The notes under the pieces are model-generated. The model was not told where the DNA came from, searched no databases, and worked only from the letters and a program-made list of their open reading frames with translations. The position numbers were made by a program, and so were the translations under genes. A stretch of DNA of 64,000 bases. Origin: Paenibacillus sp. NAIST15-1 (GTDB taxonomy: Bacteria; Bacillota; Bacilli; Paenibacillales; Paenibacillaceae). Positions 1 through 64,000 of this stretch are shown one piece after another. The DNA is taken from NCBI RefSeq assembly GCF_001894745.1, contig NZ_BBYF01000002.1, positions 496,001-560,000 of the forward strand, read 5' to 3'. Within the stretch, counting starts at the first letter, position 1; each line of letters begins with the position of its first letter.

Positions 1-276
1 TTACTTACCGATAATACTTTGTAGACGCTTAAGGGCTGTCCACTTATACTTTCGTCCAGCAGGGATATCGATTTCTTCACCAGTTTGTGGGTGACGACCT
101 TTCCGTGCTTTAGTAGGCACTACTTCGATTCGAAAGCGCTTAGTAATATCCACAAAGTCATCCTGCTTTAGTCCGTCTTCAATAATATCTAGAAAAGTAT
201 CAAATTGTTCTTCCGCTTCTTTTTTGGAAATACTACGCTTCTCGGCATACAGTTTTTCGATATCTACTTTTTTCAC
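1..276 (-). CDS. yonN: HU-family DNA-binding protein (YonN-like)
   Basis: A 91-residue histone-like protein that would bend and compact DNA as a dimer. The C-terminal half carries the HU arm signature KARKGRHPQTGEEIDIP followed by AGRKYKWTALKRL, and the length is normal for HU (about 90 aa). The start is GTG at 276, with AGGGAG about 10 nt upstream. In SPbeta the HU paralogue yonN lies beside the RNA polymerase gene yonO, and here the next gene upstream on the same strand is a YonO-like polymerase. That supports the assignment and suggests both act together in late transcription or DNA packaging. Confidence 0.93.
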   Translation of the reverse strand: MKKVDIEKLYAEKRSISKKEAEEQFDTFLDIIEDGLKQDDFVDITKRFRIEVVPTKARKGRHPQTGEEIDIPAGRKYKWTALKRLQSIIGK

Positions 277-519
277 TTTATTTTCTCCCTTTAATTTTCT
301 TTTTGTTAAGTAGGGGATTCATGATCGTCTCTTTTATGTGGATATTAGCTTTCATGTTCCCTTATATACCATTACGATTTTTATGTATAGATTAACATAT
401 AGACGATAGAACTTAGTAAAAATCTATGTTTTATCACACAGTAGAAAATAAAGTTAAATATAAAATAAGAAATATATATAGATAAAAACCAGTAATTTAC
501 TGAGTTTAATGAAAAAATC
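277..519. other. Intergenic spacer between HU and RNA polymerase genes
   Basis: An AT-rich, 243-nt spacer. It holds the ribosome binding site of the HU gene (286-292). A small palindrome at about 491-503 (CAGTAATTTACTG) lies just after the polymerase stop codon and could be a weak terminator. I see no clear consensus promoter or open reading frame. Confidence 0.4.
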
Positions 520-3126
520 CTATTTTATACCCTTTTCTTTTTTTAATTTTTCCCTATATTTTTTCTTTGCTTCTTTTACTTGAGCTCTAATAATTATTTT
601 TGAGCAATCAGCACAATATTTTTTTGCGTTATTGGTTGCCAGCACACGTAAACCGCATAACTCGCAAGCTATGTATTTGTGATTGTATTTATTGTGAATA
701 TTTGCTTTTAAATTTTCAACTATAATGTCCCCAAAAGTAGACCATAGTGTTGTTTTATGACTGCTATTTTTGTCTCCATACAGATATTTCACTAATATGT
801 CAACAACGTAGTAAGGATCACTATTGGTTTCAAGTAGCTCGTTACGGATTTTTCTATATGTATGAGTATTTTCAAAGGACGAACTGTTCTCGTCATAGTC
901 AATTGAAATGAAGCGTTTCTTAAGATCTAACTTTGAGTATTTCTCTATGATGTCTTGATTCATTTCCACATCAAGTGATTTCATTAAATTGATGTAATCA
1001 AACGAGCCAATATTTGTTCTATTAAAGTTGATCCTACTGTTCGGAATTAGTTTACCCATTCGATTCACAGTGCTGTTACTCATGGGTTCTACGTTTGATT
1101 CATTTTTATCCTTGGCATGAATAAAAAAGTGTGGAACTTTAGTCCTTGTATATCGAGTTATAAGTCTGTTGATTTTTTCTGGTCTTGTTGGTTTGTACAA
1201 TGTCTTAGCATAATCAATAGTAAAGTTATTCTCCATACATAGAATCTTGATCACATCTAGGTTAATATCATTACTGTTCCATATTTTAGTTATATCATTG
1301 CTTATTACACCAATATTACCACCAGTGTAAGCAGCCTTAAGTCCATTGTAGATATTCTCGGTATTAATTAACTCTGCACCTGCTTTTGCCATGTTGTAGT
1401 AAAGGGGAACAATGTCCTTCATATTTCTCTCGGCAACAGTAACTAGGGTAATGTCGTTCGATACTAGACTCTTGTCACCGTCATTGTCAAACATAAGCAC
1501 TTTGCTTATGGGATCTTGGCAGCTCGTGTACAGACTCTTTGTGACATACCATCTTTTCATTTCTTTAGTTATTGTATTCATCCTGATTGCATGTTCTCGA
1601 TACAAATGAGGACTTCTTAAGCAATCAAGCTTCTCATTATGGTTATAGAGTGAGCAAAATATATCTCCATTAGACAGTAATCCTTTTGGATTAGACTCTT
1701 TCAGAAATATAAATTCGCAGAATGCGTAAAGATCAGGAGATATGAAAGTGTACTTTCCTTCAATATCGATTTTTCCAGCCTTCGCATTTTTAATCAGACT
1801 CTTTTTAGTTTGCTTAATGATTTCTCGACTATATACATCTTTCAGTAGTTCAGGATATATATCTAAAGCCTGTTGGAAGTAGTTCTTGTTTGTATTAGAT
1901 TCTGTTACACCAAGAACTTTTAACATTGTTCTACGATCTTCTCCAAGGGAAGTAATGACTTCCTTGGTTGAACTAGTAAGTTCAATTAGTTCATCTTCCG
2001 TAATGTCTGTTAAAGTCTGAATCATCTGATAATTTAATTTAGCATTTCCAATAACATCTTCCTCTTCATTACACATTCCAGCTTGGCAGCCATATTGCTT
2101 GTAATAGAGCTTATATTCATCCCATGATGAATAATACTTCCACATTTTAAACTGACTTTTAGTGAATATAACTTCAATTTTGTCTTTTAGAATATCGTAT
2201 TCTTTCCCATAAATATCTTTTACAATTCCAGTATTCATGGGCGTCTCCTTGTTCTTCTCCCTAATGAATTTATCGAAAGGGAAGGGGACAAGTAATCCCT
2301 TCATCCAAGGCATTCTTATCATAACTGCTTTACCTTGGGTACGGGGTAGTATCATTCCGCAGCCATCAGTATGGGTGATAGGTATGTCCATTTCCTTGCG
2401 CGAGATTGAGTATGTTTTATCATCAATAAAATCTACCGTTGCTTGAACATTAGTCTCCATATCTTCAACTACAATGGACTTATCAATATCGAATCCAATC
2501 CATTGCTCTGTAGCACTGTTACATAGGGCTAGGTAGGCGAGAAATTTATTAATATTTACCCCACCAAGTTCATTAATTCGCTCAATCGACAGGCCACACA
2601 TTAATGATTTTATATACTGACCCAGAATAGACTCTTTGATAAAGAGTGTTTTCTTGGTACGGATCTGACCTGCTGAAGCAGTAAAGCAAACATACTTTTC
2701 GTTCTTGTAAGTGAATCCATCTAAAATTAAATTCTGAAGAACTTTAAAGTGATAAGCTTGAACGATTATGATGTCTTCTGTTAATGTATTAGGTTCCATG
2801 CCTAATGTCCTAGTTAGTACTGACTCAAATACTGAAACAATGTTTTTGTCTTTTATGTATTTATCATTGAAATCACGTACAGAGTTATTGGACTGCAATT
2901 TATCTAACAACAGGCTCTTTAAGTATGTTATTCGACCATTGAGTCTTTTTATTTGATTTTTTTGTTTTTTGATAAGTACTTCATCCTGCGTCTCATCCAT
3001 AAGAGAGCGTATTTTCTTTTTATAATGACGGGAAATTTTTAACTTGCTATGTATTTTGTATTCTTCCTTTGTGTAAAAAAAGCTCGTGTCTACACTGTAT
3101 AACTGCACTTGCTTGTTAAGATTTAT
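520..3126 (-). CDS. yonO: Single-subunit DxDGD RNA polymerase, YonO/RdRP-like
   Basis: Predicted two-barrel RNA polymerase of the YonO family, a relative of eukaryotic RNA-dependent RNA polymerases (QDE-1/RDR) and of cellular RNAP large subunits. It would transcribe phage DNA without host core enzyme. Counting from GTG at 3108 (862 aa), the catalytic metal-binding motif is D541-N-D543-G-D545 in FDNDGDKSLV. It is preceded by RSPHLYREHAI, resembling the RNAP RAPTLHR segment. An RDR-type DGCG motif lies at 248-251, followed by IRMPWMKG. The C-terminus has a CELC..CADC zinc finger and a basic tail. No SD fits GTG 3108. GGGAGGG at 3135-3141 points, with an 8-nt spacer, to an in-frame ATA at 3124-3126, which I use as the start (868 aa). 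Confidence 0.85.
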   Translation of the reverse strand: MNLNKQVQLYSVDTSFFYTKEEYKIHSKLKISRHYKKKIRSLMDETQDEVLIKKQKNQIKRLNGRITYLKSLLLDKLQSNNSVRDFNDKYIKDKNIVSVFESVLTRTLGMEPNTLTEDIIIVQAYHFKVLQNLILDGFTYKNEKYVCFTASAGQIRTKKTLFIKESILGQYIKSLMCGLSIERINELGGVNINKFLAYLALCNSATEQWIGFDIDKSIVVEDMETNVQATVDFIDDKTYSISRKEMDIPITHTDGCGMILPRTQGKAVMIRMPWMKGLLVPFPFDKFIREKNKETPMNTGIVKDIYGKEYDILKDKIEVIFTKSQFKMWKYYSSWDEYKLYYKQYGCQAGMCNEEEDVIGNAKLNYQMIQTLTDITEDELIELTSSTKEVITSLGEDRRTMLKVLGVTESNTNKNYFQQALDIYPELLKDVYSREIIKQTKKSLIKNAKAGKIDIEGKYTFISPDLYAFCEFIFLKESNPKGLLSNGDIFCSLYNHNEKLDCLRSPHLYREHAIRMNTITKEMKRWYVTKSLYTSCQDPISKVLMFDNDGDKSLVSNDITLVTVAERNMKDIVPLYYNMAKAGAELINTENIYNGLKAAYTGGNIGVISNDITKIWNSNDINLDVIKILCMENNFTIDYAKTLYKPTRPEKINRLITRYTRTKVPHFFIHAKDKNESNVEPMSNSTVNRMGKLIPNSRINFNRTNIGSFDYINLMKSLDVEMNQDIIEKYSKLDLKKRFISIDYDENSSSFENTHTYRKIRNELLETNSDPYYVVDILVKYLYGDKNSSHKTTLWSTFGDIIVENLKANIHNKYNHKYIACELCGLRVLATNNAKKYCADCSKIIIRAQVKEAKKKYREKLKKEKGIK

Positions 3127-3161
3127 GATTAAAACCCTCCCTTGGTTTGTTTATAAGAAAA

Positions 3162-3190
3162 ATATAACAAAACACAATATTGAAAGTCAA
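3162..3190 (-). promoter_or_regulatory. Sigma-A type promoter for the RNA polymerase gene
   Basis: On the minus strand, TTGACT (plus-strand 3185-3190) and TTATAT (3162-3167) are separated by 17 nt, upstream of the GGGAGGG ribosome binding site. This would let the host polymerase make the phage polymerase. Confidence 0.6.
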
Positions 3191-3220
3191 CAAAATTAAA
3201 AACAAAATATCAATATCATA

Positions 3221-3266
3221 TTGACAAAAATAACCGACTAATCTAAATTTAGAGTATATTAGTTGG
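3221..3266 (+). promoter_or_regulatory. Recombinase promoter with inverted-repeat operator
   Basis: TTGACA (3221-3226), 17 nt, TAAATT (3244-3249). Around the -10 lies an imperfect inverted repeat, CCGACTAAT (3234-3242) and ATTAGTTGG (3258-3266). The 12-mer TATATTAGTTGG (3255-3266) recurs exactly at 6332-6343, so this is probably a binding site of a dedicated regulator or recombinase. Confidence 0.6.
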
Positions 3267-3281
3267 TGAGGTGATATTCAA

Positions 3282-4310
3282 GTGGAGAGCTGTACAATAC
3301 AGGGATTAGTGTTAAACAACGTATACTCTGACATTATGGCATTTCTAAATCAGTATGAGAGTAAAAACACAAGGAAAGAGTACAGAAGAGACATACAAGA
3401 ATTTTTTCATTTTATATGCGGAAAAGAACTTGAATCATTGTTACCTGAAGATGTAATTAGTCGTAAGGGTACAAGATTATCTAAAAAGTGTGTTATTGAG
3501 TATCGTAATTACCTGAACTCAAAAGGTAATTCTAAAGGAACGAGAAACAGAAAAATGTCAGCAACACGCAACCTCTATAAATTCTTACAGAGTGAAGGTT
3601 ATGATATTGATCATATGATATTCGCTTTAAAACCACTCAAATACATTCCAGACAGTTATGAATCATTAACAAAAGAGGAGGTTATGACTCTAGCTGATTA
3701 CTTAAAAAAACAAAGGTATGGAGATGAACTATATGCTTTTGTGTACTTAGCAGTTATCACAAGTTTTAGGGTGGACGCAATTTTAAATATAGATAAAAAG
3801 AAAGATATAAGAAAAGACAAGAACTCAGAGTTCTATCTTGTAACTGCTGTTGATAAAAGAAATCAAAAAAGATCAATGCCTATTGAACTATGGTTATTTG
3901 AATTACTTGATAATCTTAATGGAGACACGCGCCTGTTTGAGAATCTAACAGTAGATATTATTCATGATGCAATAACAAAGGCTGCAAAGGCTTTGGAGTT
4001 TGAAGGAAGAGTGGTAACACACTCACTAAGAAAAGTAGCGCCTACATTCGGACAAGAAAACGGGAATAGTGTGAAATCAGATATGGAACAAACAGGCCAC
4101 GCCTCAGTCCAGACATTCATGAGTACATACGTGAAAGAGAAAATAAATTATGAGGATCTAGCTGGCATACAAATGTTCCGTACCATCGATGAGACGGTCT
4201 TTGATGACTTAAGTAAGGAACAGGTTTTGTCTTTACTGAAGAGCTTAAATCAAAACGTATACAACCAACTTGCGAGACATCTGATGAGGGATGACAAAAA
4301 GGTTGTCTAA
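3282..4310 (+). CDS. Tyrosine recombinase / phage integrase family
   Basis: A 342-residue site-specific recombinase. The N-terminal half (about 15-110) is a SAM-like core-binding domain (QYESKNTRKEYRRDIQEFF). The catalytic domain shows R163 in SFRVDAIL, H247-x-x-R250 in THSLRK, H273 in TGHASV and the nucleophile Y283 in STYV, so it is probably active. The GTG start has GAGGTG 8 nt upstream. It sits next to the iteron region and is divergent from the polymerase gene. It could resolve genome multimers or integrate the element, and the SPbeta integrase is instead a serine recombinase (SprA). Confidence 0.85.
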   Translation: MESCTIQGLVLNNVYSDIMAFLNQYESKNTRKEYRRDIQEFFHFICGKELESLLPEDVISRKGTRLSKKCVIEYRNYLNSKGNSKGTRNRKMSATRNLYKFLQSEGYDIDHMIFALKPLKYIPDSYESLTKEEVMTLADYLKKQRYGDELYAFVYLAVITSFRVDAILNIDKKKDIRKDKNSEFYLVTAVDKRNQKRSMPIELWLFELLDNLNGDTRLFENLTVDIIHDAITKAAKALEFEGRVVTHSLRKVAPTFGQENGNSVKSDMEQTGHASVQTFMSTYVKEKINYEDLAGIQMFRTIDETVFDDLSKEQVLSLLKSLNQNVYNQLARHLMRDDKKVV

Positions 4311-4337
4311 TTGAAAACACTAAGTGGCACATTATCG

Positions 4338-4632
4338 TGACAAAAACATCAAAAACAGAAAATGGTTATATGACAAAAGTATCTGAATCGAAACAGTACC
4401 AAACCCTTATAAACTAAGGGCTAGAGCGATTTGCTCATGAAAATATAGTTGATTTGAAAGAGCTTATAAATAACTGCCTTGACAAAAACACCGTTTTTGA
4501 AAAATCAGAGTACAAAAAACTTTGACAAAAACATCGATTTTGACTATATATAGAAAACACCATTTTCTTGACAAAAAGCTAAAAATGAACACAAAAATGA
4601 GGATGAGTGCGTGACAAAAAGCCCATTTTTGA
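4338..4632 (+). repeat. TGACAAAAA direct repeats (candidate origin iterons)
   Basis: Six copies of (T/G)TGACAAAA begin near 4338, 4370, 4479, 4522, 4568 and 4611. Several extend to TTGACAAAAACATC. Two copies are followed by the inverted form plus the same tail (ATTTTGACTATA at about 4537 and 4626). Direct repeats at this density, next to a winged-helix replication protein and an AT-rich stretch, are typical of iteron origins. A multi-site regulator operator is the alternative. Confidence 0.6.
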
Positions 4633-4707
4633 CTATAGAGTTAATAGATTTAATAATTATTTAGTTAATATATTTAATATCTCCTGAACAAAATGAGATT
4701 TTGTCCA
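4633..4707. other. AT-rich stretch and hairpin next to iterons (possible unwinding element)
   Basis: Positions 4633-4680 are almost pure A/T with repeated TTAATA and TTTAAT words, as in a DNA unwinding element. They are followed by ACAAAAT-GAG-ATTTTGT (about 4688-4704), a 7-bp hairpin. From there to 4890 I see no gene, only the ribosome binding site of the next one. Confidence 0.45.
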
Positions 4708-4890
4708 GTGGAGGAGAGTTCTTTTTGGATGTTAGATTGGTTGTTGTATTGTAAGACAATTATCTTTAGTTTTAGAGTGTATTGTACTTAGGATATGTAT
4801 TTATATTGTCTTAGGGGGGATGTGTTCTGATTCCTGTAACTGGACTTAGAAATTGGACTGTAGAATTGATGTTAGAGAAAGAGGTGATAT

Positions 4891-5667
4891 GTGTATCTCA
4901 TGAACTTTTGTATGAAGAGGATATATGTTAAATCTAATTGGTTTGATGATGGTAGTAACAAGTATCAGAAAATAGGGATAGATGGTTTCAATCTGTATTT
5001 AAATATGTTTCGGTTCAGACTATTTAATCAGGAACATGAATACACGTTTATTACGTCGATATCTCTACTGAGAAAAGAAACGAAATACACAGCTCAGAGA
5101 ATATTGGAGTTGTTAAAGGTATTAGTTAAAGAGAAAATTATTAAGATTGATATTTCCCGTTGGGATAGACTTCTTGATGTAAATGGGAAGATTGATACTG
5201 ATAAGACAATTGTCATCACGGCTATTGATAAACCAGTTACGGATAAAAGAAGGAATGAACATGGTGATATGATTGATTATCCTGTAACTATAAATGACCA
5301 GTACATAAGCTTAGATTTACCCCTTATGCAGCATTACATAGACTTAGGATTTGGTGAGAGGTATTTGGGATTACATTGTTTACTGAGCAGGTATTCGAAC
5401 AATTCAGAAGGCAAGGCATGGATGTCCATTAATAAGATGGCTAGCACATTAGGATTTGGGTATAAGAGTGTCCATGATATGATTCGTGAGTTGAATAAAA
5501 GGTATTTGTTATATAGTCGATATATTGAAACTGAGCAAACTGTTAATGGCAAGTCAGGAACAAAGTTTGAACACTACTTGTTGACTAATTTGGACTATAG
5601 AGACGAGTTTCTGAGAAGTTATAAGGATTTGATTGATAAGAATATTAAAAAGTGGGATAAAGAATAG
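4891..5667 (+). CDS. Winged-helix replication initiator-like protein
   Basis: A 258-residue protein. The N-terminal 120 residues read as a winged-helix module (GFNLYLNMFRFRL, then SISLLRKETKYTAQRILELLKVLVKEKIIKI), a pattern seen in DnaD-like and plasmid RepA-type initiators. A second helix-turn-helix-like stretch lies at about 170-200 (MSINKMASTLGFGYKSVHDMI). It follows the repeat cluster directly, so it is the natural candidate to bind it. The start could be GTG 4891 (GAGGTGAT just upstream) or ATG 4912 (MKRIYVKSNWF). The exact family is not recognised. Confidence 0.65.
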   Translation: MYLMNFCMKRIYVKSNWFDDGSNKYQKIGIDGFNLYLNMFRFRLFNQEHEYTFITSISLLRKETKYTAQRILELLKVLVKEKIIKIDISRWDRLLDVNGKIDTDKTIVITAIDKPVTDKRRNEHGDMIDYPVTINDQYISLDLPLMQHYIDLGFGERYLGLHCLLSRYSNNSEGKAWMSINKMASTLGFGYKSVHDMIRELNKRYLLYSRYIETEQTVNGKSGTKFEHYLLTNLDYRDEFLRSYKDLIDKNIKKWDKE

Positions 5668-5676
5668 TGTGTATTT

Positions 5677-5713
5677 AACAGTTACCTTGTTACTGAGGTA
5701 GCTGTTTTTGTTT
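5677..5713 (+). terminator. Rho-independent terminator after the replication gene
   Basis: AACAGTTACCT and AGGTAGCTGTT pair around an 8-nt loop and are followed by TTTTGTTTT. Confidence 0.75.
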
Positions 5714-6280
5714 TGGATGAAAATTATCCCCCCATACTGGTACGTAATCGTGAGTGTAAAAAGTGATAATCGTGATTGCGATTATTTTAGGTGAGAAATG
5801 AGGATAGAGAGTAGTGTTTATATGGGCTAGAGAGTGATTTATGAGGTGACGTGATAGAGAGAAGATTAGGTGATATCGCTAGAACTGAGCAATTATAAGG
5901 GTTATTTGGATACCGAAGGAGAGATATTAGACTAAATTGACGTTTTGGAGTGAAAATTGGAAATTTTAAAGGGTTATTTGAGACGATTACGAGAGAAGTA
6001 AAAGGTGATGAAAAGTGAGGATAGGTGAGTGATTATATGGGCTATATAGCTGTATAGGAGAGATGAGTCACGATGTGTGTTGCGATTATAGTTACGATTA
6101 TTTGAGTGTCAAAATTGGAAATTCTGAAGCGGGAAATGAGGTGATAATGTATATCGGATGTTTTGTAAGTTGGCTGTGTGGATTGATGTGTTAGCCGACT
6201 TTTCCGACCAATTAGACTGATTTTAGTTGTAAACTACCCCCCTCTATATGGTCATAAAACCCTTATGTTTACTGACTTTT
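5714..6280. other. Non-coding repeat-rich region
   Basis: No convincing ORF. The plus strand is strikingly poor in C and rich in GTGAT, GCGATTA and GAGAG words. Longer imperfect repeats recur: AAAATTGGAAATT at about 5955 and 6113, GCGATTA at about 5777 and 6082, GGGCTA at about 5824 and 6039. The strand bias and repeats suggest a transcribed but untranslated RNA, or a protein-loading region tied to the adjacent candidate origin. Confidence 0.45.
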
Positions 6281-6284
6281 AGCA

Positions 6285-6343
6285 CCAACTAATAGACATT
6301 AGTAGCATTTTAACTGTTTTAGTTAGATTATTATATTAGTTGG
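6285..6343. promoter_or_regulatory. ATTAGT/ACTAAT inverted-repeat site, second copy
   Basis: CCAACTAAT (6285-6293) begins ACTAAT-agac-ATTAGT, a perfect 6-bp inverted repeat at 6288-6303. ATTAGTTGG (6335-6343) closes a larger inverted repeat. The 12-mer TATATTAGTTGG at 6332-6343 is identical to that at 3255-3266 in front of the recombinase. The two sites bracket the replication region. They may be regulator operators or recombinase crossover sites. Confidence 0.5.
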
Positions 6344-6429
6344 ACGATATTTTGCTTATTATTTTAGTGTGATGAGAGTGAGAAGGAGAAAGGGGAGACC
6401 AACGACACCACCATTATTAATAATAGTTA

Positions 6430-6461
6430 GGCTCCGAATAATCGTTATTGTAACAGGAGCC
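6430..6461 (+). other. Nested hairpin GGCTCC/GGAGCC
   Basis: GGCTCC (6430-6435) pairs with GGAGCC (6456-6461). Inside, AATAA-TCG-TTATT makes a second small hairpin. It is not followed by a T-run, so it is a structured leader or site rather than a plain terminator. Confidence 0.4.
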
Positions 6462-6615
6462 GTTTGGCCAGTGTGATAAAGCAAGTTGTATAACTATATA
6501 TGTGTATCAACACTCAATTACTGTTCATAGTCATATCACTTATCACGGCTTACAAGTTTATATCATATAAGAGAACTTCATCACAACATAACAATTAACA
6601 CTATTTATTTAATAA

Positions 6616-6645
6616 TTTACATTCATATATCAACTTTGATATAAT
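6616..6645 (+). promoter_or_regulatory. Promoter of the helicase-like gene
   Basis: TTTACA (6616-6621), 18 nt, TATAAT (6640-6645). The -10 box overlaps the ATG at 6644. Transcription would therefore start after that codon, which rules it out as the translation start for this promoter. Confidence 0.7.
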
Positions 6646-6697
6646 GGAATCACAAGCACATATCCTAATCACAACACAATCAAAGGAGGAAGTAACC

Positions 6698-7918
6698 ATA
6701 TCAACAATCAAAGTAGTCGATTCCATAATGGGGTCTGGTAAGACATCAGCAGCTATCAACCTTATGAACTATGATCATGAGAACAATTACATTTTTATCA
6801 CTCCATATCTATCAGAAATTGAACGAGTAAAGAAAGCATGTACTAGACGATTCTATGACCCTAAGATCACAACAGTAGACGGTGAGAAGCACACTAAGTT
6901 TGACTCATTACATTATCTACTCATCAACAACAAGAACATTGCTTCTACTCATGCACTATTTAAACGAGCTAATGAGGAGACAAAAGATCTTATCCATAGT
7001 GGTAATTATATTCTAATCCTAGATGAAGTAATGAACGTTATAGAGCAACTTGAGCTTAAACAGGGTGACATTGACTTGCTATTCAAACAAAAGCTTATCT
7101 ATGAGAAGGATGGTTATATCCATTGGAACGAGTCCCAGAAGGATTATGACTCACGATATAATGACATTAGAGATATGGCACTTAATAAGAACCTAATCAT
7201 ACATAAAGGTAAGATTCTAATCTGGACATTCCCAATAGAAGTATTCAAAGCCTTCAAGGAAGTATACATATTAACTTATCTATTCGATGCACAGATACAA
7301 AAATATTATTATGATATGAACAATGTTAAATATGAAAAGTATGAAGCAGTAGAAGATAGAGGATTCAACTATTACACATTCAGGGCAAAAACAGATAATA
7401 CATATGAGGAACAGATTAAGAAAGAAATTAAAAGTAAAATAACTATTTATCAAGGTACATTAAATAATATTGGCGATCCTGATTACTCTTTATCAAAAAG
7501 TTGGTACACAAATAAAAAAGATCTATTACCTAAACTTAAAAACAATACTGAAAACTATTTTAAGAACAAAGTAAAAGCTAAGTCTAATCAAGTAATGTGG
7601 ACTACATTTAAACAGTTTCAATCTAAGATAAAGGGACGAGGATATGCCAAATCATTTGTTCCATGTAATGCAAGAGCCACAAATGAATTTAAGGATAGAA
7701 TACATATTGCATATACGATTAACTATTTCCTTAATCCTATTATTGAAGGTTTCTTTAATGACAAGAATGTGAAGATTAATGAAGATCTATATTCCGTATC
7801 AGACTTGTTACAATGGGTATGGAGAAGCGGGATAAGAGAAGGGAATAGTATAACTATATACATTCCATCTAAGCGAATGAGAGGACTATTAAAGCAATGG
7901 TTAGATAATGAACTATAG
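6698..7918 (+). CDS. P-loop helicase / origin-binding-like ATPase
   Basis: An ATPase with Walker A MGSGKTSAA right after the N-terminal strand IKVVDS and Walker B LILDEVMN about 95 residues later, spaced as in superfamily-2 helicases. A C-terminal arginine-rich stretch (QWVWRSGIREGNSITIYIPSKR) looks like motif VI. It would unwind DNA in phage replication. The ATG at 6644 lies inside the -10 box of the only promoter. AAGGAGG (6683-6689) instead points, with an 8-nt spacer, to an in-frame ATA at 6698, giving I-S-T-I-K-V-V-D-S (406 aa). I take the ATA as the likely start; from 6644 the ORF would be 424 aa. Confidence 0.75.
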   Translation: MSTIKVVDSIMGSGKTSAAINLMNYDHENNYIFITPYLSEIERVKKACTRRFYDPKITTVDGEKHTKFDSLHYLLINNKNIASTHALFKRANEETKDLIHSGNYILILDEVMNVIEQLELKQGDIDLLFKQKLIYEKDGYIHWNESQKDYDSRYNDIRDMALNKNLIIHKGKILIWTFPIEVFKAFKEVYILTYLFDAQIQKYYYDMNNVKYEKYEAVEDRGFNYYTFRAKTDNTYEEQIKKEIKSKITIYQGTLNNIGDPDYSLSKSWYTNKKDLLPKLKNNTENYFKNKVKAKSNQVMWTTFKQFQSKIKGRGYAKSFVPCNARATNEFKDRIHIAYTINYFLNPIIEGFFNDKNVKINEDLYSVSDLLQWVWRSGIREGNSITIYIPSKRMRGLLKQWLDNEL

Positions 7919-8172
7919 AGCTAGTAAAACATATTTACTAAGTGGGTGTCTAAAAGTCAATAAATATCTACTCTATAGGCTCGTTGCTCTTAAAGGGAGG
8001 TAAGATTATTTATCAAGAATATAATACAGCTAACGCGCATTCAAAAGGCAGAATGCTTGTTCATCCCATCTAAGACCGTGATGGGCTGTTATTGGGATCT
8101 ATAATGTTGTCAGGAATGTTCCGTATTCAAATTTCACGATGAGTTAATTTATTGATATTTAATTATAAAGAC
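7919..8172. other. Gap after helicase gene with a hairpin
   Basis: This stretch has no long ORF. It holds CCCATC-taagaccgt-GATGGG (8065-8085), a hairpin without a T-run. AAAGGGAGG near 7995 is followed by a 21-codon reading frame that lacks a standard start codon. A short leader ORF is possible but unsupported. Confidence 0.4.
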
Positions 8173-8201
8173 TTTACAAATGAAAAGGTATGTATTATAA
8201 T
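8173..8201 (+). promoter_or_regulatory. Promoter with operator-like palindrome
   Basis: TTTACA (8173-8178), 17 nt, TATAAT (8196-8201). The -35 is embedded in CTTTA-caaatg-AAAAG (8172-8187), a one-mismatch version of the CTTTA-N6-TAAAG palindrome found at other promoters in this window. Confidence 0.75.
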
Positions 8202-8236
8202 CATAAATATAAAATAACACTAAAGGGGATATAATA

Positions 8237-8842
8237 ATGAACAATAATGCAACATATAGTAATGGTACTTGGAAAAAGGGACTCGGAACAGAACTTGAAT
8301 TGATATACATAATTGAAACCACCAAATTTGATGAGGAAGTAGACAGAGATTTTACCAACATCAAAAGATATGAGCGCAACAATATTCAAGAGGCAATCGA
8401 CTTAATCAATCAATTCCAACAACATGGGTACAAAAACATTAACCTTATGACCCAGATCAATCATAACGGTGATACAATTCTAGAGGATTCGAGCGAAACA
8501 GGTATCGAATTTGCTGTTAATACATCAATCAATAAAGATTATAATGAAGTAAATAAGCAAAAAGAATTATTAATGAATAATGAAAAACTGTTCAATGGGT
8601 TCATTGAAAAATATAAAGCAGAAAAGGCATTCATTGAGTTTAAAGACGAACAGGCAAACAATAGGGATGAACAGGGCTTACACTGGTACGAAATGCTGCT
8701 TCGTCCATTGTCTCCATATTGCCAACCAAATGGGCACATTAAATATGATGAGACTAAAGGAAGACATGGAATTATTGCATATGATAGAGAATTAACCGCT
8801 AACGAATTAGAAGAGTATGAATTAAGAAAATGGATCTTATAA
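8237..8842 (+). CDS. Hypothetical protein, 201 aa
   Basis: Not recognised. It is a soluble, charged protein with an internal helical stretch (about 95-140) and a C-terminal LTANELEEYELRKW segment. It has its own promoter (8173-8201) and a good ribosome binding site (AAAGGGG). It is monocistronic, as the next gene has a separate promoter-like sequence. Confidence 0.75.
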   Translation: MNNNATYSNGTWKKGLGTELELIYIIETTKFDEEVDRDFTNIKRYERNNIQEAIDLINQFQQHGYKNINLMTQINHNGDTILEDSSETGIEFAVNTSINKDYNEVNKQKELLMNNEKLFNGFIEKYKAEKAFIEFKDEQANNRDEQGLHWYEMLLRPLSPYCQPNGHIKYDETKGRHGIIAYDRELTANELEEYELRKWIL

Positions 8843-8872
8843 AATAAAGTATTGAAATAAACAAGACGTTTA

Positions 8873-8902
8873 CTATGCATATATAAAGAAATATATTATA
8901 AT
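8873..8902 (+). promoter_or_regulatory. Probable promoter of the DUF4258/YgiT pair
   Basis: TATAAT at 8897-8902. CTATG-N6-TAAAG (8873-8888) sits at the same distance from the -10 (24 nt) as in the promoters at 8173 and 9580. The -35 itself is poor. Confidence 0.45.
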
Positions 8903-8936
8903 ATCACTATAAACAATAAAGGAGTGCTATTATATT

Positions 8937-9218
8937 ATGAAGCCATTAGACAAAGAAACACTCTTCAAACTCGTAAAAGGACTGATGAACAAAGGATTCT
9001 ATGTTATATCAACACATGCAGAAGATCGCATGAAAGAACGTGGATTTACAAGGGAAGAGATCGAACACATACTGTTTAACCCTTGTGATCTTGTAGGTGA
9101 ACCACGATATGATGAAGAATATAAAACATATAAATATAGAATTAAAAATGAAGAGAATAGAAGCGTAGTTGTCAGCATAGACTTTGATAATCTTGTAATA
9201 GTGGTAACAGTCATATGA
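8937..9218 (+). CDS. DUF4258-type putative toxin (RelE-like fold)
   Basis: A 93-residue protein with STHAEDRMKERGFTREEIEHIL, the DUF4258 signature. This is a small RelE/BrnT-like fold often found as the toxin half of type II toxin-antitoxin pairs. The strands at the end (NRSVVVSIDFDNLVIVVTVI) fit that fold. The partner 54 nt downstream is a YgiT-type zinc protein, and the pair has its own promoter and terminator. Confidence 0.75.
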   Translation: MKPLDKETLFKLVKGLMNKGFYVISTHAEDRMKERGFTREEIEHILFNPCDLVGEPRYDEEYKTYKYRIKNEENRSVVVSIDFDNLVIVVTVI

Positions 9219-9272
9219 TTGTTGCCTTTTCTCTTTGCCGAGTGATATATTAATGATCAAGAGGTGATACAA

Positions 9273-9506
9273 ATGTTGGAGCAAGATAAGCAAGAACTAA
9301 TTAACCTTGGTAAGCGAATGTTTTGCACAGAGTGTGGGAAGCGAGAACATGAGTTTACGACCATTAATAAAGAAGAAACGATTAACGGTAAAGTCTACAC
9401 TATTCCTAACGTCCCTGTGATGCGTTGTAAGCATTGTAATGCTATTGCTTATCCATCGTTTGCATTCGACCATATAGACGAATACAAAGAACAATTAAAC
9501 CAATAG
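9273..9506 (+). CDS. YgiT-type zinc-finger protein (putative antitoxin)
   Basis: A 77-residue protein with two CxxC pairs, CTEC and CKHC, in the YgiT/MqsA N-terminal zinc-binding arrangement. It lacks the MqsA C-terminal helix-turn-helix. The start is ATG 9273, 6 nt after GAGGTG; an earlier in-frame GTG at 9264 is part of that ribosome binding site. It is probably the antitoxin or accessory of the upstream DUF4258 protein. Confidence 0.75.
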   Translation: MLEQDKQELINLGKRMFCTECGKREHEFTTINKEETINGKVYTIPNVPVMRCKHCNAIAYPSFAFDHIDEYKEQLNQ

Positions 9507-9537
9507 GGAACGAATGGCCTTATTGGTTTTTCTTTTG
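9498..9537 (+). terminator. Terminator of the DUF4258/YgiT operon
   Basis: AACCAATA and TATTGGTT pair around a loop and are followed by TTTCTTTT. The stem overlaps the stop codon region. Confidence 0.8.
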
Positions 9538-9578
9538 AAAAATAATAATAGAAAATAATAAAAATCATCTTATAACCA

Positions 9579-9608
9579 CTTTACATATATAAAGATATAT
9601 GTTATATT
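9579..9608 (+). promoter_or_regulatory. Promoter with CTTTA-N6-TAAAG palindrome
   Basis: TTTACA (9580-9585), 17 nt, TATATT (9603-9608), with a perfect CTTTA-catata-TAAAG palindrome at 9579-9594 over the -35. Confidence 0.7.
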
Positions 9609-9654
9609 TAATTCAACGAAGGAAATGAATAAATATAAAAAGGTGGTAATGAAG

Positions 9655-9750
9655 ATGAGCAGAACACAATTAATCGTTGCAATGTCAAAGATCCAAAGAA
9701 AGCAAGAAATTAAAAAGTTAACGGTTGTTGGTGCATTGCTCTCTAAGTAA
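9655..9750 (+). CDS. Small basic peptide, 31 aa
   Basis: This ORF reads MSRTQLIVAMSKI..., then a basic middle, and ends VVGALLSK. It has a strong promoter (9580) and AGGTGG 8 nt before the ATG. It could be a short regulatory or signalling peptide, as it precedes a secreted protein gene; no family is recognised. Confidence 0.55.
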   Translation: MSRTQLIVAMSKIQRKQEIKKLTVVGALLSK

Positions 9751-9797
9751 TAAAACAAATAATTAAAAAACTATAATATACTAAAGGAGAAAATAAA

Positions 9798-10124
9798 ATG
9801 AAAAAAACATTTATCGTAGTATTCACACTTGTAATGATGATGATTAGCACGAATGTTGTTAAGGCTGCTGAAGCAAATCAAGTTTCTACTAAGGTTGATT
9901 ACATCTACTTTGATAAGACTTCGAAAGTGTATTATGCGGTATCTGTAAAAGATGCAGACGGTGGACATTGGGTAGTAGACTTGTTGTATTACGATACATA
10001 TGACGAAGTACTGGAAAAGGCGCTTAACAAGTCTCTTAAAGGGAAGAAACTTAAAATCAGCTACGAAGGCAATCTGGAAACTGATGAGGAAGTGTTGATT
10101 GTCGAAAGTGAAATTGTAAAATGA
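9798..10124 (+). CDS. Secreted small protein with signal peptide
   Basis: A 108-residue protein. Residues 1-24 are a classic Sec signal peptide (MKKTFIVVFTLVMMMISTNVVKAAEA). The mature part of about 84 residues is acidic and beta-rich, without recognised motifs. It is probably released to the cell surface or medium by the lysogen. Confidence 0.75.
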   Translation: MKKTFIVVFTLVMMMISTNVVKAAEANQVSTKVDYIYFDKTSKVYYAVSVKDADGGHWVVDLLYYDTYDEVLEKALNKSLKGKKLKISYEGNLETDEEVLIVESEIVK

Positions 10125-10183
10125 CAAAAATAAAATATGGTTCTAGAAACAATAAAAAAAGTGAATGCAAGTGATGTGTTCCT

Positions 10184-10203
10184 TCCCCTCATTACTGAGG
10201 GGG
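10184..10203 (+). other. GC-rich hairpin in leader
   Basis: CCCCTCA-TTAC-TGAGGGG is a strong stem with a tetraloop in an otherwise AT-rich stretch. It is not followed by a T-run. It lies about 40 nt ahead of the next start codon and may protect the message or control ribosome access. Confidence 0.5.
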
Positions 10204-10241
10204 AGGAGGATGCAAATAACTATAATAATGGAGGAGTTAAA

Positions 10242-10469
10242 ATGAACAAATCAAAAAGAGAAAGAAAGTTTAAAATTGGTGATGATGTTATTTGGACGAA
10301 TTCAAATGGAGTGAATCTTGGTAAGCGAAAAATTATAGGATATGATACAAGGTCAGGTGAAACATATTTTGAATATACTTATTACATTGACCCAATTGAT
10401 ACACCTTGGTTTTCCATTGGTGAAAGTGAATTAAAGTTGTGTAATCCTTTAAAGCAAGAAAAAAACTAG
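10242..10469 (+). CDS. Hypothetical protein, 75 aa
   Basis: The start is ATG 10242 behind GGAGGAG; a longer in-frame extension to 10137 lacks an SD. The protein has a basic N-terminus (NKSKRERKFKIGDDVIW) and then a small SH3-like beta-barrel pattern. Function unknown. Confidence 0.7.
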   Translation: MNKSKRERKFKIGDDVIWTNSNGVNLGKRKIIGYDTRSGETYFEYTYYIDPIDTPWFSIGESELKLCNPLKQEKN

Positions 10470-10494
10470 AATATTCTGAATGGAGGAATAAAAA

Positions 10495-10653
10495 ATGCTG
10501 GTAGTTGATGCGAGTTTGTGGGGCGACTGGGACGAAATGTTCAAATATATACGACAATTTAAAGATAAATGTAAAATTACAATTGTGAATGCTTCATATT
10601 TGTTAGAGGTTATGTATGGTGAAGAGTTAAGGGAATTAGGATTTATCAAATAA
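10495..10653 (+). CDS. Hypothetical small protein, 52 aa
   Basis: The ORF reads MLVVDASLWGDWDEMFKYI... with TGGAGG 7-8 nt before the ATG. It is acidic with alternating strand and helix. Unknown function; part of the run of small genes. Confidence 0.6.
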   Translation: MLVVDASLWGDWDEMFKYIRQFKDKCKITIVNASYLLEVMYGEELRELGFIK

Positions 10654-10687
10654 AATTAACATTCACTACGAAAGGACAGTGATTTTA

Positions 10688-10885
10688 ATGAATAAGTTGA
10701 AGAAGAAAGTTATAAAACTACTTGAATCAAATGGGTACGATCTTGAAGTAGAAGGCCATATAATTTATACACCAAATTGTACAATTGAGATTCGTAATGA
10801 TCAGATAACCGTTAATGAACAACCAATTGACTATAACAGTGATATTGATGAAATATATTACGCAGTTGCTGAAGTAGAGGGGTAG
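10688..10885 (+). CDS. Hypothetical protein, 65 aa
   Basis: A small protein with a basic first helix (MNKLKKKVIKLLESNGYDL) and then a strand-rich tail. AAAGGA lies 11 nt upstream. Unknown function. Confidence 0.6.
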   Translation: MNKLKKKVIKLLESNGYDLEVEGHIIYTPNCTIEIRNDQITVNEQPIDYNSDIDEIYYAVAEVEG

Positions 10886-10930
10886 TAAGCAAATCAAATT
10901 TTAATTATATTCGAACTTGGAGGAATCGGA

Positions 10931-11341
10931 ATGGCAATAGAAAATGTGTATGTACAATTAGAAATTAATAAAGACACTGATGCAGTCCATATTGATAAGA
11001 TGTTCTTAGCTCCAGATCTACAAGAGAATTATAACTATGACTTGAATTTGCACAAAGGTTATTCATGGGCTGATAAATTTGAAGTATTAGAAGGATATGA
11101 GTTGAAATTTATTTTACTAAAGGATGTAAATTATGACGGAAGAAAACGTAAAATTACAGATAGCGATATTAAAATTAAATTGTCTGAATTAAATTTAGCT
11201 CAAATTCCCAAAGAACCATCGATGTTTGGATATTCGGCTAAGGCTACAGAGAAATTAAAAGAATTAGTTTTAAACAACTTAGAAAAACGTAAACAGTTAA
11301 TAGGTGAAGGTAAAATAATTAATTTAAAAGATATTGCATAA
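10931..11341 (+). CDS. Hypothetical protein, 136 aa
   Basis: Beta-rich first half, helical lysine-rich second half (KATEKLKELVLNNLEKRKQ). TTGGAGG precedes the start. No family recognised; co-directional with neighbours 40-45 nt away. Confidence 0.7.
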   Translation: MAIENVYVQLEINKDTDAVHIDKMFLAPDLQENYNYDLNLHKGYSWADKFEVLEGYELKFILLKDVNYDGRKRKITDSDIKIKLSELNLAQIPKEPSMFGYSAKATEKLKELVLNNLEKRKQLIGEGKIINLKDIA

Positions 11342-11382
11342 TCAAATGAAATGTTATTTCAATATGATACGGAGGAATAAAT

Positions 11383-11697
11383 ATGGCGCGATTTAATGGA
11401 GTTGAGTTAACAGACGAATCAATTCAGAAAACTAGAAAATGGTTTGCCGATAATGCAATAGCGTGTATCGAGGAAGTCAAAAGTGGAAAACAAAATGTAA
11501 ATGATAGTGAAGCGTATTTTTCGTGGAGAAATGATCAAGCAAGAGAATACAAAGAAGGTCACAGTGATCACACTTTAACATTCTTGCAACGTGCATATTT
11601 TATTCAAAGTGGAGAATGCATAGCATTATTGCCTCAAACTATCAAACAGACAATGAAATGTTACTTTCATATAAATAAAATAATAATTAAAGTATAA
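11383..11697 (+). CDS. Conserved hypothetical protein, 104 aa
   Basis: Contains WFADNAIACIEEVKSG, YFSWR and TFLQRAYFIQSGECIALLP. The spacing of these blocks looks like a real conserved family, but I cannot name it. CGGAGG precedes the ATG. The last 15 residues (YFHINKIIIKV) look like read-through into AT-rich DNA, so the end may be altered relative to homologues. Confidence 0.7.
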   Translation: MARFNGVELTDESIQKTRKWFADNAIACIEEVKSGKQNVNDSEAYFSWRNDQAREYKEGHSDHTLTFLQRAYFIQSGECIALLPQTIKQTMKCYFHINKIIIKV

Positions 11698-11705
11698 TAA
11701 ATATA

Positions 11706-11734
11706 TTGACTTTATATTTATAAAGTTATATAAT
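11706..11734 (+). promoter_or_regulatory. Promoter with CTTTA-N6-TAAAG operator
   Basis: TTGACT (11706-11711), 17 nt, TATAAT (11729-11734). The perfect palindrome CTTTA-tattta-TAAAG (11710-11725) fills the space between the boxes, ending 3 nt before the -10. Confidence 0.8.
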
Positions 11735-11780
11735 AATAATATAAAGAAAACACTCATATACATAGAGGAGGCTGTAATAA

Positions 11781-11984
11781 ATGGGGAAATTGCAATTTAT
11801 CGAAAAAGCAAATGTTGAATTATTATATGGGCGTGGAGTTGTAGAAAGAAAAATATTTGAATATGAAGATAAGGCGATTTTTAAACATATGGGATCATGG
11901 CACTTTTGTAAAAAGGTGGATGGAAAATGGAAGAAATATGAGATTAAAGTAGATCAATACAGAATTTTAAAGCCTAAAGTTTAA
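11781..11984 (+). CDS. Hypothetical protein, 67 aa
   Basis: A basic, beta-rich protein with a WHFCKKVDGKWKKYEI motif. AGAGGAGG precedes the start; first gene behind the promoter at 11706. Unknown function. Confidence 0.65.
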   Translation: MGKLQFIEKANVELLYGRGVVERKIFEYEDKAIFKHMGSWHFCKKVDGKWKKYEIKVDQYRILKPKV

Positions 11985-12034
11985 GACGGATGGAGGATTT
12001 ATTGAGCTGCTACTAATATATAGGAGGAATAACA

Positions 12035-12247
12035 ATGGATTTCAAATTAGCTGTAAAATCATTGCCTGAAGGTGTTTCATATGACCCTATGGAACACACT
12101 TCAATATATGATTTAATATATTTGGTACAACATGAGTTAGATCTAATTGAGGAAGAGCCAGAACATTATAATCATTTATCAGTAAGGGAACTAAATAATC
12201 TTAAAATTAATTGCGGAAAATTTATAAGGAAATATCTATTATGTTGA
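12035..12247 (+). CDS. Hypothetical protein, 70 aa
   Basis: A small acidic helical protein, second in the operon from the 11706 promoter, with TAGGAGG upstream. No motifs recognised. Confidence 0.6.
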   Translation: MDFKLAVKSLPEGVSYDPMEHTSIYDLIYLVQHELDLIEEEPEHYNHLSVRELNNLKINCGKFIRKYLLC

Positions 12248-12321
12248 AATACTGTTTTCATTAATTCGATATATTACAAAAAATCAATAGTATTTATTGC
12301 TTATATTATAACGATTATGTG

Positions 12322-12350
12322 TTGAAATCTATTAGGTCATATGGTAATAT
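12322..12350 (+). promoter_or_regulatory. Promoter of secreted protein gene
   Basis: TTGAAA (12322-12327), 17 nt, TAATAT (12345-12350). It has no CTTTA palindrome, so this gene may be regulated separately from its neighbours, perhaps expressed in lysogeny. Confidence 0.6.
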
Positions 12351-12404
12351 ATTCCTAGAAATACACAATCCAATACATCATACTATTTTGTAGGAGCGTG
12401 TAGA

Positions 12405-12842
12405 ATGAAAAAGAAAGTAGTTTTATTCCTTACTGTTTTAACTCTGACTGCCCTTCCAACAAGTGTTTTTGCTCAAAGTGTGACTTCATACAATCCACTC
12501 AAGAATGTATTCAATCAAAAATATTCACCACTCGCTTATGAATCAAAATCAGGTGTGTTGCCAAGCAGCGGAGAAGTTGAATATTCAATCGATTACAGTT
12601 CTGAAGATGGTGCCCACCTCAGAGTATATTTAGGGGATGACGATAAAAAGGGAATGAAATTGGTAGTTTACGATCCGAGCAATAAAGTATTTGCTTCTGG
12701 AGAAACAAAATCAAGCAATAGCTATCAAGTAACGTTGGAAACAAAGCCAACAAAGGAAGGAACATATAGAATTAAGATCGTATCTAACGATGGTGACGGT
12801 GGATGGGATTACGGTTACACTTCCGCAGCTAGAGTGTATTAG
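12405..12842 (+). CDS. Secreted beta-sandwich protein
   Basis: A 145-residue protein with a clear signal peptide (about 1-24, ending SVFAQS). The mature domain has the alternating strands of bacterial pre-peptidase C-terminal or carbohydrate-binding folds (GAHLRVYLGDDDKKGMKLVVYDPS, TKEGTYRIKIVS). It has its own promoter and terminator. It may be a lysogenic-conversion factor; the exact role is unknown. Confidence 0.75.
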   Translation: MKKKVVLFLTVLTLTALPTSVFAQSVTSYNPLKNVFNQKYSPLAYESKSGVLPSSGEVEYSIDYSSEDGAHLRVYLGDDDKKGMKLVVYDPSNKVFASGETKSSNSYQVTLETKPTKEGTYRIKIVSNDGDGGWDYGYTSAARVY

Positions 12843-12903
12843 TTAAAAGTTAAAACATTCTACTAAAGAAGAGATAGCAACGGAATTAAACATATTGTAC
12901 ATG

Positions 12904-12928
12904 AGAGCCTTTAGAGGCTCTTTTTTTA
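12904..12928 (+). terminator. Rho-independent terminator
   Basis: AGAGCC-tttaga-GGCTCT followed by seven T residues. Confidence 0.9.
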
Positions 12929-12959
12929 GTGTAAAATATCAATAAATAATAAAATTATA

Positions 12960-12988
12960 TTGACTTCGCAAAAATAAAGAATTATAAT
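12960..12988 (+). promoter_or_regulatory. Promoter with degenerate CTTTA-N6-TAAAG operator
   Basis: TTGACT (12960-12965), 17 nt, TATAAT (12983-12988). CTTCG-caaaaa-TAAAG (12964-12979) keeps the right half of the palindrome at the same position as at 11706. Confidence 0.75.
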
Positions 12989-13021
12989 GAATATAAGATA
13001 AATACATAGGAGGCATTTAAT

Positions 13022-13489
13022 GTGGATAAGATGGAAAAAGCTATTAATAGAGTTGATCGCTATGAATCAAAGTTAAATAACCATCTAGAATTAATAAAGA
13101 AGTTGGGTATTGATGCAGGTGCGTTTTGGGCTTCATTCCCTGCTGGTTCTGAAGAAAGAAAATCACTTACCGAACTAGAGAGAATACAACGTGATTTGAG
13201 CAATGCTAGAGAAGAACTTTCTAAGAGAGTGAAAATTGAAAACAAGAAAGGCACGAAATCAGAACAGCCAATGAAGCATGATAGACCTTCTCTTTGGATG
13301 CAATCAAAAACTGGCATGTGGCATAAACATGCAGGCAATTATTTTGGTGAAGCAATTGCAAGCTGTCAAAGTTACAACTTAGATAGAATAAATGCATTAT
13401 ACGGTGATCCTGTAAGTAGTCCACCAGATGGAGCAAAGATATGCAAGAAGTGCTTGAGCAAGAGTTCAGGAAAGACATGGAGAGAATGA
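13022..13489 (+). CDS. Hypothetical protein with coiled coil and C-terminal Cys motif
   Basis: A 155-residue protein. The first 75 residues are a charged coiled coil. The last 70 contain H and C residues ending in CKKC, compatible with a zinc-binding domain. GTG 13022 is used, 7 nt after AGGAGG; an overlapping ATG at 13020 gives only 18 codons. Unknown function. Confidence 0.65.
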   Translation: MDKMEKAINRVDRYESKLNNHLELIKKLGIDAGAFWASFPAGSEERKSLTELERIQRDLSNAREELSKRVKIENKKGTKSEQPMKHDRPSLWMQSKTGMWHKHAGNYFGEAIASCQSYNLDRINALYGDPVSSPPDGAKICKKCLSKSSGKTWRE

Positions 13490-13491
13490 GA

Positions 13492-13731
13492 ATGGAAGCT
13501 ATAAGAGAAGAATTTGAAAGAGTAAGGAACAACATGGCGAATGGTGATACACTTCATTTACTGGTTGCAGGATATGAGGCCGAATTTATATACACTAACG
13601 AAAATTATGTATTGAAAATAAGAAGGGAACAGGAAGTGCTATTTTATCATGGAAATATTGATTTTGAGAAAATAGTTAATCTTGAAGAATACTACTTACA
13701 AAATAATTGCTTTCCAGATTGTCTAACGTAA
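13492..13731 (+). CDS. Hypothetical protein, 79 aa
   Basis: Begins as a charged helix (MEAIREEFERVRNNM) followed by strands. The chosen start is 7 nt after GGAGAG, right behind the previous stop. In-frame ATG codons at 13441, 13477 and 13486 would give longer, overlapping products, so coupled translation is possible. Confidence 0.6.
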   Translation: MEAIREEFERVRNNMANGDTLHLLVAGYEAEFIYTNENYVLKIRREQEVLFYHGNIDFEKIVNLEEYYLQNNCFPDCLT

Positions 13732-13762
13732 AAAGCCTGTAGGATTGTACTACAGGCTTAAC
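13731..13762. terminator. Bidirectional terminator between convergent genes
   Basis: AAGCCTGTAG (13733-13742) and CTACAGGCTT (13750-13759) form a perfect 10-bp stem with a 7-nt loop. It separates rightward and leftward genes and overlaps the stop of the leftward one. Confidence 0.8.
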
Positions 13763-14204
13763 TTATTTTATCCATGGCCCCAAGATCCTTGGCACGTCTC
13801 AAAATCTCCATAAGACTATTCAAGTCATCACTATTAGTATTCTGTCTTAAACTTCTTACTTCATCCTTAAGGTGCTGAATCTGCTTGTCCTTTTCATTCA
13901 GCAATTGTTCGAATCTGGAAAGGTAAGCAATGATTGAATCAAAGGGCGTTGTTGAACTCTCAACTTTTACTGACTTATTTCCCTTCAATTTTGCACGTTC
14001 TGTCTTGGCCTGTCTTATCTCGTTCTTATAGTCGTTTCTAACCTCTGAATTCCATCTGAATCCACAAGCTGCTGGCGTTCTATTTAACGCTTCTGCGACC
14101 TCATCAAAGGCGTTTAATTGCGTACTGCCTTTGCTAATGTGAGATATCACAGTTTGAGCTAGTAAAATATTTTCTTGATTAGACCACTTGTCCTTTCTTT
14201 CCAT
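13758..14204 (-). CDS. RsfA-like Myb/SANT-domain transcription factor
   Basis: A 148-residue protein with an N-terminal Myb-like module (MERKDKWSNQENILLA, then LNAFDEVAEALNRTPAACGFRWN), the arrangement of the Bacillus RsfA/YlbO family. The C-terminal part is a coiled coil (ERFEQLLNEKDKQIQHLKDEV-like heptads). The start ATG 14204 has AAGGAGG about 8 nt upstream. It is divergent from the next operon and may regulate it through the intervening TACGAC sites. Confidence 0.8.
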   Translation of the reverse strand: MERKDKWSNQENILLAQTVISHISKGSTQLNAFDEVAEALNRTPAACGFRWNSEVRNDYKNEIRQAKTERAKLKGNKSVKVESSTTPFDSIIAYLSRFEQLLNEKDKQIQHLKDEVRSLRQNTNSDDLNSLMEILRRAKDLGAMDKIS

Positions 14205-14293
14205 ATGTACAACCCTCCTTAGATCCATTCTATACAGTCAAATATCAATTTATACTTAGGGTATGAAATAGTTCTTTTATAAGAAAATAATGG

Positions 14294-14347
14294 TTGACGC
14301 ACATACGACATTGTGATAAATTGGATTTAGTAAGTCGTACATACGAC
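14294..14347 (+). promoter_or_regulatory. Promoter with TACGAC operator sites
   Basis: TTGACG (14294-14299), 17 nt, TAAATT (14317-14322). ACATACGAC occurs between the boxes (14301-14309). The palindrome GTCGTA-CA-TACGAC (14334-14347) lies just downstream. This is a repressor-type layout; the divergent RsfA-like protein is a candidate binder. Confidence 0.6.
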
Positions 14348-14389
14348 AAATGCCAAGATATCAAATGATGATGAGAGGATGAAGAGAAT

Positions 14390-14608
14390 ATGAAATCATG
14401 GACGCGCCAAGGATATAGAGTAGTTGAATCTGAATTAAATTTTGACTTACATCAATTTGAAGTGATTCAAGACGAAAAGGTAATAGCTACTATTGTACCT
14501 CCAGATATGGAATCAATGGAGCAAATAATAAGCGATTTAGATGCTGGTGAAGATGTGAACGGTTGGGAAGATGGAATGGGCAATACGATATATATCGAAA
14601 AAAAGTAA
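14390..14608 (+). CDS. Hypothetical protein, 72 aa (possible frameshift partner)
   Basis: A small acidic protein (MKSWTRQGYRVVESELNFD...). It ends IEKK-stop exactly at an A AAA AAG heptamer (14599-14605). A -1 slip there would extend it into the helix-turn-helix ORF that follows, giving about 118 residues. Confidence 0.6.
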   Translation: MKSWTRQGYRVVESELNFDLHQFEVIQDEKVIATIVPPDMESMEQIISDLDAGEDVNGWEDGMGNTIYIEKK

Positions 14609-14633
14609 CACCGCTGGACTGTGTAACCACAGT
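14599..14633 (+). promoter_or_regulatory. Candidate -1 ribosomal frameshift signal
   Basis: The dnaX-type slippery heptamer A AAA AAG (14599-14605) is in the correct phase and followed at once by TAA. A perfect hairpin ACTGTG-TAAC-CACAGT lies at 14618-14633. The downstream ORF has no ribosome binding site. A lost A in the A7 run is the alternative. Confidence 0.5.
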
Positions 14634-14745
14634 AAAAGGATATGCAATAGAGAATGATATTAATATTCGCACAGTTCAGCGTATGTGTGAAGACGGAAGA
14701 CTAAAAGCAAAGAATGTACACGGTGTTTGGTTAATAGAATACTAA
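14605..14745 (+). CDS. Helix-turn-helix segment, probably expressed by frameshift
   Basis: A 46-codon segment reading GYAIENDINIRTVQRMCEDG-RLKAKNVHGVWLIEY, an excisionase/MerR-like winged helix-turn-helix. The only upstream start-like codon in frame (TTG 14563) has no SD and lies inside the previous gene. Expression as a C-terminal extension of the 72-aa ORF is the better explanation. Confidence 0.5.
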   Translation, partial: VTPLDCVTTVKGYAIENDINIRTVQRMCEDGRLKAKNVHGVWLIEY

Positions 14746-14806
14746 AAACTCATTCTTTGCTTCACCTTTTATAAAATAAAATATATGATCAATAACAAAA
14801 TATATA

Positions 14807-14835
14807 TTGACTTTATTTTTCTAAAGGGATATAAT
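14807..14835 (+). promoter_or_regulatory. Promoter with CTTTA-N6-TAAAG operator
   Basis: TTGACT (14807-14812), 17 nt, TATAAT (14830-14835). The perfect palindrome CTTTA-tttttc-TAAAG (14811-14826) ends 3 nt before the -10. Confidence 0.8.
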
Positions 14836-14873
14836 AAAATTATCAAATACATAGTACGTGGAGGCAATTATCA

Positions 14874-15098
14874 ATGAAAAAATCAGAACTAACAATTTCA
14901 GAAATTATACAATTATCTACTGAACTTGGGAGCTTTGGATATAGAACAATTGATCAGTTTTTATTTAAAAAGTTTGGATTCGATTATTATGAACTTCCTT
15001 TTTACAATGACTTAAAAACAACATTAGAAGCAATCATGGAACGTGTCGAAATTAAAAACCCTAATGGGTATGTTGAATATCAATGGGTTGATAAATAA
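14874..15098 (+). CDS. Hypothetical protein, 74 aa
   Basis: Helical, first gene behind the 14807 promoter (GTGGAGG before the ATG). No recognised motif. Probably co-transcribed with the large methyltransferase-like gene that follows. Confidence 0.65.
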   Translation: MKKSELTISEIIQLSTELGSFGYRTIDQFLFKKFGFDYYELPFYNDLKTTLEAIMERVEIKNPNGYVEYQWVDK

Positions 15099-15154
15099 AA
15101 TAAATTAATTAATGTAATACAATCAATACAATACATAATCTGGAGGCGTTAGAT

Positions 15155-17422
15155 ATGTACTATGGAGATAAGAGAGAAGCAAAAGTAATGATCATGGAAA
15201 AGTTAATTGAAAACGGTTGGAAAGTGTATGGATATAAAGCAGATGAATCTGACTCGATGGTTGATTACTACTCTCCAGCTTCATGGGATGGAATCGCAGA
15301 AAAAAACGGATATGTTCTTGTTATCGATCAATACAATAATCGCCAATCTGGATATCAAGTAAAAAAATATAATTATAATAACAAAAAATACATAGAAAAT
15401 AAGAGGATTGCAAAACTAACTGCAATGATGAACGATTCAGCATCCACTGAAAATGAAAAAGCTTCTTGTGCTGTGCTTATCGAAAAAGAGAAAGAAAAAG
15501 CAGGAGAGGGGCAAGAATATACAGTAATCGAAACTTACCCAACGTTTCAACATGGCAACCCTAAAGCCTGCTCATGGCACATTGAAAAAGATGGTCAAAT
15601 TATTGCTAAGGGGAAAGGTGTATTTTCAGTTAATGAATACAATTGGGAAGATAAAACTAAAACAGCAGATGAACAAAAAGCAGAAAAACTAAATAAATTC
15701 GTTAAGAAAATTGAAAAAGTATTAACTGACTCGGATGCATTAAAATCTGAAGTAGTGAAAGTAGAAAAGACAGTTATTAAACCAGTTGAAAAGGAAGGAA
15801 AAACTATTAACATTGGTGACATCCTTTCTTTTTCGTATCATGGACATTATTGGATTGTCAATGATGTTTATACAGTAGGTGAACAGATTCGCGTAACGTA
15901 TGAGATTCTAGGAAGCGAAAAAAGAGGGTATCAACGTAAAAAAAATGCTAAGAGATACTACCAACCAATGAACCGCCTTGAAAAAGAAATGCAAGAAGGG
16001 AGGGTAAAAGTTTACACATTACAAGAGGTAATCGAATATACAGAAAAAACTGTATTCACTAAAACAAAACGTTCTCAGAAAGTTACTAATGCTATTCAGC
16101 TTGAAACACAAGAAGCATATGACACACAAACACAAGACCCAAAAGAGAATAATGCTACGGATCAAGAACAAGCTTCTAAACGTCAACTGTGGGCTTTACA
16201 TTGTGCCACAAGATTAAATACAACTAATCTAGTCATTAGTAAACAGAAGGCCAGTGATTTGATTAGCAAATCGAAGGCAGGTCAAAATATTGTTGAAGAA
16301 ATTGAATTTATGATGAATATCGATGATAGCAACAATGAAGCTAAAGTAAGTCAAACAACCGAAAGTAAAAAGCAACACGATCAAACAAATTTCATTGAAA
16401 AAATTGATAAACAGATCGAGTCAGCCCAAATTAAATTAGATTCTTTATCTGGTAATTATAAAACAAATACGTGGAAACGGCAGCAAGAAGAAGTCGGTAG
16501 AGAAATGAAACGTAATTCATTGCGTTTTGATATTTCTTTGCTTGAGTATCTTAGAAATAAAGCTACATTGAACGAAATGACTAATTTTGAGCAATGTCTT
16601 TTAGTTGGATCTTTTCGTGATCAGATACAGAATTATTCAATACAGAAATATGAATATAAATATCCTGAAATTGATACTCGTTTTGATTTAAATAACTGGT
16701 ATAATGCTGAAATACCTAAAAAGCAAAAAAGACTGCAAAAGGCAGGGATATATAATACTCATCAACTGATTGAAGCAGTAGAAGAATATAAAATTATTAA
16801 AGATAAAATACAAAGACCTATTGATCCAATCAAAGTAAAAATCAAGAAACTGGAATCAAATGTGAAATTGGTTAAAATTTATGGATATTTTCCTACACCT
16901 GCGAACATTGTTAATCAAATGATTGAATTGGCAGATTTAAGAGACGGAGAAATAGTTCTAGAACCGTCAGCAGGCAATGGCAATATACTAGATGGAATAA
17001 CCGTCCATGCACAAGAAAATGGTTTAGAATTGAAATTAGAAGCGATTGAACGGAATCATACTTTATCAGAAATATTAAAATTGAAAAACTATAATGTAAT
17101 TTCAGATGACTTTATAACATATGAATGCGAAATAAAATATGATAAAGTTATTATGAATCCACCATTTGAAAAGAATCAGGATATTGAACATGTATTACAT
17201 GCTTACAGTTGCTTAAAAGATGGAGGTAAATTGATTGCTATCATGTCGCCTCATTGGACATTTGCAAATGACGCTAAAAGTATACATTTCCGAAGTTGGT
17301 TAAGTGACAAAGGATATTATGAAAAGCTCCCAGATGGTTCATTTAAAGAGTCAGGAACAGGGGTGAATACTATATTAGTTGTGATTGAAAAAATTGAAAT
17401 CGAAGCATCTGAAGCCGTTTAG
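15155..17422 (+). CDS. Large protein with C-terminal adenine-methyltransferase-like domain
   Basis: A 755-residue multidomain protein. The N-terminal 130 residues and a basic-linker region (about 190-330) are of unknown function. Near 340-390 is a small domain beginning ASKRQLWALHCATRLN, resembling DUF3072-type modules. The C-terminus (about 570-755) is a Rossmann methyltransferase: YFPTPANIVNQMIELA, motif I VLEPSAGNGNIL (about 600) and catalytic NPPF (about 667), as in N6-adenine enzymes. Phage proteins of this layout are thought to modify DNA or counter restriction. No target-recognition domain is obvious, so DNA methylation is inferred. Confidence 0.75.
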   Translation: MYYGDKREAKVMIMEKLIENGWKVYGYKADESDSMVDYYSPASWDGIAEKNGYVLVIDQYNNRQSGYQVKKYNYNNKKYIENKRIAKLTAMMNDSASTENEKASCAVLIEKEKEKAGEGQEYTVIETYPTFQHGNPKACSWHIEKDGQIIAKGKGVFSVNEYNWEDKTKTADEQKAEKLNKFVKKIEKVLTDSDALKSEVVKVEKTVIKPVEKEGKTINIGDILSFSYHGHYWIVNDVYTVGEQIRVTYEILGSEKRGYQRKKNAKRYYQPMNRLEKEMQEGRVKVYTLQEVIEYTEKTVFTKTKRSQKVTNAIQLETQEAYDTQTQDPKENNATDQEQASKRQLWALHCATRLNTTNLVISKQKASDLISKSKAGQNIVEEIEFMMNIDDSNNEAKVSQTTESKKQHDQTNFIEKIDKQIESAQIKLDSLSGNYKTNTWKRQQEEVGREMKRNSLRFDISLLEYLRNKATLNEMTNFEQCLLVGSFRDQIQNYSIQKYEYKYPEIDTRFDLNNWYNAEIPKKQKRLQKAGIYNTHQLIEAVEEYKIIKDKIQRPIDPIKVKIKKLESNVKLVKIYGYFPTPANIVNQMIELADLRDGEIVLEPSAGNGNILDGITVHAQENGLELKLEAIERNHTLSEILKLKNYNVISDDFITYECEIKYDKVIMNPPFEKNQDIEHVLHAYSCLKDGGKLIAIMSPHWTFANDAKSIHFRSWLSDKGYYEKLPDGSFKESGTGVNTILVVIEKIEIEASEAV

Positions 17423-17540
17423 GGGGACTGGTGATTTACCTATTAATAGAAAAGAAATGTATTGAAAAATGTTAAGAAAATTGAGAAATAAAAGTGAAAT
17501 ATTTATAAACAATCAATTATTCAATAGAATAACTTACCTT

Positions 17541-17569
17541 TCACCTTACTATTGAATTATTAGTATAAT
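17541..17569 (+). promoter_or_regulatory. Weak promoter of DNA ligase gene
   Basis: TATAAT at 17564-17569 shortly before the ribosome binding site. The -35 region (TCACCT) is poor, suggesting an activated promoter or one that depends on a phage factor. Confidence 0.4.
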
Positions 17570-17585
17570 GGAGTAGGGTGATATT

Positions 17586-18425
17586 ATGTTCGTTTCTCCA
17601 ATGTTACTACAGTACACAGAAAACAATCTTCCTTTTGATAGTCCAAACCACGCTGCCGAATTGAAGTTTGATGGATTTAGGCTTGTATTATCTAAAATGG
17701 ATCAGGTTAGATTATATACACGGCACAATAACGAAGTAACCACGACCTTTTCTGAGTTACTTGAGATTGATTTACCCAATAATACAATACTAGATGGTGA
17801 AGTTATATTAACAGACAATCAAGGGAAGCCAGATTTTGAAGAGCTACAAAAGAGATTCAAGTCTAAACGTGATAAGCGTAAAGTCACATTTGTTGCATTC
17901 GACATTGTTATGTATAAGGGTGTTGATGTTACAGGCTTGCCATTGTTCAGACGAAAGGAATTGCTTGAGGAAGCCTTTCCAGAATCAGATAGACATACTA
18001 AGAGTAGATTCATGACAGGAAGCCCAGTAGACGTCTTTGAGGTCGTTAAAGGAGCCATGCTCGAAGGCATTGTAATCAAGAATATAAATTCGACTTACAA
18101 AGTAAATAAGCGTTCATGGGATTGGCAAAAGGCAATAAATTGGACATATGCTGATGTGCATATCACAGGTTATAGAAAAAATGAGTTTGGATGGTTAACA
18201 TCGATCATAACTGAGAATGGAACGTTAAGGCCAGTTGGTATTTTAGAGTTGGGGGTTTCCCCAGATCAAAAGAAAGAGTTTAACCGTGTGAAAAAGAAAT
18301 TGGCTTATAAAGAAGATAATAATTATGTTTATATGGAGCCATTTGTTAAAGCCAGAGTAAAGACTCGAAACTGGACTAAGAATGGTATGTTAAGATCGCC
18401 AGCAATGGAATCATTTATTTTATGA
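17586..18425 (+). CDS. yoqV: ATP-dependent DNA ligase (YoqV-like)
   Basis: A 279-residue ligase that seals nicks using ATP. The adenylation motif is K27-FDG (ELKFDGFR). Further nucleotidyltransferase motifs are visible: DGEVIL (III), FVAFDIVMYKG, EGIVIKN (IV) and the C-terminal OB-fold end with VKARVKTRNWTKNGMLRSP. The length matches the SPbeta enzyme YoqV and the short LigD-type ligases. It has its own promoter and terminator and is expected to act in phage DNA replication or repair. Confidence 0.92.
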   Translation: MFVSPMLLQYTENNLPFDSPNHAAELKFDGFRLVLSKMDQVRLYTRHNNEVTTTFSELLEIDLPNNTILDGEVILTDNQGKPDFEELQKRFKSKRDKRKVTFVAFDIVMYKGVDVTGLPLFRRKELLEEAFPESDRHTKSRFMTGSPVDVFEVVKGAMLEGIVIKNINSTYKVNKRSWDWQKAINWTYADVHITGYRKNEFGWLTSIITENGTLRPVGILELGVSPDQKKEFNRVKKKLAYKEDNNYVYMEPFVKARVKTRNWTKNGMLRSPAMESFIL

Positions 18426-18448
18426 GGCCGAAGAAATTCGGCTTTTTT
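18426..18448 (+). terminator. Terminator of the ligase gene
   Basis: GCCGAA-gaaa-TTCGGC followed by six T residues. Confidence 0.92.
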
Positions 18449-18494
18449 ACATATTTAAAGGAATAAAATATGAAAATATATTATAGATATTGTA

Positions 18495-18524
18495 TTGACA
18501 TCACGCGTGCGTGAATGATATACT
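18495..18524 (+). promoter_or_regulatory. Promoter with TCACGC/GCGTGA operator
   Basis: TTGACA (18495-18500), 18 nt, TATACT (18519-18524). The perfect inverted repeat TCACGC-GT-GCGTGA (18501-18514) lies between the boxes and is GC-rich against an AT-rich background, indicating a dedicated repressor. The helix-turn-helix protein encoded next may autoregulate here. Confidence 0.7.
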
Positions 18525-18560
18525 AGTACCAAGATAAGGAAATAGAGAAAAGGTGATTGG

Positions 18561-18950
18561 ATGTTAAGAATTAACCTGAATGATCCTGACATTATGAGCA
18601 CCAAGGAAGCAGCTACTCGATGGGGCAAAAAGGATGATTCCTCGATAAGACATCGAAGAGATGAATTCCCAGATGGTACGCTTCGAAAAGTAGGGCGTGA
18701 TTGGGTTGTTACTAGGGAAGGTATGGAATTTGTATTTGGATTATCAACAGAGGGTTATTATATGGAAAGACAATCATTTATTGGACTTCAAAAAGAAAAG
18801 AGAGTTGAACATGAATTGTTAGGTAAGGGCACTGTAACAGCAATTTCACCTACTCATGATGTTGTGGTACAAGTACTATTTGATAATTATCAAGGTAGTG
18901 CACAATGGATGGTTGATGCAACATTGGTGAAAATAGAAAGCGATATTTAA
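18561..18950 (+). CDS. Helix-turn-helix protein
   Basis: A 129-residue protein. Residues 10-55 (IMSTKEAATRWGKKDDSSIRHRRDEFPDGTLRKVGRDWVV as a whole region) form an excisionase-like helix-turn-helix. Residues 75-125 are a beta domain (LLGKGTVTAISPTHDVVVQVLF). A KOW/SH3-type tail after a DNA-binding head is unusual. Probably autoregulatory at the 18501-18514 operator. Confidence 0.7.
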   Translation: MLRINLNDPDIMSTKEAATRWGKKDDSSIRHRRDEFPDGTLRKVGRDWVVTREGMEFVFGLSTEGYYMERQSFIGLQKEKRVEHELLGKGTVTAISPTHDVVVQVLFDNYQGSAQWMVDATLVKIESDI

Positions 18951-19008
18951 ATGTAACTGTTGATTCAACGGGAAATAGATTAATACTAATACCATAGGAG
19001 TGATAGAA

Positions 19009-19263
19009 ATGAGTAATCAGCTGAAGGATTTTTATGAAACAAATGCTTTTGAGTGTCCAACAACTAAAGCGCTAATCAAAGGTGTATATTTTCCGAGTTT
19101 AAATGAATTAAAATTTAGAGTGAACGAAAAAACAGAAGAAACCGACTGGGAGACACTAAAATGGCGCTTGAAAGCAGAAATTAGAATTTTAGGTGGCCTT
19201 AAGGCTGCAAACGATCATCTAGAAAAACTAGGATTGAATGTAGCGGAAATTAATTTTAACTAA
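19009..19263 (+). CDS. Hypothetical protein, 84 aa
   Basis: A mainly helical small protein in the operon from the 18495 promoter. ATG 19009 is 8 nt after TAGGAG. No motif recognised. Confidence 0.65.
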   Translation: MSNQLKDFYETNAFECPTTKALIKGVYFPSLNELKFRVNEKTEETDWETLKWRLKAEIRILGGLKAANDHLEKLGLNVAEINFN

Positions 19264-19296
19264 ATTACTGTTTTATTTTAGAAAGGAGAGGTATCG

Positions 19297-19506
19297 ATGA
19301 AATTGTTTTATGCCTATCATGAAAAGTACATAGAGGATTTTGGAGTTTACGCAGTTAAAAGCTCAGATGAGTTAATGGAAATTTTAGCAAAGGAAGAAAA
19401 CAAGGAAGTTACATATGTGCGACAAAATTATATTTACGGTGAAATGACGCAATATATAAATGAGAGAACAGGAAAGAAATATAAAGTTGTTCTTGAAGAA
19501 GTATAA
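19297..19506 (+). CDS. Hypothetical protein, 69 aa
   Basis: A small alpha/beta protein beginning MKLFYAYHEKYIEDFGVYAV, with AAAGGAGAGG ahead of the ATG. Function unknown. Confidence 0.65.
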   Translation: MKLFYAYHEKYIEDFGVYAVKSSDELMEILAKEENKEVTYVRQNYIYGEMTQYINERTGKKYKVVLEEV

Positions 19507-19548
19507 GGTAAACAATGAAAAGGTTATCGGATATCGGAGGTGCATTAA

Positions 19549-19746
19549 ATGAGAGTATTTATGATTGATGGAGAAAAATACACTACTTTCGAATACGGAA
19601 TGTACATGCTAGATAAGACCTTTTCTGAAGGTAATGGGATTCTTGATCCTAAAGTAATGACGCATGATGAAATATCTGCATGGGGATTAGGATTCATTCT
19701 TGTTCAATTAAGTGAACGTGATGATATTGAAGAAATTGTATCATAA
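19549..19746 (+). CDS. Hypothetical protein, 65 aa
   Basis: An acidic small protein (MRVFMIDGEKYTTFEYGMYM...), same operon, ATCGGAGG upstream. Unknown. Confidence 0.65.
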   Translation: MRVFMIDGEKYTTFEYGMYMLDKTFSEGNGILDPKVMTHDEISAWGLGFILVQLSERDDIEEIVS

Positions 19747-19794
19747 AAGGGTTATTTCATAGGGTAAAATTAAAAGAGATTGGAGAGCTAATAA

Positions 19795-20139
19795 ATGAAT
19801 GTTTATGAACTCATTTGGTTACATGGCAAGAAAGAATTTGTTATTGGAAATGATATCTCAGATGCCATAAATAATGCAGGAATCGGCAGAGGAGCTTTAC
19901 AAGCACTGGACTATTGGAAAGAGGTCAGCGAGTTACCAGATCATTTGAAGAAGTTTGAAATCGTATCTGACAATGGAACCACTGATGAAATTTTTAATCC
20001 AAGCTTCATAAATAAGTTGAATGAAACGAGTTTTGAAGTTGGTTCTATCACTGAGATAAAACTAAGTACCCTGATATTCAAATATCAATTTATTGGTAAG
20101 TCAAAAACTGGATATCAATATAAGCAAATAGCATCATGA
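19795..20139 (+). CDS. Hypothetical protein, 114 aa
   Basis: Begins MNVYELIWLHGKKEFVIGNDISDAINNAGIG, a strand followed by a ligand-type loop. TTGGAGAG precedes it. No family recognised. Confidence 0.65.
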   Translation: MNVYELIWLHGKKEFVIGNDISDAINNAGIGRGALQALDYWKEVSELPDHLKKFEIVSDNGTTDEIFNPSFINKLNETSFEVGSITEIKLSTLIFKYQFIGKSKTGYQYKQIAS

Positions 20140-20145
20140 TTCTAA

Positions 20146-20163
20146 ATGAAATGACTGTTTGAT
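20146..20163 (+). repeat. Intergenic stem-loop, ATRAAA-N6-TTTYAT family
   Basis: ATGAAA-tgactg-TTTGAT directly before GGGAGG. One mismatch (G:G) in the stem. Confidence 0.5.
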
Positions 20164-20176
20164 GGGAGGACTTACA

Positions 20177-20515
20177 TTGAAAGCGAAAGTATTTGTGGAT
20201 GAAGGGACAGGCTTATGTCAAGAACAGAAAGATATACTCACTAGAAGATATGAATCATATGTGACTTACGCGGTACCTTTGATTGTTAACTATGAAGACA
20301 TGATCATTCTCGACCAAAATTTAGATTTAACTGAAACACTTGATTATGTTTTTGCTTGTTCAAATGTTAAGTTTCTTAATTTCTTTATGGTTAGATTGGC
20401 TAAAGAAGCTGGAAGACAAATTGCAAACAGTAGATTTGTTAATGTCAACACTCCTATAGGGGTATGCGCTTTTGTTCATGACGAAAAAAATGATCAATGG
20501 ACATTGGTGAATTAA
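20177..20515 (+). CDS. Hypothetical protein, 112 aa
   Basis: TTG 20177 is 7 nt after GGGAGGA; an ATG at 20162 overlaps that ribosome binding site. The protein has LKAKVFVDEGTGLCQEQ near the start and a mixed alpha/beta pattern. Function unknown. Confidence 0.65.
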   Translation: MKAKVFVDEGTGLCQEQKDILTRRYESYVTYAVPLIVNYEDMIILDQNLDLTETLDYVFACSNVKFLNFFMVRLAKEAGRQIANSRFVNVNTPIGVCAFVHDEKNDQWTLVN

Positions 20516-20580
20516 TGTGAAACTGTTTTAAACGAGGTTTGAAATATAACTTGAATATAACAGCAATAGGAGGTAACAAC

Positions 20581-20832
20581 ATGGCAAAACCTAAGGTACC
20601 AAAACGTCCGACACGTGATGAATTTGTTTTAGAGGAATTAGGAAACCAACTGACTGAAGCTTATCAAGAAGAGTCTGCTATAGTACTGACGGTTTGGGGG
20701 CGGGAAGAGCCAGTAAAAGGACAAATTATTAAAATGGACTCAAGAACAGGAAAAGTTCATGTAAGACAAGACGAAGTAATTACAAAAGTCCCATTTATGG
20801 ATATTATGAGCATGGATTATCCAAGGGATTAA
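20581..20832 (+). CDS. YolD-like domain protein
   Basis: An 83-residue protein with EELGNQLTEAYQEESAIVLTVWGREEPVKGQIIKMDSRTGKVHV as a whole region, the YolD-like pattern. YolD proteins are small partners of Y-family polymerase genes. Here it stands without a polymerase, and a second YolD-like gene follows uvrX at 58303. ATG 20581 is used because AGGAGG sits just ahead. Confidence 0.7.
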   Translation: MAKPKVPKRPTRDEFVLEELGNQLTEAYQEESAIVLTVWGREEPVKGQIIKMDSRTGKVHVRQDEVITKVPFMDIMSMDYPRD

Positions 20833-20881
20833 ATTTTAATGAATTGAATATTTATGTTTCAAAAAATGGTGGGACATAGAT

Positions 20882-20993
20882 ATGGATTTGAAAATATACC
20901 CGTTAAAAGGGATATAAAGGACTTGAGTTAATTGAGTTTGATGAAACTGTTATATATGATCTGGGTTGTATAATTAAATCAGTTCGTAATTAA
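20882..20993 (+). pseudogene. Frameshifted small gene
   Basis: ATG 20882 gives MDLKIYPLKGI-stop. The next frame continues KGLELIEFDETVIYDLGCI and IKSVRN to 20993. The two pieces read as one about 36-residue protein split by a +1 shift near 20915. This may be a decayed gene or a sequence error. Confidence 0.4.
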
Positions 20994-21050
20994 TATTTTT
21001 TCGAATCTTATGAATTATAATAAAATACAAATATGAAAGGAAATAATAAT

Positions 21051-21806
21051 ATGAATATACATATTCCTATTGATTGGGGAAGTTATATTATTTCTATTCC
21101 ACTGATATTGGCGACAGTGTGGGCAGGCTTAAGGTTCTTGGCAAAAAAATATGTTGAACAAGAGTTCTCTAAAAGAATAGAAAATCACAAACACGATTTG
21201 AATTTATTAGTAGAGGCCAATAAATTTGATATTCAAAGAAAGATGTATGATTTCAATTTGTATACGACTAAAAGGCACGAAACATATATGAAGTTGTATA
21301 ATTTATTTTTAGAAGCATCAAGCCGAGTAAGTAGATTTCAAGGGATCAGGCAAATACCAGATTTTAAAAATTTCTCAAATGAAGTAATAGCGGAATATTT
21401 AAGACGTTTTAATCTGTCAGAAAGTGAATGGTTAACTATTGCTGAAAACTGGAATAACGGAACAGATCCATACTTAGTTAAAAAAGTAGAGAGTTATTAC
21501 AATATAAACGAAGTTAGGGAAATGGAGGCCGCTTATGTAAAAGCTAAAAACGAATATTTATTAACTCGTTTATACTTGTCAAAGAAAGTAGAAAGCATAT
21601 GCTTGATCTTATCTTCAAAATTGACAGAAGCTTTACTTGAGCTAGAAGAAATATACGATATAAACTATATTGAACAAGATATTAATTTAACCGAGTCACG
21701 AAAAAACTTAAGAAAAATACACGATGATATTAATTTGCATAGTCTAGAGTTAAAAGATGAAATGCAAAAAGAATTGTCAATTGGATATTACGACAATACA
21801 AAATAA
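21051..21806 (+). CDS. Membrane-anchored coiled-coil protein
   Basis: A 251-residue protein. One transmembrane segment lies near the N-terminus (about 11-31, SYIISIPLILATVWAGLRFLA), followed by a long charged helical region. ATG 21051 is preferred over 21033, which overlaps AAAGGA. Similar one-span proteins occur at 60798 and 62212. The function could be a superinfection or membrane-associated role; this is speculation. Confidence 0.65.
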   Translation: MNIHIPIDWGSYIISIPLILATVWAGLRFLAKKYVEQEFSKRIENHKHDLNLLVEANKFDIQRKMYDFNLYTTKRHETYMKLYNLFLEASSRVSRFQGIRQIPDFKNFSNEVIAEYLRRFNLSESEWLTIAENWNNGTDPYLVKKVESYYNINEVREMEAAYVKAKNEYLLTRLYLSKKVESICLILSSKLTEALLELEEIYDINYIEQDINLTESRKNLRKIHDDINLHSLELKDEMQKELSIGYYDNTK

Positions 21807-21968
21807 AAGACATGTTTCATTATATATAAAATCACATAATTTAGATTATGTTCCCTTTATGTTCGGTTGTATTACACAACCGAATTTGCTATATTTAGAT
21901 TAAGAAGAATAGACGCCGCAAAGATTACAAAGATGGCGCAAATTGATGAAGAAGAGAGGATGATAAGA

Positions 21969-22331
21969 ATGAAAAAGGAAAATTTCGAAAATGGGGTTAT
22001 TATTAATTCGGAAGCTGCTTTACAATATTTACTCGGCAAAAGTAGTATCGATGCAGATGGTGGTCATTACATACTTGACATTCAAGACGAAGGGGAAGAA
22101 ATCGCAATTACTGTTGATTATACGCGTACAGTTGCAGATGCCGAGTATCACGTTCTTGGAACGAATTGTGTTTTCAACGTAACATACTCAACTGACAGAT
22201 ACTCTCAGAATCATTTCTCATTTGAAGTGCTCATCAATGACTTGCACGAGCAACACTTGGATGAAGTTGAAGCTTGGTTGTACGAAGCGGTACTCAAATA
22301 CGGAGAGATGGAGGGTTCAGAAAATGATTAA
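21969..22331 (+). CDS. Hypothetical protein, 120 aa
   Basis: An acidic alpha/beta protein. ATG 21969 lies 9 nt after GAGAGG; the ORF is open back to 21867 but without an SD. It overlaps the next start by 8 nt, so the two are translationally coupled. GC content and codon use here (21.9-23.3 kb) look higher than around it. Confidence 0.65.
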   Translation: MKKENFENGVIINSEAALQYLLGKSSIDADGGHYILDIQDEGEEIAITVDYTRTVADAEYHVLGTNCVFNVTYSTDRYSQNHFSFEVLINDLHEQHLDEVEAWLYEAVLKYGEMEGSEND

Positions 22332-22998
22332 AGAAAACACATTGGTTCCTGGGTTAATTCCGACTTTGGAAAAAGTCGTCTACACTTATCAATACAGGTA
22401 TAGTGATAGCCGCGAATGGAAATATCACGAATACGCGTTTCTTCCAGAAGAGTTGACACCGGATATTTCACCATATTCACTGGGGGAAAAGCTATATCGG
22501 GAAATGCGATGTGCGGAAACACGGTATCTAGAACAGAAAAGGTACGCCTATATCACATGTTCAGAATGCGGGCATAAGGTACTCGTCAATAGAGATGGAT
22601 GGACAAAATGTGATGAGTGCAAAACGTACTTCGAACAGTTCAAACATGTGGATGAACTGTTCTATCCAAGAACTTTATTAAAAAAGTATGAGGAAGAGGT
22701 TAAGAACCTTCTAAGTGAAGATGACGAATTTTTGCAAGACATAGAATGTGATGATGACTGCTCCGTTACATTCAGTGTGTCTGCTACCCGATACAAGAAT
22801 AAATGGGCTATGTATGTATGGGTTAACGAAAATTATGATGACCCAGAAGATGAGGCTTACTCTTACAACCATAGTCATGTGTATTGGATTGGAGAATTCC
22901 AACCGCGTCACTGGATTGGTGAGTGCGTTAGTACTGTACCTAACTTGGACAGGTACATGAAGTACGTGAACAGTTTAAACGATGTACAAGAAATATAA
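22324..22998 (+). CDS. Zinc-ribbon protein, 224 aa
   Basis: A C4 zinc ribbon at residues 79-99 (C79-x2-C82, C96-x2-C99) within a larger unknown protein; the C-terminal half is acidic with several tryptophans. It starts inside the preceding gene. Function unknown. Confidence 0.7.
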   Translation: MIKENTLVPGLIPTLEKVVYTYQYRYSDSREWKYHEYAFLPEELTPDISPYSLGEKLYREMRCAETRYLEQKRYAYITCSECGHKVLVNRDGWTKCDECKTYFEQFKHVDELFYPRTLLKKYEEEVKNLLSEDDEFLQDIECDDDCSVTFSVSATRYKNKWAMYVWVNENYDDPEDEAYSYNHSHVYWIGEFQPRHWIGECVSTVPNLDRYMKYVNSLNDVQEI

Positions 22999-23121
22999 AA
23001 AGCAGCCATAGGCCGGCTGCTCCTCTCGGTGGTTCTTTCGTTAATCCTCATAGGTACGATAAAAGGGCCACCGATCCCTTGTGCACGTATTTATATTACC
23101 ATAAAGGGAAGATGTGTACAA
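22999..23121 (+). promoter_or_regulatory. Structured leader before HTH gene
   Basis: AGCAGCC-ataggcc-GGCTGCT is followed at once by TCGGTGG, which can pair with CCACCGA about 45 nt later. Two stable stems in 75 nt, without a poly-T tract, look like a leader or attenuator. No known riboswitch fold was recognised. Confidence 0.4.
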
Positions 23122-23319
23122 ATGAAAATTGTTGAGTTTGTTGGTGCAGCTGCATTTGCCAAAATGCTCGGCACGTCACAGCAAAACGTTAGCAAGTCTG
23201 GAAAACGAGCGCTTGATCCAAACTATCGCGGCGATTTCTTGAGGCCGGACGCTATATGCGAAGGTCGTCCGCTTTGGCTTAAGGAAGAAGCTGAAAAGTT
23301 TGCAAGGAGTGAGTTTTAA
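23122..23319 (+). CDS. Small HTH protein, 65 aa
   Basis: MKIVEFVGAAAFAKMLGTSQ followed by QNVSKSGKR is a helix-turn-helix, and FLRPDAICEGRPLWLKEEAEKF resembles a winged tail as in AlpA/MerR-type proteins. It is immediately followed by another HTH-containing gene, so the pair may be a regulatory unit. Confidence 0.7.
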   Translation: MKIVEFVGAAAFAKMLGTSQQNVSKSGKRALDPNYRGDFLRPDAICEGRPLWLKEEAEKFARSEF

Positions 23320-24051
23320 ATGAATCACAAAAGCGCAATCACCGATGAGGTTAGAAATAGGATAGTTAACCTGTTGAGGGGTGGTCATACAATAGTCAAA
23401 ATCGAAGAGTTGACTGGTGTCCATCGAACGACTATTTTTAAGATAAAATGCAAACTTGGATTGGTGAAAAACTACAAAAGTTTTACTTGCCTGAGTAAGA
23501 AAAAAGTCCGCGACATTCAAAGAGATCTTGATAATTTAGATCGACAGCCTAATAGTGACGATATAAAACGACTTTCTAAATTGCATGACGTTTCGGAGCC
23601 AAACATACTAAAGGTCATAAAGGAAGGGATTAATGCGGTATCAAAAGTACGCCCTCTCAAACCGCAGAAAATACAGATGATATACAAATCCCTTGAAGAA
23701 GGGAAGCAATCAGAGGAAATAATAGAAAAAACAGGTGTTTCGAGAACAACACTGGTGTATTACAGGGAACGATACAATCGCGGAAAAGATATTAGGGTAT
23801 GTGCATCTTCTGATTGTGATAATACATTCTTACCACGACTGGATGGAAAGCCGAAGCTATATTGCTCCACGCGCTGTCGCGATCGCGAGAAACAGCGTAG
23901 ATATAGATCATTATACTCAAAACAAAATCGGTGTCCACAATGTGGTGGTGAATGGGTCGAGCCCAACGAGACATACCGAGGAAAGCCAAAGCATTGCCTA
24001 AATTGTCAAGAGTATTACCATTTGAGATATGAAAAGAATAAAGATGTTTAG
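23320..24051 (+). CDS. Multi-HTH and zinc-finger DNA-binding protein
   Basis: A 243-residue protein with two helix-turn-helix segments of transposase/resolvase type (NLLRGGHTIVKIEELTGVHR at about 15-35 and KSLEEGKQSEEIIEKTGVSR near 130). Two zinc-finger-like blocks follow (CASSDC..CSTRC and CPQC..CLNC). It resembles the DNA-binding part of a transposase or terminase small subunit without any catalytic domain. The start is 1 nt after the preceding stop. Confidence 0.65.
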   Translation: MNHKSAITDEVRNRIVNLLRGGHTIVKIEELTGVHRTTIFKIKCKLGLVKNYKSFTCLSKKKVRDIQRDLDNLDRQPNSDDIKRLSKLHDVSEPNILKVIKEGINAVSKVRPLKPQKIQMIYKSLEEGKQSEEIIEKTGVSRTTLVYYRERYNRGKDIRVCASSDCDNTFLPRLDGKPKLYCSTRCRDREKQRRYRSLYSKQNRCPQCGGEWVEPNETYRGKPKHCLNCQEYYHLRYEKNKDV

Positions 24052-24099
24052 TTATTGCCATTATATGAAAGTGGAAACTAAATACTGAATTTTGTATAT

Positions 24100-24138
24100 A
24101 AACACAAATTGGGCTCACAGCTCTATTGTGTTTTTTTG
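24100..24138 (+). terminator. Probable terminator
   Basis: AACACAA and TTGTGTT pair around an 18-nt loop, followed by a run of T. Confidence 0.65.
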
Positions 24139-24179
24139 TTTATTCAAATGACATTATATGATCACAGAACATGTATTAT

Positions 24180-24198
24180 GTCAAGGATTTTGTTTTTT
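24180..24198 (+). repeat. Direct repeat copy 1: GTCAAGGATTTTGTTTTTT
   Basis: This 19-mer also occurs at 42970-42988. Both copies lie 40-140 nt upstream of gene starts in otherwise unrelated contexts. Confidence 0.6.
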
Positions 24199-24228
24199 AT
24201 TTTAAATTTCTTGACTATATGAATAATG

Positions 24229-24270
24229 GAACAAACGTTCCCTTGTTAAATATCAAATATGAATTATAAT
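24229..24270 (+). promoter_or_regulatory. SOS box and promoter of the MazF-like gene
   Basis: GAAC-aaac-GTTC (24229-24240) matches the Gram-positive LexA/DinR box core. It sits just upstream of TTGTTA (24243-24248), 16 nt, TATAAT (24265-24270). LexA binding there would repress the gene until DNA damage. Confidence 0.65.
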
Positions 24271-24315
24271 AAAACTATACAGATAACTAAAATATATTAG
24301 TTTGGATGTGTAAAT

Positions 24316-24714
24316 ATGACTGACAGAGTTGTTCAATATAAGAGAGATGATATTTGGTTGGCAGATTTGGGTGGATCAGCTGGTTCTGAGCAAGGTGGAA
24401 TTAGACCTGTATTATTGATTTCGAATGATATTGGGAACCGCTTTAGCCCTGTAGTTATCGGTGCTGTAATTTCTTCTGCAACTACTAAAAAGAGAATGCC
24501 AACACATGTAAGTCTGCCAGCCAACAGGCATGGGTTAATTAAAGACAGTTTTGTTGGTACTGAACAATTAAAGACAATTGATAAATGGTGTCTGATTGAA
24601 AAATTAACAACAATAGATGAAGAGACTATGGACGAAATAAACGAAGCATTGATATTAAGCTTAGGACTGAGAGATTACATAGATAAAAAATATATAAAGA
24701 GAAAGGATGTATAA
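24316..24714 (+). CDS. MazF/PemK-family mRNA endoribonuclease-like toxin
   Basis: A 132-residue PemK/MazF-fold protein. The N-terminus has the family hallmark KRDDIWLADLGGSAGSEQGG followed by IRPVLLISNDIGN, then VIGAVISSATTKKRMPTHV, LIKDSFVGTEQLKTIDKWCL and the C-terminal helix. Such enzymes cleave mRNA at short motifs. No classic antitoxin gene precedes it. The next gene, 1 nt downstream, encodes a 51-aa protein that could be an unconventional partner. An SOS box upstream suggests induction with the phage. Confidence 0.85.
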   Translation: MTDRVVQYKRDDIWLADLGGSAGSEQGGIRPVLLISNDIGNRFSPVVIGAVISSATTKKRMPTHVSLPANRHGLIKDSFVGTEQLKTIDKWCLIEKLTTIDEETMDEINEALILSLGLRDYIDKKYIKRKDV

Positions 24715-24715
24715 A

Positions 24716-24871
24716 ATGTTTAAAGTTGTTGGACAAGGGATTTTTACAAAAGAGGATTTAATAAATAAATTAATTGAATGGGGGATTGTAAATGCATCGT
24801 GGGTTGTAATGGAGGCTGAGAAGAAAGGTCGTTTTGAGTATGGTAAACATAGAATACTCGTTTTTAGATAG
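24716..24871 (+). CDS. Small protein after the MazF-like toxin, 51 aa
   Basis: MFKVVGQGIFTKEDLINKLI and a basic tail, with AAAGGA 8 nt before the ATG. Because it is joined to the toxin gene and shares the terminator, it is a candidate antitoxin or modulator, though in reverse order to the usual one. Confidence 0.6.
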   Translation: MFKVVGQGIFTKEDLINKLIEWGIVNASWVVMEAEKKGRFEYGKHRILVFR

Positions 24872-24880
24872 TCTTACATA

Positions 24881-24917
24881 AGTCACTCGATCATTAATGT
24901 AGATTGAGTGACTTTTT
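24881..24917 (+). terminator. Terminator
   Basis: AGTCACTC...GAGTGACT stem with GATC/GATT extension, followed by TTTTTAATTTT. Confidence 0.85.
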
Positions 24918-24961
24918 AATTTTAATATAAAAGAAAATACTAAAAATATCTGTTTTATATA

Positions 24962-24990
24962 TTGACTTTATATAAGTAAAGATGTATTAT
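24962..24990 (+). promoter_or_regulatory. Promoter with CTTTA-N6-TAAAG operator
   Basis: TTGACT (24962-24967), 17 nt, TATTAT (24985-24990); perfect palindrome CTTTA-tataag-TAAAG at 24966-24981. It drives the first genes of the long small-gene run. Confidence 0.8.
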
Positions 24991-25074
24991 CATATTAAGG
25001 CCGACAGGCAAGATAATCCAGATAATTAAAAGTAAAATAATTTAATAGTAATCAATAAACGGAGGTGTTAATTA

Positions 25075-25179
25075 GTGTATAAAAATGGTAGACTTATTGA
25101 CGGGAAATTATACATACATACAAAAATGGGTAACAGAATAAATCTAAAATTGTTCAAGGATGAGCATCTGAACAACTAA
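25075..25179 (+). CDS. Small protein, 34 aa
   Basis: GTG start behind GGAGGTG. Reads MYKNGRLIDGKLYIHTKMGN and a basic tail. First gene after the 24962 promoter. Unknown. Confidence 0.55.
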   Translation: MYKNGRLIDGKLYIHTKMGNRINLKLFKDEHLNN

Positions 25180-25220
25180 TGAAACTATGTTTTTATAAGG
25201 AGAAAAATGAGGAGTGCAAA

Positions 25221-25448
25221 ATGACAGGTGAGAACTTTAAAAGAATAAATCGTAAAAATTCAGAAGTTGAAAAACTTAAAGAGGAACTAGAAAACGCAAG
25301 AGTAGCATTCACTAATTATAGTAAAGCACCTGATGAAGACAGTTGGAGTTTTGATGAGTTGTACAGGCTTCAAAATACTGTTATTAATTCAGAATATAAT
25401 TTATACTGTGCTAGGTATGAAGATAACAGAAGAAGAAACTGGAGATAA
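25221..25448 (+). CDS. Hypothetical helical protein, 75 aa
   Basis: ATG 25221, 7 nt after GAGGAG. It has a charged coiled-coil (NSEVEKLKEELENARVAF). Unknown function. Confidence 0.65.
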   Translation: MTGENFKRINRKNSEVEKLKEELENARVAFTNYSKAPDEDSWSFDELYRLQNTVINSEYNLYCARYEDNRRRNWR

Positions 25449-25471
25449 AAGATTATTTAGAGAGGTGTAAA

Positions 25472-25723
25472 ATGAGACTGCGGAACAAACTTATTAAAAC
25501 TGTTGCCCAAAGTGAAGAATTAAGAAGTAAATTTTCTCTATATTCTACTTATAAAGAACCTGATATTGATAGAACTAGATTTGTACTAACTGATTCAACT
25601 GATATTGTAATATGCAATGAAGAAGAAATTAATAACTATTTAAGTGCAGGATTCAGTATTTTTGGTTCAGCACAGTCTAATGAAGAAGTAGATGCAATTA
25701 TTTCGAGAGCTGAAGTATCTTAA
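25472..25723 (+). CDS. Hypothetical protein, 83 aa
   Basis: Basic N-terminal helix then strands (TRFVLTDSTDIVICNEEEINNYL). AGAGGTG precedes the ATG. Unknown. Confidence 0.65.
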   Translation: MRLRNKLIKTVAQSEELRSKFSLYSTYKEPDIDRTRFVLTDSTDIVICNEEEINNYLSAGFSIFGSAQSNEEVDAIISRAEVS

Positions 25724-25753
25724 CATGAAGCATTCAAAAGGAGACTGATAATT

Positions 25754-26011
25754 ATGGAATCGGCGTTGAACTTGTTTGGAATAGAAATTTTGAATTGCAT
25801 ATCTTATGATTTCACTGAAGATGGGATTCAATACAATAGCGTGACGTTTTGTATTAGCTCTCTAAAAAAATACGATGGCCTGTGTGTTGAAGTAAATCAT
25901 GATTGGAAAATAAGAATTTGGAGTGTGTTAGGGGAAATTGTTAAAGAATTTTACATAATCGAGAACGAAGAGTTTAAGAGATTGCTTTATAGTAAATATC
26001 CTTTGAAATAA
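25754..26011 (+). CDS. Hypothetical protein, 85 aa
   Basis: A beta-rich acidic protein, SD AAAGGAG. No recognised motif. Confidence 0.65.
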   Translation: MESALNLFGIEILNCISYDFTEDGIQYNSVTFCISSLKKYDGLCVEVNHDWKIRIWSVLGEIVKEFYIIENEEFKRLLYSKYPLK

Positions 26012-26033
26012 TATTAAAAAAGGTGGTGGAAAT

Positions 26034-26390
26034 GTGAGCAAGAATAATTTTGAAGTGGGTAAGAAAGTATATTTGTCACTAGGAATTAACAAAAGTAGAT
26101 ATAGTAGTGTGGATTATGTTGAAGGTGAAGTAACAAAAGTAGGTAGAAAGTATGTCACTGTTAAAATAGGGATTACCCAATATCAGTTTGATCTCACAGA
26201 TAATCTAAGACAAAAGACGGATTACGCAGAAGATTACTATCTCTACGAATCCCTAGAAGAATTGTTAGATGAAAAAAGAAGAGAAGAATTAGCTCGACAT
26301 TTGAGCGTGTATTTCTCAGGCTCCTATAATATAAAGAACAAGCTAACGTTAGATCAAATGCAGCGAATCAAGGATATTATTTCTGAATAA
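26034..26390 (+). CDS. Hypothetical protein, 118 aa
   Basis: GTG 26034, 7 nt after AGGTGG; the adjacent ATG at 26032 is followed by a stop. Residues 5-50 form an SH3/KOW-like barrel (GKKVYLSLGINKSRYSSVDY, EGEVTKVGRKYVTVKIG), the rest is helical. Possible nucleic-acid-binding protein. Confidence 0.65.
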   Translation: MSKNNFEVGKKVYLSLGINKSRYSSVDYVEGEVTKVGRKYVTVKIGITQYQFDLTDNLRQKTDYAEDYYLYESLEELLDEKRREELARHLSVYFSGSYNIKNKLTLDQMQRIKDIISE

Positions 26391-26416
26391 AATGATCCTT
26401 TCAAGAGGTGATTGGT

Positions 26417-26659
26417 ATGAAATTTAATTTTGAAGATTCAGAAGAATTAAAGCCAGTTTCGTGGATCGATGTTTGGTATGACAGAAGACAGAGACTATGG
26501 ACAGCGATACTAAAGAATGATGATGATTTTCAAATAGGTGATGCTGAATATGGTTCAAAAAGTGATATAGGAGCTATAGTGGAATCTTGGATTAACGAAT
26601 ATGAATTAGATAGAACATACATCTCAAAAAAACAAATCCAACAAAAGAAAAGACACTGA
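26417..26659 (+). CDS. Hypothetical protein, 80 aa
   Basis: ATG 26417 after AGAGGTG. Contains WIDVWYDRRQRLWTAILKND, suggesting a small beta-sheet, and a basic C-terminus. Unknown. Confidence 0.65.
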   Translation: MKFNFEDSEELKPVSWIDVWYDRRQRLWTAILKNDDDFQIGDAEYGSKSDIGAIVESWINEYELDRTYISKKQIQQKKRH

Positions 26660-26679
26660 GATTAATCACAGCATTTTAG

Positions 26680-26697
26680 ATGAAATGAATATTTGAT
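26680..26697 (+). repeat. Intergenic stem-loop, ATRAAA-N6-TTTYAT family
   Basis: ATGAAA-tgaata-TTTGAT, followed at once by GGGGAG. One G:G mismatch in the stem. Confidence 0.5.
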
Positions 26698-26711
26698 GGG
26701 GAGTGAGTAAT

Positions 26712-27092
26712 GTGGATTATAAGTTTCGTATAGTAAGCACAATGGAGATTACAGGTGAAGTGGACAATGAACAGTATCAGATTAATGAAGGGGAAGAGTT
26801 AATTATTCAGTCTCAATCAATTGATAAATTAAAGTGGTTCGTATTTATTCCATCTATTGAAAAGTTTGATTACATAGAAAAGTATAAGATTGATTTACTA
26901 ATTACAGATTACATATTCTATCCGCAATATTACGGAGAATTTCAATTGCCAGTGATTAGTGATAACATCCACACTTACGCATTTATCACCCCTAGTGGAT
27001 ATGTTCAATGTGCATCAAAGAAAGATATAATCGAATTAAAATCATACAAGGAGGTACAGCGAATTAGCAGTGATGAGATTCGATTTAAATAA
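26712..27092 (+). CDS. Hypothetical protein, 126 aa
   Basis: GTG 26712 is 8 nt after GGGGAG. Beta-rich, acidic. No recognised family. Confidence 0.65.
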   Translation: MDYKFRIVSTMEITGEVDNEQYQINEGEELIIQSQSIDKLKWFVFIPSIEKFDYIEKYKIDLLITDYIFYPQYYGEFQLPVISDNIHTYAFITPSGYVQCASKKDIIELKSYKEVQRISSDEIRFK

Positions 27093-27121
27093 AAACAATT
27101 CTTTGAATAGGTGATAACAAG

Positions 27122-27631
27122 ATGGATGAGAGAATAATTTTCGACACGCACACAGAGAACCTAAAACGTGAGTTAAACGTTGATCCCTTAGTTTTCTTTG
27201 GTGATGAAGCGAAAGAAAAAACTAAAAAATATGGTTCAATATTTCATGGAGCTCATGTTTGGGAAGAAGAGTCTGAGTTTGTGGCTGTAAAGGACATAAA
27301 TCAGATAGGGACTCTTGCACATGAGATGCGTCATAGTTGGCAGTACAAGAATAAAGACAAAGAGAACTATATATTTCGAAGCAGTAAAGACAAGCCATGG
27401 ATAATAAGAAAACTAATACGAGCTTTATATTTAATATATTACCCGTTTAATAGAAAAGAATTGGATGCCAATAAGTATGCAGTTGAATATTGCACAAAAA
27501 CAGGTTTACAAGCTGAAGTATTAAGAATTGAAAAGCTAATAACGGGAAATAGAATAGCACAAGTAATCACTTTAGCAGCACATCTATTATTTTTTTATTT
27601 GATATACCTCATTTGGATTATTGTTAAATGA
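27122..27631 (+). CDS. HExxH metalloprotease-like membrane protein
   Basis: A 169-residue protein. H67-E-M-R-H71 (TLAHEMRHSWQY) is a zincin HExxH motif. ELDANKYAVEY about 42 residues later (E113/D115) offers the third ligand, as in M48-like or SprT-like peptidases. A transmembrane segment ends the protein (about 148-168), placing the catalytic part in the cytoplasm at the membrane. Short compared with M48 enzymes. Protease activity is inferred from motifs only. Confidence 0.65.
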   Translation: MDERIIFDTHTENLKRELNVDPLVFFGDEAKEKTKKYGSIFHGAHVWEEESEFVAVKDINQIGTLAHEMRHSWQYKNKDKENYIFRSSKDKPWIIRKLIRALYLIYYPFNRKELDANKYAVEYCTKTGLQAEVLRIEKLITGNRIAQVITLAAHLLFFYLIYLIWIIVK

Positions 27632-27833
27632 TATTAATAGGGAGAGAAAAAATGAGAAAAACTGGAAAGAAACTATTGATAGTTTGGGTACATTTCCACA
27701 GCGTCAAGACTCAGTAGTAGAACAACTAGAGGATTTAGTTTACGTTGCTAATAAACTAGGCTTTTACGATGCAGCTGACATTATAAAGGTAATGGCAATT
27801 AGAGAGCATAGAAAAGCTTTTAAAAGTGAATAA
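27621..27833 (+). CDS. Hypothetical protein with disrupted start
   Basis: The body (FPQRQDSVVEQLEDLVYVAN, then KLGFYDAADIIKVMAI) is a plausible small helical protein. The well-placed start, ATG 27652 behind AGGGAGAG, is in another frame and stops after 22 codons. One extra A in GAGAAAAAC would join it to this frame (M-R-K-N-W-K-E-T). Either a -1 slip, an alternative TTG 27621, or a sequence error. Confidence 0.45.
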   Translation: MLNDINRERKNEKNWKETIDSLGTFPQRQDSVVEQLEDLVYVANKLGFYDAADIIKVMAIREHRKAFKSE

Positions 27834-27882
27834 AAAGATTATTATATTTGCTTTGATTACAGAAGGGAGAAAATGATAAGGA

Positions 27883-28569
27883 TTGAAAAGTAAAAAATGT
27901 ACAAAATGTGGTGAAGAGTTACCTAAAAATGAAGAGTACTTCTATAAACAACTGGTAAGATGCCAAAGGAAATCAGATTACTATAAACTAACATCATGGT
28001 GTAAAGACTGTTCTAAGAAAAATACTAAAAATAACATCGATAAAGATCGAGAGGGTTTTTATAAAAGACAAAAACCATACCAAGATGCAAATCAAGGCAT
28101 AAGAAATAAGCGTGCTAGAGATTGGAGAGTCAATAATCCAGATAGAAATCGAGATAATCAATCAAATTATTATATTAGAGAAAAAGATTCTGGTAGATTT
28201 AAAATGTATTACAGTAATAGAAAAAAGAAAAATCATAAAATATCAGCAGAAGAGTGGGAACATAATAAAAGATATTTTAATTACAAATGTGCATATTGTG
28301 GCATGAAACTAGAAGAACATTATAGGCTTTATGCTGGAAAATTACAAAAATACGATTTTCATAAAGAACATTATGATGACAACGGAGCTAATGATCTTAG
28401 TAACTGCGTCCCAAGTTGTGGAAGTTGCAATAGTCAAAAATGGGAATTTGAAATTGGAGAATGGTATAACGAAAGCAATCAAAAATATTCAGAAGAACGC
28501 TTTAGTAGAATTATTAAATGGATAAAAGAAGATTATATATTTTACATAGAAGGTAAAGATAAAATGTAA
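27883..28569 (+). CDS. HNH endonuclease
   Basis: A 228-residue protein. The N-terminus has a zinc motif (CTKCGEELP..CKDC) and the C-terminus an HNH nuclease domain: CAYC, then DFHKEHYDDNGANDLSNCVPSC, then CNSQK. These give two CxxC metal-binding pairs, catalytic His and Asn. The middle is basic and probably binds DNA. The TTG start is not well placed behind AAGGGAG. Probably a free-standing homing-type or phage endonuclease. Confidence 0.85.
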   Translation: MKSKKCTKCGEELPKNEEYFYKQLVRCQRKSDYYKLTSWCKDCSKKNTKNNIDKDREGFYKRQKPYQDANQGIRNKRARDWRVNNPDRNRDNQSNYYIREKDSGRFKMYYSNRKKKNHKISAEEWEHNKRYFNYKCAYCGMKLEEHYRLYAGKLQKYDFHKEHYDDNGANDLSNCVPSCGSCNSQKWEFEIGEWYNESNQKYSEERFSRIIKWIKEDYIFYIEGKDKM

Positions 28570-28643
28570 AAGTAAATGCTTCTATGATATATAGAGCAAA
28601 TGAAAGGATTCTTTTACTTGAAATGAAAAAACGGGGGAGTTAG

Positions 28644-28874
28644 ATGTTTGAGGAGAAGACATTGTATTCAATCGTTGAAAAAGCTAAAAAATATGATGAA
28701 TTAATTAAATTTCCTAGTACGGATAAAGAGGTGTCATGTTCGTTTTGTGGCAAATCACAAACTTCCGTAAAGAAAATCATTACAAACCACGAAGTTTCAA
28801 TATGTAATGAATGCATAGAGTTATGCGTAGAGATTTTATCAGAACAAGAAAATGACAGCGATAAAACAGAGTGA
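28644..28874 (+). CDS. Free-standing ClpX-type zinc-binding domain protein
   Basis: A 76-residue protein with C32-SF-C35 [11 protein letters not shown] and C54-NE-C57 IELCVEIL, the N-terminal zinc-binding domain of ClpX, which binds adaptors and substrates. The AAA+ part is absent. It may act as a decoy or adaptor that redirects host ClpXP. This is inference. Good ribosome binding site (GGGGGAG). Confidence 0.8.
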
Positions 28875-29149
28875 AAGAAATTCTTTATCAAGAATTAGAG
28901 GTAACAAGAGAAAAAGTAGTGAGACACAGGGAAAAATATTATGCAAAAGAGATTACGTCTTTTGAGCAGCTAAACGAACTTAATAATAGAGCAGAAGTTG
29001 CTATCATGAACAATTGTAATATGGTTGTAGGCCGAATTATGTATAGAGAAAAAAATTGGATATTGATTGATGTAGTAACTGGGACTGTTTCAGTAAATGA
29101 AGATAGTTTTAGGCATGGTAATTTTATGTATGAACTTGAACTATATTAA
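28871..29149 (+). CDS. Hypothetical protein, 92 aa
   Basis: GTG 28871 overlaps the stop of the ClpX-domain gene (GTGA), so translation is coupled. It has a coiled N-terminal half and a beta-rich second half ([19 protein letters not shown]). Its partnership with the ClpX-like domain suggests a shared task. Confidence 0.6.
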
Positions 29150-29176
29150 AAAATGGATCTATTACAGGAGGTAAAA

Positions 29177-29353
29177 ATGAGCGTAAGAACTACATATGAT
29201 GAAAAGAGAGACATACTGAAGAAAACATTACAAGAGTGCTTAGAGCAAGCAAGGGAACTTCTTGATGAAGATATCTGGGGCTATGAAGAGATGAGAGAGG
29301 GATATGCTTTAGATGTGTATGTAGCGGTGAAAAAAGCGAAGGATACAGTCTAA
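29177..29353 (+). CDS. Hypothetical helical protein, 58 aa
   Basis: ATG 29177 behind AGGAGG; an upstream in-frame ATG (29153) has no SD. Charged helix. Unknown. Confidence 0.6.
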   Translation: MSVRTTYDEKRDILKKTLQECLEQARELLDEDIWGYEEMREGYALDVYVAVKKAKDTV

Positions 29354-29396
29354 TTAAAGTTGTAATAAAAGATGTTCAAAGAAAAGGGTGATACAT

Positions 29397-29525
29397 TTGG
29401 GTTGGAAAATCAAATTTATTGAGAATTTTGAGGATTATAAAATAGGAGATACATTAGAGTGTGATGAAATGGGCTTACCATTGTTTTATTGCGGCATGAT
29501 GAAAGTGGCAATACGAATAGAATAA
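29397..29525 (+). CDS. Small protein, 42 aa
   Basis: TTG start about 6-8 nt after AAAGGGTG. Contains ENFEDYKIGDTLECDEMG and a C-terminal strand. Unknown. Confidence 0.5.
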   Translation: MGWKIKFIENFEDYKIGDTLECDEMGLPLFYCGMMKVAIRIE

Positions 29526-29529
29526 GAAA

Positions 29530-29547
29530 ATGAAAGAAGTATTTTAT
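29530..29547 (+). repeat. Intergenic stem-loop, ATRAAA-N6-TTTYAT family
   Basis: ATGAAA-gaagta-TTTTAT, six pairs with one G:U, 6 nt before AAAGGAG. Confidence 0.55.
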
Positions 29548-29570
29548 AACAAAAGGAGTTGCTAATCGAT

Positions 29571-29813
29571 ATGAATAGATTAAATTATTATAGTGATAAC
29601 GATGAAATGACTTTAGATGAAGAAATGTTGTACAATCAGGCATTAAGCACAGTAAAGATCATTGAAGAAAACGTGAGATTAAGAAGGGAAAATAAGAGAC
29701 TTATGAACAAAGTCGCTGACAATGAAGAGTGGACTAATCAACAGTTACAAGAAAATATTAAGTATGCTGGTAATCTACTTGACTCACTTATTAAGAAATC
29801 GGATACTAAGTAA
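29571..29813 (+). CDS. Hypothetical coiled-coil protein, 80 aa
   Basis: Helical and charged (VRLRRENKRLMNKVADNEEW). ATG 29571 is 12 nt after AAGGAG; an in-frame ATC (29565) sits at better spacing. Unknown. Confidence 0.6.
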   Translation: MNRLNYYSDNDEMTLDEEMLYNQALSTVKIIEENVRLRRENKRLMNKVADNEEWTNQQLQENIKYAGNLLDSLIKKSDTK

Positions 29814-29856
29814 AATATGTGTATTATGAAGTAAATTCCGTTATAGGAGGGCTAAT

Positions 29857-30042
29857 ATGGACAGATATCTTAATACAATCATGAATCGACTTGCAAATAT
29901 TATTCATAATGAATCGCAACATCCCAGCAAAGAGAGTTGTAATCTTATTATTGATTCATTGTCTCGATTAGTCAAAGAATACAACGAAGAATTTGATAGA
30001 AACATTGACGTTACGGATTATAGAAAAAAGAACATGAAGTAA
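29857..30042 (+). CDS. Hypothetical helical protein, 61 aa
   Basis: ATAGGAGG before the ATG. Helical (MDRYLNTIMNRLANIIHNES). Unknown. Confidence 0.6.
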   Translation: MDRYLNTIMNRLANIIHNESQHPSKESCNLIIDSLSRLVKEYNEEFDRNIDVTDYRKKNMK

Positions 30043-30064
30043 GTCTTTCACGGGAGGTTGTCAT

Positions 30065-30244
30065 TTGAGGACGATAACTGAAGCTCAATATAAAAGGATT
30101 CTGAATATGTATAACGATACAGTAGATAAGGAAGTAAGTGCAATGACCACAGTGTTATCTTCGTGGGGGAGAAATTCGGAAATTGATAAACTACATATTA
30201 ATGCTGAAGCTAAGAAAGAAAGTTTTAAAAACATATTTAATTGA
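30065..30244 (+). CDS. Hypothetical protein, 59 aa
   Basis: TTG start 7 nt after GGGAGG. Helical and charged, MRTITEAQYKRILNMYNDTV at the start. Unknown. Confidence 0.5.
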   Translation: MRTITEAQYKRILNMYNDTVDKEVSAMTTVLSSWGRNSEIDKLHINAEAKKESFKNIFN

Positions 30245-30275
30245 ATTAATTCAAACAGAATTGAGGATTGAAACT

Positions 30276-30680
30276 ATGAAATCTAAAATATTTAAAAGTG
30301 AAAATGGATTGGAGTTATTAGTTAAAAATAGAAAATCAGCAGTAATTTTAGAAATGAATCCAAGCCAGATGGACTCTAAGTATAAAGTTGAATTTAAATT
30401 TAATTCTAGAGATTTTGACGAATTATATAGTTATATCGATACCGCTGCAAATGAGTCATGGGACATTATCATTTCCAAAGAAGCAAGTAGTTTAGGGTCT
30501 GACTATTATGAGTACTACGATAAGGAACTTGATAGCAATGGATATCTTTGTATTCGAGAAAATACGATAGTTATTAATAGGCCATCATTAGAAAGTAATA
30601 AGCTATATCAATTCAACAAAAGAAAGATGGAGTCTTTCGCTTACGATTTTAGAAAATCAGTTGCTAACAAAATGGTGTGA
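30276..30680 (+). CDS. Hypothetical protein, 134 aa
   Basis: ATG 30276 behind TGAGGA; the frame is open to 30183 but overlaps the preceding gene. Acidic alpha/beta protein. Unknown. Confidence 0.6.
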   Translation: MKSKIFKSENGLELLVKNRKSAVILEMNPSQMDSKYKVEFKFNSRDFDELYSYIDTAANESWDIIISKEASSLGSDYYEYYDKELDSNGYLCIRENTIVINRPSLESNKLYQFNKRKMESFAYDFRKSVANKMV

Positions 30681-30705
30681 TGAAATTAATGAATATGTAA
30701 AGAGT

Positions 30706-30723
30706 ATGAAATCTGATTTTCAT
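30706..30723 (+). repeat. Intergenic stem-loop, ATRAAA-N6-TTTYAT family
   Basis: Perfect ATGAAA-tctgat-TTTCAT, directly followed by TGGAGG. Confidence 0.6.
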
Positions 30724-30737
30724 TGGAGGAATAAAAT

Positions 30738-30890
30738 ATGAAAGCTAACCAAATGACTGTTTATGTGGAGTACAAAGGCTCAGAGGTGCGTGTAGAAGTT
30801 CCTTGTTCTCAAGACACTCAGTATTATGAAGCACAGGTAAAAGCTCTTAGAATGCTTTCTAATTCGTTTAAGGAGGTTGATGCAGCATGA
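30738..30890 (+). CDS. Small protein, 50 aa
   Basis: MKANQMTVYVEYKGSEVRVE: a strand-rich start, then a helix. TGGAGG upstream. Its stop overlaps the next start (ATGA), so the two are coupled. Confidence 0.6.
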   Translation: MKANQMTVYVEYKGSEVRVEVPCSQDTQYYEAQVKALRMLSNSFKEVDAA

Positions 30891-31207
30891 CGACTTATAC
30901 ATATCGTTTCATTGAGAAGGACTATTTTCGTTCCATAATAAAAGGAAATTCTGATTTTCTTGCGGATAATGAAATTGATGAACTCTTAAGTGAGCAAAGA
31001 ACATGGGAAGATGTAACGATAAAAATAAAAGAAACAAATTTCAGATTAAATACAGTGTTCATTGATAATATCACTGATGAGGTTATTGAATTTGAGGATA
31101 TATCAAAGGCTGCTCAGATTTACGCAGAAAATATATTAAGGAAATTACGCAAGAGCAGGGTGAAATCATTACTCGGCAAAGACTCAACAAGTATTGCTAT
31201 TGTCTGA
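30887..31207 (+). CDS. Hypothetical protein, 106 aa
   Basis: Coupled to the preceding 50-aa gene. Mixed alpha/beta, basic C-terminus (LRKLRKSRVKSLLGKDS). Unknown. Confidence 0.65.
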   Translation: MTTYTYRFIEKDYFRSIIKGNSDFLADNEIDELLSEQRTWEDVTIKIKETNFRLNTVFIDNITDEVIEFEDISKAAQIYAENILRKLRKSRVKSLLGKDSTSIAIV

Positions 31208-31239
31208 AAAGATTCAAAACAAATATAGGAGTGATATTA

Positions 31240-31473
31240 ATGGCGAAATATAGTTCTGGAGATAAATTCGCGTTGAAAAGTGATCTAAATCGCTCATCTA
31301 TAATCGAAATAGTTTTTGTTCCACCTATTGATGGACGTGGAATTCAATATTATCTAATGAGAACAGGAGGAGGAGTAAATACCATAAAAGGAATAGAACA
31401 TTTATATAAAGAAAGTGAAATTGATGAGCTTTTTATTCTAGTCAAACAGAAGAAAGAAGGAGAGCCTAATTAA
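31240..31473 (+). CDS. Hypothetical protein, 77 aa
   Basis: ATG 31240, 8 nt after TAGGAG. Small SH3-like pattern (GDKFALKSDLNRSSIIEIVFV). Last gene before a terminator. Confidence 0.65.
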   Translation: MAKYSSGDKFALKSDLNRSSIIEIVFVPPIDGRGIQYYLMRTGGGVNTIKGIEHLYKESEIDELFILVKQKKEGEPN

Positions 31474-31492
31474 TTGAAAAATTAGGCTCATT
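31461..31492. terminator. Bidirectional terminator
   Basis: GAGCCTAAT and ATTAGGCTC pair around an A-rich loop between convergent genes. Confidence 0.75.
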
Positions 31493-31685
31493 TATTCCAT
31501 TCGAATTTTAACTCATCGGCAATTAATAAGTGCTCTTTACCTTTCCTACATTCCATTGAAGCTTCCATTTTTACTATATCGAATGTTTCTCTAGCATAAT
31601 TAAGGGCAGCTTCATCACTATCAGCAATAACTGAAAATGAGAAAGGAATAATAATATGACCAGACACTTCTCTAAGTTGCTTCAT
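31488..31685 (-). CDS. Hypothetical protein, 65 aa, minus strand
   Basis: One of the few leftward genes in this half. MKQLREVSGHIIIPFSFSVI... is an alpha/beta protein with AGGAG 8 nt before the ATG. Opposite orientation to its neighbours suggests separate, perhaps lysogenic, expression. Unknown function. Confidence 0.65.
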   Translation of the reverse strand: MKQLREVSGHIIIPFSFSVIADSDEAALNYARETFDIVKMEASMECRKGKEHLLIADELKFEWNK

Positions 31686-31776
31686 TTATTCAACTCCTAG
31701 CTTCAAGTAAATTGATTATAGCACGATTATCAAAAGGTGCAAACATGTGTTCTTATAAATGATCTTATTGGACTAA

Positions 31777-31806
31777 TTGACTTTAGATATCTAAATATAT
31801 TATAAT
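31777..31806 (+). promoter_or_regulatory. Promoter with CTTTA-N6-TAAA operator
   Basis: TTGACT (31777-31782), 18 nt, TATAAT (31801-31806). Between them TTTAGATATCTAAA (31782-31795) is a perfect palindrome of the CTTTA-N6-TAAAG family. It drives the dual-HTH regulator gene. Confidence 0.8.
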
Positions 31807-31854
31807 AAGACTGTGGAAACATTAGACAATTAAATGCATGTGAGGATGTTCAAA

Positions 31855-32283
31855 ATGATTAGTTATCAACCACTTATTGACCTGATGGAAGAAAGAAATA
31901 TTAAGTACAAAGATCTCGAATCACTGGGCGGGTTTTCGTCTGCAACACTTGCCAAGATTGAAAAGGGTAAGTCAGTAACTGCTGATACTTTAGATAGGCT
32001 CTGTTTGTTGTTGGGGGTTCCAATTGAGAAGGTAATGAAAATAGTTGGATATGAAGATAGTAATTCGGAGTTAGCAAATATCGAAGTTAAGAGAAATATC
32101 ACAAAAAACAAACTGAAGGAGATTAGATCTAAGCATAAATATACACAGGCACAATTAGCTGATTTACTTGAAGTAAGCCAGCCGATGATTAGCATGTGGG
32201 AAAATGATGATTCTAAGATTCCGAAGGATGCTTGGGAAAAGTTAAGTAGGGTACTTAAGTTATCACAAGATGAATCGGAATAA
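31855..32283 (+). CDS. Dual-HTH (XRE/Cro-CI family) regulator
   Basis: A 142-residue protein with two tandem XRE-type helix-turn-helix domains. Domain 1 is about 1-62 (SATLAKIEKGKSVTADTLDRL, as in Cro/C.AhdI) and domain 2 about 80-138 (YTQAQLADLLEVSQPMISMW). Two DNA-binding heads in one chain could bridge two operator half-sites. It is placed right behind a palindromic promoter, so autoregulation is likely and it may control the other CTTTA promoters. ATG 31855 behind GAGG. Confidence 0.85.
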   Translation: MISYQPLIDLMEERNIKYKDLESLGGFSSATLAKIEKGKSVTADTLDRLCLLLGVPIEKVMKIVGYEDSNSELANIEVKRNITKNKLKEIRSKHKYTQAQLADLLEVSQPMISMWENDDSKIPKDAWEKLSRVLKLSQDESE

Positions 32284-32319
32284 AAGTCTGATTTCATGAC
32301 AGAAAAAGAGGAGAGAAAT

Positions 32320-32511
32320 ATGGTTAACTGGGCATCTGAAGATACAAAATTGGAATTTTTAGAGGGTTATATTATCAAAGAATTTCTATGGAACGAAGTA
32401 GGTGACAGGATCACAATTAAACTTACTTCTGGGGATATTGTTGAAATCTATAACGAGAGAATAACCTTTAATGGGAATGAAGTAGTCAATGGAAAAGTAA
32501 TGAATAGGTGA
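32320..32511 (+). CDS. Hypothetical protein, 63 aa
   Basis: ATG 32320 behind GAGGAGAG. Beta-rich (DRITIKLTSGDIVEIYNERI). Unknown. Confidence 0.6.
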   Translation: MVNWASEDTKLEFLEGYIIKEFLWNEVGDRITIKLTSGDIVEIYNERITFNGNEVVNGKVMNR

Positions 32512-32528
32512 ATAGGAGGAGAGCAGCA

Positions 32529-32876
32529 ATGAATAGAAATCTGTGGGGCTATGATTACATAGATGGTGAACTCGTTGTAAATGAACGTGAAGCAGACATG
32601 GTTCGTCGTGTTTATCGATTTATGGTACGTTTGGATAAATACGATTTACCATTTAATGATGCAGCGTATATACGCTTAGAGAAGTACTGGATTCGACTTA
32701 AGAAACGCGCAGGAATAGAGAATGTATCTAAGCCTTCACCTGATTTCTGGAAGAATGAAAGACAATCTAGAGGCGTAATTGGCAAAAATGATGATTCAAA
32801 ATTATTAGCTCTAGAGTGCGCTCCATTAATTTCTGCTGATTTGTTTGAAAAAGTAGCAATTGAGACTATGAACTGA
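32529..32876 (+). CDS. Serine-recombinase 'recombinase domain' fragment-like protein
   Basis: A 115-residue protein starting NRNLWGYDYIDGELVVNERE, then ADMVRRVYRFM. This matches the opening of the recombinase (DNA-binding) domain of large serine integrases. The catalytic domain and zinc/coiled-coil parts are missing. SD AGGAGGAG is good, so it is expressed as a separate protein. A resolvase-like catalytic domain is encoded 0.9 kb downstream in the reverse of the usual order. Confidence 0.6.
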   Translation: MNRNLWGYDYIDGELVVNEREADMVRRVYRFMVRLDKYDLPFNDAAYIRLEKYWIRLKKRAGIENVSKPSPDFWKNERQSRGVIGKNDDSKLLALECAPLISADLFEKVAIETMN

Positions 32877-32898
32877 TATTAATGTGGGGGGGAGAGCA

Positions 32899-33084
32899 GT
32901 GAGATACAGAAGAAGATATCTTATTTCATGGACTTGTAATGGCAACAATGGAAGAGATCATTGGGTAATGGAGAGAAACGGAAAATTATCCGCTGCCGAC
33001 ATAAAGAGACTGGAAAAAGATCTATCTAATAAATGGGGTTTAAGTAGACCAGTGATTATTACAAACTACATACAAATCAATTAA
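32899..33084 (+). CDS. Small basic protein, 61 aa
   Basis: GTG 32899 behind a G-rich SD. MRYRRRYLISWTCNGNNGRD then a helix; likely nucleic-acid-binding by charge. Unknown family. Confidence 0.55.
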   Translation: MRYRRRYLISWTCNGNNGRDHWVMERNGKLSAADIKRLEKDLSNKWGLSRPVIITNYIQIN

Positions 33085-33091
33085 AGATAAG

Positions 33092-33109
33092 ATGAAACAC
33101 GGATTTCAT
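33092..33109 (+). repeat. Intergenic stem-loop, ATRAAA-N6-TTTYAT family
   Basis: Perfect ATGAAA-cacgga-TTTCAT after the stop of the preceding gene. Confidence 0.6.
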
Positions 33110-33149
33110 AACACTAATATTATAATTAAAAAAAAATGGAGATGTAGTA

Positions 33150-33707
33150 ATGGGAAACAACAACATAATAGATCAACAATCTCTATTAATAACAAACCCT
33201 GAAATCGTCGAGCATTGGGATTCGTCAAAAAATAAAGGCTGTACACCTGATGATGTATTCTCCCATTCACGTAAAAGGATCTTCTGGATTTGCGAGGACG
33301 GTCATACTGCATTTGAACCAGTTCGGGTAAGGGTGAAGCGTGGTGGATGTGTAGAATGTATTAGAAAAGTTAAAAAAGAAATAGTCTCGCCACCCATAGA
33401 AATGAGAAATACATTCTATCATCTCCAAAAGAACAGTTCTATGAAACTTAAAGATTTCTTCGATATACAGCACGTACCTGCCACTCCAATTGAGGCTTTA
33501 GTTTTTATAGAAGCTGGTTCAAATAGAATAAGAATATACAATGTTTTGAGACGATATGATATAAGAACACTGGAAGAGCTTCTAGATTGTACTTTTGAAG
33601 AGATTTCACGTTTTAGGAATCTAGGGGAGAAAAGCCAGAAAGAATTATTTGAAATCTTAAAAGAGTATTTAAATGAGGAAGATCCGGATTATCATCAACG
33701 AGTATGA
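33150..33707 (+). CDS. Treble-clef zinc finger fused to RNAP alpha-CTD-like domain
   Basis: A 185-residue protein. The N-terminal half (about 15-70: NPEIVEHWDSSKNKGCTPDD..FWICEDGHTAF..CVECIRK) is a treble-clef finger of the DUF4379 type. The C-terminal half (about 118-175: RIYNVLRRYDIRTLEELLDC, then TFEEISRFRNLGEKSQKELF) closely follows the C-terminal domain of RNA polymerase alpha (helix-hairpin-helix, R-N-L-G-x-K-S). Alpha-CTD binds UP elements and activators, so this protein may recruit or mimic polymerase at promoters. Confidence 0.75.
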   Translation: MGNNNIIDQQSLLITNPEIVEHWDSSKNKGCTPDDVFSHSRKRIFWICEDGHTAFEPVRVRVKRGGCVECIRKVKKEIVSPPIEMRNTFYHLQKNSSMKLKDFFDIQHVPATPIEALVFIEAGSNRIRIYNVLRRYDIRTLEELLDCTFEEISRFRNLGEKSQKELFEILKEYLNEEDPDYHQRV

Positions 33708-33734
33708 AATAGATTCTAAGGGGGTGCAAGAATA

Positions 33735-34223
33735 ATGAGTGTTATTGCTTATTGCAGGGTTGGAACCAATGAACAGAGTTTAGATGGTATGAGAGAAAGA
33801 CTTGAGTTGTTTGCACATGAGGAGAAATTGATTATCAAAGAATTATTTATTGATAAAGGATATAGTTCAAATCAGGAACGTCCAGAATTCGCAAAAGTTA
33901 GGCAACTGCTTAATGATGGTGGAGCAACTCTAATTACGCTTAAGGCAAATCAAATGTATCGGAACTTTTCAGAACTTCTAAAGTTACTGGATGAAACAAA
34001 GAATGCAGGTAGTAGAATTATTACTGCTGATGGTAGCATTGATACAGACAACGAGGTTAGCTACTTTATCGAAGCACTTAGGAATACAATTGCTGTAATA
34101 GAAAATGATCATGAAAGAAATAAAAAGCTTCTCAATGTCTTTAACAAGAGAAAGAAAGATTTGGAGATTGATGAAGCACAGACACAGACTCACAATATGA
34201 AAGACAGGGATTATATCGACTGA
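33735..34223 (+). CDS. Resolvase/serine-recombinase catalytic domain, catalytic Ser replaced
   Basis: A 162-residue protein with the resolvase fold: IAYCRVGTNEQSLDGMRERL, then FIDKGYSSNQERPEFAKV. In active enzymes the strand ends Y-x-R-x-S; here it is Y6-C-R8-V-G10, so the nucleophilic Ser is Gly. The DRLSR-type loop is also altered (MYRNFSELL). There is no DNA-binding C-terminal domain. Probably a catalytically dead regulator or structural partner. Confidence 0.75.
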   Translation: MSVIAYCRVGTNEQSLDGMRERLELFAHEEKLIIKELFIDKGYSSNQERPEFAKVRQLLNDGGATLITLKANQMYRNFSELLKLLDETKNAGSRIITADGSIDTDNEVSYFIEALRNTIAVIENDHERNKKLLNVFNKRKKDLEIDEAQTQTHNMKDRDYID

Positions 34224-34249
34224 TATTAATAAAGAGGAGAATGTTGTAA

Positions 34250-34657
34250 ATGACGCAACTCAAAGATCTCTCTAAGAATGCTAGACAAACTTTAGCATAC
34301 TATGTTGATGTATTAGTAAGAAAACAATTTAGTCTCGAATATCAAGAGCATAGCGAGAAAGACATAATGAAAGTTGTAGAGCGAGTTAAGGAGAACTACA
34401 CACGACGCCGATTAGAAAAAGAAGCTTATGAAGAAATTTATAATGCATTGCAGAGTCAAGAGTTTATAAATGATCTTAAAATATACATCAGTAACTTTTT
34501 AAATAATAGACCTACTGTTGAAAGAATCACCTATTATCGTAGTCTCTGTCGACAATACGGCTTAGGTATAGGAAGTAATATTAATAAAAAGACATTAGAA
34601 TTGCGTATTGCTAGGATAATTGAAACTGGCGGTAAAGATCAGAATATTACTCGTTAA
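34250..34657 (+). CDS. Hypothetical helical protein, 135 aa
   Basis: All-helical. The last 30 residues (YYRSLCRQYGLGIGSNINKK) resemble a SAP-like motif, which may bind nucleic acid. GAGGAGAA precedes the ATG. Family unknown. Confidence 0.6.
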   Translation: MTQLKDLSKNARQTLAYYVDVLVRKQFSLEYQEHSEKDIMKVVERVKENYTRRRLEKEAYEEIYNALQSQEFINDLKIYISNFLNNRPTVERITYYRSLCRQYGLGIGSNINKKTLELRIARIIETGGKDQNITR

Positions 34658-34694
34658 GTGCAAGTAAAAGATTGGTTTCATGGGAGGCTTGGAA

Positions 34695-34949
34695 TTGAAA
34701 TTACCCAAAGAGATAAAAAGTGCAATTCGAAAGAGCGCGAAGCACTATGCAGCAGCTAGGGAAGCGAATAATATAGTGCGTGATTATCTAGATCAAGTCT
34801 TAGGCTCTGATTATTGCGATTCTTCTGCATTCAATAAAGTAGGTCACGATTTCTTTCTAGATCAGTTAATTGATGGGACGGAGATAGGTTGCGATCCTGA
34901 GAATGTAATTAAGTTTTTTGAAAACAACCTACCAGACGAAGATGAATAA
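34695..34949 (+). CDS. Hypothetical helical protein, 84 aa
   Basis: TTG 34695 is 7 nt after GGGAGG; an ATG at 34680 overlaps that SD. Helical (IKSAIRKSAKHYAAAREANN). Unknown. Confidence 0.6.
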   Translation: MKLPKEIKSAIRKSAKHYAAAREANNIVRDYLDQVLGSDYCDSSAFNKVGHDFFLDQLIDGTEIGCDPENVIKFFENNLPDEDE

Positions 34950-34986
34950 AATACTAGTTTCATTAAATTTTGAGAGGTGATTTAAG

Positions 34987-35610
34987 TTGAAATATACTTT
35001 ACAAGAAAACGGTATAGATTCTTTAAAGGCCACATATGTCAATATTGAAAAAATGCATAATCTCTTAGAAGGAATCGAGCATTGTCTAAAAGATTGTATT
35101 CTGACTATGCATCATTCAATAGAGATTTTGTTCAAATCAATCCTAAAAGACATAGACGAGAGTCTTATCTTCTCAAATAGAGATAGGTATGAAAAGGCTA
35201 AAGAGGCTGCACTAAAACAAAAGAAAAAAGATGTGTTTGAAGTAAACCCAACATTAAGAACTATTACTTTGTTTGAAGCGGTTGAACTTGCCGAGAATGA
35301 ATGTGACCTTAGTATCCCAGAGAAATATAAGGTGCTGATAAACTATCTAAACAAAATTCGAAACCAGCTTACTCACTATGGGATTGAATTTGACGATGCA
35401 GAAGTTTTAAAGTTAACTGTAAACCTGCAATTGTGTTATGAATATACTATTAATTTCTTCAAGTCTCACATTGCTGAATTGGAGAAGCTACTAAATAACG
35501 CTAGATTTGAAATGTCTTTGGATGAATATGAGAGTAATATGTCTGATATCTATGCAGACATGGCTTATGAAGAACATAGAGAAGAGCGATTATTGCACGG
35601 TTTTGAATAA
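34987..35610 (+). CDS. HEPN-like protein
   Basis: A 207-residue all-helical protein. The C-terminal part carries R125-N-Q-L-T-H130 (NKIRNQLTHYGIEF), the Rx4H motif of HEPN nucleases and binding domains. The preceding helices (LTMHHSIEILFKSIL) fit the fold. HEPN proteins often cleave RNA in defence systems or toxin-antitoxin pairs. No minimal nucleotidyltransferase partner is next to it, so this may be a standalone RNase or inhibitor. TTG start behind GAGGTG. Confidence 0.65.
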   Translation: MKYTLQENGIDSLKATYVNIEKMHNLLEGIEHCLKDCILTMHHSIEILFKSILKDIDESLIFSNRDRYEKAKEAALKQKKKDVFEVNPTLRTITLFEAVELAENECDLSIPEKYKVLINYLNKIRNQLTHYGIEFDDAEVLKLTVNLQLCYEYTINFFKSHIAELEKLLNNARFEMSLDEYESNMSDIYADMAYEEHREERLLHGFE

Positions 35611-35687
35611 AGTGACTATGAAAGAGTTTGTTCATAATTTAATCGATCTTTTATGTCTAAAATCAAAAGAGGAAGAAGGTTGGTTTA

Positions 35688-36314
35688 ATGACTGCTATAA
35701 ATTTTATTTATGAAGAAAATCAGGTCACTATTTATATGGATACTCTTTCACTAGACTTAAATCGAAGACCACTTAAGTTTGTGAGCAAAATATATCCTAT
35801 CCCTCATTTAAAGACAGTAATTTGTGGTACTGGTAATATGGATCTTATTTTGGATTGGGTCTATTTTGTTCAAAGGAAACTAACTGCGGCAGACATTGCA
35901 TACTTACGGGAAATTACATCTGAAACATTAAGTGAATTGAATAAAAAATACCCACCCGATATCAGTACAACAATATACCAATTTGGTTATTCTCAAATAG
36001 ATGAAAAGATTAAAGGATATGCTTATAGAAGTACTAATAGTTTCAATCAAGAAGAATATGATTATGGTTTTGGGATTAAGCCACAAATTGACTTTGATTT
36101 TGGATCTGAGGTGGATCTAGAAAGTGCTTTTGTTCATCTTATGATTAAACAAAAAGAAAATGATGATTTGAGTCCTACACGCATAGGAATTGGTGGAGAG
36201 ATCCAGAGACTGATTATGAAAAAGGATACATTCTTATTGCAAACAATACACCGATTTTCAGACTTTGATGAATGTTACGCTGAGATACTTGAGAATTTAA
36301 AGAATTATAAATGA
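35688..36314 (+). CDS. Ntn-hydrolase (proteasome-like) fold protein
   Basis: A 208-residue protein beginning MTAINFIYEENQVTIYMDTL, then KIYPIPHLKTVICGTGNMD. This is the two-strand-plus-GTG opening typical of proteasome/HslV-like Ntn-hydrolases, with Thr2 as possible N-terminal nucleophile after Met removal. There is no propeptide or ATPase partner. Activity unknown. Confidence 0.55.
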   Translation: MTAINFIYEENQVTIYMDTLSLDLNRRPLKFVSKIYPIPHLKTVICGTGNMDLILDWVYFVQRKLTAADIAYLREITSETLSELNKKYPPDISTTIYQFGYSQIDEKIKGYAYRSTNSFNQEEYDYGFGIKPQIDFDFGSEVDLESAFVHLMIKQKENDDLSPTRIGIGGEIQRLIMKKDTFLLQTIHRFSDFDECYAEILENLKNYK

Positions 36315-36371
36315 GCCAAACTACTACACAGTTTGAGTGCATAAAAATCGAAGTAATATTAAGAGGGGTGT

Positions 36372-36818
36372 GTGAAGCTGCATGATTTTGAAATAGATGA
36401 GATCAAACGATTGGGATTAGATTTTCGTCAAGCAATAATGTCACTACCACTTAGTAAATTCCCTAATTCATCATTTTTTGAAAACTTTCCTCGTGGCTGC
36501 TGTGGAGATACATGTCACTTGTTTGCAAAGTATCTGATGTTTAAAGGCTATGAGGTAGATTACGTATGGGGATGGAAGGGGAAGCAATCTCATGCTTGGC
36601 TAGAACATAATAATCTAATTGTTGATTTAACTGCCGATCAATTTTCTGATATTGATGAAACAGTCGTTGTTACATGTGATAAAAGCTGGTATAACACCAT
36701 TCAAAAACAACAGAAGAGTGAAGTTGATTTTGAAAAGTTCGACGGTTATAACCATGTAAGATTAAAAAAAATTTATAATAACATTCTTGAGATATTACAT
36801 AACGAGGATGAAACCTGA
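36372..36818 (+). CDS. Putative papain-fold (transglutaminase-like) protein
   Basis: A 148-residue protein with FPRGCCGDTCHLFAKYLMFK (Cys), GKQSHAWLEHNNLIVDLTAD (His, Asp) in C-H-D order, the layout of transglutaminase/NlpC-like cysteine proteases and acyltransferases. It may modify or cleave a host target. Start GTG 36372 is close to AAGAGGGG; CTG 36378 is an alternative. Confidence 0.55.
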   Translation: MKLHDFEIDEIKRLGLDFRQAIMSLPLSKFPNSSFFENFPRGCCGDTCHLFAKYLMFKGYEVDYVWGWKGKQSHAWLEHNNLIVDLTADQFSDIDETVVVTCDKSWYNTIQKQQKSEVDFEKFDGYNHVRLKKIYNNILEILHNEDET

Positions 36819-36825
36819 ATTTCAT
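36808..36825 (+). repeat. Intergenic stem-loop, ATRAAA-N6-TTTYAT family
   Basis: Perfect ATGAAA-cctgaa-TTTCAT; the left arm overlaps the stop codon of the preceding gene. Confidence 0.6.
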
Positions 36826-36883
36826 AACTCATTACAACATGTTTTATGAGAACTACTATAACTTAATGAGGACGATTAGATCG

Positions 36884-37438
36884 ATGAGAAAGTGTATATT
36901 GCCTCTATTGATTGTTCTGGCCTTACTATCAGGATGTTCAAATAATTCTAATCTTTCAGACGGAAATAATGAGCCGCTAGATAGTATGTCTCTTATGGAC
37001 AAGTTAGTTTCAGATGGTCACCCTAAATATGGCGATGATTACGAGTCATTTAAAAGCTTCTATGGGAAAGATAAGAATAAATATTTCCTTTCTGGATTAC
37101 TATATGCCGAGTATTTTAAAGATAAGCCAATCAATGATTTGCAGATTTATTTTCAAAATAATAATATTTCAATAAGTGTTAAGGAAGCGTTTGACTTGGC
37201 AAATAAGTTTGCTCCAGATGACTTTAAGGATAGTCATGAATTAGTAAACGAGTATGCACTACGGTCTTCCGATGAAGATGTACACTACTATATCAAGGAA
37301 TATTTTAAGAAGAACAATAGCGAATTTTTAGCTCCAATTCATATTTATGTAGAAACTGATAAGGATGAAGTGAAAATGCTAAGAATGGCGAGCTCAACTC
37401 CAAGGTATTTTGAAACATATAAGCGAAATAATAAGTGA
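36884..37438 (+). CDS. Lipoprotein, 184 aa
   Basis: The signal sequence ends in a lipobox (LALLSGC, Cys at about residue 20), so it would be lipid-anchored outside the membrane. The mature part is acidic and mixed, no family recognised. Phage lipoproteins of lysogens often block superinfection, which is a possibility only. ATG 36884 is used; the frame is open to 36839. Confidence 0.75.
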   Translation: MRKCILPLLIVLALLSGCSNNSNLSDGNNEPLDSMSLMDKLVSDGHPKYGDDYESFKSFYGKDKNKYFLSGLLYAEYFKDKPINDLQIYFQNNNISISVKEAFDLANKFAPDDFKDSHELVNEYALRSSDEDVHYYIKEYFKKNNSEFLAPIHIYVETDKDEVKMLRMASSTPRYFETYKRNNK

Positions 37439-37463
37439 AAATATCAATAATGGAGGAATGAAT

Positions 37464-37670
37464 ATGGGGTATTTAATAGGAATTTCTTTGTACGTACTGC
37501 TTGCAGCTATTCCAATCACAGCTATGATTGCTGCGCTAAGAATGAAGAGGAAATTTATCAGAGAGCAGAGAGAAAGAGAAATTAAGTTTGCTATTGAGAT
37601 GGAAAAATTGTTTGAAATAGATAAGCTTCCAAAAGAGAAACAGGATTCATTCCGAAAAGCGTTCAAATGA
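37464..37670 (+). CDS. Small membrane protein, 68 aa
   Basis: One transmembrane helix (about 3-25, YLIGISLYVLLAAIPITAMI) then a charged cytoplasmic helix. ATG 37464 is 7 nt after GGAGG. Unknown. Confidence 0.65.
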   Translation: MGYLIGISLYVLLAAIPITAMIAALRMKRKFIREQREREIKFAIEMEKLFEIDKLPKEKQDSFRKAFK

Positions 37671-37704
37671 AAACTGACTTTCAATGTATGTGGAGGAAGG
37701 TATT

Positions 37705-38076
37705 ATGGAATTATTACTTGAAGAAGATAAACAGTTTTATGGACTTTTCGAAAAGTACCTGAAAGGCAAATCTGGTAGAATTGAGATTGCCTTAGGAATT
37801 GATTATACGATAGACATTAACAATTATGTCGCCTTAGTTGTTGAAGATTGGTATGAAGATAAAATACCAATGCTATCAGATTTAAGAAGTAAGAATTGTT
37901 ACAATACAGATGAAATTTTTTCAATATGGCATAAGTTCACGAAAATAGTTTGCTGTGATGAAGAAACAAATAAAAGTAATAAAGATGATGAGGATGACCA
38001 CTTGTCTGATAATTTTGCATTCTCATTGATTTATGATGAAGGTGAAGAGTATATGGTTAGTTTTTACTATGAATAA
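37705..38076 (+). CDS. Hypothetical acidic protein, 123 aa
   Basis: ATG 37705 behind TGGAGGAAGG. Strongly acidic, alpha/beta (KSGRIEIALGIDYTIDINNY). Such acidic small phage proteins can mimic DNA, but no signature is visible. Confidence 0.6.
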   Translation: MELLLEEDKQFYGLFEKYLKGKSGRIEIALGIDYTIDINNYVALVVEDWYEDKIPMLSDLRSKNCYNTDEIFSIWHKFTKIVCCDEETNKSNKDDEDDHLSDNFAFSLIYDEGEEYMVSFYYE

Positions 38077-38115
38077 AAGTTCACTTTCACTCTGCGCGAA
38101 AGGTAGTGATGGGAA

Positions 38116-38337
38116 TTGAGTAATGCTCAGTCATTTTCAAGGTCGAGAGTTATTGAGACAATAAAGTTTCACCATAATAAAATGAAATCTCTTGAGAAAA
38201 ATATTAAAGATGATTCAATTACTGATACAGCTAAAAGCGATATGCTCTCAGATTATCTAATCATAAAAGAACTGGTTGAGCATTATTGTAAAGGGTTTGG
38301 GCTAAGTGAGAACGAACTGTCTGGCAAGCTAGTTTAA
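38116..38337 (+). CDS. Hypothetical helical protein, 73 aa
   Basis: TTG start without a strong SD. Helical (SRVIETIKFHHNKMKSLEKN). Last gene before the repressor cassette promoter region. Confidence 0.55.
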   Translation: MSNAQSFSRSRVIETIKFHHNKMKSLEKNIKDDSITDTAKSDMLSDYLIIKELVEHYCKGFGLSENELSGKLV

Positions 38338-38574
38338 TATTCGACTCTAGAAGTGCTAAAAAACAATTATCGACCTTTAACTACACATTATAAATGAATA
38401 TATGAGCACACAGACATATATACGAGTCTACTATAATAGATTATAATGAAATTATCTTTTTAAAATTCTTATACATATCTTACATTTGTTTTTTAATGTG
38501 AGTATGTATATTTTTTGTTTTTTGTGTTACACTTCATATTATTATGATATTTCGCTCTTAGAGGAGATGATAGA
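38338..38574. promoter_or_regulatory. Control region of the repressor cassette
   Basis: A 237-nt AT-rich spacer with several TATAAT-like words (CTATAATAG, TTATAATG near 38430-38447) and an inverted repeat CTTACAT/ATGTGAG (about 38480-38503). I cannot single out one promoter. Confidence 0.45.
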
Positions 38575-39912
38575 ATGAGTGGAAATGTACAAACGGTTGA
38601 CCTGTACGAAGTGCTTCCAGATGTGCTTACTGAAGTGAATAAAAACAAAGAAATGCAAAGAGATATTGAAGAGATACTTGCAACAAAACATAACATCGCA
38701 AGAGGAACATTTGCTGAAATTTTGATAAATAATGGTCGTTTCGACGAAATATTAAATAACATTGAACGTACAGTCGTTGTTAAAGTTGTGAATGAAATAA
38801 CTAATGACAATAGAGTGAATCCAAGTAATTTTTACACAAAAACGGAGATCAATAAAGCAAATAAGTACAAAAGAACAAATGGTGGAGAAGTGTCACTTCC
38901 ATATACTTTTGAGTCTGTACTGAAGACTTCAGATATTGATTATTTAACCGTTTTAAGTTACCAAGACATCGCAAAACTTTGGAACTACGGAATTCTAACT
39001 TACAATTTCCAATCTCAAAGATTATCCAAGAAAAAAATGAATTCAAAAAATAAAATTGTTGAGAAGGCTGATGTTAATTTACGAAGCGTGAAAAACATTG
39101 TTAGATTGATGCAAGAGGGCAAATATAGTCCATCAACATTACTATTTAATGTACTTGTCGATGGTAAAAGTTCTATTGAATACGAAGATGGAGAACTTAC
39201 AGTTACCGAAGAAAGTACTATCAACTTAATTGATGGCATGCATCGCGTACAAGCTATTTTGAAGGTGATTGAAGAGAATCCTGATTTTGAAGGGTATATG
39301 AATGTTGATATAAAACATTACACCCTTGAGAAAGCTCAACAGCTCTTAGCCATAACAAATATGGTAAACCGTTTTGATAAGACATTGATCAAAAATTATA
39401 TGGCTGAATCGATTGGCGCGAAGATTACAAAAGATTTGATGACTATAGCTGAACTCAAAAATAAAGTGTCTATTAAGACCACTTTAGACAAGAAGCTTAA
39501 TTACTACACAAACTTTGCAATCTTGTCTGAAGCTATTGAATCTGTATTTGAGCCTGAAAATACTAAGGATCAGTTCGACTATGCCGATGTTCTTAAAAAG
39601 TTCTTCGGTTACATGATCCCCTCATATGAAGAGAAATTCAAAAATAAGAACGAGGAAATCAAAACAAGTTGGTTTACACATCACAACATGTTCGTAGGTT
39701 TTGTAGTGATTGCTAAGAAACTTTATGATAAATACGGAAAAGATTATCCAGTTGATGAGATTGTAAGAATTATTGATGGAATAGACTTTTCGAAGAATGA
39801 AGATTCTGAACTGAATCAGATTTTGACAACACAAGGGAAAGTAAATAGTAATAAAGTTAAGAAGAATATTAGAGAGTTTTTTGATACGAAGGTAGACGAG
39901 CTGCTTTCATAA
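38575..39912 (+). CDS. yopQ: DGQHR/DndB-like protein (YopQ-like)
   Basis: A 445-residue protein. Residues about 215-260 contain NLIDGMHRVQAILK, a ParB/DndB-type DGQHR motif, followed by VDIKHYTLEKAQQLLAITNM. SPbeta YopQ is about the same size (460 aa) and also precedes yopR, so I call it a YopQ homologue. The role in SPbeta is not well defined; it is part of the lysogeny-control operon. SD AGAGGAG. Confidence 0.7.
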   Translation: MSGNVQTVDLYEVLPDVLTEVNKNKEMQRDIEEILATKHNIARGTFAEILINNGRFDEILNNIERTVVVKVVNEITNDNRVNPSNFYTKTEINKANKYKRTNGGEVSLPYTFESVLKTSDIDYLTVLSYQDIAKLWNYGILTYNFQSQRLSKKKMNSKNKIVEKADVNLRSVKNIVRLMQEGKYSPSTLLFNVLVDGKSSIEYEDGELTVTEESTINLIDGMHRVQAILKVIEENPDFEGYMNVDIKHYTLEKAQQLLAITNMVNRFDKTLIKNYMAESIGAKITKDLMTIAELKNKVSIKTTLDKKLNYYTNFAILSEAIESVFEPENTKDQFDYADVLKKFFGYMIPSYEEKFKNKNEEIKTSWFTHHNMFVGFVVIAKKLYDKYGKDYPVDEIVRIIDGIDFSKNEDSELNQILTTQGKVNSNKVKKNIREFFDTKVDELLS

Positions 39913-39945
39913 GTAGCTCATAATCCTCTCAAGGAGGTATTTGTT

Positions 39946-40923
39946 TTGTCTAATAAGATATATGAAGATAAATTGTTCAATGAAGATTTAAAATATGAGT
40001 TCATCAATCAATATGGATTTGGTACTCAAAAAGTTATTGTTCGCCTATTTAAGGTTTCTCAAGTAATGGAGTCTGATATGGGAAAGGATATATATGACTT
40101 CAATCGTGAGGAATTAAGAAAATTCTTTTTTTATCTTTTACCTAAGACTGAAGCTGCGAGTAATTCGAATGTCACTTGGATTCAGAAATATATTGAGTGG
40201 GCAATTGATGAAGGCTATAAGGAAGGGCTAAACCCTCTCGACATGGTCGATTCAACTTGGAAGAAGCAGTTTGCTAATGCTAATCTGAAGCAGCTCTGGA
40301 CTGACAAAGAGATAGATGAGATTGTTGACCCAACTAAACGTGCTAATTATCAAGACGCTGCACTTGTTATGATGCTTTTCTCAGGGATTAAAGGCCAAGG
40401 GAACAGTGAAATACTTAGTCTTAGAGAAAAGGATATAAACTTTAAAACAAATGAAGTGCTATTACACGATGAAGATGGAAGCACAAGGACTACAATCGTA
40501 AGTGATAAATGTATTGAATTCATGCGTAAGGCATTAAATGAGACAGAATATGAAAAGATGAATGGCTTTGCTTCGCCAGATATCAAAGCTCCAACTGCGA
40601 AGTTGGTTGAAAATGAATATGTGATCAAGAGTGCAACAACACGCACTATTCACTTTGAAGAGGCAGATAAGTTCATTGTAAGTAGAAGGATCTCAAAAAT
40701 TGCAGATGAATTAAATATGCCTACATTTACGCCTACTGCAATCTTTAGAAGTGGCATGCTCGCACTGGCTAAGGATGCTTACTTGCAGTCTGGTGAGTTA
40801 ACTGATGACGCAGTAAAAGTGATTCAAGTGAAATTTGGTGGTAGTGGTGACACAATCGATTATAGATTGAAGCAAGATTTATTAAATGCAGAACTTGTAA
40901 AAGAAGTTTATCAAATACCCTAG
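39946..40923 (+). CDS. yopR: MrpR/YopR-like master repressor (tyrosine-recombinase fold)
   Basis: A 325-residue protein, exactly the length of SPbeta YopR (MrpR), placed after a YopQ-like gene as in SPbeta. It has a tyrosine-recombinase layout (core-binding half about 1-105, catalytic-like half about 110-325). The active site is degenerate: GIKGQGNSEIL where the first Arg is expected, TAIFRSG for HxLR, and FGGSGD for the second His. MrpR binds operators and keeps the prophage silent. TTG start behind AAGGAGG. Confidence 0.8.
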   Translation: MSNKIYEDKLFNEDLKYEFINQYGFGTQKVIVRLFKVSQVMESDMGKDIYDFNREELRKFFFYLLPKTEAASNSNVTWIQKYIEWAIDEGYKEGLNPLDMVDSTWKKQFANANLKQLWTDKEIDEIVDPTKRANYQDAALVMMLFSGIKGQGNSEILSLREKDINFKTNEVLLHDEDGSTRTTIVSDKCIEFMRKALNETEYEKMNGFASPDIKAPTAKLVENEYVIKSATTRTIHFEEADKFIVSRRISKIADELNMPTFTPTAIFRSGMLALAKDAYLQSGELTDDAVKVIQVKFGGSGDTIDYRLKQDLLNAELVKEVYQIP

Positions 40924-40948
40924 ATTATAATTCTAGGGTATTTTTATT
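40914..40948 (+). terminator. Terminator of the yopQ-yopR-like operon
   Basis: AAATACCCTAGA and TCTAGGGTATTT form a 12-bp stem followed by TTATTATTTT. Confidence 0.92.
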
Positions 40949-40955
40949 ATTTTGC

Positions 40956-40985
40956 TTGACTATATGGAGATAAATATGGTAAATT
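40956..40985 (+). promoter_or_regulatory. Promoter of the agr-like group
   Basis: TTGACT (40956-40961), 18 nt, TAAATT (40980-40985). A TATACT at 40985-40990 is an alternative -10 at poor spacing. Confidence 0.5.
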
Positions 40986-41013
40986 ATACTCATAAAGAAG
41001 AGGGGATAGAAGA

Positions 41014-41535
41014 GTGATAAGTAAATTAAGTAAAAAGTTAGCGAAATATTTGTTTAGTAATATTGATGAGAATGATATGACTAGATTTGCCAACAAGGGA
41101 TATGATATAGTTGAACTAGAGAGCAGGTTAAAAGTATTATTTATATACATGTTTATGATACCAATTATTATCATTGAAAGTGCATTTACGGGATTATGGA
41201 TGGAGAATCTTATTTCACTAGTTATAGTTTTTGGATTAAGAGTTCTAAATAAAGGGCATCACTTTTCGCCTGATGTGTGTCTTATTGTTACAACTTCTAT
41301 TATTGTATCTGTGCCTTTGATTAGTGAGTTTTTAAATAATGATTTATTAAAATTAAATATAGTAATAATAACAATTATATTATACATATTGTTTCCAGAA
41401 CAGTTGAGTACTAAGAATTATCATAAGAAATTTATTTCAATAATATTGTGTGTTTTTGGTTATTACTTAATTGATTTACTTTTAGCTGCTCTGTTTATCT
41501 TATCATTTGATCAACTAAAACTAAAAAGAGGGTAG
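41014..41535 (+). CDS. agrB: AgrB-like peptide-processing membrane protease
   Basis: A 173-residue polytopic membrane protein. LRVLNKGHHFSPDVC gives H82 and C89, 7 residues apart as in the catalytic His77/Cys84 of Staphylococcus AgrB, after a conserved Arg. The remaining hydrophobic helices and the length (about 190) fit. AgrB cleaves and cyclises the AgrD pro-peptide. It follows the repressor operon by 90 nt, with its own promoter. Confidence 0.82.
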   Translation: MISKLSKKLAKYLFSNIDENDMTRFANKGYDIVELESRLKVLFIYMFMIPIIIIESAFTGLWMENLISLVIVFGLRVLNKGHHFSPDVCLIVTTSIIVSVPLISEFLNNDLLKLNIVIITIILYILFPEQLSTKNYHKKFISIILCVFGYYLIDLLLAALFILSFDQLKLKRG

Positions 41536-41544
41536 GGCATTTTA

Positions 41545-42207
41545 ATGCTAAATGACTTTTTAGGGTATTCGCTATTTTCAACTTTAGAATATCTGGGTAT
41601 ATTCTATATGATATTTACGCTATTTAGCTTACATCCTTCTTATCACATTATTAAATTAGTAACAATGTCATTAATAATATCAATATTGTCGTATATATGT
41701 GTAGTTTTTAAAATATACGACCTCATTCCAGCACCTTTGATAACAATACTTACAATATCTATGATGATTCATTTTATAATAAGAAAAAAAGTTGTTTATA
41801 GTTTTGTTATCACTGGAGCTGGTGTAGCAATTGCGGCAGGTATACAACTAAGTACCACAGGTTTGTTCCTTTTGAATAATTTTCTATCCATAGAGCAATT
41901 ATCACATTCATTTGGTATTAAGACATATGTGATACAGTCAATAAATACATTCGCATACTTCTCGATATCATTAATTTCACATCACACACATGGTCGCTTT
42001 GGTTACAGCTTTAGAAAAGGGAATGAATATAAGAAATTTGTTGTGCTTGCATTGTTACTAGTGGTAACTATATCAATATTTTTCATAGCGTTCTCATTTA
42101 TTGACACAACTGAGTTGACATATTTATTTTTATTTATTGTAGTTGTATTATCAGCTATTATTTTCTTATACCTGTCTAATAAACAAGATGAGTATGAATT
42201 TAAATAA
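41545..42207 (+). CDS. Polytopic membrane protein, possible AgrC-like sensor domain
   Basis: A 220-residue protein with six or seven hydrophobic helices and almost no soluble part. In size and position it resembles the membrane sensor half of AgrC, but it has no histidine-kinase domain. It starts 9 nt after agrB. It could bind the peptide and pass the signal by holding the LytTR protein at the membrane, as in inhibitor/LytTR systems of streptococci. This is inference. Confidence 0.6.
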   Translation: MLNDFLGYSLFSTLEYLGIFYMIFTLFSLHPSYHIIKLVTMSLIISILSYICVVFKIYDLIPAPLITILTISMMIHFIIRKKVVYSFVITGAGVAIAAGIQLSTTGLFLLNNFLSIEQLSHSFGIKTYVIQSINTFAYFSISLISHHTHGRFGYSFRKGNEYKKFVVLALLLVVTISIFFIAFSFIDTTELTYLFLFIVVVLSAIIFLYLSNKQDEYEFK

Positions 42208-42241
42208 TATATAAGTTAACTAATTTGAGGAGGTGAATAAA

Positions 42242-42349
42242 ATGAAAAAGTCGAAAATGAATGTAGCAGGTGCATTGCTTGTGGCTGTGTTTGCACTTCC
42301 ATCTGTAGTTGTTGGCAAGTTCTTCTTGTTCTGTGATACAAGCAAGTAA
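42242..42349 (+). CDS. AgrD-like small peptide precursor, 35 aa
   Basis: A basic start (MKKSKM), a hydrophobic amphipathic middle, then KFFLFCDTSK with the only cysteine at 31. GAGGAGG lies 8-9 nt upstream. Position next to agrB suggests the signal precursor. It is odd in lacking the acidic C-terminal tail that AgrB normally removes. Either the ring forms at the natural end or the peptide is another class. Confidence 0.55.
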   Translation: MKKSKMNVAGALLVAVFALPSVVVGKFFLFCDTSK

Positions 42350-42392
42350 TATCAAACATAAAGAGTTACATAAGAATTATACATAGTGAAAT

Positions 42393-42415
42393 GAGCGTAT
42401 CTATTTGATACGCTC
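42393..42415 (+). terminator. Hairpin after the peptide gene
   Basis: GAGCGTATC-tattt-GATACGCTC is a perfect 9-bp stem; the T-run is missing, so it may be a partial terminator or RNA-stabilising hairpin before the LytTR gene. Confidence 0.6.
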
Positions 42416-42460
42416 TAAATACACCATCGCATCAACAATAATAAGGGGATGGATTATACT

Positions 42461-42949
42461 ATGTTTCGAAAAATAATTGAAACCATTAAAAGAATGTCTG
42501 CAAATGAACTGATAAGTGTGTCTTCTGAAGTTGATACTGAATTATCTAAATTAGATGGTGTAGTTAAAATTCCTGTGGGAGTAAATAAATTTACTGTCAT
42601 TGAGGTAGACACCATAAACTACATAGTTTGCCCTAAAAATAAGGTGGCTATCATTCATTTGAATGATGGAAAATCTATTGAATGCAAACTTTTATCGAAT
42701 GAGCTTTGTGAATATTTAGAGTTTAATCATAATAACTTTAGAATGTTAGACAACGGATTGTTGGTTAATATAGATAATATTATTGAATATGATTCATATA
42801 TGCTGAAAATTTATTTTACAGAAGAGAAGTTCGCTGTTATAAACAAAAAAGCAATGAAAAATATTGTTTCTAAATTAAATATTGAGGATATAACAAAATC
42901 TGCTGATCCCCAATTGGATTACTTAGTTAAGTTTGTAAAGAATTCTTAA
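42461..42949 (+). CDS. LytTR-domain DNA-binding regulator
   Basis: A 162-residue protein. Residues about 45-145 read as a LytTR domain, the DNA-binding fold of AgrA: FTVIEVDTINYIVCPKNKVA, then KLLSNELCEYLEFNHNNFRM and LLVNIDNIIEYD. There is no receiver domain, so it is not a phospho-acceptor. With the kinase-free membrane protein upstream it would form a two-protein switch responding to the peptide. ATG 42461 follows AAGGGGA. Confidence 0.75.
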   Translation: MFRKIIETIKRMSANELISVSSEVDTELSKLDGVVKIPVGVNKFTVIEVDTINYIVCPKNKVAIIHLNDGKSIECKLLSNELCEYLEFNHNNFRMLDNGLLVNIDNIIEYDSYMLKIYFTEEKFAVINKKAMKNIVSKLNIEDITKSADPQLDYLVKFVKNS

Positions 42950-42969
42950 TACCATGCCTGAAGCATTCT

Positions 42970-42988
42970 GTCAAGGATTTTGTTTTTT
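42970..42988 (+). repeat. Direct repeat copy 2: GTCAAGGATTTTGTTTTTT
   Basis: Identical to 24180-24198; just downstream of the LytTR gene. Confidence 0.6.
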
Positions 42989-43065
42989 TGAAAAAAGTTG
43001 TTTAAAGATATTTATTAGGTTGATATAATTTTAATATCAATATTTAGTAAAAGGAGGAATTGCCG

Positions 43066-43308
43066 ATGACATCAATACAGGATGTGCTTTGGAGCAATTG
43101 GGAGACTAGTGTCCATCATTTTTTCTTGTGGATTAGAAATGTATGCGAGATAGATGAGAATAGTGTAACTTATCAACAGTTACGTGAAATAATACATAGT
43201 GTTAATGACATCTCAGATTTTACAAACTTCTTTGATGGTGACATTGACAATATTTCTGATGCTGTTAGTGGACTTATTCGGTACAAAGAACTTTTTCGTA
43301 TCGCGTAA
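43066..43308 (+). CDS. Hypothetical protein, 80 aa
   Basis: ATG 43066, 8 nt after AGGAGG. Helical acidic protein (TSIQDVLWSNWETSVHHFFL). Unknown. Confidence 0.65.
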   Translation: MTSIQDVLWSNWETSVHHFFLWIRNVCEIDENSVTYQQLREIIHSVNDISDFTNFFDGDIDNISDAVSGLIRYKELFRIA

Positions 43309-43432
43309 TCAAAATGGAGGAGGTTTGTCTAATGGTGAACTTTCTCCATTAAAAAAATAAAATATAAAAAACCATTGACATTAGATAGTGTGATTTGATA
43401 AATTAATCTCAGAAGTTAATACATAAGCAGTA

Positions 43433-43450
43433 ATGAAAGATAGATTTCAT
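43433..43450 (+). repeat. Stem-loop, ATRAAA-N6-TTTYAT family, before tRNAs
   Basis: Perfect ATGAAA-gataga-TTTCAT, 15 nt before the first tRNA. It lies about 40 nt after a weak promoter (TTGACA at about 43376). Confidence 0.6.
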
Positions 43451-43465
43451 AGTAAGTTAATCAAT

Positions 43466-43540
43466 GGACTCATAGCTCAGTGGTAGAGCGTTCGGCTCAT
43501 AACCGATTGGTCGTAAGTTCAAGTCTTACTGAGTCCACCA
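43466..43540 (+). tRNA. tRNA-Met (CAT)
   Basis: 75 nt with encoded CCA. Acceptor GGACTCA/TGAGTCC pairs perfectly; anticodon loop CT-CAT-AA; T-arm GTTCAAGTC. The anticodon stem has a T:T at its first pair. CAT could also be tRNA-Ile2 after lysidine modification. Confidence 0.9.
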
Positions 43541-43543
43541 TGT

Positions 43544-43615
43544 GTCTCTATGGCCAAGTGGAAAAGGCGCAGATCTCCTAAGTCTGTATCGATGGTTCGA
43601 ATCCATCTAGGGGCG
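43544..43615 (+). tRNA. tRNA-Arg (CCT)
   Basis: 72 nt, no encoded CCA. Acceptor GTCTCTA/TAGGGGC with several G:U pairs; anticodon loop CT-CCT-AA reads AGG. T-loop GGTTCGAATCC is canonical. AGG and other A/G-rich Arg codons are common in these genes, so supplying this tRNA may aid phage translation. Confidence 0.85.
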
Positions 43616-43626
43616 TTTGAAATCAA

Positions 43627-43641
43627 CACTCATTAAGAGTG
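43627..43641 (+). terminator. Small hairpin after tRNA pair
   Basis: CACTC-attaa-GAGTG, followed 20 nt later by CTTTTTG. A weak terminator or processing site. Confidence 0.4.
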
Positions 43642-43708
43642 ATTAAATAGATTGCTTTTTGTTTGTTGATTTAAAAATAAAATTATAAGGGAGATTGATG
43701 AAATTAGT

Positions 43709-44848
43709 ATGGCAAAGACAAAACAAAAAGAAATCGTAAAAGTAGGTAAGAACGGAAGCAAGGAGTTTAAGGCACGTTTCCACCATGTAGGTAAGGTAAG
43801 TCCAGTACGGAAGAAAGAGCAAAATGGTGATAACTGGTTTGATGTTCCTTACTTTGAAGTGAAACCGACAAAATCAGGTAAACCGCGTCGAGTAACACAA
43901 CTTCAGCTTGAGACTGCTATGAGTAATAATTTGAAATTTGAAGTCGCAGGTATGGAACAAGATTTTGCATATCCATATAGCATGAAAGAACGAAATTCAT
44001 TTAAAATCACATGGGAAGATCGACTTGATAAAACAAAATATCCTAATGAATCCTATCATATTATTAATGGAACTGATTGGGATAGAGCTGGTGAAGTTGG
44101 TGAACTTCTTCAAAATGCCGAGGGTGATATTTGGGCAGAGGTTCGAGGGATTTATGAATTTAGTACTCTCGAAAATGATAACGGTGAAGAACGAACTTTT
44201 GTAAAACGAAACATTGAGCAATTTAATATAATTGAAAATGGAGCCGAGATCAATCTTGGGCGTAACAATACTATTACTTATGTAACAGATTTCGAATCTC
44301 CTGATTTTATTGAAGTTAATACATATACGATGCAAATCGGAATTAAGAGCACATATCAAGAAGATGAAGGCAAAGACACAAAAGTTAATGCAGTATTTTT
44401 GCAAAGTAGTAAGGTGCGATCAGAACCATATGATGTTGAACTTATAGTATCATACAAAGAGCCAAAAGAAGGGACAATTGCTCTAGCAGATGCATTTGCA
44501 TCATTGAATCATTTGGACTTTATTGAGGCAATTGGGCAAGATCATAACCGTGCCACTTTCACTTATGTAGATATTGAAGAAACCCTATCAGATGAAGATC
44601 CTTTTAATGAGGTTGCATCTGATGAGAAAGTAGTAAGACAAGAGCGAGTTGTTTCTGGAGATAAAAAAGGATTTGAAATTACAGGTTATACAGCAGGAAC
44701 AATTGCTAGAGGATTTTTGACTGAAGAGGAAATTGCAAAGTCTACTAATCCGTTTAATACACAAAATTCGAGCAATAAAGATCCATTTGATCCTTTCTTT
44801 GATGAGGGGAAGCCAATTGATATTTCTTCAGATGATTTGCCGTTTTAA
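43709..44848 (+). CDS. SSB-like protein with C-terminal DDLPF tail
   Basis: A 379-residue protein. It ends DISSDDLPF, the acidic tip by which bacterial SSB proteins recruit partners, after a low-complexity N/D/P-rich linker. The body (about 20-290) is beta-rich, consistent with OB folds, but much larger than SSB. I infer a phage ssDNA-binding protein. It precedes a RecA-like ATPase gene by 52 nt, as recombination partners often do. Confidence 0.65.
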   Translation: MAKTKQKEIVKVGKNGSKEFKARFHHVGKVSPVRKKEQNGDNWFDVPYFEVKPTKSGKPRRVTQLQLETAMSNNLKFEVAGMEQDFAYPYSMKERNSFKITWEDRLDKTKYPNESYHIINGTDWDRAGEVGELLQNAEGDIWAEVRGIYEFSTLENDNGEERTFVKRNIEQFNIIENGAEINLGRNNTITYVTDFESPDFIEVNTYTMQIGIKSTYQEDEGKDTKVNAVFLQSSKVRSEPYDVELIVSYKEPKEGTIALADAFASLNHLDFIEAIGQDHNRATFTYVDIEETLSDEDPFNEVASDEKVVRQERVVSGDKKGFEITGYTAGTIARGFLTEEEIAKSTNPFNTQNSSNKDPFDPFFDEGKPIDISSDDLPF

Positions 44849-44900
44849 TCACTTATAAAATAAACAATTAAAATAATTATAAAAGGATGATACACAAATA

Positions 44901-46052
44901 ATGAGTTGGAGACAACAGGCAGTAAAAAAGAATACTCCCAAGGTTGATTTGCAAGCGTACAACGTTCTTGTGGCTGGTTCATTTAAAAGTGGCAAGACTC
45001 GTCTTTGGAAAGAAGTAATGGAGCTGCACTACCCTGATAATCCAGATGCAGGGTTGCTCCTTGCTTTTGAGGATGGCTATACAACGTGGGAGCTAGATTC
45101 TTATATAGATATGCACAATAAGGATTGGAACTATTTTAAGAAAGTTGTAGTTAAGAACCTTGTTGAAGAGGCTAAAGATGGAGCCATCACTAAAGTACTT
45201 GGTATTGATACAGTTGATCGTCTAATTGATATGGCTTCTGACTGGATGGTAGAAACATGGAACAAGAAATATAGTAAAACATATACATCAATTCAGGAAT
45301 TTAATGAAAATATTAAAGACGAGAACATTTATTTAGAGCTCAAGAAGGAAATTTGGAAACAGATTGACACACTAAAACGAGCTGGTTATGGATTCTTCTG
45401 GCTTGCTTGGACGAAAGAAAAAGAGACAACTACTATTGATGGTCTAAAGTTCCAATCCATTGAATTGATGATGAGCAAGACAGGAAAAGATATTTTTGAA
45501 TCTCAAGCACACTTGATTACTTGTTTGTTTAATGAAGTTATTGTTACAGACAAGGAAGGAAATGAACTTGAAGAAAACCAAAAAACTAAAAAAGGTAAGG
45601 AAGTCGCTTCTAAATTCCATAAAACACAAACTTATATGTACTTCCGTCCTTCTAGTTATGTAAACATTGCAGGTGGTCGATTTACTGACTTACCAGATAG
45701 AGAAGAATATAGTGCTGAAAACTTCATGAAGGTGTTTGAACAGGCAGTTGAAGGCCAGTTGAAACGGACTAAAAAGAGTGTTGCTGAATTACGTGTTGAA
45801 CAAGAAAAAGAACGTGAGGAGCAAGCAGGAAATATCGATACAGAAGAGGTTGTACCTCGTCCTGTCAATGAGATTCATGAAGATATTCGCAAGGCAATTA
45901 CTCCACATATGGGAGATGAGAAGAAGAAAGCTGAAATTGCCGTAAATTTTAAGCGGATTTTTGGTACAGATCAAGCGAACTACCTTTTGATCACTGACTC
46001 AAAATTACTTGAAGATGCATTAAAATGGGTACAAGAAACTTTTTCAAATTAG
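44901..46052 (+). CDS. RecA-like (Sak4/AAA_24) ATPase
   Basis: A 383-residue protein with Walker A GSFKSGKT (26-33) at the N-terminus and Walker B VLGIDTVDRL near 105. The single-domain RecA core of about 230 residues fits Sak4-type phage recombinases, which anneal ssDNA with the phage SSB. The C-terminal 130 residues are charged and helical (about 285-383). It follows the SSB-like gene, supporting a recombination/replication unit. Confidence 0.8.
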   Translation: MSWRQQAVKKNTPKVDLQAYNVLVAGSFKSGKTRLWKEVMELHYPDNPDAGLLLAFEDGYTTWELDSYIDMHNKDWNYFKKVVVKNLVEEAKDGAITKVLGIDTVDRLIDMASDWMVETWNKKYSKTYTSIQEFNENIKDENIYLELKKEIWKQIDTLKRAGYGFFWLAWTKEKETTTIDGLKFQSIELMMSKTGKDIFESQAHLITCLFNEVIVTDKEGNELEENQKTKKGKEVASKFHKTQTYMYFRPSSYVNIAGGRFTDLPDREEYSAENFMKVFEQAVEGQLKRTKKSVAELRVEQEKEREEQAGNIDTEEVVPRPVNEIHEDIRKAITPHMGDEKKKAEIAVNFKRIFGTDQANYLLITDSKLLEDALKWVQETFSN

Positions 46053-46056
46053 GGCT

Positions 46057-46074
46057 ATGAAAGAGATATTTCGT
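46057..46074 (+). repeat. Intergenic stem-loop, ATRAAA-N6-TTTYAT family
   Basis: ATGAAA-gagata-TTTCGT, extended by flanking GCT/AGC to nine pairs, directly followed by GGAGG. Confidence 0.6.
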
Positions 46075-46090
46075 AGCGGAGGTGAGAAGT

Positions 46091-46444
46091 GTGCTATCTT
46101 ATCCAATAACAGGCGGACATACATTCAAAATTAATGAAGACAAGTCTAATCATAATCATGGTTTGATGTTTACTCATAAGAACGAAATGATTTTAAGTAA
46201 GGAACAAGCGGAAAAGTTGTTAACAATTAATTTAGGGGGCTGTAATTTGGAATCACTGTATCATGTAATCGTAATAACGCAAAATAGTGAAATTTTGATT
46301 GATAAAAAAGTAGTTTCAAAATCAGAGGAAACGGCTAAGTTTAAGGTTGGGGCTTATGCTTGTCTTGAAGATAATAAACTAACGCCTGATGATGTAACAA
46401 TTATCGTTAAAAATCTAGGCAGTGTCAAAGTAGTAGATAAATAA
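46091..46444 (+). CDS. Hypothetical protein, 117 aa
   Basis: GTG 46091, 7 nt after GGAGG. Alpha/beta, with NEDKSNHNHGLMFTHKNEMI. Unknown function. Third gene of the SSB/Sak4 operon. Confidence 0.65.
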   Translation: MLSYPITGGHTFKINEDKSNHNHGLMFTHKNEMILSKEQAEKLLTINLGGCNLESLYHVIVITQNSEILIDKKVVSKSEETAKFKVGAYACLEDNKLTPDDVTIIVKNLGSVKVVDK

Positions 46445-46459
46445 TACATAAGAGTCACA

Positions 46460-46499
46460 GTCCCAGAGATTACATTACAGTTGCAAGTCTCTGGGACTA
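46460..46499 (+). terminator. Strong hairpin terminator
   Basis: AGTCCCAGAGA and TCTCTGGGACT, 11 bp, after the SSB/Sak4 operon; T-run weak. Confidence 0.7.
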
Positions 46500-46524
46500 T
46501 TAATTAGTATCTTAGGAGGGAATC

Positions 46525-47169
46525 ATGGGAAGTGGAATCCTATCTTTATTAATCGCAATTACATCTATTCTTAGTGTTTGTGATTATGGAGAAGTGAATA
46601 AGAATAATAGCTCAATTCAAGTAAATGTTGAGGAACTGGAGACTGTGAAAGGTAATCAAGATGTTCAAATAGCTTCAGTAAATGTTAAGAGTAGTAGACT
46701 AAAACTAAATAATGTTCCGTTATCAAATGAGCTTCTGGATTTCATCTATTATCATACAACTAAGAGTGAGATTGATTACGTTACATTCGTAGCTCTAATT
46801 AAAACTGAGAGCAGCTTTAATTCAAACCACATTAATTACAATACAAATAACACAAATGATAAAGGAATTGCACAAGTTAATTCTGAAAATGTTGCAGGTT
46901 TAACTAAGACCGTAAAGAAAAAGTATGGGATTGAAAAGGTAGATATTTTTAACCCATACCACAATACTCTTCTTGCTATTGAAGAATTACTAGAAAGCAG
47001 AGATTATTTCAAAGATACATACAGTGATAAAGATCTTGATATTGCAATGTTTGGTGCATATAATTTTGGAAATTTTGGAATGAAAGAGTTTATAAGAAAA
47101 AACGGTCATATGCAAACACAATACATAGAGAGATTGAGTAAAAACAAAAAGTCATTACTTGGGGAGTGA
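46525..47169 (+). CDS. Lytic transglycosylase (SLT domain), exported
   Basis: A 214-residue protein. A hydrophobic N-terminus (GSGILSLLIAITSILSV) serves as a signal or anchor. The C-terminal domain shows the SLT signature: ALIKTESSFNSN with catalytic Glu, KGIAQVN, AMFGAYNFG. It would cut peptidoglycan glycan strands. Being far from lysis genes, it may serve DNA entry, conjugation-like transfer or local wall remodelling rather than lysis. Confidence 0.8.
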   Translation: MGSGILSLLIAITSILSVCDYGEVNKNNSSIQVNVEELETVKGNQDVQIASVNVKSSRLKLNNVPLSNELLDFIYYHTTKSEIDYVTFVALIKTESSFNSNHINYNTNNTNDKGIAQVNSENVAGLTKTVKKKYGIEKVDIFNPYHNTLLAIEELLESRDYFKDTYSDKDLDIAMFGAYNFGNFGMKEFIRKNGHMQTQYIERLSKNKKSLLGE

Positions 47170-47175
47170 GTTACA

Positions 47176-47805
47176 ATACATATCTTCACACTAGAAGGCT
47201 TAGATAAGAGTGGTAAATGGAGTCAAGCTGAGAAGCTATATACAAGACTGATGGCTGAAGGTTATAAAGTAGTAAAGTCAGAACATCATCGATATGATAC
47301 TCCAACAGGACAATTGATTATGGATTGGTTGACACGTAAATACGATGTCGATCAACGAACTATCGAGCTCATCATGACCGCTGATAAACAGGCTCAACAG
47401 AGCTGGTATCAACAGTTAGAGCAAGATGGTGTAGAGGTATTAATTTTAGATCGCTATATGCTTTCTCAGTTGGCCTACTCTAAGGCTGCTGGTGTAGATC
47501 TAGAGTGGTCATTACAGCTTCAAAAGTATATGAGAAAGTCCGACATTGATTTTGTTATTGATATTCCACCAGATGAGTCAATGAGGCGCAAAGGAAAACA
47601 TAATAATGGCGTAAACGATAAATACGAATCAGATTATAAACTCCTAAGTAATGTTCAAAATAACTACATTCATCTACCTATTGAGCACACATCCAAGGAA
47701 AAATACATAGTAAACGGAATGCAAACAATCGAAGAAATACATGATGAAATTTACTCTATTGTGAAAATTCACTTGGAGGACTATGAGAAAGAAAATCGCA
47801 ATTGA
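47176..47805 (+). CDS. Thymidylate-kinase-like nucleotide kinase
   Basis: The ORF opens (I)HIFTLEGLDKSGKWSQAEKL, the typical start of dTMP kinases, with DRYMLSQLAYS and a lid-like arginine region (DESMRRKGKHNNG). There is no ATG, GTG or TTG before MAEGYKV (47251), which would remove the P-loop. GGGGAG ends 9 nt before ATA 47176, so ATA is the probable start (209 aa). The P-loop is G-L-D-K-S-G-K-W: the usual Thr/Ser is Trp15. It overlaps the next gene by 23 nt. Confidence 0.75.
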   Translation: MHIFTLEGLDKSGKWSQAEKLYTRLMAEGYKVVKSEHHRYDTPTGQLIMDWLTRKYDVDQRTIELIMTADKQAQQSWYQQLEQDGVEVLILDRYMLSQLAYSKAAGVDLEWSLQLQKYMRKSDIDFVIDIPPDESMRRKGKHNNGVNDKYESDYKLLSNVQNNYIHLPIEHTSKEKYIVNGMQTIEEIHDEIYSIVKIHLEDYEKENRN

Positions 47806-48313
47806 TCAAGATCAGGTACTAGCCGATTTCCTACAGGAGTTAGCATATCGATATAACAGTGATTATAATGATAATCTTACTCCTGAATCATTCACAAATT
47901 GGAACCTGATGAAGGCTGTTAAGCCCGAATGCGGAATAAAAATATTTCAGTATCTGGAGGATGGCAAGTTCTTTGCCAACCTTCCAGTAATTAAGGATAG
48001 TCAGGAAGTTGTATATGAGTTGAGTAGAATGTTCGAGATATTTATTGTAACTTCTCCTTGGAACAAATACAGTGTAATCCATAAGTTTGAATGGCTGGAA
48101 AAGAACTTTCCATTCTTAGACACAAGGAATTTTGTATTTACGCAGAATAAGCAAATTATTAATCCTGATTATTTTATTGATGATAGAGCATTTAATTTCG
48201 AAGGAATTAGTGGACATAAATTATTATTTGATGCAGCACACAACCAGAAAGAAACAGGATATTACAGAGTGCATGACTGGAAGGAGATTGGCGATATCTT
48301 TAAAGTAATCTAG
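47783..48313 (+). CDS. 5'(3')-deoxyribonucleotidase-like HAD phosphatase
   Basis: A 176-residue protein with D8-Q-D10-Q-V-L at the N-terminus (HAD motif I DxDxV), FIVTSPWN (motif II, Ser) and FIDDRAFNFE (motif IV). This is the NT5C family that dephosphorylates dNMPs. With the kinase overlapped upstream it would balance nucleotide pools during phage replication, possibly linked to modified or preferred nucleotides. Confidence 0.82.
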   Translation: MRKKIAIDQDQVLADFLQELAYRYNSDYNDNLTPESFTNWNLMKAVKPECGIKIFQYLEDGKFFANLPVIKDSQEVVYELSRMFEIFIVTSPWNKYSVIHKFEWLEKNFPFLDTRNFVFTQNKQIINPDYFIDDRAFNFEGISGHKLLFDAAHNQKETGYYRVHDWKEIGDIFKVI

Positions 48314-48350
48314 GATTTATATCATGATAAAGAAGTCAGACAGGTAAGCG

Positions 48351-48368
48351 ATAAAAGGAATGTTTCAT
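48351..48368 (+). repeat. Intergenic stem-loop, ATRAAA-N6-TTTYAT family
   Basis: ATAAAA-ggaatg-TTTCAT, one A:C mismatch, before AAAGAGGTG. Confidence 0.45.
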
Positions 48369-48386
48369 TAATAAAGAGGTGTTCAT

Positions 48387-48605
48387 TTGAAATTTCCTGA
48401 TGAGTGTATTTGTGCCATTAAATATAATTTGAATACAATTAAAACAGTAGAACGCAGAACAGAATACTTTTCATTCATTGAAAGACAGGAATTCATTAAA
48501 GAGTATTATCGACTTAAAAAGGCATGGTACGCAAGTGATGTTAAAGCATATTATGCAGAGTTGAAAGAGATGATCGATGTCAATCAAATGTTGACTTCGA
48601 TTTAG
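48387..48605 (+). CDS. Hypothetical protein, 72 aa
   Basis: TTG start behind AGAGGTG. Basic helical protein (FSFIERQEFIKEYYRLKKAW). Unknown. Confidence 0.6.
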   Translation: MKFPDECICAIKYNLNTIKTVERRTEYFSFIERQEFIKEYYRLKKAWYASDVKAYYAELKEMIDVNQMLTSI

Positions 48606-48629
48606 AAAATTATAAAAAGGAGAATGTTC

Positions 48630-49373
48630 ATGCCTAGATCAAGAACGTATAAGCTGTTTCATTCGTGTGAGGAAGAAGAGAGTAAAATCTATTTTAAAAC
48701 TACTATGAAAGATGAATACTTGATAAAGCTTATTAAAATCTGGTTGCTGCGTCTTTCAAATATTGTCCAAGAATATGACTTCGGAACAGATGAGATGATG
48801 AAAATCCTTGAGACATTCAATTGTGTGCAGGTTAATGAAAAAGATGTTAGAACTTACTATGAGGCCAATTTGTATGATATCTGGGAGTATGCGAACACAT
48901 GGTATTCTGATGAGGAGGTTTACAGTCCTGAGTTTACTAATCCAGAAGCAGAGAAAGTATTTAAGCTAGTAGTTAAACGCAATGAAGAATGGTATGGAAA
49001 GCTTAGATGTGAAGAAAATAATTCAACACGCAAAAAATTGTGGGAAGAATTATGGAAAGATATTTGTACTAATGAAGATGGCACATTAAATCTTGAGCAG
49101 ATTCAACGAGAGCTTGCCGATTTACATTATATGATAGAGCATGTTCCTAAAGTATACAGTGCAGTAACAGGGGACACATTATCTAAGCCAACTTATGCCT
49201 CAAAAACGGTTATTAGATTCTATGAAAATCACTTAAATGAAGTGGTAAAAGATAGGTTTGATGAGGTAATTACTGCTCTTGAAGAAAAGTGGAATAACGC
49301 AGATTTAGATGGTGAGGATGGAATTGCTGAAGGGCTTACGTATGCTATTGACTTGATTGAAAATTATAAATGA
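48630..49373 (+). CDS. Conserved phage hypothetical protein, 247 aa
   Basis: The C-terminal half has LADLHYMIEHVPKVYSAVTG then DTLSKPTYASKTVIRFYENH, a block I recognise as recurring in phage and bacterial genomes without known function. The N-terminal half is helical. ATG 48630 is 7 nt after AAGGAG. Confidence 0.7.
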   Translation: MPRSRTYKLFHSCEEEESKIYFKTTMKDEYLIKLIKIWLLRLSNIVQEYDFGTDEMMKILETFNCVQVNEKDVRTYYEANLYDIWEYANTWYSDEEVYSPEFTNPEAEKVFKLVVKRNEEWYGKLRCEENNSTRKKLWEELWKDICTNEDGTLNLEQIQRELADLHYMIEHVPKVYSAVTGDTLSKPTYASKTVIRFYENHLNEVVKDRFDEVITALEEKWNNADLDGEDGIAEGLTYAIDLIENYK

Positions 49374-49385
49374 TAAGAGGAGCGT

Positions 49386-50330
49386 GTGGAATTATTGAAA
49401 AGAGGCTCAAAAGAATATCCTAGACATGTTTGTGGTTTAAGTGGAGGCAAGGACTCTACGGCGATGGTTATATACATTAAGGAAAACTATCCAGAAATAT
49501 TTGATAAACTTGAACTATTCTTCACAGATACGGGAAGCGAACTACCTGAAATTTATACATATCTTGATAGGCTAGAGAAGCATCTAGGAAAGCCCATTCT
49601 ACGGATTAAAGCTGCTCCAAAAACAACTGAAAAATTTAAAGTTGTAAGTGGGATAGATGAATCGAATCCTTTCGAGGAACTATTGGAACAATATAACGGT
49701 TTTCTTCCAGCACCAAATGCAAGATGGTGTACCAGAACAATGAAAATTGTCCCTTTAGAACAGTGGATTGGTAAAGACCATTGTGTAAGTTATATTGGGA
49801 TTAGAGCTGATGAAGAAAGAGAAGGCTATAACAGCTCAAAAAGCAAGAGTAAAAACATTAAATCTAGATTCTTGTTTCAAGAGGATGGATTAGTACTTAA
49901 AGATATTTATCAAATTCTTGAAAATTCTATTGGACTTCCCGAATATTATAAATGGAGAACAAGATCAGGATGCTATTTTTGTTTTTATCAACGTCGTGTT
50001 GAATGGGCTATCTTATATAATCTACATCCAGAATGGTATGAGGAATCTAAAAAATATGAAACTCAACATTCTGACGGGAGATTATATACATGGGTGAAAG
50101 ATAAACCTCTTGAGTATATTGAACAAAATTCAGTTGAAATAATAATTAGATACATAAAAAAACAATATAAAAAAGCAATAAATAAAAATGTGTTCACCTT
50201 CAAAGAGGATGAAATGATAGAGCTGATTAAAAGTGGGGAACTGAAGAAGCTGCTAGATAGTTGGGACATGAAAAAACTGCATGATATTGATGGCGAAAAT
50301 AAAGATGGTTGTACAATATGTGCTATATAG
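49386..50330 (+). CDS. PAPS-reductase / DndC-family PP-loop protein
   Basis: A 314-residue protein. SGGKDST (19-25) is the PP-loop that binds ATP or PAPS. RWCTRTMK (C115), then GCYFCFYQRR (C196, C199) and a final CTICAI supply cysteines for an iron-sulfur cluster or catalysis. It belongs with the PAPS reductase/DndC superfamily, though shorter than DndC (about 500 aa). The next gene encodes a sulfur-recognition domain, pointing to sulfur chemistry on nucleic acid. GTG start is close to AGAGGAG. Confidence 0.82.
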   Translation: MELLKRGSKEYPRHVCGLSGGKDSTAMVIYIKENYPEIFDKLELFFTDTGSELPEIYTYLDRLEKHLGKPILRIKAAPKTTEKFKVVSGIDESNPFEELLEQYNGFLPAPNARWCTRTMKIVPLEQWIGKDHCVSYIGIRADEEREGYNSSKSKSKNIKSRFLFQEDGLVLKDIYQILENSIGLPEYYKWRTRSGCYFCFYQRRVEWAILYNLHPEWYEESKKYETQHSDGRLYTWVKDKPLEYIEQNSVEIIIRYIKKQYKKAINKNVFTFKEDEMIELIKSGELKKLLDSWDMKKLHDIDGENKDGCTICAI

Positions 50331-50345
50331 GGACGGTGCTTCTGA

Positions 50346-50936
50346 TTGGACTGGAAACTTTATCGCGCTAATGGAGAATTTCTTCAGGAGGTGAATTGTC
50401 AGTACGATTCACTTGATATCGCCGTAATGATGTATGATGCTACTAAAATTGAAGTTGATTTCATCAATAAGGAAGCTAGAATACTTGTAATTGGAAATAT
50501 TACAGAAGTAGAAGAGCTAAAGAGTAGGCTTCTTAATGTGGGAGCTTGGAAAAGAGAAGGTAGAAAAGCTCCTCATAAACCTTTATTATTATTGTTCTCA
50601 TTAAGCAAACTACTTAAAGAGAATAGAAAAACTCTAAAGTTTGATGAAATAAAAAATGAATTCAAGAAAATCCTTCTTAAATTCGGCGGAACAAAGCGAC
50701 CACATCCTGAGTATCCATTTATATATCTTAAAAACGATGGGATTTGGAAGCTTAATGCCGACATTAATGGTAAGCATATGAACAGTGAACAATTGAGTAT
50801 GCTTGTTGGTGGATTTAATGATGATATTTGCTCAATCTTGGAGAATAATCATGAACTAATTGAAGATTTGATTGACATGATATTAGAAGAGTTCTTCCCT
50901 AAAGAAGTGCATTGTAGTTTATTAGAAGCTATATAA
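50346..50936 (+). CDS. Sulfur-binding-domain (SBD) protein, ScoMcrA-like
   Basis: A 196-residue protein. Residues about 66-165 closely follow the SBD of ScoMcrA-type phos­phorothioate-dependent restriction enzymes: R73-K-A-P-H77-KPLLLLFSLSKLL, then FGGTKRPHPEYPF (Y123-P124-F125) and LKNDGIW (128-134). The H, Y and P positions form the sulfur pocket in that family. There is no HNH nuclease. The first 65 residues are a separate alpha/beta piece. Directly after the PAPS-reductase-family gene, so the two probably work together. TTG start, weak SD. Confidence 0.75.
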   Translation: MDWKLYRANGEFLQEVNCQYDSLDIAVMMYDATKIEVDFINKEARILVIGNITEVEELKSRLLNVGAWKREGRKAPHKPLLLLFSLSKLLKENRKTLKFDEIKNEFKKILLKFGGTKRPHPEYPFIYLKNDGIWKLNADINGKHMNSEQLSMLVGGFNDDICSILENNHELIEDLIDMILEEFFPKEVHCSLLEAI

Positions 50937-50944
50937 GGAATACA

Positions 50945-50962
50945 ATAAAAACAATATTTCAT
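50945..50962 (+). repeat. Intergenic stem-loop, ATRAAA-N6-TTTYAT family
   Basis: ATAAAA-acaata-TTTCAT, one A:C mismatch. Confidence 0.45.
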
Positions 50963-50993
50963 GAGCCAATCACGAAAGGTGGGGTTTGGAGAA

Positions 50994-51278
50994 ATGAAAA
51001 TCCATGGAGATGCTAGTGATAATGAAATAAGTATTGAAATTGGAGATATTATTTCCATAGGAAGCAGTTACTATCTAATTGCTTGGAACTTAAAAGAGTT
51101 CCAAAGTGTAAATGGATATCATCATGACGGAATTCGATTAGTTAATTTATCTACTAGTACAGTAACAGAGCAGCGTTACGGCAGTATTAGTGAGCTAAAA
51201 AGTATCTTGCTTCGTGAAGATAGAAAAGTTGTGATATATGATGGTGAGAGTGTAGAAATGATTTTATCTAGAAAATAA
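50994..51278 (+). CDS. Hypothetical protein, 94 aa
   Basis: ATG 50994 about 10 nt after AAAGGTGGGG; the frame is open to 50961. Beta-rich (SIEIGDIISIGSSYYLIAWN). Unknown. Confidence 0.6.
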   Translation: MKIHGDASDNEISIEIGDIISIGSSYYLIAWNLKEFQSVNGYHHDGIRLVNLSTSTVTEQRYGSISELKSILLREDRKVVIYDGESVEMILSRK

Positions 51279-51332
51279 AAAGTTAAAACTATACATATAA
51301 ATGATGAAATATAGATTTTAAAGGGTGATACT

Positions 51333-51752
51333 ATGAATTTCAATAATAAGATGAATAAACTCAGGGAAGAAATTGAGTTGAAACAGCGTGAGTTAGATAT
51401 ATTGGAAAAGGATAATTTTAATCCATTAGGAAAGTGGAGAATTAGCACCGAGGGAGATTGTGAAGGTCGTTCTAAGAAACAGCTTGGGGATTATACAGGT
51501 AATTTACTTGATATTGTAAAACAATTGAGTAATCAAGCATTCTATTCTCTAGACTGTGAGAGAGTTGAGTATTTACATACAGAACATAAAAAGGAGAGTA
51601 AGGAGGTTCATTTTAGGGTTATAGATAAAAGCATAAAACTGTTTGATAAAGATGAGCAATTACGTAAGTTGTTACCACATGTTTCCGAAGGTCATTCTTT
51701 AAGTCATGGTTATTATTTTGGCGCTGTGAAGTTGGAATGGGAAGAAAAGTGA
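51333..51752 (+). CDS. Hypothetical protein, 139 aa
   Basis: Coiled-coil start (MNKLREEIELKQRELDILEK), then alpha/beta. AAAGGGTG before the ATG. Unknown. Confidence 0.65.
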   Translation: MNFNNKMNKLREEIELKQRELDILEKDNFNPLGKWRISTEGDCEGRSKKQLGDYTGNLLDIVKQLSNQAFYSLDCERVEYLHTEHKKESKEVHFRVIDKSIKLFDKDEQLRKLLPHVSEGHSLSHGYYFGAVKLEWEEK

Positions 51753-51783
51753 AACCTAATCTATTCTAAAAGGAGAAGTGATA

Positions 51784-52029
51784 ATTATCGGTAAAACTAT
51801 TTGTAAGTTTATTGCTTATACATTAATTGGCGTTATTCTTTATTTCTCGATATTCATGCCTGAACTATCAATTACTTTAACTGGTGGTTTTGCATGGGCT
51901 GCTGTTCTATTATCTTATGGTTTTGGATTTATTCTTGTCTACATTGGTTTGTTTGGAGGAGAGTTCACTTACAGCTCTAAAGGTATTAAGGGTTGGATTA
52001 AGGAAATGAGAAAAAGAAACCAAAAATAA
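51784..52029 (+). CDS. Small two-span membrane protein
   Basis: Two transmembrane helices (about 5-25 and 33-57) and a basic tail (KGWIKEMRKRNQK). AGGAG (51771-51775) lies 8 nt before an in-frame ATT (51784) and 5 nt before ATA (51781). GTG 51778 is only 2 nt away. The start is therefore uncertain and may be a non-AUG isoleucine codon. Confidence 0.6.
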   Translation: MIGKTICKFIAYTLIGVILYFSIFMPELSITLTGGFAWAAVLLSYGFGFILVYIGLFGGEFTYSSKGIKGWIKEMRKRNQK

Positions 52030-52059
52030 ATAATAAAAACATGTAAGGGGATTTATGAA

Positions 52060-52419
52060 ATGAATAAACGAGATCTTGATATTGATCTTGTAATATGCAA
52101 TGCTGCAACTCCTTTGCCATGGTTTGTACACAACACTCAGCTTGGAAGATGCCATACGTACACCAGCATTGACGGTGTATTAACGATGGTAGCAGAAGAT
52201 GCTCATACAGCAGATGCAATATTCATTGCGGCAGCACGCGAAGGTTGGCCTGAAGCCATTAGCAGAGCAATATCAGCTGAAAGAGAGGTAGATAGGCTCC
52301 AAAAGGCATTACATGAGATCAACGATCATATAAGAGGCACATCTAATCCAATATCATATATTGTAGAAACACTACATCAGACATTGCCAGAATACATAGA
52401 AAAAGCACCTGAATTTTAA
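52060..52419 (+). CDS. Conserved phage protein, 119 aa
   Basis: NAATPLPWFVHNT, then TADAIFIAAAREGWPEAISR, a block frequent in short phage proteins of unknown function, ending in a helix (EREVDRLQKALHEINDHI). AAGGGG upstream. Confidence 0.65.
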   Translation: MNKRDLDIDLVICNAATPLPWFVHNTQLGRCHTYTSIDGVLTMVAEDAHTADAIFIAAAREGWPEAISRAISAEREVDRLQKALHEINDHIRGTSNPISYIVETLHQTLPEYIEKAPEF

Positions 52420-52425
52420 CATGTA

Positions 52426-52443
52426 ATGAAAGCATCCTTTCAT
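52426..52443 (+). repeat. Intergenic stem-loop, ATRAAA-N6-TTTYAT family
   Basis: Perfect ATGAAA-gcatcc-TTTCAT, 5 nt before AGGAGG. Confidence 0.65.
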
Positions 52444-52462
52444 GGGATAGGAGGTGAATGGA

Positions 52463-53110
52463 ATAGCACTTAAATTACCGACTGTTGAAGAAATTAAACA
52501 ATCAAGACTTAGGTGTAAAGAGGAGGGACAGCTTGAGCGTGTAACATGTGGATTTACTGGACATAGACCAAGTAAGTTAGGTGGTTGCTACAGTTTAAAG
52601 CATCCTGAATCTCTTAGAATTGTGGAGACTCTTAAGCCAATACTTGAGCAACTAATTAATGAAGAAGGAATCAGACAGTTCATTTCAGGTGGAGCTATTG
52701 GATTTGATCAAATTGCATTCTGGACTGTTCAGTCATTGAAAAAGCAATATCCTGAACTTGTAAATATTGTAGCGGTTCCTTTTAAAAATCAACCGTGCAA
52801 ATGGACAGATAAGGAGACTCTTCACTGGTATAACAAAATGCTTCAGGTGGCAGATGAGGTTATTTATGTTGACACTCTCGACAAATACAGTGTTGATGGA
52901 ACAAAAGTTGAAGAATATCATGTAGCAAAAATGCAGAAGAGAAATGAATTCATGGTTGATAAGAGTAGAGTAATGATTGCCTGTTATGATGGGTCAAGAG
53001 GTGGTACTGGAAATTGCGTAGCTTATCTAACAAAGAAGGGAAAAACACTATATCAAATCAATCCAAATTATAATTATAAACTGGAAGTGAGATATGGAAT
53101 ATTCCATTGA
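52463..53110 (+). CDS. yoqJ: YpsA/YoqJ-like SLOG-domain protein (DUF1273)
   Basis: TCGFTGHRPSKLGGCY, GGAIGFDQIAFWTV and IACYDGSRGGTGNCVAYL are the signature blocks of the DUF1273/YpsA group in the SLOG superfamily (DprA-like, nucleotide-sensing). SPbeta YoqJ is such a protein. AGGAGG (52449-52454) ends 8 nt before an in-frame ATA at 52463; the upstream GTG 52454 is part of the SD and ATG 52458 is in another frame with a quick stop. ATA is thus the likely start (215 aa). Confidence 0.8.
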   Translation: MALKLPTVEEIKQSRLRCKEEGQLERVTCGFTGHRPSKLGGCYSLKHPESLRIVETLKPILEQLINEEGIRQFISGGAIGFDQIAFWTVQSLKKQYPELVNIVAVPFKNQPCKWTDKETLHWYNKMLQVADEVIYVDTLDKYSVDGTKVEEYHVAKMQKRNEFMVDKSRVMIACYDGSRGGTGNCVAYLTKKGKTLYQINPNYNYKLEVRYGIFH

Positions 53111-53123
53111 GGAGGATGAAAGA

Positions 53124-53408
53124 ATGTCAAAAAAATATAAATATTATCAAATAGGGTTTGCCGAAAGAGAGTCTGATATAAAATTAATTGATGACATTGT
53201 AACTTTCTTTGGAAGTGTTGAAGTAATAAAAGAAATTGAAAACTCAGGTAGACAGAATCTTTGGTCAACATCGAAATTTTATCATCTCGCTTACTCTCTA
53301 TTTTTCTTTTCGATTAGGGAAAGGTATTGCGATGCAGCAAGACATAAAGAAGCTGTAAAATATAAAAAATCAAGTGAACTTGAGAATTTACCAATATTAA
53401 TAGTATAG
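53124..53408 (+). CDS. Hypothetical protein, 94 aa
   Basis: ATG 53124 behind GAGGAGGATG. Basic helical protein. Unknown. Confidence 0.6.
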   Translation: MSKKYKYYQIGFAERESDIKLIDDIVTFFGSVEVIKEIENSGRQNLWSTSKFYHLAYSLFFFSIRERYCDAARHKEAVKYKKSSELENLPILIV

Positions 53409-53432
53409 GATCATAGTGGATAGGAGATGGAA

Positions 53433-53675
53433 ATGACAATTAACATTAATAAACCAAGTTGCTACGAATTAAAGTTATTCATTACAAAAGGCACATTACT
53501 TATTGCTAATACAAGCGAGTTCGATTTAACAGAGGGTAGGATATATGCAGCCATGAGAAACCAAGGAGATAGCACTTTCGGTGATTGCATCTTCATTAAG
53601 AATAACAAGGGTAATGTAGAAGATTATACATTAGAGAACTTTTGTCTATACGAAGGGGAAATAGTATCACAATAA
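53433..53675 (+). CDS. Hypothetical protein, 80 aa
   Basis: ATG 53433, 6 nt after ATAGGAG. Beta-rich (ELKLFITKGTLLIANTSEFD). Unknown. Confidence 0.6.
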   Translation: MTININKPSCYELKLFITKGTLLIANTSEFDLTEGRIYAAMRNQGDSTFGDCIFIKNNKGNVEDYTLENFCLYEGEIVSQ

Positions 53676-53709
53676 CTTCAAAAATATCTAAACTACTTCT
53701 ATCAACGGA

Positions 53710-53727
53710 ATAAAACATATCTTTCAT
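53710..53727 (+). repeat. Stem-loop, ATRAAA-N6-TTTYAT family
   Basis: ATAAAA-catatc-TTTCAT, one A:C mismatch, ahead of a broken gene. Confidence 0.45.
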
Positions 53728-53792
53728 GCAGTGATTAAAATATTTGAGCTAATCTTCATGATGATGCTAATCATTGCTAGGGGAGTATGTTG

Positions 53793-53909
53793 ATGAAAAA
53801 TTTTAAAAGTAAAAGATGATACAAAGACGTTCGAGCATAATTGGAATCGAAGAAAGATGCAAATAGAGTTTGGGATAAGGTTGATGATTGGTTAGACATC
53901 TTACAGTAA
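53793..53909 (+). pseudogene. Broken small gene with two in-frame stops
   Basis: GGGGAG then ATG 53793 opens MKNFKSKR-stop-YKDVRA-stop-LESKKDANRVWDKVDD and WLDILQ. All three pieces are in one frame and look like a single 38-residue protein interrupted by TGA and TAA. A decayed gene is likeliest. Confidence 0.5.
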
Positions 53910-53917
53910 AAATAAAA

Positions 53918-53940
53918 TAGACCGTCACAATGGACGGTCT
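53918..53940. terminator. Terminator for the leftward secreted-protein gene
   Basis: AGACCGTC/GACGGTCT stem; on the minus strand it is followed by TATTTTATTTTT. Confidence 0.8.
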
Positions 53941-53948
53941 GCCCTGAA

Positions 53949-54251
53949 TTAGATGACTTTGATATGCCATGTCCAGATATGAACGCCATTCTTATATCCG
54001 TAAATAACAGCATTTCCATAACCTTTAGTCACAACTTTAAGTGTTGGTCTTATTTCTACCACCGAGAAACCAGATACTACTTCAAAACGAAGATCATCTC
54101 TAGGAAGCGGATAAGCGCCACCATAATACAGTTCTACGTATGTGTCTCCTGCTGCTGCTTCAACAGATGTTGCGGGTGTTAAGGTGATTCCAACAATTGT
54201 GCTCAAAGCCAGTGATGTACAAAGAAGAATTTTTTGAAGTGATATTTTCAA
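53949..54251 (-). CDS. Secreted small protein, minus strand
   Basis: A 100-residue protein with a signal peptide (cleavage near TSVEAAAG, about residue 33) and a beta-rich mature domain (GYGNAVIYGYKNGVHIWTWH). TTG start, 8 nt after AAAGGAGG. Isolated on the minus strand with its own terminator, as expected for a lysogenic-conversion gene. Function unknown. Confidence 0.75.
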   Translation of the reverse strand: MKISLQKILLCTSLALSTIVGITLTPATSVEAAAGDTYVELYYGGAYPLPRDDLRFEVVSGFSVVEIRPTLKVVTKGYGNAVIYGYKNGVHIWTWHIKVI

Positions 54252-54462
54252 GAAAATAACCTCCTTTTACTGGTATACGTTCAATAGCAGTCTAACATAC
54301 TATAAAAAGGAAATCAATGAAATAATAGACATCTATGGGGTTCCTTACTTCTTAATCACATGTGGAGAATAAAGAGTAGAGAGAGTTTAAAAGATTGGTC
54401 ATTTAGGGGAGTTATTATTAGCTAGAATAAAATCAAATCAAATTTTTATGAGGTGATATTAA

Positions 54463-54678
54463 ATGAACTTTGATCTTGTGTATCTTGAACCGCTTAGTAT
54501 TCATGCTTATAGAAGACCTGATTGTGGAATTCCACTGGTTACAGGAGTGTACTTTATTGAACCAGATGAACACCTTGAAGGTAGACTGTGTTATGAAGTA
54601 ACCTATGAAGATGGATACAAAGATTATGTAACTAAGAGTGATGTAGATGAGGGGAAATACAGATTTTTAGTTAAATAA
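54463..54678 (+). CDS. Hypothetical protein, 71 aa
   Basis: ATG behind GAGGTG. Acidic alpha/beta (YEVTYEDGYKDYVTKSD). The 210 nt before it hold the leader of the leftward gene and nothing else recognisable. Confidence 0.65.
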   Translation: MNFDLVYLEPLSIHAYRRPDCGIPLVTGVYFIEPDEHLEGRLCYEVTYEDGYKDYVTKSDVDEGKYRFLVK

Positions 54679-54720
54679 AATATATATAACTACTATATAT
54701 TATACTTATGGAGGAAAAAA

Positions 54721-55035
54721 TTGAAAAAATTTATTTGTGAAGTAGTTAAAAAAGATAGGTATGAAATTGAAATCGATGATCAAATGTTAGATGAGGACTG
54801 GATGGAGCGTTTTAATTTCTGTAATAGGCTTGAATACGACTGTCTTGAAGAACATGCAGTACGCATCTCTAAACATATGTCAAAAAGTTATGACAGTTAT
54901 ATTGATGGATATGGATACCCTCTTATCAATGGGCATAAGCACTATGCTGCGTTTGATTATCAAGTTGAATCTGGTATAAATATCAAGATTCTCAATGATG
55001 AGGATGATATTGAAGTAGATGTTTTTGAGATATAA
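54721..55035 (+). CDS. Hypothetical protein, 104 aa
   Basis: TTG start behind TGGAGG. Very acidic (pI clearly low by eye), ends in NDEDDIEVDVFEI. Unknown. Confidence 0.65.
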   Translation: MKKFICEVVKKDRYEIEIDDQMLDEDWMERFNFCNRLEYDCLEEHAVRISKHMSKSYDSYIDGYGYPLINGHKHYAAFDYQVESGINIKILNDEDDIEVDVFEI

Positions 55036-55071
55036 AATTACGTTTTTATCATACATAAGGAGGAATCTGTT

Positions 55072-55365
55072 ATGGGGATTATTGATAAATTTAAGGGTTG
55101 GTTTGGTAAGAAGGAGATGGAGAGTGCTATTGATAGCATCAATATGGAAAAAGCGAAACAAGATATCAGTGATGCTGCAAGCAGACTTATTGAAGCGTTC
55201 GGAACTCTTTCAAAGAGTATGGAATATCAAATGAATAACAAAGATATTTGTGAACATGGAAATGAAATTGAACGCTTGACTAAGATTATGAGCAACACAA
55301 AAAACAAAAGAATTAAAAAGAAATTGTTGAAGAGAATCGAGATTCTTAAAGAAAGTGGGTTCTAA
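55072..55365 (+). CDS. Hypothetical coiled-coil protein, 97 aa
   Basis: Amphipathic start MGIIDKFKGWFGKKEMESAI then helices. GGAGG upstream. The start could associate with membranes. Unknown. Confidence 0.65.
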   Translation: MGIIDKFKGWFGKKEMESAIDSINMEKAKQDISDAASRLIEAFGTLSKSMEYQMNNKDICEHGNEIERLTKIMSNTKNKRIKKKLLKRIEILKESGF

Positions 55366-55369
55366 AAAA

Positions 55370-55591
55370 GTGAATAATATAAATATTGAAAAGGTGTTTG
55401 TAAATCAGTTTGGCTCGAAAAAATGGTTCGAAGTTCATTTTAAGTATGATGAACAAACTATCAGTATTAATCTTGACCTTGAGGAAATGAAAAAGCTAGG
55501 AGTAACAAAGTCTTTGAATGGTACAAAAAAGCTAAGAGAATGGCTAATGTCTGATAAAGGCTATGACTATATTAAACGCAGTATGAAATAA
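55370..55591 (+). CDS. Hypothetical protein, 73 aa
   Basis: GTG 55370, 4 nt after the previous stop, so reinitiation is likely. Contains KVFVNQFGSKKWFEVHFKYD. Unknown. Confidence 0.6.
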   Translation: MNNINIEKVFVNQFGSKKWFEVHFKYDEQTISINLDLEEMKKLGVTKSLNGTKKLREWLMSDKGYDYIKRSMK

Positions 55592-55600
55592 CTATTTCAA
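55583..55600 (+). repeat. Intergenic stem-loop, ATRAAA-N6-TTTYAT family
   Basis: ATGAAA-taacta-TTTCAA directly before AGGAG; five pairs. The left arm overlaps the end of the preceding gene. Confidence 0.5.
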
Positions 55601-55610
55601 AGGAGATTAA

Positions 55611-55712
55611 ATGCAATTTTATATACCATTATGGGCAATTCCAGTTATTGGCACTGTTATTATTGTTGGGATTATTTCAATTTGGAAGGTGCTAAGAAAA
55701 CCTTTAGGTTAA
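55611..55712 (+). CDS. Small single-span membrane protein, 33 aa
   Basis: MQFYIPLWAIPVIGTVIIVG followed by a short basic tail: one transmembrane helix. AAAGGAG before the ATG. Possibly a regulator of a membrane protein or a toxin. Confidence 0.6.
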   Translation: MQFYIPLWAIPVIGTVIIVGIISIWKVLRKPLG

Positions 55713-55753
55713 ATTATATGAAATTAAATAAAATAAATATATGAGGTGATAAA

Positions 55754-55903
55754 ATGAGTATGCAATATGGAGCTGACGATAAGAGCAAAGTTGGAGAGTT
55801 AGTTCAAAAATTATTGGATTCATGGCCTTATGATGATGAATACTTGAAGATTCGAGTACATTATTCGGATGGATCTTGGTTTGTAACACGAGACCATAAA
55901 TAA
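55754..55903 (+). CDS. Small protein, 49 aa
   Basis: GAGGTGAT before ATG. A helix then strands (YLKIRVHYSDGSWFVTRD). Unknown. Confidence 0.55.
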   Translation: MSMQYGADDKSKVGELVQKLLDSWPYDDEYLKIRVHYSDGSWFVTRDHK

Positions 55904-55974
55904 GTAGGTTATAAATTCTTGATTTTATAAAAAAGACAGCCTCACCGTAGCAAGACCGCCTTAACCAAATCTAT

Positions 55975-56214
55975 TTAATTGATAAGCAATGACCATTGCC
56001 ACTCGAAGTCAAAGTGATTGCGAAGAATCCACTTATTTGTATCTTCGAGATCGCCTGAACAACTATTACCTGAACTACATAAAAAATAAACAGGTTTATC
56101 AAACTGCTCTGAGATCGAGTTTCTAATAATAAAGTAACTATCAGGATTTTTTTCAAGCTTCCAAGATAACATTACTACTACAAATTCTTTTTTCACAAAG
56201 TATTTAAATTGCAT
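55975..56214 (-). CDS. Hypothetical protein, 79 aa, minus strand
   Basis: AAAGGAGTGATATT lies before ATG 56214 on the minus strand, a strong SD, so this is a real leftward gene. It contains several aromatic residues and a CSSGNSCSG segment. Unknown. Confidence 0.6.
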   Translation of the reverse strand: MQFKYFVKKEFVVVMLSWKLEKNPDSYFIIRNSISEQFDKPVYFLCSSGNSCSGDLEDTNKWILRNHFDFEWQWSLLIN

Positions 56215-56348
56215 AATATCACTCCTTTCAAGAATTATTTTAAGAGGGCTCTCCTCTTTAAGCTAATTATGCAGAAAAATATGAGATTAAAGTAAGAAAA
56301 TCGGTTCTACCTTGTTCAATAAAATTTTAAAAAAGGAGATTCAAAATT

Positions 56349-56636
56349 ATGAATGAAATCAAAATCAAACGTGAACTGCTAGAAAAGTATGGGCTACCTG
56401 ATTGTGGAATCAATGGAGTGAAACTTATTAGAGATGATATTACAGACAATTCAAGATGGTCAATTCACCATGAAATAATTTTCAAGTGGACTGATGGGAA
56501 ATTCTATAGAGCGTATTATTCTGTAGGTGCAACAGAATCACAAGATGAGGCTCCATGGGAATACGAGGATGAAGTCGAATGTGTAGAGGTGTATCAAGTT
56601 GAGAAGATGGTCAAAGTTTGGGAAGATGTTTTATAA
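56349..56636 (+). CDS. Hypothetical protein, 95 aa
   Basis: AAAGGAG about 11 nt before ATG. Acidic alpha/beta protein with YGLPDCGINGVKLIRDDI. Unknown. Confidence 0.65.
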   Translation: MNEIKIKRELLEKYGLPDCGINGVKLIRDDITDNSRWSIHHEIIFKWTDGKFYRAYYSVGATESQDEAPWEYEDEVECVEVYQVEKMVKVWEDVL

Positions 56637-56643
56637 ATATCTA

Positions 56644-56661
56644 ATGAAATAGGAATTTGAT
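56644..56661 (+). repeat. Intergenic stem-loop, ATRAAA-N6-TTTYAT family
   Basis: ATGAAA-taggaa-TTTGAT directly before AAGGTGAG; one G:G mismatch. Confidence 0.5.
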
Positions 56662-56679
56662 AAGGTGAGTGTAATTAAT

Positions 56680-56990
56680 ATGAACGAACATAAGATTGAT
56701 CACATAGAAAAAGCTCTTAATGCTACTCTTACTGGTCAACAAAGGATGAGTTTATTATCTGATGAAGATGTGTTCTGTGTAGGTGGAAGAGGAAGTGGAC
56801 GGACTTTTGTACACTGTATCAAACTTGCCTTATCAGATGGAAACCCCTTGATATAAGGAAGTCAGAAAAATTCTCTGACAGTAGTGATAGTGAAGTACTG
56901 TATGCTCGTGGATATTATAAAAGAATGTTTATGGAGGTTTGGCATAGTCTCCGTGATTATGGATTCAAGGTGAGAGAAGTGAAATCTTGA
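56680..56990 (+). pseudogene. Frameshifted P-loop-like small protein
   Basis: ATG 56680 gives 58 aa containing VGGRGSGRTFVHCIKLALSD (Walker A-like, with Arg for Lys) and stops after NPLI. The -1 frame then continues PLDIRKSEKFSDSSDSEVLY to AREV KS at 56990. The two parts join naturally at a CCCC run (about 56834). This suggests a one-base loss, true or from sequencing, in an about 103-residue protein. Confidence 0.5.
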
Positions 56991-57003
56991 GAACGTCTTC
57001 CAG

Positions 57004-57053
57004 TTTACAGAACGTTTGTTTGGTGTATAATAAGAATGCAAACAAACGTTCTG
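57004..57053 (+). promoter_or_regulatory. SOS-type promoter of uvrX
   Basis: TTTACA (57004-57009), 16 nt, TATAAT (57026-57031). A 14-bp inverted repeat, CAGAACGTTTGTTT (57008-57021) and AAACAAACGTTCTG (57040-57053), brackets the -10. Each arm is a one-mismatch LexA box (GAACgtttGTTT, AAACaaacGTTC). Two boxes imply tight damage control. Confidence 0.8.
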
Positions 57054-57070
57054 TATGAGGTGGAGTTGAA

Positions 57071-58306
57071 ATGAAGAAGCGGATTATTATGCTTGTGGAT
57101 ATGCAATCATTTTACGCAAGTGTTGAAAAGGCGATGCAACCACAATATAAGGACATGCCATTAATTGTTGCAGGAGATCCAGCTAGAAGATCTGGAATTG
57201 TTCTTGCTGCATGTCCAATAGCAAAGAGCTACGGAATTTCAACCGCAGATAGACTTTGGGAGGCACTTAATAAGTGTCCTGACGTTGTAGTTATTCAACC
57301 TCATCTGCAACAATATATAGACGTTTCCATGCAAATTACGACGATCCTAGAAACGTACACTGATTTGGTGGAACCGTATTCGATAGATGAACAGTTCATT
57401 GATGTAACGAACTCCATTCATCTCTTTAATATGACTCCCGAAGAATTGGCTGCTGACATTCAGCAACAGATACTACATCAGACAGGAGTATGGGCTAGAG
57501 CAGGAATCGGAGAAAACAAGATCATCGCTAAAATGTGTTGTGACATGCTGGCGAAGAAAAATAAATCAGGAATCTTCACTTTAAGAAAAGACGAGTTAGA
57601 CAAGCATCTCTGGCAAAAGCCAGTTGAAGATATGTGGGGCGTAGGCTCCCGAATGAAACGGCACTTTTATCGTATGGGAATTAGAACGATAGGAGATTTA
57701 GCCAGAACCCCACTCCCTAAGTTAACGAAAAAATGGGGCGTTAACGGTCAAGTTTTATGGCAGTGTTCGAATGGAATCGATAATTCTCCCGTTACAAAGG
57801 ATTCACATAGTGGGCAAAAGGTTATTGGTAATGGTATGACTCTTCCAAGAGATTACGCTGAGGTTTGGGAAATAAACGTGGTAATCATGGATATGGTTAA
57901 TCAAGTTTGCAGAAGGTGCAGACAAAAGAAGGTAAGAGGTTCTGTCTTAAATGTGAGCTGCATGGGAGCTGATTGGGATCATCCAACAGGATTCAATCGA
58001 CAGATTAAACTAATGGATGCCACCAATGTAACTACAACAGTATATAAAGCAGCGGTTGACTTATTCCATAAATTTTGGGATGGTGAACCAATTAGACGGA
58101 TTGGAGTATCAATGTCTGGATTAGAAAGTGATGAAGTATATCAATTAACACTTTTCGATGATCAGGTTAAAAATAGAAAGATTGATCAAGTTATGGATGC
58201 GGTAAGAGATAAGTTTGGAGAGACATCAATAGCATGGGCAAGCACATTTACCTCAGCAGGACAGACAATGGATCGTGCATCTAAGATTGGGGGTCATTAT
58301 AAATGA
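57071..58306 (+). CDS. uvrX: Y-family DNA polymerase (UvrX)
   Basis: A 411-residue translesion polymerase. The palm starts IIMLVDMQSFYASVEKAMQP with D10, and the catalytic YSIDEQFIDVT follows near 108-118. Helix-hairpin-helix segments (GVGSRMKRHFYRMGIRTIGD) and the little-finger domain complete the length typical of UvrX/YqjW. It copies damaged DNA. Paired with yolD downstream as in SPbeta and under SOS control. Confidence 0.94.
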   Translation: MKKRIIMLVDMQSFYASVEKAMQPQYKDMPLIVAGDPARRSGIVLAACPIAKSYGISTADRLWEALNKCPDVVVIQPHLQQYIDVSMQITTILETYTDLVEPYSIDEQFIDVTNSIHLFNMTPEELAADIQQQILHQTGVWARAGIGENKIIAKMCCDMLAKKNKSGIFTLRKDELDKHLWQKPVEDMWGVGSRMKRHFYRMGIRTIGDLARTPLPKLTKKWGVNGQVLWQCSNGIDNSPVTKDSHSGQKVIGNGMTLPRDYAEVWEINVVIMDMVNQVCRRCRQKKVRGSVLNVSCMGADWDHPTGFNRQIKLMDATNVTTTVYKAAVDLFHKFWDGEPIRRIGVSMSGLESDEVYQLTLFDDQVKNRKIDQVMDAVRDKFGETSIAWASTFTSAGQTMDRASKIGGHYK

Positions 58307-58632
58307 GAGGAAAGTTAAGCGGAAATATTATGTGGGAGGCGAGTAGAATGATGTTGCCTGAACATAAGGAGGCAATTAAACAACATAGCCATGTTAAAGG
58401 TGAATACAAGAAACCAGAGCTATGTGAGGAAAGAATTGAAGAGATAATGCTAACGATTAGAGAAGCCTTCGAACAGCAAGCAGATATCAGTGTTGAATTT
58501 TATCAAAAACAAGGTAACAGAAAAGTTCAGGGCAAAGTGGCCAAGTTTGATCAATTCGGGAAAAAGATTCGGATTGATTTTAATATGGGATATGAGTGGA
58601 TAGATCTTGCTAAAATAGTATCAGCTACATAG
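58303..58632 (+). CDS. yolD: YolD-like protein
   Basis: A 109-residue protein. The start overlaps the uvrX stop (ATGA). It has MRGKLSGNIMWEASRMMLPE and a YolD core later (IEEIMLTIREAFEQQADISV ... GKVAKFDQFGKKIRIDF). Partner of UvrX, thought to aid or control the polymerase. Confidence 0.88.
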   Translation: MRGKLSGNIMWEASRMMLPEHKEAIKQHSHVKGEYKKPELCEERIEEIMLTIREAFEQQADISVEFYQKQGNRKVQGKVAKFDQFGKKIRIDFNMGYEWIDLAKIVSAT

Positions 58633-58633
58633 G

Positions 58634-58660
58634 GCACTAAATTGTGCTCTTTCTTATTTT
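58634..58660 (+). terminator. Terminator of uvrX-yolD
   Basis: GGGCAC-taaatt-GTGCTC followed by TTTCTTATTTT. Confidence 0.85.
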
Positions 58661-58674
58661 ATATAAATAAAATA

Positions 58675-58704
58675 TTGACTGTTTCATATTGATAATGATA
58701 TTCT
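58675..58704 (+). promoter_or_regulatory. Promoter of the last operon
   Basis: TTGACT (58675-58680), 18 nt, TATTCT (58699-58704). No CTTTA palindrome follows the -35. Confidence 0.45.
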
Positions 58705-58847
58705 TTGAATAGATAAATGTTGGAAATATGTGAGTGGAGTATAAGCATAAATCTTTCATTTATCTTTCTTTAATTGTTTGGTTAATTCTGTGAATTGGAG
58801 ATATAATTACAATAGAGTAAAAAGCCATTTCACAGGAGGTTGATAGA

Positions 58848-59147
58848 GTGTATAACAATATGATAGTTACATCGATTTATATTGAAGCACCACCTGTATT
58901 AACTGTTTCTACAAACGAACCAAATAAGAAACAAATCGTACATTTAATAGGACGCATTGCTGATAAAAGAGAAATTGATGGTGAAACAAAATATATAAGC
59001 TATGAAGATCTCAAAAATGGAGATAAGTTATATAAGTTTACAGTTGGTGATAAACAAGTAATGGTAGTAGTGGAAAGACTCCCGATACTTACTTTCGCTA
59101 AGAACTCAGATGAGTATACATTTGATCCTGTAGAAATTCGTAGTTAG
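58848..59147 (+). CDS. Hypothetical protein, 99 aa
   Basis: GTG behind AGGAGG. Beta-rich, with DRYK-like turns and KQIVHLIGRIADKREIDGET. First gene of the operon. Unknown. Confidence 0.65.
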   Translation: MYNNMIVTSIYIEAPPVLTVSTNEPNKKQIVHLIGRIADKREIDGETKYISYEDLKNGDKLYKFTVGDKQVMVVVERLPILTFAKNSDEYTFDPVEIRS

Positions 59148-59182
59148 CATCATAATATATTCACAAATAGGAGGATGTTTAT

Positions 59183-59698
59183 ATGAGCCAAAGTCCATTG
59201 TATAAAAAGATGATTTCTCTTACTCCAGCTTTAAATGGTGTTATTGAAGTTGCTTCTGAAGTAAAGCAAGCTAGAGAGGATTTTAATAGAAGGTATCCCA
59301 AGGTGACTGGTCACATCGCAGAACATCTAGATGAATATATAAAGGATGAAGATATCCGTATTGCTAAGGAAAAATTCATATCTTATATGAACCGACTATC
59401 TTACGATGACGTGGTTATTATAGATGCAATAATGCTTGTGGGCAGACAAGAGAAAGATCCTGAAGAATATATTCAGGCCAAAGTTGAAACTGAAAAAGAA
59501 GGATACGAATGGCTTGAGCCGGAAGAAGGTGTTTTTGATTCACCTCAGAAAAAGGTATTTGATTATTTAAAGTACATAAAGAGCTTAAATACAACTAAAA
59601 CGGAAATTATCTTCTCGATGATGGAGAAAGCGCCTTTAATCGATTTCTTACAGCGAGGAATGCATATTCTCGATATTCAAGACAAGACCAGAGTTTAA
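59183..59698 (+). CDS. Hypothetical protein, 171 aa (DUF3775-like?)
   Basis: Helical; LSYDDVVIIDAIMLVGRQEK recalls the DUF3775 pattern, weakly. GAGGATG before ATG. Unknown function. Confidence 0.6.
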   Translation: MSQSPLYKKMISLTPALNGVIEVASEVKQAREDFNRRYPKVTGHIAEHLDEYIKDEDIRIAKEKFISYMNRLSYDDVVIIDAIMLVGRQEKDPEEYIQAKVETEKEGYEWLEPEEGVFDSPQKKVFDYLKYIKSLNTTKTEIIFSMMEKAPLIDFLQRGMHILDIQDKTRV

Positions 59699-59711
59699 AG
59701 GGGTGAATCCA

Positions 59712-59936
59712 ATGAAAATTATATGTAAAGGTCAAATAAAAGGTTCGTTTCGGGGCTGGAAAAATAGAGACACGGAATATCAATTTGTAAGCGGCGAGAA
59801 GTGGAGGCAAGAAGAATACCATTATCATTATCACTATTCTTACTATCCAAATGCGAAGGTAATTCAAACAGCAAGAGGTTTCGAAATGCATGTTGATGGA
59901 TTGAATTTTGGAATGCTTGTTAAGAGAGTGTATTGA
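59712..59936 (+). CDS. Hypothetical protein, 74 aa
   Basis: ATG 59712 about 8 nt after AAGGGGTG. Contains EEYHYHYHYSYYPNAKV, a run of alternating His/Tyr that could bind metal, and a beta-rich frame around it. Unknown. Confidence 0.6.
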   Translation: MKIICKGQIKGSFRGWKNRDTEYQFVSGEKWRQEEYHYHYHYSYYPNAKVIQTARGFEMHVDGLNFGMLVKRVY

Positions 59937-59950
59937 AATATCGTTTTTAT
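59933..59950 (+). repeat. Intergenic stem-loop, ATRAAA-N6-TTTYAT family
   Basis: TTGAAA-tatcgt-TTTTAT directly before GGGGAG; five pairs, one G:U. The left arm holds the preceding stop codon. Confidence 0.45.
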
Positions 59951-59965
59951 GGGGAGAGGTAAAGG

Positions 59966-60184
59966 TTGAATTGGATATCTAATTCACCAATACAAGACAG
60001 AAATGAGCATGGAAAAGATTTGAGGGTTGAAATATTTGATGATCGTTCTGAATTCCCTGAAGTTGGAGAGGAATACGTCATTTACTGTGAACGTGGATAT
60101 TTTGAAATTGAACCTACAAGGTATATTTGGGGAGAATTTCAAGGGGAAAAGATGTATCTCCTTTTGCATAAAGGTGTATTATGA
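59966..60184 (+). CDS. Hypothetical protein, 72 aa
   Basis: TTG start behind GAGAGG. Beta-rich, aromatic (EVGEEYVIYCERGYFEIEPT). Unknown. Confidence 0.6.
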   Translation: MNWISNSPIQDRNEHGKDLRVEIFDDRSEFPEVGEEYVIYCERGYFEIEPTRYIWGEFQGEKMYLLLHKGVL

Positions 60185-60201
60185 TAAAATTGGCATTTTA
60201 T
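60184..60201 (+). repeat. Intergenic stem-loop, ATRAAA-N6-TTTYAT family (A/T form)
   Basis: Perfect ATAAAA-ttggca-TTTTAT directly before AAGGAG. Relative to the ATGAAA/TTTCAT form, the third pair is changed on both sides (G-C to A-T). Confidence 0.6.
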
Positions 60202-60215
60202 AAGGAGAAATATAT

Positions 60216-60491
60216 ATGACTTACAGCAAACCAAAATGTCACTGTGGTACAGAGCTGGTACACAGTTTGGAGTATATTTATCGTGAGGATAGAAGAATAT
60301 CGTTAAATGGACAACCACTGAAAAATAAATGCAACAAACCATTAGAAGATCTTGTTCCATACGATGATCCTCATGAGTATTTACGATGTCCAGAATGCTA
60401 TTTCCGATATGAAATGGATTATGATGAGCAAGGAAGGATCATAACAATCGGAGGTATTAAGCCGCATCCGAATGATACTGGATTAGGATAG
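60216..60491 (+). CDS. Zinc-binding small protein A, 91 aa
   Basis: CHC near the start and CPEC near residue 65 flank a linker: PKCHCGTELVHSLEYIYR ... LRCPECYFRYEMDYDEQGRI. The same design is in the next gene, so these are tandem paralogues. Function unknown. Confidence 0.7.
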   Translation: MTYSKPKCHCGTELVHSLEYIYREDRRISLNGQPLKNKCNKPLEDLVPYDDPHEYLRCPECYFRYEMDYDEQGRIITIGGIKPHPNDTGLG

Positions 60492-60501
60492 GAGAATACA
60501 T

Positions 60502-60747
60502 ATGAACTATAAAATACCTACATGTACATGCGGTAGTGAACTAATGTTAAGAATGCAGCCAGCATTTGAGATTGAGCTTAAACCATTAAAAAACGGAAGA
60601 TATCCAAATATCAAAAAGAAGGATATCAATCTTTCTAAGATAATTCCTGATAACTATCCAGAATGGCTTCAGTGTCCAAATTGCGACACCGAATACGAGT
60701 TTATTCAAGACGAAAAGGGCATGGTAAAAGATATTTGGAAAAGATAA
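60502..60747 (+). CDS. Zinc-binding small protein B, 81 aa
   Basis: Paralogue of the preceding gene: CTCGSELMLRMQPAFEIELK ... WLQCPNCDTEYEFIQDEKG. The two are 10 nt apart. The duplication suggests dosage or heterodimer use. Confidence 0.7.
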   Translation: MNYKIPTCTCGSELMLRMQPAFEIELKPLKNGRYPNIKKKDINLSKIIPDNYPEWLQCPNCDTEYEFIQDEKGMVKDIWKR

Positions 60748-60797
60748 TAAAATGGGGATTTGATGAAGCTCATAGTTCTAAAGGAGAGATCATATTA

Positions 60798-61310
60798 ATG
60801 CCAGAGTTCTTTTCGGAATTATTTTCAACAGAAAATATAATTAAAATGATAACGACAGGACTTCCCACATTGCTAATTGCTCTACTAGTTCCCTTATATT
60901 CTGTAAGGGTTGCCTTAAAGCAATTTTATAGTCAGAAATGGTGGGAAACAAAAGCTAAAGCATATTTTGAAATCATTGAAAATTTATCTACTTTAGAATA
61001 TATCTACGGAGAGTATTTTGAACATTATGTGATGAACAGTATTAAATTTTCAGACGAAAAAATAAACAGTTTCTATGAGATACAAGTTAAGGCTCTTTCT
61101 GAAATAAAAAAGTATTCGGCTATGGGTAATTACATTATCTCCAATGAAGTGTCTGAGGTATTGAAAAATCTATTGAGAGAGCTAGATTATAGACACAAAG
61201 AAGGTAACTGGTTTGAAGACATAGAACATCATCATGGAGCCATTATTGAATGTTTAAAACTGACAAAAGAGAGCGCTAAAAGTGATTTGAATAGAAGAAA
61301 GATGAAATAA
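60798..61310 (+). CDS. Membrane-anchored protein, 170 aa
   Basis: One or two hydrophobic segments at about 15-45 (MITTGLPTLLIALLVPLYSV) followed by a helical cytoplasmic domain. Start ATG 60798 behind AAGGAGAG; the frame is open upstream within the previous gene only by chance. Same plan as the proteins at 21051 and 62212. Confidence 0.65.
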   Translation: MPEFFSELFSTENIIKMITTGLPTLLIALLVPLYSVRVALKQFYSQKWWETKAKAYFEIIENLSTLEYIYGEYFEHYVMNSIKFSDEKINSFYEIQVKALSEIKKYSAMGNYIISNEVSEVLKNLLRELDYRHKEGNWFEDIEHHHGAIIECLKLTKESAKSDLNRRKMK

Positions 61311-61319
61311 TACTTTTAT
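61302..61319 (+). repeat. Intergenic stem-loop, ATRAAA-N6-TTTYAT family
   Basis: ATGAAA-taatac-TTTTAT with one G:U; left arm overlaps the preceding gene's last codons. Confidence 0.5.
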
Positions 61320-61340
61320 AACCGAAAGGGGACGAGCAAA

Positions 61341-61523
61341 GTGAATGTTTTTGAGGCATTTAATTTGATGAATGCAGGTCACATAGTAAAGGATGACTAT
61401 GGTTATTGGTTTAAAAAAGATGATAATCAACTAATTGATTCTATAGATGAAGGAAAGACATGGCACCCAACGGAAGAATTTAAGTATGGTTACATTAATC
61501 AAAAATGGCATTTAGTTAAATGA
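61341..61523 (+). CDS. Small protein, 60 aa
   Basis: GTG start behind AAAGGGGACGAG. MNVFEAFNLMNAGHIVKDDY followed by W- and K-rich strands; the pattern resembles a small single-domain phage protein of unknown role. Confidence 0.6.
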   Translation: MNVFEAFNLMNAGHIVKDDYGYWFKKDDNQLIDSIDEGKTWHPTEEFKYGYINQKWHLVK

Positions 61524-61561
61524 AGATAAAACAATTCATTTATTTGGAGGTGTTATGAAAA

Positions 61562-61786
61562 ATGGACGGTCTCGAATCATGTAGTTATTGTAAACCGAAA
61601 AACGCGAAAACATTGCTTGCAGGTAAAGCAGCGTATATGTCAGCATGGGTACAAATTTATACTAATGATAGTGATGTAAGATTGGGATTGAGCGCAAAAG
61701 GAGAAAGTGATATTGGAAATTCAGTTGAGATTTTTTACTGTCCAATGTGCGGTAGAAAATTAAGTGGCAAGAACAAAACGAAATGA
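61562..61786 (+). CDS. Zinc-ribbon protein, 74 aa
   Basis: CSYC at the start and CPMCGRKL near the end form a zinc ribbon around a beta sheet, a design common in small phage proteins. ATG 61562 follows GGAGGTG by about 11 nt. Overlaps the following frame by 4 nt. Confidence 0.7.
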   Translation: MDGLESCSYCKPKNAKTLLAGKAAYMSAWVQIYTNDSDVRLGLSAKGESDIGNSVEIFYCPMCGRKLSGKNKTK

Positions 61787-61818
61787 GTATTTTATTTGAA
61801 CTGAGGGAGGAATGTGAA

Positions 61819-62178
61819 GTGAAGCGAGACATGGAACTTATCATTGAAATTTTAAAGGTAGTTGAATCAAAAACAGAACCATTTATTATGAGTATTGAAG
61901 GTAAAGATTATGGACTGGTTCAGTACAATGTAGGCCTCGCGGTTGAACATGGATTGATTGTTGCTTCATCTAAAATTATTGAGTGCGTGCCAACATATCT
62001 GATTAGCGGTCTAACTTGGGATGGTCATGAGTTCTTAGATTCAGTGAAAAATGAAGGAGTCTTGGAAAAAGCGAAATCATTAGCCAAGGAGAAAGGAAGC
62101 AAACTTTATGATCTTCCTTTCGAAATTTTAAAGGGTGTTTTTGTTAAAGCTGCAACGTTATATTATCTAGGATCATGA
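61819..62178 (+). CDS. DUF2513 protein, 119 aa
   Basis: MKRDMELIIEILKVVESKTE at the start and LISGLTWDGHEFLDSVKNEG later are the DUF2513 signature, a family spread among prophages with a winged-helix-like fold. GTG 61819 is 8 nt after GGGAGG; an ATG at 61783 lies in the previous gene. Confidence 0.82.
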   Translation: MKRDMELIIEILKVVESKTEPFIMSIEGKDYGLVQYNVGLAVEHGLIVASSKIIECVPTYLISGLTWDGHEFLDSVKNEGVLEKAKSLAKEKGSKLYDLPFEILKGVFVKAATLYYLGS

Positions 62179-62211
62179 AATTAGACCTTTATACAGAATA
62201 GGAGATTAGGA

Positions 62212-62712
62212 ATGAATATAGACCTTATAAATAAGCTATTAACAATCGCATTCCCTGCTTCTATAGTAACAGCGATTTTAGCAAGTATTTTCAATAAAAT
62301 AACCAATGATAAAAATCAATCGTTAAAATATGTAACTGACGAGAGAGCAAAGTGGAGAAATTTTGTAAAAGATAGTGCATCAAAAATTTACTCAAGAGAA
62401 TATGAAAATGAAAGTAAAAAAGTGGTCATAACTAAGTTGATATTGAGTCTAAACCCATTAAGTAAACAAGGAGAAATTGACCATACTATAATCTTGCTAA
62501 TACATAAAATTGAAAAAGGAACTTCTAATGAGCATACCTTGGAACAACTACGATTCTGCATTAGTATGTTATTGAAGCATGACTGGGAGAGGTCAAAAAA
62601 TGAAACAATGTGGGTTCTAAAAAGAATTGTCAATTATCGAAGAGAAAGAAATGTAATAAAAGAATATAAGAAATGGTACGCAAACGAAGTAGACCAAAGA
62701 AAGTTTTCGTAA
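62212..62712 (+). CDS. Membrane-anchored hypothetical protein, 166 aa
   Basis: N-terminal transmembrane helix (about 8-25, LLTIAFPASIVTAILASIF), then KYVTDERAKWRNFVKDSASK and a helical domain. Unknown function; similar topology to the proteins at 21051 and 60798. Confidence 0.65.
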   Translation: MNIDLINKLLTIAFPASIVTAILASIFNKITNDKNQSLKYVTDERAKWRNFVKDSASKIYSREYENESKKVVITKLILSLNPLSKQGEIDHTIILLIHKIEKGTSNEHTLEQLRFCISMLLKHDWERSKNETMWVLKRIVNYRRERNVIKEYKKWYANEVDQRKFS

Positions 62713-62799
62713 ATCTAAATAAATGGGAGGAGTATCTGAATATATAATTTGGTGATAAAGTATTGTATCGGGTAAATGAAAATATAGTGGAGGTAAAAC

Positions 62800-62964
62800 A
62801 TGGATTGTGACCATAGAGAGATTATAATAGGCAATACAGAGGGCGCAAAGCTTGGAAGCGGAGTATACGAAGTAGATTTTGTGATTAGTTGTAATGTTTG
62901 CGAGAAAGAGTTATTTCGTATAAGTGAGTGTAAAAGAATAATTAATAATATTTCAAAACATTGA
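62800..62964 (+). CDS. Small Cys-rich protein, 54 aa
   Basis: GGAGG before ATG. MDCDHREIIIGNTEGAKLGS ... ISCNVCEKEL: C and H pairs suggest a zinc ribbon. Unknown. Confidence 0.6.
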   Translation: MDCDHREIIIGNTEGAKLGSGVYEVDFVISCNVCEKELFRISECKRIINNISKH

Positions 62965-62982
62965 ATAAAACGAATCTTTTAT
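62965..62982 (+). repeat. Intergenic stem-loop, ATRAAA-N6-TTTYAT family (A/T form)
   Basis: Perfect ATAAAA-cgaatc-TTTTAT, directly before TGGAGG. Confidence 0.6.
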
Positions 62983-62996
62983 TGGAGGTGGATTAT

Positions 62997-63215
62997 ATGT
63001 TCATTGAGGTAGCACTGATTGGTAAACACAAGGATATAATCATTAATATCAACAACATTGTCAAGATTGAAGCTCTTGAAGAAAAGCAGCATGTCGATGG
63101 CCTAGATTGGTATGCTACTCGGATTGATTTGTCTGAATCAGATTTTGTTCTGGTTAGAGAAACACATCGCCAAATTAAAGATAAAATTAAAGCTGCTGGC
63201 GGTAAGGTGGATTAA
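62997..63215 (+). CDS. Hypothetical protein, 72 aa
   Basis: ATG 62997 behind TGGAGGTG. Small alpha/beta protein with DIIININNIVKIEALEEK. Unknown. Confidence 0.65.
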   Translation: MFIEVALIGKHKDIIININNIVKIEALEEKQHVDGLDWYATRIDLSESDFVLVRETHRQIKDKIKAAGGKVD

Positions 63216-63297
63216 CAATAACATGTGAGTTTGATCGGGGCAAATGTGGTTTATTGTTGAAATAGTAATATCATAAATTTATCTGGAGGGATGTAGC

Positions 63298-63633
63298 ATG
63301 GACAAAAAGACATTCGATATTATCAATGGCTATAATAACATTACTAATGAGCTTTATTTCAAACTGGAAAAGATAGTAGGCATGGATAAAGCTGAAGAAC
63401 TTTTAAGAGAGATTGATGAGCACACTTCAAAACTTTTGAAGCTTGGCAAATACACAGATGAGTCAAGTATAGTTGAAGAAGAAGGGTTTTTAAAGAAAGA
63501 ATACGAGGGCATTCCAATGTATACAAAGGTGATAGTACTTTATAGATATGATAGTGGCTATTCTTTGTGTGAAACTACGACAGATTTAACAGTGTTTATT
63601 CCAACTGATCTTATATGTCATGAGACAGAATAA
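63298..63633 (+). CDS. Hypothetical protein, 111 aa
   Basis: TGGAGGG before ATG. Helical first half, beta-rich second half. Unknown. Confidence 0.65.
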   Translation: MDKKTFDIINGYNNITNELYFKLEKIVGMDKAEELLREIDEHTSKLLKLGKYTDESSIVEEEGFLKKEYEGIPMYTKVIVLYRYDSGYSLCETTTDLTVFIPTDLICHETE

Positions 63634-63669
63634 TTAATGTGTACATAACTAATAAGGACGTGAATTAGT

Positions 63670-63942
63670 ATGGGAAAATTCAATGAAATGCTTTCTACAA
63701 TTGACAAAGAACAAATCGAATCTATTCAAAATATCGATTATGATTTATGGAATTATTCTTTACAACAATACCCACAGGCATTATTTGATATGCTATGTTT
63801 AGACTCAAGGGAACTAGATGAGGATGAGCGTAGAGAACGGATAGTTGCATTAGACGCTGCTTACGTCTATCTTCAATCAACTATGGAAGAAATAAGCAAG
63901 GAACTTAGAAAAAAATACTCAACTGATAGATTGAATTATTAG
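63670..63942 (+). CDS. Hypothetical protein, 90 aa
   Basis: Helical, acidic (QYPQALFDMLCLDSRELDED). AAGGACG about 11 nt before ATG. Unknown. Confidence 0.65.
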   Translation: MGKFNEMLSTIDKEQIESIQNIDYDLWNYSLQQYPQALFDMLCLDSRELDEDERRERIVALDAAYVYLQSTMEEISKELRKKYSTDRLNY

Positions 63943-63964
63943 AAAACGGAAGGAGAACAAGGAG

Positions 63965-64000
63965 ATGCGTGAATTTAGAGATTGTCTAACTTGTGGTAAC
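63965..64000 (+). CDS. Start of a further gene, cut by the window end
   Basis: AAGGAG precedes ATG 63965; MREFRDCLTCGN... suggests another zinc-ribbon protein (CLTC). Only 12 codons are visible. Confidence 0.5.
   Translation, partial: MREFRDCLTCGN

What the first reader, a model, noticed from the sequence alone, without database searches (positions are those of the whole stretch)
38575..42949. Agr-like signalling group fused to an SPbeta-type repressor cassette
The yopQ-yopR-like operon is followed within 90 nt by AgrB (H82/C89), a kinase-free membrane protein, a 35-aa peptide with one Cys, and a LytTR regulator without receiver domain. In SPbeta the cassette is controlled by the arbitrium peptide system (AimR/AimP), which I do not see here. 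Inference: this phage may use an agr-type cyclic peptide to decide between lysis and lysogeny. The missing kinase and receiver suggest a new, direct membrane-to-LytTR route.
Basis: partly seen in the sequence, partly recalled or inferred. Interest (0 to 1): 0.85.

Follow-up and report, generated by a model that had tools for sequence, protein, structure and literature searches.

The report
Kinase-free agr signalling beside phage repressor
Many SPbeta-like prophages of Paenibacillus and its relatives carry, right beside their master repressor, a compact set of genes that looks able to make, export and sense a small peptide signal without the usual sensor kinase, so these viruses may use it, in place of the known arbitrium system, to choose between lying dormant and killing the cell.

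Summary
In a 146-kb SPbeta-like prophage, yopQ-mrpR is followed after 90 nt by agrB, a seven-helix membrane protein without kinase (MemP), a 35-aa peptide and a LytTR regulator without receiver. AimR has no match in this genome, and 0 of 394 family genomes exceed its cut-off. No histidine-kinase ATPase maps inside the prophage.

The group recurs: downstream of mrpR in 21 of 39 yopQ-mrpR loci read in whole genomes and in 15 of 25 IMG/VR mrpR loci, partly the same phages. Its protein distances follow those of MrpR; 14 of 14 aligned AgrBs keep H83/C89. Brevibacillus phages Abouo and Davies carry the same gene set near integrase and regulators.

Best reading: a kinase-free, agr-derived peptide-sensing module of the lysogeny switch, where SPbeta uses arbitrium. 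Function is untested. A cyclic 'CDTSK' signal is unlikely. Kinase-free membrane-to-LytTR control has precedent (LRS), and kinase-less agr genes in Abouo/Davies were noted in 2014. Verdict: new variant of a known kind.

The parts
38575..39912 (+). yopQ-like gene (DndB family), 445 aa
   Evidence: Pfam DndB 57.3 bits, phrog_5732 1e-77
39946..40923 (+). mrpR (yopR-like master repressor, tyrosine-recombinase fold), 325 aa
   Evidence: Pfam MrpR_N_CB and MrpR_C_cat
40913..40943 (+). terminator-like hairpin at the end of mrpR
   Evidence: 12-pair stem followed by a T-rich tail
40956..40985 (+). promoter-like site of the cassette, TTGACT-18-TAAATT, with TG before the second hexamer; its first 20 bases fit the phage's palindromic promoter motif TTGACTTTA-N6-TAAAG with 2 mismatches
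   Evidence: P 0.013 given TTGACT; the promoter scan as a whole finds no more sites than shuffles
41014..41535 (+). agrB, 173 aa, membrane peptidase family, conserved H83 and C89
   Evidence: Pfam AgrB 30.6 bits; invariant columns
41545..42207 (+). memP, 220-aa seven-helix membrane protein, orphan AgrC-type sensor domain without kinase
   Evidence: no Pfam match, phrog_15604 5.3e-10, model, kinase-fused homologue in L040
42242..42349 (+). 35-aa AgrD-position peptide with a short tail
   Evidence: ORF and ribosome-binding site; homologous peptides in L088, L087, L200 by eye
42393..42415 (+). RNA hairpin between the peptide gene and lytTR
   Evidence: z -2.8 and -2.5; a hairpin at this place in 14 of 14 cassettes with a gap over 30 nt
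42449..42949 (+). lytTR, 166-aa LytTR regulator without receiver domain
   Evidence: Pfam 19.0 bits, below cut-off; fold match to AgrA LytTR 4g4k E 1.5e-5
43066..43308 (+). orfX, small gene conserved downstream of the cassette, also present in loci without it
   Evidence: own profile finds orfX in 19 of 22 cassette loci (ten of the sequences seeded the profile)

Best explanation
The cassette is a phage-owned, kinase-free relative of an agr quorum-sensing locus that belongs to the lysogeny switch of SPbeta-like phages in Paenibacillaceae and neighbouring families, and does there what arbitrium does in Bacillus SPbeta phages. Proposed working: AgrB cuts and exports the peptide; it builds up outside with the number of phage-bearing cells; MemP, an AgrC-type sensor without kinase, binds it; the occupied sensor changes the activity of the LytTR regulator directly, without phosphorylation; LytTR then acts on phage promoters near mrpR or orfX and favours lysogeny when signal is high. 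Shown here: gene content, conserved AgrB dyad, LytTR fold, homology of MemP to a kinase-fused sensor domain, no kinase or AimR found, recurrent place and co-inheritance with mrpR. Inferred: that the peptide is a signal, the MemP-LytTR contact, the target promoters and the sign of the effect.
For: Cassette downstream of mrpR in 21 of 39 yopQ-mrpR loci and in 1 of 24 mrpR loci without visible yopQ, that one at a contig end; 15 of 25 IMG/VR mrpR loci. MrpR distances correlate with AgrB, MemP and LytTR distances over 22 phages (r 0.58, 0.79, 0.63; 0 of 2000 permutations as high). AgrB R76, G81, H83, C89, P128, K139 invariant in 14. AimR 0 of 394 over cut-off; no HATPase_c or HATPase_c_5 hit in the prophage. 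LytTR fold. MemP domain fused to a histidine-kinase ATPase beside agrB in L040. Canonical relatives show variable rings with a conserved tail, as expected of a specific signal. The same gene set near integrase and regulators in unrelated phages Abouo and Davies. Cassette promoter fits a motif shared by other promoters of this phage.
Against: No experiment. 18 of 39 yopQ-mrpR loci lack the cassette, including close ones (P. profundus, P. apiarius), so it is not essential to MrpR control. The window's peptide lacks the usual tail. No LytTR binding repeats at the cassette or orfX promoter. In L089 and L141 lytTR stands beside mrpR without agrB or memP. L184 has the cassette upstream of mrpR. The AgrB and LytTR assignments of the window rest on modest sequence scores.
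Confidence: 0.55

Rival explanations
1. Lysogenic-conversion cargo: the prophage uses the agr-like signal to change host behaviour, and the place beside mrpR only gives expression in the lysogen. LytTR would act on host genes.
For: Phage agr genes with this proposed role are in print for C. difficile phage phiCDHM1 (PMC3901668, section 17). Similar gene sets occur without mrpR (8 of 14 loci hold memP, agrB and lytTR). 18 of 39 yopQ-mrpR loci lack the cassette.
Against: Recurrent place beside mrpR, shared divergence with MrpR and presence near the regulators of unrelated Abouovirus phages point to the switch itself.
Confidence: 0.2
2. A LytTR Regulatory System: MemP is an inhibitor of LytTR that answers some membrane or metabolic cue, and agrB with the peptide is accessory.
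For: LytTR without receiver plus a membrane protein is the minimal LRS (PMC6193735, abstract). In L089 and L141 lytTR is kept without agrB and memP.
Against: In LRS the regulator precedes the membrane gene and direct repeats lie upstream of the operon promoter; here lytTR is last, and the cassette promoter region 40915-41020 holds no such repeats. agrB is present in the loci where memP lies downstream of mrpR.
Confidence: 0.15
3. In the window's sub-lineage the signal gene is decaying, and the phage listens to the host's or another element's agr-type peptide instead of talking.
For: Short-tailed peptides in the window, L087, L088 and L200; the same genome has a second memP-agrB pair on contig C3.
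Against: The short peptides keep a common core by eye (K-[FI]-x-x-F-x-[DN]) in divergent phages, the window copy has a good ribosome-binding site, and AgrB keeps its dyad.
Confidence: 0.1

Closest known systems
Arbitrium (AimR-AimP-aimX) of SPbeta/phi3T
   Same: Peptide-signal gene set in the same repressor region of SPbeta-like phages, lysis-lysogeny role proposed
   Different: AimR is a cytoplasmic receptor of an imported hexapeptide; here a membrane sensor, AgrB and a LytTR regulator, placed downstream instead of upstream of yopQ-mrpR; role untested
Staphylococcal agr (AgrBDCA)
   Same: AgrB, an AgrD-like peptide in most relatives, an AgrC-like sensor domain, a LytTR DNA-binding domain
   Different: No histidine kinase and no receiver domain; phage-borne
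LytTR Regulatory Systems (HdrRM, BrsRM of S. mutans; PMC6193735)
   Same: LytTR without receiver plus a membrane protein, no kinase
   Different: Gene order, no direct repeats found at the promoter, extra AgrB and peptide, MemP without Pfam family
agr genes of Brevibacillus phages Abouo, Davies and Emery (PMC3901668; Emery not looked at here)
   Same: memP, agrB, agrD and lytTR near integrase and regulators in Abouo and Davies
   Different: 45-kb phages with Xre-type regulators and no MrpR match in the profile scan of the 45 kb read of each
agr3 of C. difficile phage phiCDHM1 (PMC3901668)
   Same: Phage-borne agrB, agrD and sensor gene
   Different: Has a kinase AgrC and no response regulator gene

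Membership tests
SPbeta-type yopQ-mrpR lysogeny operon | MrpR with both domains, next to YopQ | tested here: met
   Pfam PF22822 and PF22823, DndB/phrog_5732
SPbeta-type yopQ-mrpR lysogeny operon | MrpR acts as repressor through SPBRE sites | not testable with these tools
   A repeated palindromic promoter motif is a candidate only
Arbitrium | AimR receptor | tested here: not met
   PF22871 no match in G000
Arbitrium | AimP hexapeptide precursor | not tested
   No search of its own; the neighbouring AimR is absent
agr quorum-sensing system | AgrB with catalytic His and Cys | tested here: met
agr quorum-sensing system | AgrD with ring and cleavable tail | tested here: inconclusive
   Typical in most relatives, tail missing in the window
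agr quorum-sensing system | AgrC with histidine kinase | tested here: not met
   MemP 220 aa; no HATPase hit within the prophage
agr quorum-sensing system | AgrA response regulator with receiver and LytTR | tested here: not met
   LytTR fold with no receiver
LytTR Regulatory System | LytTR regulator and membrane protein without kinase | tested here: met
LytTR Regulatory System | Regulator gene first; direct repeats about 10 bp upstream of the operon -35 | tested here: not met
   lytTR is last; no repeats in 40915-41020
LytTR Regulatory System | Membrane protein inhibits the regulator | not testable with these tools
   Needs an experiment

The most novel reading that the evidence does not exclude
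SPbeta-like phages of Paenibacillales use a second kind of phage-to-phage communication, unrelated to arbitrium: an AgrB-processed, exported peptide read at the cell surface by a kinase-less AgrC-type receptor that controls a LytTR regulator directly, and through it the MrpR lysis-lysogeny switch. The same gene set near the regulators of Abouovirus phages suggests that membrane-sensed phage communication has been recruited more than once.
Probability: 0.5. Interest if true: 0.92.

Novelty: new variant of a known kind. Interest (0 to 1): 0.8.

Why it matters
If true, two unrelated peptide systems serve the same repressor region in SPbeta-like phages, so phage communication is a replaceable module rather than an invention of Bacillus phages. 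The receptor would face outward, unlike AimR, and would pass a signal from membrane to DNA without phosphorylation. Variable AgrD rings would let phages tell kin from stranger. Relatives also carry SOS-box-like sites on both sides of the module, which gives a testable start on a question that PMC8612738 leaves open: how the SOS response removes the SPbeta repressor.

Tried and rejected
Cyclic CDTSK thiolactone: unlikely, since 2 of the 4 peptides of this sub-lineage lack the Cys and no cleavable tail follows. A frameshift joining the peptide to the overlapping downstream frame was considered; no homologue that I saw supports it.

LytTR sites: a scan for 9-bp direct repeats (up to 1 mismatch, 20-23 bp apart) gave none in 40915-41020, 42205-42450 and 42945-43070 and one AT-rich pair at 38398 upstream of yopQ, not followed up; relatives were not scanned. 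Repeated words for a MrpR element gave no clear 15-mer but led to the palindromic promoter motif. That motif was derived from this phage's own promoters, so their count is partly circular. TTCGACA-N6-GACA was first taken for a MrpR operator; the own prophage has no copy by the patterns, and its role stays open.

Single-protein tblastn of MemP, LytTR and AgrB against phages: no match at E 1; profiles reached Abouo and Davies. Plasmids by blastn: no match. Foldseek of the MemP model against PDB: nothing at E 0.001 or better. Relatives of L087 MemP in IMG/VR: none. One clade for all SPbeta-like phage AgrBs is not rejected (p-AU 0.45; L087 left out as longest branch), so several captures are not shown. 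The loci labelled 'chrom' are loci without mrpR; L034 and L043 have a holin-like gene nearby by eye, so some may be other prophages.

Count correction: one search scores L087 as lacking yopQ because its mrpR is split into two frames; yopQ is there, so I give 21 of 39, not 20 of 38. Two family matches (G392, G237) and two order matches (G433, G059) below the Pfam cut-off were not read.
Full report
WHAT IS THERE. IMG/VR holds this prophage as a 146,367-bp record; from it the prophage spans C2:462055-608421, and the window lies wholly inside. Eight large proteins from outside the window were tested: they include tape measure, portal, helicase, ribonucleotide reductase, DNA polymerase and, near the right end, an integrase related to DNA invertases. 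In the window, yopQ (38575-39912) and mrpR (39946-40923) match their families clearly. A terminator-like hairpin at 40913-40943 closes that operon, and a promoter-like site at 40956-40985 opens the next: agrB (41014-41535), memP (41545-42207), a 35-aa peptide (42242-42349), a hairpin (42393-42415), lytTR (42449-42949), then a small gene, orfX (43066-43308).

PROTEINS. AgrB passes the Pfam cut-off (30.6 against 23 bits); R76, G81, H83, C89, P128 and K139 are invariant in 14 phage AgrBs. MemP has no Pfam match; its model has seven long helices (mean pLDDT 77.6) and Foldseek finds no solved relative. Its family includes a 458-aa protein beside agrB in another genome, in which the same domain is fused to a histidine-kinase ATPase (HATPase_c 76.7 bits). 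MemP is therefore best read as an orphan AgrC-type sensor domain. The regulator scores 19.0 bits for LytTR, below the cut-off of 22.6. Of five phage relatives tested, three pass (L133 34.2, L146 36.9, L159 26.1), L142 does not (18.2) and L158 has no match. The window's model matches the S. aureus AgrA LytTR domain (4g4k, E 1.5e-5, target TM 0.83) and has no receiver.

DISTRIBUTION. MrpR (PF22822) is in 40 of 394 family genomes and 45 of 392 order-level genomes; the sets overlap. I read 63 loci over the cut-off: the window, 7, 35 and 20 outside the family. In 39 of them yopQ adjoins mrpR (38 by script plus L087). The full cassette follows mrpR within 5 kb in 21 of these 39 and in 1 of the other 24 (L118, at a contig end). 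In L095 and L101 it starts about 2.2-2.3 kb downstream, after a lone lytTR. In L184 it lies upstream of an mrpR without yopQ. In IMG/VR 15 of 25 mrpR loci carry it, the window's own record included; several are the same phages as above. Named hosts with it: Paenibacillus xylaniclasticus, P. radicibacter, Paenibacillaceae bacterium CAVE-418, and (downstream position) P. paeoniae and Paenibacillus sp. 1011MAR3C5. P. profundus and P. apiarius have yopQ-mrpR without it. Outside mrpR regions, memP relatives are in 13 of 60 genomes, own included, and 8 of 14 such loci hold memP, agrB and lytTR together.

TWO LAYOUTS. Most cassettes read memP-agrB-agrD-lytTR; the window and others read agrB-memP-peptide-lytTR. 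The AgrBs of the first layout form one clade of 18 rows (SH-aLRT 99, 98). All SPbeta-like phage AgrBs are not rejected as one clade (p-AU 0.45). MrpR distances correlate with AgrB (r 0.58), MemP (0.79) and LytTR (0.63) distances over 22 phages, 0 of 2000 permutations as high, and also within the first layout alone (18 phages; r 0.52, 0.63, 0.54). This speaks for long co-inheritance.

PEPTIDES. First-layout peptides hold a variable ring, mostly Ser plus four residues (SWTIL, SWTLI, SWTVI, SALWL, SWALF), and mostly a tail with (V/A)P; in L094 the tail is short. Among agrB-memP phages L107, L159, L178, L179 and L193 also have a tail, and L180 and L183 a shorter one. The window, L088, L087 and L200 have short peptides sharing K-[FI]-x-x-F-x-[DN] by eye; Cys is in the window and L088 only (L200 would need an ATT start). 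Ring boundaries are my inference. A CDTSK ring is unlikely; a larger Ser/Thr lactone (as recalled for enterococcal GBAP) or a linear peptide are possible.

CONTROL REGIONS. AimR (PF22871): no match in the own genome; 0 of 394 genomes exceed the cut-off, 8 give weak hits, and the control B. subtilis rings. HATPase_c (100 hits) and HATPase_c_5 (18 hits) have none within C2:462055-608421. In the prophage, seven + strand sites with a -10-like hexamer by eye, plus two others, fit TTGACTTTA-N6-TAAAG with at most 2 mismatches; a Markov model gives 3.4 sites, 0.42 with a -10. The cassette promoter is one, with 2 mismatches; given TTGACT, such a fit has P 0.013. SPbeta MrpR binds PaimR (PMC10516654, passages), so MrpR control of the cassette is a natural guess, no more. 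A hairpin lies between peptide gene and lytTR in 14 of 14 cassettes with a gap over 30 nt (z -2.3 to -8.4, mean -5.0; some lytTR starts set by eye); two downstream cassettes have 11-nt gaps.

SOS LINK IN RELATIVES. Between lytTR and orfX, GAAC-N4-GTTC occurs in 14 of 17 first-layout loci looked at (16 with the cassette plus L089), a form one base off in 2, none in 1; in four agrB-memP loci looked at, window included, 0 of 4. That this is the LexA box is recalled. In five first-layout phages looked at, a second such site lies in front of a MazF-like gene upstream of yopQ (by eye; L102's protein is PemK_toxin, 89.7 bits). phi3T arbitrium acts through MazE-MazF (PMC10769878, abstract start in listing). 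PMC8612738 (passages) says that how SOS removes the repressor is unknown; it also calls the yopM-yopR operon unique to arbitrium phages of B. subtilis and places an AimR operator between yopR and yopS. The window's 20-kb surroundings lack GAAC-N4-GTTC.

UNRELATED PHAGES. The PHROGs hit by the window's MemP, AgrB and LytTR (15604, 10353, 15081) are those of Abouo gp44, gp45 and gp47; Davies gp48 hits the last. In both phages the genes lie between integrase and genes annotated as transcriptional regulators; Davies has two memP genes. Abouo gp47 passes the LytTR cut-off (29.4 bits), Davies gp48 does not (16.9). PMC3901668 (section 17 and passages read) noted AgrB, AgrD and membrane proteins lacking the HATPase domain in Davies, Emery and Abouo; the parts that I read do not name a LytTR gene there.

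MECHANISM. I favour a kinase-free, agr-derived sensing module of the lysogeny switch (0.55). Sequence shows the parts, the conserved dyad, the fold and the place; signal, MemP-LytTR contact, target promoter and sign of the effect are inference. Kinase-free control of LytTR by a membrane protein is known from LytTR Regulatory Systems (PMC6193735), which have another gene order and direct repeats.

NOVELTY. In the held library 0 papers have arbitrium, AgrB and Paenibacillus together and one, a review, has arbitrium and LytTR (passages read: it mentions agr homologues in phages of Bacillus and C. difficile and, loosely, in SPbeta-like phages). The listings show no title or opening abstract that describes this cassette beside mrpR. 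A 2026 review of phage communication holds no 'agr', 'AgrB' or 'LytTR'. Subscription papers and preprints were not searched. I call it a new variant of a known kind.

Noticed in passing
L052:10090 (phi3T), L004, L152, L154 and cassette loci such as L085, L102, L107: A TCGACA-N6-GACA element lies downstream of mrpR (127-255 nt in four loci without the cassette, phi3T and Geobacillus E3 among them) or downstream of lytTR in cassette loci: 26 of 80 loci scanned, duplicates included. Role unknown; the window lacks it.
   Followed up: partly
L086, L094, L098, L102, L111 upstream of yopQ; lytTR-orfX gap of first-layout loci: SOS-box-like sites flank the yopQ-mrpR-agr module, one of them in front of a MazF-like toxin gene.
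   Followed up: partly
window 43066-43308; L053, L054, L056, L119 and others: orfX, a small gene family downstream of the cassette, also follows mrpR where the cassette is absent. It has two sub-forms that look fused in L053 and L054 (by eye).
   Followed up: partly
window 11706, 12960, 14807, 24962, 31777: Phage promoters share a palindrome CTTTA-N6-TAAAG between -35 and -10, possibly an operator.
   Followed up: partly
window 43466-43540 and 43543-43616: Two phage tRNA genes, tRNA-Met (cat) and tRNA-Arg (cct), just after orfX.
   Followed up: no
L131:9239-12481: A 1080-aa ribonucleotide reductase large subunit matches in two blocks with a different middle part, perhaps an intein.
   Followed up: no
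L184: memP-agrB-lytTR lies 2-4 kb upstream of an mrpR without yopQ.
   Followed up: no
L043 (own genome, contig C3) and L034: A second memP-agrB pair of the own genome, and a similar locus in a relative, have a holin-like gene nearby, so they may sit in another prophage (by eye).
   Followed up: no
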